Positions 1 to 9,024 of a stretch of DNA of 9,024 bases are shown here, piece by piece. The position numbers were made by a program, and so were the translations under genes. Below the pieces are notes generated by a model. The model did not search any database, had not been told where the DNA came from, and saw only the letters and a list, made by a program, of their open reading frames with translations. Every line of letters starts with the position of its first letter. Position 1 is the stretch's first letter. The stretch is from an uncultured Thermoleophilia bacterium (lineage in GTDB: Bacteria; Actinomycetota; Thermoleophilia; UBA2241). The stretch spans positions 1-9,024 of the forward strand of contig CAIXSE010000108.1 in the NCBI GenBank assembly GCA_903921965.1, in the 5' to 3' direction.

Positions 1-605
1 CGCGGCTCAGCGGCGACTTCGGGCGGTTCCGCCGCCCCGAGGCAGCCTTCAGCTTCGACAACGACCTGCCGTTCGCCGAGCTCCTCCTCGCGCTCGCCGG
101 CGATTCGAAGAAGCTCCGCCTCGTGCCCGACGACAGCGACGTGCTCGACTGGGGCGTGCTGGTGCCTCTGAGCTTCCTGCGCGTGCGGCGCATCGTCTCG
201 CTGTCCATCGTGCGCGCCTACGGAGAGCACAAGGCGCTCGGCCAGCTCGTGCGACGCTGCGCCGAGGAGCTCGGCCGGGACACGCTCTTCCTCGCCTCGG
301 GCGACCTCTCGCACGCGCTCACGCACGACGCCCCGGCGCCGTACGATCCCCGGGGCAAGCTGTTCGACGACGAGGTCGTGCAGCTCATGCGGACCGGCGA
401 CTTCGGCGGGCTCAGCGCCATGGATCCGATCCTGCTCGAGGGCGCGGCCGAGTGCGGGCTGCGGAGCTTCATCGCGCTCGGCGGCTTCCTGGGCGACGAC
501 GCCGTCGTCGACCCCAAGGTCCTGAGCTACGAGGGGCCGTTCGGCGTCGGGTACCTGGTGGCCCACTTCGGCAGGGCTGCAGTGCCTGCCGAAGCGGTCT
601 CATGA
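1..605 (+). CDS. LigB/MEMO-type class III extradiol dioxygenase-like protein, 5' partial
   Basis: The frame is open from the left window edge to the TGA at 603-605, so the N-terminus lies outside the window; about 200 residues are visible. They resemble the C-terminal half of the LigB-like domain found in AmmeMemoRadiSam system proteins of anaerobes: a DWGVLVPL segment at bases 147-170, a SGDLSH motif near bases 298-315, an AAECGLRSF block near 447-473, and the terminal SYEGPFGVGY block near 526-555. Clostridial relatives are commonly one polypeptide with LigB followed by AMMECR1; here they are two ORFs sharing ATGA. The cellular function of this family is not settled, and no substrate can be assigned. 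The usual DHG motif of class III dioxygenases reads DWG here, which may mean the enzyme is not a dioxygenase. A GTG at 123 could be taken as the start, but conserved-looking sequence continues upstream of it, so it is not the real start. Confidence 0.8.
   Translation, partial: RLSGDFGRFRRPEAAFSFDNDLPFAELLLALAGDSKKLRLVPDDSDVLDWGVLVPLSFLRVRRIVSLSIVRAYGEHKALGQLVRRCAEELGRDTLFLASGDLSHALTHDAPAPYDPRGKLFDDEVVQLMRTGDFGGLSAMDPILLEGAAECGLRSFIALGGFLGDDAVVDPKVLSYEGPFGVGYLVAHFGRAAVPAEAVS
566..594 (+). repeat. 10-bp perfect inverted repeat at the LigB/AMMECR1 junction
   Basis: CTTCGGCAGG (566-575) and CCTGCCGAAG (585-594) are perfect reverse complements around a 9-base loop. The hairpin lies in the unconserved tail of the LigB-like ORF and ends 7 bases before the AMMECR1 ATG at 602, in the place of a ribosome binding site. 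No T-tract follows, so it does not look like an intrinsic terminator. It could limit independent initiation at AMMECR1 and favour coupled translation; this is inference. Confidence 0.6.
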
Positions 606-1144
606 CCGCGGACGGGAGCAAGGGTCCGGCCGACTACGCGCGGGAGTGCGTCGCCGCGCACGTCACCGGGCAGGCGGCGCCCGAACCTCCCGACGACCCC
701 GTCTACCGGCGTCGGGCGGCGTGCTTCGTCTCGCTGAAGGAGCACGGCGACCTGCGCGGCTGCATCGGGACGCTGGAGCCCGCCGAAGCCTCGCTGGGTC
801 TGGAGATCGTCCGCAACGCCTGCTCGGCGGCACTCCGCGACCCGCGCTTCTTCCGCGTGCGCCCGGACGAGCTGCCCGAGCTCACGTGCTCGGTCGACGT
901 GCTCAGCGAGAGCGAGCCGTGCGGCGTCGCCGACCTGGATCCGAAGGTGTACGGCGTCATCGTGCGCGCCGGCCTGCGGCGAGGAGTGCTGCTCCCCGAC
1001 CTCGAGGGCATCGACGACGCCGGCCGGCAGGTCGCGATCGCCCTGCAGAAGGCCGGGATCTCGCCCGGCGAGCCGTTCGCCGTGGAGCGCTTCACGGTGA
1101 CGCGGTACCGGGAGGGCGATCCGCCGCGCGCGGACGACGCGTGA
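602..1144 (+). CDS. amrA: AMMECR1 domain protein (AmmeMemoRadiSam system protein A)
   Basis: This 180-residue protein carries the family signature LRGCIGTL at residues 51-58, preceded by CFVSLK (about 41-46) and followed by an NACSAALRDPRF helix and the VYGVIV and GVLLPDLEG strands typical of the AMMECR1 fold. Its length fits a stand-alone AMMECR1 protein. The ATG at 602 is chosen because it overlaps the upstream TGA in ATGA; open sequence further upstream in this frame is only a shadow of the previous gene. No good ribosome binding site is visible, so translation is probably coupled to the upstream gene. The C-terminus overlaps the miaA GTG by four bases. Family members are found with MEMO/LigB-like proteins and a radical SAM protein, which is not in this window. 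The biochemical role is unknown. The symbol amrA follows the usual name for system protein A. Confidence 0.88.
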   Translation: MTADGSKGPADYARECVAAHVTGQAAPEPPDDPVYRRRAACFVSLKEHGDLRGCIGTLEPAEASLGLEIVRNACSAALRDPRFFRVRPDELPELTCSVDVLSESEPCGVADLDPKVYGVIVRAGLRRGVLLPDLEGIDDAGRQVAIALQKAGISPGEPFAVERFTVTRYREGDPPRADDA

Positions 1145-2097
1145 CGGAGCGTCCGCGCCCCTCGGCGCCCGGACCGCCGCCGGTGCTCGCGCTCTTCGGG
1201 GCGACGGCGCTCGGCAAGTCCGCCGTCGCCGACCTGGTCGCCCGCCGTCTCGAGGCGGACGTCGTGGTCGCTGACTCCATGCAGGTGTACCGCGGCCTGC
1301 CGGTCGTCACCAACCAGCCGGCGCCTGACGGAGAGCCGCGGCGGCACCTCGTCGGCTTCGTGCCGCCGCAGCGGGAGTTCGGCGTCGCGGAGTACGCGCG
1401 GCGCGCCCACGAGGTCATCGACGGGCTGCGCGCCGAGGGCCGCGCCGTCGTCGTCGAGGGCGGGTCCGGCCTGTACCTGCGCGCCGCGCTGGGCGACCTG
1501 TCGTTCTTGGAGGCCCCCGACCCGGGTCTGCGGCGAGTCCTGGAGGGGCGCTGGGCGGGAGACCCGCACGGCGTGGTCGAGGAACTGCGCCGCCTGGACC
1601 CGGCGACCCTCGCGCGTGTCGACGCCGCCAACGGGCGGCGCGTGGTCCGCGCGCTCGAGGCGGTGCTGCTCCGCGGCGGGCCGCTGCCCGCCGGCGCCGC
1701 GGAGCAGCTGTGGCGGCCCGCCGAGCGGTACCCGCACGTCCTGGCCGCCCTGGTCCCCGACGACGACCGCGCAGCCCTGCGCGGGCGCATCGACGCCCGC
1801 GTCGACGAGATGCTCGAACGCGGCGCTCTCGACGAGGTCCGCGCCGCCCGCGCTGCCGGGCCGTTCTCGCGCACGGTCGAACAGGCCATAGGCGTGCGCG
1901 AGCTCTGCGCCGTCCTCGACGGCGAGCTCGCGCAGGACGAGGCCGCGGCGCGCATGAAGGCCCGCACGCGGGCCCTGGCGCGCCGCCAGCTCACCTGGAT
2001 GCGCAAGCTCCCGGACGCGTCTCTCGTGCCCGCGACCGGGCGCCCGCCCGAGGCGGTCGCGGCCGCCGTGCTGGCCCTGCTCCCGGACGGCGCGTGA
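1141..2097 (+). CDS. miaA: tRNA dimethylallyltransferase MiaA
   Basis: MiaA transfers a dimethylallyl group to N6 of adenosine 37 in tRNAs reading UNN codons, in the cytoplasm. The 318-residue product has the usual length. Visible motifs are the P-loop GATALGKSAVA (residues 20-30), DSMQVYRG (45-52), HLVGF (69-73), the EGGSGLYLR block, RIDARVDEMLERGALDEV, EQAIGVREL and the C-terminal TRALARRQLTW (276-286). The segment after DSMQVYRG reads VVTNQP where many MiaA proteins have GTAKP. The GTG start at 1141 gives a GTGA overlap with the AMMECR1 stop and places the P-loop at the normal distance from the N-terminus. No strong ribosome binding site lies just upstream, so translation is probably coupled. 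The TGA stop forms part of a possible promoter for dapF. Confidence 0.95.
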   Translation: MTERPRPSAPGPPPVLALFGATALGKSAVADLVARRLEADVVVADSMQVYRGLPVVTNQPAPDGEPRRHLVGFVPPQREFGVAEYARRAHEVIDGLRAEGRAVVVEGGSGLYLRAALGDLSFLEAPDPGLRRVLEGRWAGDPHGVVEELRRLDPATLARVDAANGRRVVRALEAVLLRGGPLPAGAAEQLWRPAERYPHVLAALVPDDDRAALRGRIDARVDEMLERGALDEVRAARAAGPFSRTVEQAIGVRELCAVLDGELAQDEAAARMKARTRALARRQLTWMRKLPDASLVPATGRPPEAVAAAVLALLPDGA

Positions 2098-2103
2098 TAA
2101 GAT
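2095..2103 (+). promoter_or_regulatory. Possible extended -10 promoter upstream of dapF
   Basis: TGATAAGAT fits an extended -10 element (TGn followed by TAAGAT) and overlaps the miaA stop codon. It stands out as AT-rich in a GC-rich setting and lies 55 bases before the dapF start. No recognisable -35 box sits 16-18 bases upstream. Two short perfect inverted repeats follow at 2103-2116 and 2118-2131 in the predicted leader. It may give dapF-dapL expression independent of the miaA run. Confidence 0.4.
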
Positions 2104-2131
2104 GCCCGCTCGGGCACGCCGCGACCGCGGC
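2103..2131 (+). repeat. Two tandem short inverted repeats in the dapF leader
   Basis: TGCCCG/CGGGCA (2103-2108 and 2111-2116) and GCCGCG/CGCGGC (2118-2123 and 2126-2131) are perfect pairs separated by only two bases each, so in RNA the innermost pairs would open into a loop. A weak pyrimidine run (CCTTTCCTC) follows. They could be a weak miaA terminator or dapF leader structure. Short GC-rich palindromes also arise by chance in such a genome. Confidence 0.3.
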
Positions 2132-2158
2132 GGCCTTTCCTCAGAGGGGGTCGGGAGA

Positions 2159-3025
<867 letters not shown>

Positions 3026-3028
3026 CGC

Positions 3029-4192
3029 ATGAAGTTCTCGCAGCGCGTCGACCGCCTGCCGCCGTACCTCTTCGCCGGCATCGAGAGGCAGATCGCCGAG
3101 CGTCGCGCCCGCGGTCTGGACGTCATCAGCCTGGGCATCGGCGACCCCGACCTGCCGACACCGCAGCACATCGTCGACGCGCTCGCCGAGGCGGCGAAGG
3201 ACCCTGCCGTGCACCAGTACCCGAGCAACCAGGGCGAGCCGGGCTTCCGCGAGGCGGTGGCTTCGTTCTACGCCTCGCGCTTCGGCGTCACGGTCGACCC
3301 GGGCTCCGAGGTCGTCCCGCTGCTCGGCGCCAAGGAGGGCGTCGCCCACATCGGCCTCGCCCTCCTGGACGTGGGCGACGTCGCGCTGGCCGCCGACCCC
3401 GGGTACCCCGTCTACGTCACCGGGCCCATGCTGGCCGACGGCGTCGCCGTGCCAATCCCGCTCGTGCCCGAGCTCGGCTTCCAGCCCGACCTCGAGGCCG
3501 TCCCCTCCGAGACCGCGGAGAAGGCCAGGCTCATCTTCGTGAGCTACCCCAACAACCCCACGGGCGCGGTGATCGAGGACGACTTCTTCGCGCGGCTCGT
3601 CGCGTGGGCGAAGGCCAACGACGTCGTGGTGGTGCACGACAACGCCTACGCAGACATCACCTACGACGGCTACGTCGCTCCGAGCTTCCTGGCCACACCG
3701 GGCGCCAAGGACGTCGGCGTCGAGATGTTCAGCCTCTCCAAGAGCTACAACATGACGGGCTGGCGCGCCGGGGCGATCGTGGGCAACGCCGACGTCGTCG
3801 ACGCCTACTGGCGCCTCAAGACCAACATGGACTCCGGCATGTTCGGGGCGGTGCAGCGCGCCGCGGCGGTGGCGCTCACGAGCTCGCAGGAGTGCGTGCG
3901 CGAGATGTGCCGTATCTACAAGCGGCGCCGCGACCTGCTGGTGCACGCGCTGCGGTCCATCGGCATACACGTGGAGCCTCCCAAGGGCACCATCTACCTG
4001 TGGGCGCCGGTGCCCGAGGGCTACACGTCGGCGAGCTTCACCGAGACCGTCCTGGAGCAGGCGGACGTGGTGGTCACGCCGGGAGCCGCGTACGGCGCCG
4101 CCGGCGAGGGCTACGTCCGCCTCTCGCTCACCATCGCCGACGAGCGCCTCGAGGAGGCCGTCCGGCGCATCGAGGAGCGGGTACGGCTGTAG
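3029..4192 (+). CDS. dapL: LL-diaminopimelate aminotransferase DapL
   Basis: DapL is a PLP enzyme that converts tetrahydrodipicolinate directly to LL-diaminopimelate using glutamate, bypassing the succinylase or acetylase branches. The 387-residue product is a fold-type I class I/II aminotransferase: SLGIGDPDLPTP near residues 35-46, QYPSNQGEPGFREA, SYPNNPTG (172-179), HDNAYAD (about 203-209), and the Schiff-base lysine K238 in SLSKSYNMTGWRAG. The SYNMTGWR stretch and opening region fit DapL better than aspartate aminotransferase, and the dapF neighbour supports this. A GGAG at 3019-3022 lies six bases before the ATG and overlaps the dapF stop region, so the two genes are almost certainly co-transcribed. 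The remaining doubt is substrate: a general aspartate/alanine-type aminotransferase would look similar. Confidence 0.92.
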   Translation: MKFSQRVDRLPPYLFAGIERQIAERRARGLDVISLGIGDPDLPTPQHIVDALAEAAKDPAVHQYPSNQGEPGFREAVASFYASRFGVTVDPGSEVVPLLGAKEGVAHIGLALLDVGDVALAADPGYPVYVTGPMLADGVAVPIPLVPELGFQPDLEAVPSETAEKARLIFVSYPNNPTGAVIEDDFFARLVAWAKANDVVVVHDNAYADITYDGYVAPSFLATPGAKDVGVEMFSLSKSYNMTGWRAGAIVGNADVVDAYWRLKTNMDSGMFGAVQRAAAVALTSSQECVREMCRIYKRRRDLLVHALRSIGIHVEPPKGTIYLWAPVPEGYTSASFTETVLEQADVVVTPGAAYGAAGEGYVRLSLTIADERLEEAVRRIEERVRL

Positions 4193-4208
4193 AGCGGCGA
4201 CGCCGGGA

Positions 4209-4238
4209 GTCCGCCTCGCCGGGTCCCCCCGGCCGGAC
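4209..4238 (+). other. GC-rich hairpin in the dapL-hflX gap
   Basis: GTCCG (4209-4213) pairs with CGGAC (4234-4238), and GCCGGG (4218-4223) pairs with CCCGGC (4228-4233) around a TCCC loop, giving 11 base pairs with a four-base bulge on the left side. No T-run follows. It lies between the dapL stop and the hflX ribosome binding site (GGAGGGGG, 4257-4264). It may be a weak terminator for dapF-dapL or leader structure for hflX. In sequence this GC-rich a chance origin is possible. Confidence 0.35.
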
Positions 4239-4268
4239 GCGCCGGGGCCACGACTCGGAGGGGGCCTC

Positions 4269-5615
4269 GTGAGGGGCGACGCCCGCATCACCGAGACCGG
4301 CGCGACCGAGACCCGGCCGCGCGCGGTCGTCTTCGCGGTCGTCCCCGGCGGCAGCGGCGAGCCCGGGGAGGACGAGCCGCTCAACGAGATCAAGGAACTC
4401 CTCAGCTCGGCCGACATGGACTGGGTCGCCGACGTGATCCAGCGCAAGGAGCGGCCGCACCCGCACTCCTACCTCGGCAAGGGCAAGCTCGAGGAGCTCA
4501 AGCGGGTCGTCCAGGAGGCGGGGGCCACCGTGGCCGTCTGCGAAGACGACCTCAGCCCCGGGCAGGTGGCCGCCGTGCTCGACGCGGTCGACGCCGACGT
4601 CCTCGACCGCACCGAGCTCATCCTCACCGTGTTCAGCAGGCACGCGCACTCGCTCGAGGGCACCCTGCAGGTACACCTCGCGCAGCTCGAGTACGAGCTC
4701 ACGCGCATGCGCGGCAAGGGCATGATCCTCTCGAGGCTCGGCGCCGGCGTCGACATGCGCGGGCCCGGCGAGACCAAGCTCGAGGTCGACCGCCGCGTCG
4801 TGCGCAAGCGCATCCAGACGCTGCGCAGCCGGATCGACCACATGGCGCGCACGCGCCGCACGCAGCGGGCGCGGCGCCTGCGCTCCGCCGTCCCGCTGAT
4901 CGCGCTGGCCGGCTACACGAACGCGGGCAAGTCCACGCTGCTCAACGCGCTCACCGACGCGACGGTCCCGGTCCGCGACCGGCTGTTCGAGACGCTCGAC
5001 CCGACGTCGCGCTCCTACCGCTACCGCGACCGCGACTACGTGCTCACCGACACGGTCGGCTTCATCCGCAAGCTGCCGCACCAGCTCGTCGACGCGTTCG
5101 CCAGCACGCTCGAGGAGACCACGCTGGCCGATGTCGTGCTCGTGGTCGCCGACGCCCACCTCGAGGCCTCCGAGGTCGCAGTCCGCCAGCAGACGGTCGC
5201 CGAGGTCCTGGACGAGCTCGGCGCCACGGCGCCGCGGATGCTGGTGTTCAACAAGACCGACCTGGCCGACGAGGGCAAGCTCGCGCGCCTGCGGGCGCTG
5301 TACCCGGAGGCCGAGTTCATCGCCGCCGCGAGCGGCGAGGGCCTCGACCGCCTGCAGGAGCGCCTGGCCGGCTTCTTCGACCGCGCCCTCAGGCCGGTGC
5401 GGCTGCTCTTCCCGTACCGCGACGCCGCCGAGATGCACCGCCTGCGCGGCGTCGCCAGCGACGTGCACGAGGAGCACACGCCGGAGGGCGTGCTCTTCAC
5501 GGCCCGGCTGCCCGTCGCCGAGGCCGGCCGGTACGCGCGCTACGCGCTCGGACCCGAGCCGCGCGGCGACGATGCGGCCGACGGCGACGCCGTCGCGCCC
5601 GGAGACCCCCGGTGA
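4269..5615 (+). CDS. hflX: GTPase HflX
   Basis: HflX is a ribosome-associated GTPase that binds the 50S subunit and splits stalled ribosomes under stress. The 448-residue protein shows the HflX order: an N-terminal domain with YLGKGKLEEL, a central helical linker containing GPGETKLEVDRR, then the G domain with G1 GYTNAGKST (215-223), DPTSR in the switch region, G3 DTVGF (261-265), a QLVDAFASTLEE segment and G4 NKTD (328-331), and a C-terminal alpha/beta domain. The GTG start is preceded by GGAGGGGG (4257-4264). An acidic, disordered-looking tail (DDAADGDAVAPGD) ends the protein. The TGA at 5613-5615 overlaps the dut GTG by four bases, so the two are translationally coupled. Confidence 0.95.
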   Translation: MRGDARITETGATETRPRAVVFAVVPGGSGEPGEDEPLNEIKELLSSADMDWVADVIQRKERPHPHSYLGKGKLEELKRVVQEAGATVAVCEDDLSPGQVAAVLDAVDADVLDRTELILTVFSRHAHSLEGTLQVHLAQLEYELTRMRGKGMILSRLGAGVDMRGPGETKLEVDRRVVRKRIQTLRSRIDHMARTRRTQRARRLRSAVPLIALAGYTNAGKSTLLNALTDATVPVRDRLFETLDPTSRSYRYRDRDYVLTDTVGFIRKLPHQLVDAFASTLEETTLADVVLVVADAHLEASEVAVRQQTVAEVLDELGATAPRMLVFNKTDLADEGKLARLRALYPEAEFIAAASGEGLDRLQERLAGFFDRALRPVRLLFPYRDAAEMHRLRGVASDVHEEHTPEGVLFTARLPVAEAGRYARYALGPEPRGDDAADGDAVAPGDPR

Positions 5616-6088
5616 ACACCGGCGCCGCCGGGTCGGCGCTGCACGGCCCGGGCGGCATCAGAGTCCCCGTCAAGCTGCTGGTCCCGGCGGCCTCCGTGCC
5701 CGTCCGCGCCTACGACCACGACGCGGCCTACGACCTGTGCGCGGCCGAGGACCTCACCGTCGAGCCGCTCGGGCGCGCCGTCGTCGGCACAGGCATCGCC
5801 CTCGGGCTGCCGCCGGGCCTCGCGGCGCTCACGCTGCCGCGCTCGGGTCTGGCCGCCAGGCACGGCATCTCGATCGTCAACGCACCCGGCCTGATCGATC
5901 CGGGGTACCGCGGCGAGATCCGGGTCATCCTCCTGAACACCGACCGGCTCGAGCCCTTCGAGGTCCACGCCGGCGACCGCATCGCACAGCTGCTCTTCCT
6001 CCCGGTGACCGAGGCGACGCTCTCCGTCTCCGACGACCTCGAGGACACCCACCGCGGTGGCCGCGGCTTCGGCTCCAGCGGGCGCTGA
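5612..6088 (+). CDS. dut: Deoxyuridine 5'-triphosphate nucleotidohydrolase (dUTPase)
   Basis: This 158-residue trimeric-type dUTPase hydrolyses dUTP to dUMP and pyrophosphate, keeping uracil out of DNA and feeding dTMP synthesis. All five family motifs are visible in order: DAAYDLCA (37-44), PRSGLA (76-81), GLIDPGYRGEIRV (93-105, containing the uracil-pocket tyrosine), GDRIAQL (121-127), and the glycine-rich C-terminal RGGRGFGSSG (148-157), which in this family closes over the active site. The GTG at 5612 overlaps the hflX stop as GTGA; this start adds about 15 residues before the usual beginning at VPVKLL, and no better in-frame start codon lies nearer to that point. The gene ends about 30 bases before a strong promoter for the next gene. 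Confidence 0.94.
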   Translation: MNTGAAGSALHGPGGIRVPVKLLVPAASVPVRAYDHDAAYDLCAAEDLTVEPLGRAVVGTGIALGLPPGLAALTLPRSGLAARHGISIVNAPGLIDPGYRGEIRVILLNTDRLEPFEVHAGDRIAQLLFLPVTEATLSVSDDLEDTHRGGRGFGSSGR

Positions 6089-6115
6089 CGCCGGCGGCGG
6101 CAGCAGCACAGGTCG

Positions 6116-6145
6116 TTGACTGGCCCGGCAGCAAGCCAGTAGGCT
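6116..6145 (+). promoter_or_regulatory. Sigma-70/SigA-type promoter of the Nudix gene with an internal inverted repeat
   Basis: TTGACT (6116-6121) and TAGGCT (6140-6145) are separated by 18 bases, a good match to actinobacterial housekeeping promoters (TTGACn and TAGnnT). Transcription would begin near 6152, giving a leader of about 40 bases. ACTGGC (6119-6124) and GCCAGT (6135-6140) form a perfect 6-bp inverted repeat with a 10-base spacer that touches both promoter boxes. This could be an operator for a repressor, but no regulator can be named. Confidence 0.7.
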
Positions 6146-6157
6146 GACCCATCACTG

Positions 6158-6174
6158 GGCCGCCTCTGGCGGCC
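6158..6174 (+). other. Leader hairpin before the Nudix ribosome binding site
   Basis: GGCCGCC (6158-6164) and GGCGGCC (6168-6174) form a perfect 7-bp stem closed by a TCT loop, located at the predicted 5' end of the Nudix mRNA and ten bases ahead of AGGGGGAG (6183-6190). It may stabilise the transcript or tune ribosome access. No T-run follows, so it is not a standard terminator. Confidence 0.4.
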
Positions 6175-6193
6175 GCGGGGGCAGGGGGAGCAC

Positions 6194-6700
6194 ATGACGC
6201 AGCAGGAAGCCGACAGTCCCGAGGCCGTGCGGGACCCGGCGCCGGACGTCAGCGCCTCACCGGACAAGCCGACCATCCGCGTCGCGGGCCTCCTCGTCCA
6301 CGAGGGCCGCATCCTCATGGTCGAGCAGGGCCGGGCGGGGGAGAGGTACTGGCTCCTCCCCGGCGGCGGGGTCCGCTTCGGCGAGACGCTCTCAGACGCC
6401 CTGCGTCGCGAGTTCGCCGAGGAGCTCCGCATCCGTGTCGGTGTGAACAAGCTGCTCGCCATCGTCGAGTCCGTCTCTCCGGACCCGGCGTACCGCAAGC
6501 ACGTCGTGCACCTCGTCTTCGAGGTGTCGGCTCCGTCCGAGGTCGCGCCCGAACCTCACGATCCCAAGGTCCTGTCCGCGGCCTTCCTCGACGAACTGCA
6601 GCTCCAGCGTATCGACGTGCGCCCGCCCGTCACCGAGTTCCTGAGCGCCTGCGTGCGCGAGCTGCCGTCGTCGCCCCAGTATCTCGGGCGCCGCTGGTAG
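6194..6700 (+). CDS. Nudix hydrolase family protein
   Basis: Nudix proteins hydrolyse nucleoside diphosphates linked to another moiety, using a divalent metal. The 168-residue protein has a charged, probably disordered N-terminus of about 26 residues, a strand IRVAGLLVHEGRILMVEQ, and a Nudix box at residues 58-80 with the metal-binding REFAEE core (72-77) and E64. The position that is glycine near the box end is arginine here (R79). The lead-in YWLLPGGGVRFGE resembles NTP/mutator-type Nudix proteins, but substrate cannot be predicted. Translation starts at ATG 6194 after AGGGGGAG at 6183-6190. The gene has its own promoter and appears monocistronic. The C-terminus ends SPQYLGRRW. Placement beside dut could hint at nucleotide-pool cleaning, though this is only context. 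Confidence 0.88.
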   Translation: MTQQEADSPEAVRDPAPDVSASPDKPTIRVAGLLVHEGRILMVEQGRAGERYWLLPGGGVRFGETLSDALRREFAEELRIRVGVNKLLAIVESVSPDPAYRKHVVHLVFEVSAPSEVAPEPHDPKVLSAAFLDELQLQRIDVRPPVTEFLSACVRELPSSPQYLGRRW

Positions 6701-6731
6701 ACGCGCCGGCGCCGGCCGGGTTCCTCGAAGA

Positions 6732-6759
6732 GCACGCGATAATCTCCGTTATGTAAAGT
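6732..6759 (+). other. dif: Candidate dif site (XerC/XerD chromosome-dimer resolution)
   Basis: The 28 bases divide into a left 11-base arm GCACGCGATAA (6732-6742), a 6-base centre TCTCCG, and a right arm TTATGTAAAGT (6749-6759). The right arm matches the XerD arm of Bacillus subtilis dif (TTATGTAAACT) at 10 of 11 positions and resembles that of E. coli (TTATGTTAAAT). The inner ATAA/TTAT pair flanks the centre exactly as in known dif sites, while the outer left arm is diverged, as is usual for XerC arms. The site is AT-rich in a very GC-rich region, noncoding, and lies where gene direction flips from + to -. Recall of the consensus is from memory. The alternative is that GATAAT (6738-6743) is merely a promoter -10 box. 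Confidence 0.55.
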
Positions 6760-6913
6760 CGTGCCCGGACGCGCCCCCTCGGCTGCACCGGCCGGTGGCG
6801 TTGATGACACCTCCCTCCCTGCGCAGACGACACGCTGAGTCGCCTGTCCGGGTCCCGCGGCTCCCGCCGCACGCTGCGTGACCCGCAGGCCGAAGCCGGC
6901 AGGACGTCCTCGC

Positions 6914-6963
6914 CCGGACACTCGGACTCCGCAGGTCCGAAGCTGCGAAGTCCGAGTGTCCGG
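6914..6963. repeat. 50-base near-perfect inverted repeat (long hairpin)
   Basis: CCGGACACTCGGACT (6914-6928) and AGTCCGAGTGTCCGG (6949-6963) are perfect 15-base complements. After one mismatch (6929/6948) the stem continues with CGCAG/CTGCG (6930-6934 and 6943-6947), leaving the 8-base loop GTCCGAAG. In total 20 of 21 positions pair. No T-run follows on either strand. It could be a bidirectional terminator between convergent genes, the core of a small RNA, or a palindromic repeat element. A perfect 10-base palindrome AGGACGTCCT sits immediately to its left (6901-6910). Confidence 0.8.
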
Positions 6964-7194
6964 TCACAGTCTCGCCGCCCGCACCCGTCGCGTCGCCGGC
7001 CGGCGTCGTCATCGCCCATCCGGCCGCGTCCGGCCGTCGCCGTCTCGCAGACCCCGGCGTCGCGGGTCGACGGTCCCCAGACGGCAGCTGTGGGTCCCTC
7101 GGACACTTCGCCCGGGAGTCCGCGCACGGCACCGGAGCACCCTGGGACGGCGCCCGGCGTTCGGGTACGGCGCACGATCACCTCGCACCGGAGA

Positions 7195-7212
7195 CACGAA
7201 CACGTGTTCGTG
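7195..7212. promoter_or_regulatory. 18-base perfect palindrome containing a LexA (SOS) box
   Basis: CACGAACACGTGTTCGTG is its own reverse complement. Its core CGAAC-ACGT-GTTCG (7197-7210) matches exactly the LexA/DinR operator of Gram-positive bacteria and actinobacteria (CGAAC, four bases, GTTCG). No gene starts nearby: the apt gene ends at 7325 and points toward the site, and the Nudix gene ended about 500 bases to the left. It may control an unannotated short transcript, mark an RNA hairpin (7-bp stem, ACGT loop) in the apt 3' region, or be a chance palindrome. Confidence 0.5.
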
Positions 7213-7234
7213 CGGCACGTTCGACGTTGGAGAC

Positions 7235-7273
7235 GCGGAGGGCCGCCTCACCTCTCGGCGGGCGGCCCTCCGC
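7235..7273 (-). terminator. Probable transcription terminator stem downstream of apt
   Basis: GCGGAGGGCCGCC (7235-7247) and GGCGGCCCTCCGC (7261-7273) form a perfect 13-bp stem with a 13-base loop, starting 52 bases beyond the apt stop codon on the minus strand. A weaker set of pairings (CCGCGGG 7281-7287 with CCCGCGG 7316-7322, enclosing the palindrome 7299-7308) lies between it and apt. There is no U-tract, which is common for terminators in GC-rich actinobacteria. Rho may also act here. Confidence 0.6.
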
Positions 7274-7324
7274 CGACTCGCCGCGGGTCCTGCCGTGCGC
7301 GGGCCCGCCCCGAACCCCGCGGTC

Positions 7325-7852
7325 TCAGTACGTGATCAGGCTGAAGACGTCGTAGCCTTCGAGCTTCTCGCGCCCGCCGAGGGCGCCGAGCTCGATGATG
7401 AAGGCGACGCCCACGACTTTGCCGCCGAGCTTCTCGACGAGCTCGATCTTGGCCCTGGCCGTGCCGCCCGTGGCCAGGAGGTCGTCGTGCACGAGCACGT
7501 TCTGGCCCGGCTTGATGGCGTCGGCGTGCACCTCGAGCTTGTCGGTGCCGTACTCGAGCGCGTACTCGGCCGAGACGGTGTCGTGCGGCAGCTTGCCCGG
7601 CTTGCGCGCGCAGACGAAGCCGGCGCCGAGGCCGTAGGCGACGGCGGCGCCGAGGATGAACCCCCGCGCCTCGGCCCCCATGACCACGTCGACGTGCTTG
7701 CCCACCCCGTACTCGACCAGCCGGTCGACGGCCTCGTGCAACGCCCTGGGCTCCTGCAGCAGCGGCATGATGTCGCGGAACAGGATCCCCTCCTTGGGGA
7801 AATCCGGGATGTCGCGCACGTGCGAGCTGAGGTCGATACCGGGGTCGGTCAT
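7325..7852 (-). CDS. apt: Adenine phosphoribosyltransferase
   Basis: Apt salvages adenine by joining it to PRPP to give AMP. The 175-residue length is typical. Visible motifs are IPDFPKEGILFRDI (residues 15-28), which opens most Apt proteins; GAEARGFILG (59-68); the flexible-loop region ARKPGKLP (82-89); and the PRPP-binding loop VLVHDDLLATGGTA (119-132). The ATG at 7850-7852 is preceded by GAAGGAG on the minus strand, five bases away, an unusually clear ribosome binding site for this window. It lies 20 bases downstream of ftsR on the same strand and is probably the last gene of the garA-like/ftsR/apt operon, with terminator-like stems beyond its end. Confidence 0.95.
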   Translation of the reverse strand: MTDPGIDLSSHVRDIPDFPKEGILFRDIMPLLQEPRALHEAVDRLVEYGVGKHVDVVMGAEARGFILGAAVAYGLGAGFVCARKPGKLPHDTVSAEYALEYGTDKLEVHADAIKPGQNVLVHDDLLATGGTARAKIELVEKLGGKVVGVAFIIELGALGGREKLEGYDVFSLITY

Positions 7853-7872
7853 GGAGGCTCCTTCGGGGGGTG

Positions 7873-8604
7873 TCAGCGGCCGGTGCGGCCGCCGCTGAGC
7901 CGCCGCAGGCCACGGGCCAGCAGCAGCTGGCGAAGCTGGGTGGTGGCCTGGACGATGTCGTCGAGCTGGTCCAGGCCTTCGCGCCGCCTCTCGGGCCGCG
8001 CGGAGCCGAGCGCCGGCAGGAGGACCTGCTCGATGAGGCCGATCTCGCGGTCGACGGCGCTCTTGACGATGCGCAGGTTCTTGGGCCGCAGCCCCAGCTG
8101 GGCCAGCTGGGCGGCGGCGCCCACGATGCCCGCGTCGGTCTCGGTATAGCGGCGCACCCCGCTGACCTGGCGGGCGTGGACGAGCTCGAACTCCTCGAGC
8201 TCGGACAGCAGCCCGCTGTCGGCCCCGGTCATCGCGAGGATCTCCTCGGCCGTGAACTCGCGCTCGTCGGCCGACGGCACGAGGTCGGCCTTGCGCAGCG
8301 TGGGCCGCGAGGACGGCAGCGGGTTCGCCGGGCTGCGTTCGAGCTCCCGGCGGATGACCTTGAGCGGCAGGTACTCGTCGCGCTGCATGGCGAGCACGCG
8401 CACGAGCCGCTTGAAGTCGTCCTGCGAGTACAGACGGTAGCCCGCCTTGGTGCGGCGCGGCGTGACGAGGCCCTGCTCCTCGAGGTAGCGCAGCTTGCTC
8501 ACGCTGATGTCGGGGAACTCCCCGCGCAGCCGCTCGACGACCGAGCCGATGGTGAGGAGCTTCTCTTCCCCGACGTCGAACAGGAGCTCGGCGGGGTCGC
8601 TCAT
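7873..8604 (-). CDS. ftsR: MerR-family transcriptional regulator FtsR (Rv1828-like)
   Basis: The 243-residue protein starts with a MerR-type winged helix: LTIGSVVERLRGEFPDISVSK (about 17-37), RYLEEQGLVTPRRTKAGYRLYS (39-60) and AMQRDEYLPLKVIRRELE. This arrangement, including the DEYLPLKVIR segment, matches the mycobacterial Rv1828/FtsR family, which has a second C-terminal domain and was shown in corynebacteria to activate ftsZ transcription. No metal-sensing cysteines are present. The ATG at 8602-8604 overlaps the upstream FHA gene stop as ATGA, and the frame open further upstream is only a shadow of that gene. The Rv1827 (garA)-Rv1828 order of Mycobacterium is conserved here. No separate ribosome binding site is evident, implying coupled translation. 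Confidence 0.9.
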   Translation of the reverse strand: MSDPAELLFDVGEEKLLTIGSVVERLRGEFPDISVSKLRYLEEQGLVTPRRTKAGYRLYSQDDFKRLVRVLAMQRDEYLPLKVIRRELERSPANPLPSSRPTLRKADLVPSADEREFTAEEILAMTGADSGLLSELEEFELVHARQVSGVRRYTETDAGIVGAAAQLAQLGLRPKNLRIVKSAVDREIGLIEQVLLPALGSARPERRREGLDQLDDIVQATTQLRQLLLARGLRRLSGGRTGR

Positions 8605-9024
8605 TGCGGCACGATGAACGTGAGCTTGTACTTGCCGATCTGGATCTCGTCGCCGTCGGAGAGGACGGTGCGGTCGCCGCGTCTGCGATTGACGTAGGTG
8701 CCGTTGAGGCTGCCCTCGTCGACGATGACCCACGAGTCGCCCTCGCGCAAGCACACGGCGTGGTTGCGCGAGACCGTGACGTCGTCGAGGAAGATGGCGG
8801 CGTCGGGGTGGCGGCCGATGGCGACGCGGTCGCCGCGCAGGACGTACGTCTCGCCGGCGCGCCCGCCGCCGCTGCGGATGACCAGGCAGGCGTCGTCGCC
8901 GGCCACGCAGGCGAGGGGGTCGGTGGCGCCGTCCTCCTCCCCGGGGATGAAGCTCAGCGTGGTGGCGGACTCAGGCTGGTCGGCGATGAGGCTGGCGCCG
9001 CAGCGGACGCAGAAGCTGGCTCCC
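8601..9024 (-). CDS. GarA-like zinc-ribbon/FHA domain protein, 5' partial
   Basis: About 140 residues are visible; the N-terminus lies beyond the right edge. The visible part begins with FCVRCGASL, which looks like the second CxxC half of a zinc ribbon whose first half is outside the window. A linker with a TTLSF threonine pair follows, then an FHA domain: VAIGRHPDAAIFLDD, VSRNHA and DEGSLNGTYVN, containing the Arg, Ser-Arg-x-His and Asn-Gly residues that bind phosphothreonine peptides. GarA/OdhI proteins carry a Thr-Thr motif ahead of the FHA domain that is phosphorylated by Ser/Thr kinases and then folds back onto it, controlling 2-oxoglutarate/glutamate metabolism. The zinc ribbon is an addition compared with mycobacterial GarA. 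A GTG at 8904-8906 could be read as the start but would delete the TT motif and ribbon, so I reject it. Confidence 0.85.
   Translation of the reverse strand, partial: GASFCVRCGASLIADQPESATTLSFIPGEEDGATDPLACVAGDDACLVIRSGGGRAGETYVLRGDRVAIGRHPDAAIFLDDVTVSRNHAVCLREGDSWVIVDEGSLNGTYVNRRRGDRTVLSDGDEIQIGKYKLTFIVPQ

What the first reader, a model, noticed from the sequence alone, without database searches (positions are those of the whole stretch)
6732..6759. Candidate dif site for Xer recombination in a GC-rich actinobacterial chromosome
The arms GCACGCGATAA and TTATGTAAAGT flank a 6-base centre in the exact 11-6-11 layout of dif. The right arm is one base from the B. subtilis XerD arm. It is an AT-rich island in a convergent, noncoding gap at a gene-direction switch. 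If right, this window is the replication terminus.
Basis: partly seen in the sequence, partly recalled or inferred. Interest (0 to 1): 0.7.

Follow-up and report, generated by a model that had tools for sequence, protein, structure and literature searches.

The report
Chromosome dimer resolution site (dif)
This short DNA site is very probably the spot at the replication end point where two linked copies of an actinobacterial chromosome are cut apart before cell division; it is an ordinary kind of site in a poorly studied group, and it lies in an unusually conserved gene neighbourhood.

Summary
The 28-bp site at 6732-6759 is real and is almost certainly a dif site. The window's own genome is not held, so the evidence comes from relatives. 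In the seven close relatives whose contigs reach it, the same 28 bp sit in the same nudix/apt gap and are the only clearly conserved stretch of that gap. Of 399 class genomes 272 carry the site, 254 of them once; a backward-read control hits 10. In nine single-contig genomes it lies at 74-99% of the maximal distance from dnaA. In G266 the GC skew changes sign at the site; in the window's kin gene direction reverses there, though raw GC skew does not flip cleanly. Two Xer recombinases are found in 16 of 18 relatives and FtsK with its gamma domain in 37 of 37 genomes. One bin has an insert at dif built like known Xer-integrated elements. Extra: a gene block from ftsK through recA, miaA and hflX to dut runs up to dif in two actinobacterial groups, ftsK being 16-28 kb away in eleven genomes but 220 kb or more in 12 others.

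The parts
6732..6742 (+). left arm of dif, GCACGCGATAA: predicted XerC-binding half
   Evidence: arm assignment by alignment with E. coli, B. subtilis and F. alni dif; binding not tested
6743..6748 (+). 6-bp central region TCTCCG, where strand exchange is expected
   Evidence: the centre varies between genomes
6749..6759 (+). right arm of dif, TTATGTAAAGT: predicted XerD-binding half
   Evidence: binding not tested
6194..6700 (+). NUDIX hydrolase gene, left neighbour, points toward dif
   Evidence: PF00293
5612..6088 (+). dut (dUTPase)
   Evidence: PF00692; lies on the ftsK/hflX side of the site in the other group too
4269..5615 (+). hflX (GTPase)
   Evidence: PF13167, PF16360, PF01926; query
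7325..7852 (-). phosphoribosyltransferase, apt-like, right neighbour, points toward dif
   Evidence: PF00156; the name apt rests on recall
7873..8604 (-). MerR-family regulator gene
   Evidence: PF13411, gene start

Best explanation
The 28-bp sequence is the dif site of a Thermoleophilia-like actinobacterium. After an odd number of crossovers leaves sister chromosomes as one dimer, FtsK at the septum pumps DNA until two dif copies meet. XerC on the left arm and XerD on the right arm then exchange strands across the 6-bp centre and resolve the dimer. Shown here: the sequence, and in relatives its conservation, single copy, terminus position and the presence of the proteins. Inferred from the known Xer/dif/FtsK pathway: binding, strand exchange and dimer resolution at this site.
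For: Present in the same gap in 7 of 7 close relatives whose contigs reach it (L003-L008, L057); the contigs of the two others, L001 and L002, end before it. In these seven and the window the commonest base covers on average 7.36 of 8 sequences inside the 28 bp and 4.13 of 8 in the 15 bases on each side (alignment). In 8 of 9 kin genomes exactly one match at 0-1 mismatch; G001 has only a 2-mismatch hit. Class-wide, 272 of 399 genomes at up to 1 mismatch, 254 with exactly one and 18 with more, backward-read control in 10 of 399 (last three numbers counted by hand). The dnaA-dif arc is 0.74-0.99 of half the chromosome in nine single-contig genomes, all chosen for having a site. GC skew in G266: 11 of 12 stretches left of the site positive (one -0.0003), 8 of 11 right of it negative, and opposite signs in the 10 kb on either side. 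In kin, rightward coding 281,895 bp against leftward 7,617 bp on the left, leftward 43,473 against rightward 8,466 bp on the right. Two or more Xer-family matches in 16 of 18 relatives; in 14 of these one gene scores higher with the XerD model and the other with the XerC model. FtsK gamma in 37 of 37 genomes. In bin G211 a 1,622-bp insert lies between a copy of XerC arm + centre with a divergent right half and a complete dif, while a second contig of the bin, 94% identical, has the site without insert; this is the arrangement described for TLCphi and the gonococcal genetic island (PMC5357621, passages seen).
Against: No biochemical or genetic test. The window's own genome is not held, so its copy number, GC-skew extreme and Xer genes are not seen. 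Raw GC skew in the window's clade does not mark the site: it is negative near it on both sides, turns positive farther out in G005 and G009 on the left and in G008 on the right, and stays negative to 100 kb in G004. In G205 the sample at 3.36 Mb, about 0.22 Mb before the site, is already negative. 127 of 399 class genomes show no site at up to 1 mismatch; incompleteness or diverged arms may explain this, not tested. No Xer match passes the curated XerC cut-off (0 of 18; only 2 of the 14 control genomes pass it), and 10 of 18 genomes pass the XerD cut-off. The search for strand-biased octamers gave none that stands out.
Confidence: 0.96

Rival explanations
1. It is an operator: a palindrome bound by a transcription regulator of the neighbouring genes.
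For: Both arms share an inverted ATAA/TTAT core; a MerR-family gene lies nearby.
Against: It lies between the 3' ends of two convergent genes, not at a promoter. It occurs once in 254 of 272 genomes with a site. In 10 of 20 dif-centred 20-kb stretches none of the window's eleven proteins has a match, and six of those ten are among the nine single-contig genomes where the site is at the terminus.
Confidence: 0.02
2. It is an attachment site of a phage or other mobile element, not the host's own dif.
For: dif sites are used by Xer-integrated elements, and one such insert is seen in G211.
Against: No second half site at up to 3 mismatches in the window or in the stretches held for seven kin, no integrase among the window's genes, and conservation across the class.
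Confidence: 0.01
3. It is a transcription terminator of the convergent pair.
For: It sits in the convergent gap.
Against: The sequence of both arms is conserved with a variable centre, also where the neighbours differ. The gap holds a strong hairpin elsewhere, at 6914-6963, z -4.88.
Confidence: 0.01

Closest known systems
Predicted dif of Frankia alni and of other Actinobacteria (Kono et al. 2011, PMC3025954)
   Same: 11-6-11 layout, CGATAA...TTATGT core, right arm 10 of 11
   Different: Left arm 6 of 11, centre 2 of 6. A term search of that paper's main text finds neither Conexibacter nor Rubrobacter (passages seen, supplements not read).
B. subtilis dif, acted on by CodV/RipX
   Same: Right arm 10 of 11; 11-6-11 layout and two recombinases (PMC5357621, passage)
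   Different: Left arm 5 of 11
E. coli dif, acted on by XerC/XerD with FtsK
   Same: Layout and right arm 9 of 11; two Xer homologues and FtsK gamma in relatives
   Different: Left arm 5 of 11
GGI and TLCphi integration at dif
   Same: The G211 insert: XerC arm and centre repeated, divergent right half, whole dif kept on the other side
   Different: The G211 insert is 1,622 bp with one long predicted gene, a DUF418 protein, and is not in the window's clade

Membership tests
dif (XerCD type) | 28 bp: two 11-bp arms with partial dyad symmetry and a 6-bp centre | tested here: met
dif (XerCD type) | one copy per chromosome | tested here: met
   In relatives: 8 of 9 kin genomes, 254 of 272 class genomes with a site. 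Not testable in the source genome.
dif (XerCD type) | located at the replication terminus, opposite oriC | tested here: met
   In relatives: nine of nine single-contig genomes at 0.74-0.99 of the maximal arc from dnaA; gene-direction reversal in kin
dif (XerCD type) | GC-skew sign change near the site | tested here: inconclusive
   At the site in G266; offset in G205; not clean in the window's clade
dif (XerCD type) | host encodes XerC and XerD | tested here: met
   In relatives: two or more matches at E<=1e-40 in 16 of 18, one each in G001 and G006. XerD cut-off passed in 10 of 18, XerC cut-off in 0 of 18; in 14 of 16 the two genes split between the models by score; in G008 and G009 the second match is partial.
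dif (XerCD type) | host encodes FtsK with a gamma domain | tested here: met
   37 of 37 genomes; 4TM, alpha, motor and gamma domains in the G004 gene on L284
dif (XerCD type) | Xer recombinases bind and recombine the site; loss of the site impairs dimer resolution | not testable with these tools
   Only indirect: the dif-bounded insert in G211
dif (XerCD type) | oriented FtsK-guiding octamers converge on the site | tested here: inconclusive
   no octamer stands out in 40 sampled stretches of two genomes

The most novel reading that the evidence does not exclude
The closeness of ftsK (and recA) to dif is an ancient, selected layout: in Thermoleophilia and at least one other actinobacterial group the genes that make and process chromosome crossovers sit beside the site where dimers are resolved. 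Membrane-coupled synthesis of FtsK there could help hold the terminus at the septum, or late replication of the block could time its expression. If so, the terminus here is a conserved functional module, not the usual variable end of the chromosome.
Probability: 0.15. Interest if true: 0.65.

Novelty: new member of a known kind. Interest (0 to 1): 0.4.

Why it matters
It supplies a class-wide dif sequence and terminus anchor for Thermoleophilia: searches for Thermoleophilia with 'dif site' and Conexibacter with XerC found no paper in the held library. A fixed terminus marker helps to orient draft genomes, to find Xer-integrated elements, and to ask why the gene block from ftsK to dut keeps its place next to dif when gene order near termini is usually thought to be fluid (recalled).

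Tried and rejected
Octamer strand-bias scan for FtsK guiding sequences: nothing stood out. Contig ends near dif as a sign of integrated elements: 7 of 60 loci (some of them weak 2-mismatch places) are cut within 1.5 kb, against 4 of 30 Xer loci clearly short by my reading of the lengths, so no excess; in the multi-site genomes, chosen for being odd, 16 of 28 are cut. First crude gene caller gave false antisense genes in the window and was replaced by a codon-usage caller that recovers the window's genes; the coding counts in this report come. Of 14 multi-site genomes listed again I compared flanks in four (G211, G272, G316, G393) and followed up G211 only. G272 looks like two assembly variants of one locus; G375 and G389 look like mixed bins (my reading, not tested). 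Further half sites: 3-mismatch hits in L183 and L190 taken as chance, and 2-mismatch hits in L189 and L190 that overlap their own palindromic dif. Papers: no source seen for ftsK-dif closeness (listings and starts of abstracts) and none for IMEX with Xer, dif and Actinobacteria (no paper). Kono et al. report xerC mostly near dif, xerD near the origin and ftsK between them (passage). Of the Legionellales paper PMC9765430 I saw the abstract and section list.

Full report
WHAT IS THERE. The window is 9,024 bases of 67-78% G+C DNA. Codon-usage gene calling gives eight rightward genes ending at 6700 and three leftward genes from 7325 on: a LigB-domain (memo-like) gene, AMMECR1, miaA, dapF, a class I/II aminotransferase, hflX, dut and a NUDIX gene; then leftward a phosphoribosyltransferase, a MerR regulator and an FHA protein. 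The 28 bp in question lie at 6732-6759, 31 bases after the NUDIX stop codon. No genome is held for the window. The nine closest relatives by HflX are environmental Actinobacteria/Thermoleophilia bins with 67-86% identity (L001-L008, L057).

IS IT MORE THAN CHANCE. No shuffle of the window gave a match within 3 mismatches (0 of 200). The HflX scan, which knows nothing of the site, returned those nine; the contigs of two end before the gap and the seven others have the site in the same place. Aligning the gap of the window and these seven shows the coding end of the NUDIX gene, then little similarity, then the 28 bp, then little similarity. CGATAA and TTATGT are fixed in these eight; the centre varies (TCTCCG, TGTTCG, TCATGG, TCGCCG).

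COPY NUMBER. In the nine kin genomes G001-G009, eight have exactly one place at 0-1 mismatch; the other places have 2 mismatches, and G001 has only such a place. In 399 genomes drawn from the class, 272 have a place at up to 1 mismatch. By my count of the table 254 have one and 18 have more; the backward-read control pattern hits in 10. In 296 genomes of the phylum 178 match; there several AT-richer genomes also have many control hits.

POSITION. Of 21 genomes chosen from those with a site, nine have dnaA and the site on one contig that makes up all or nearly all of the genome. The arc between them is 0.74 to 0.99 of half the chromosome; uniform placement would put all nine that high with probability 6e-6, a figure that ignores their kinship. 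G205 and G266 were sampled for GC skew in 20 stretches each: on the arm running up from dnaA 9 of 11 and 10 of 11 are positive, on the other arm 8 of 9 and 9 of 9 are negative. Denser sampling around the G266 site gives 11 of 12 positive on the left (one at -0.0003) and 8 of 11 negative on the right; the 10 kb left of it are +0.031 and the 10 kb right of it -0.014. In G205 the last sample before the site is already negative, an offset of about 0.2 Mb.

THE WINDOW'S OWN CLADE. Contigs of G004, G005, G007, G008 and G009 carrying the site were sampled, with gaps, to at most 140 kb on the hflX side, and to 56 kb (G008) and 10 kb (G004) on the apt side. Left of the site 281,895 bp of predicted coding run rightward and 7,617 leftward; right of it 43,473 run leftward and 8,466 rightward. 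Raw GC skew does not show the switch here: it is negative near the site on both sides, becomes positive farther out in G005, G009 and G008, and stays negative to 100 kb in G004. Sense strands are C-rich at third positions, leading-strand genes slightly less so (-0.169 against -0.202), the expected direction but small.

MACHINERY. Of 18 relatives searched, all have a strong XerD-family match and 16 have two or more. The XerC model finds the same genes. In 14 of the 16 one gene scores higher with the XerD model and the other with the XerC model; in G008 and G009 the second match is partial and the models tie. The curated cut-off is passed by 10 of 18 for XerD and by none for XerC, a cut-off that only 2 of 14 control genomes pass. 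FtsK motor domains are in 18 of 18 and the gamma domain, which directs FtsK and activates XerD (established for E. coli; recalled), in 37 of 37.

A SIGN OF RECOMBINATION AT dif. Bin G211 holds two contigs, 94.35% identical over 3,345 bp. One has a plain dif. The other has the XerC arm and centre, then a different right half, then 1,622 bp later a complete dif with the same right flank as far as the two can be compared. The insert carries a 425-codon DUF418 gene. The review PMC5357621 (passages seen) describes this arrangement for TLCphi and the gonococcal island: a good XerC half and centre with a divergent XerD half. That recombinases act on the class's dif in nature is an inference from this one case.

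NEIGHBOURHOOD. Kin gene order was taken from G004 (ftsK, rodZ-like, DUF520, a radical-SAM gene, a CDP-alcohol phosphatidyltransferase, cinA, a 2'-5' RNA ligase-like gene, recA, rny, miaB-like, then genes of the window; 10 of 20 predicted genes of L284 scanned). The ftsK gamma-domain match lies 16-20 kb from dif on the same contig in five kin genomes, and ftsK 28-223 kb from dif in the nine single-contig genomes. From the printed list I picked 19 of 27 genomes whose site lies on contig C1. One (G661) has ftsK on another contig; six have ftsK 17-28 kb from dif and 12 have it 220-2,354 kb away along the contig. The sites of these 19 were not checked further. In the six, ftsK, recA, rny, miaB, miaA, hflX and dut run toward dif in the same order, and in three of the six the apt gene is seen on the other side, pointing at dif. 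I recall a similar run from spoIIIE through recA and hflX toward dif in B. subtilis, not checked here. In G205, G266, G360 and G368 the two Xer genes stand on opposite sides of dif, nearly evenly spaced. By contrast 10 of 20 dif-centred stretches show none of the window's proteins near dif.

VERDICT. It is a new member of a known kind. The conserved layout around it is the more interesting lead, unproven as to function.

Noticed in passing
L284 (G004) and window 1183-6759; other genomes: The block ftsK-recA-rny-miaB-miaA-hflX-dut leads up to dif in the window's kin and in six genomes of another actinobacterial group, ftsK 16-28 kb from dif, whereas 12 other actinobacterial genomes have ftsK 220 kb or more away.
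   Followed up: partly
L319 (155-1800) against L320 (bin G211): A 1,622-bp insert with a DUF418 gene sits at dif with a repeated XerC arm and centre, the architecture of Xer-integrated elements.
   Followed up: partly
window 6914-6963: Strong hairpin (z -4.88) in the nudix/apt gap without a T run; no conserved counterpart in the aligned kin gap. Perhaps a terminator of the convergent pair.
   Followed up: no
window 6734 and 6736, and the same positions in L003-L008, L057, L093: Positions 3 and 5 of the left arm seem to swap together: A and G in the window, L004, L006, L008; G and A in L003, L005, L007, L057, L093; no other combination in these nine.
   Followed up: no
G205, G266, G360, G368; G096, G027: Two Xer genes lie on opposite sides of dif at similar distances (for example -288.6 and +315.8 kb in G205), while in G096 and G027 they are neighbours and more than 650 kb from dif.
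   Followed up: no
L057, within 260 bases left of dif at 12677: Repeated CGCCGACAGGCCGCC-like units between the nudix gene and dif, not seen in the other seven aligned gaps.
   Followed up: no
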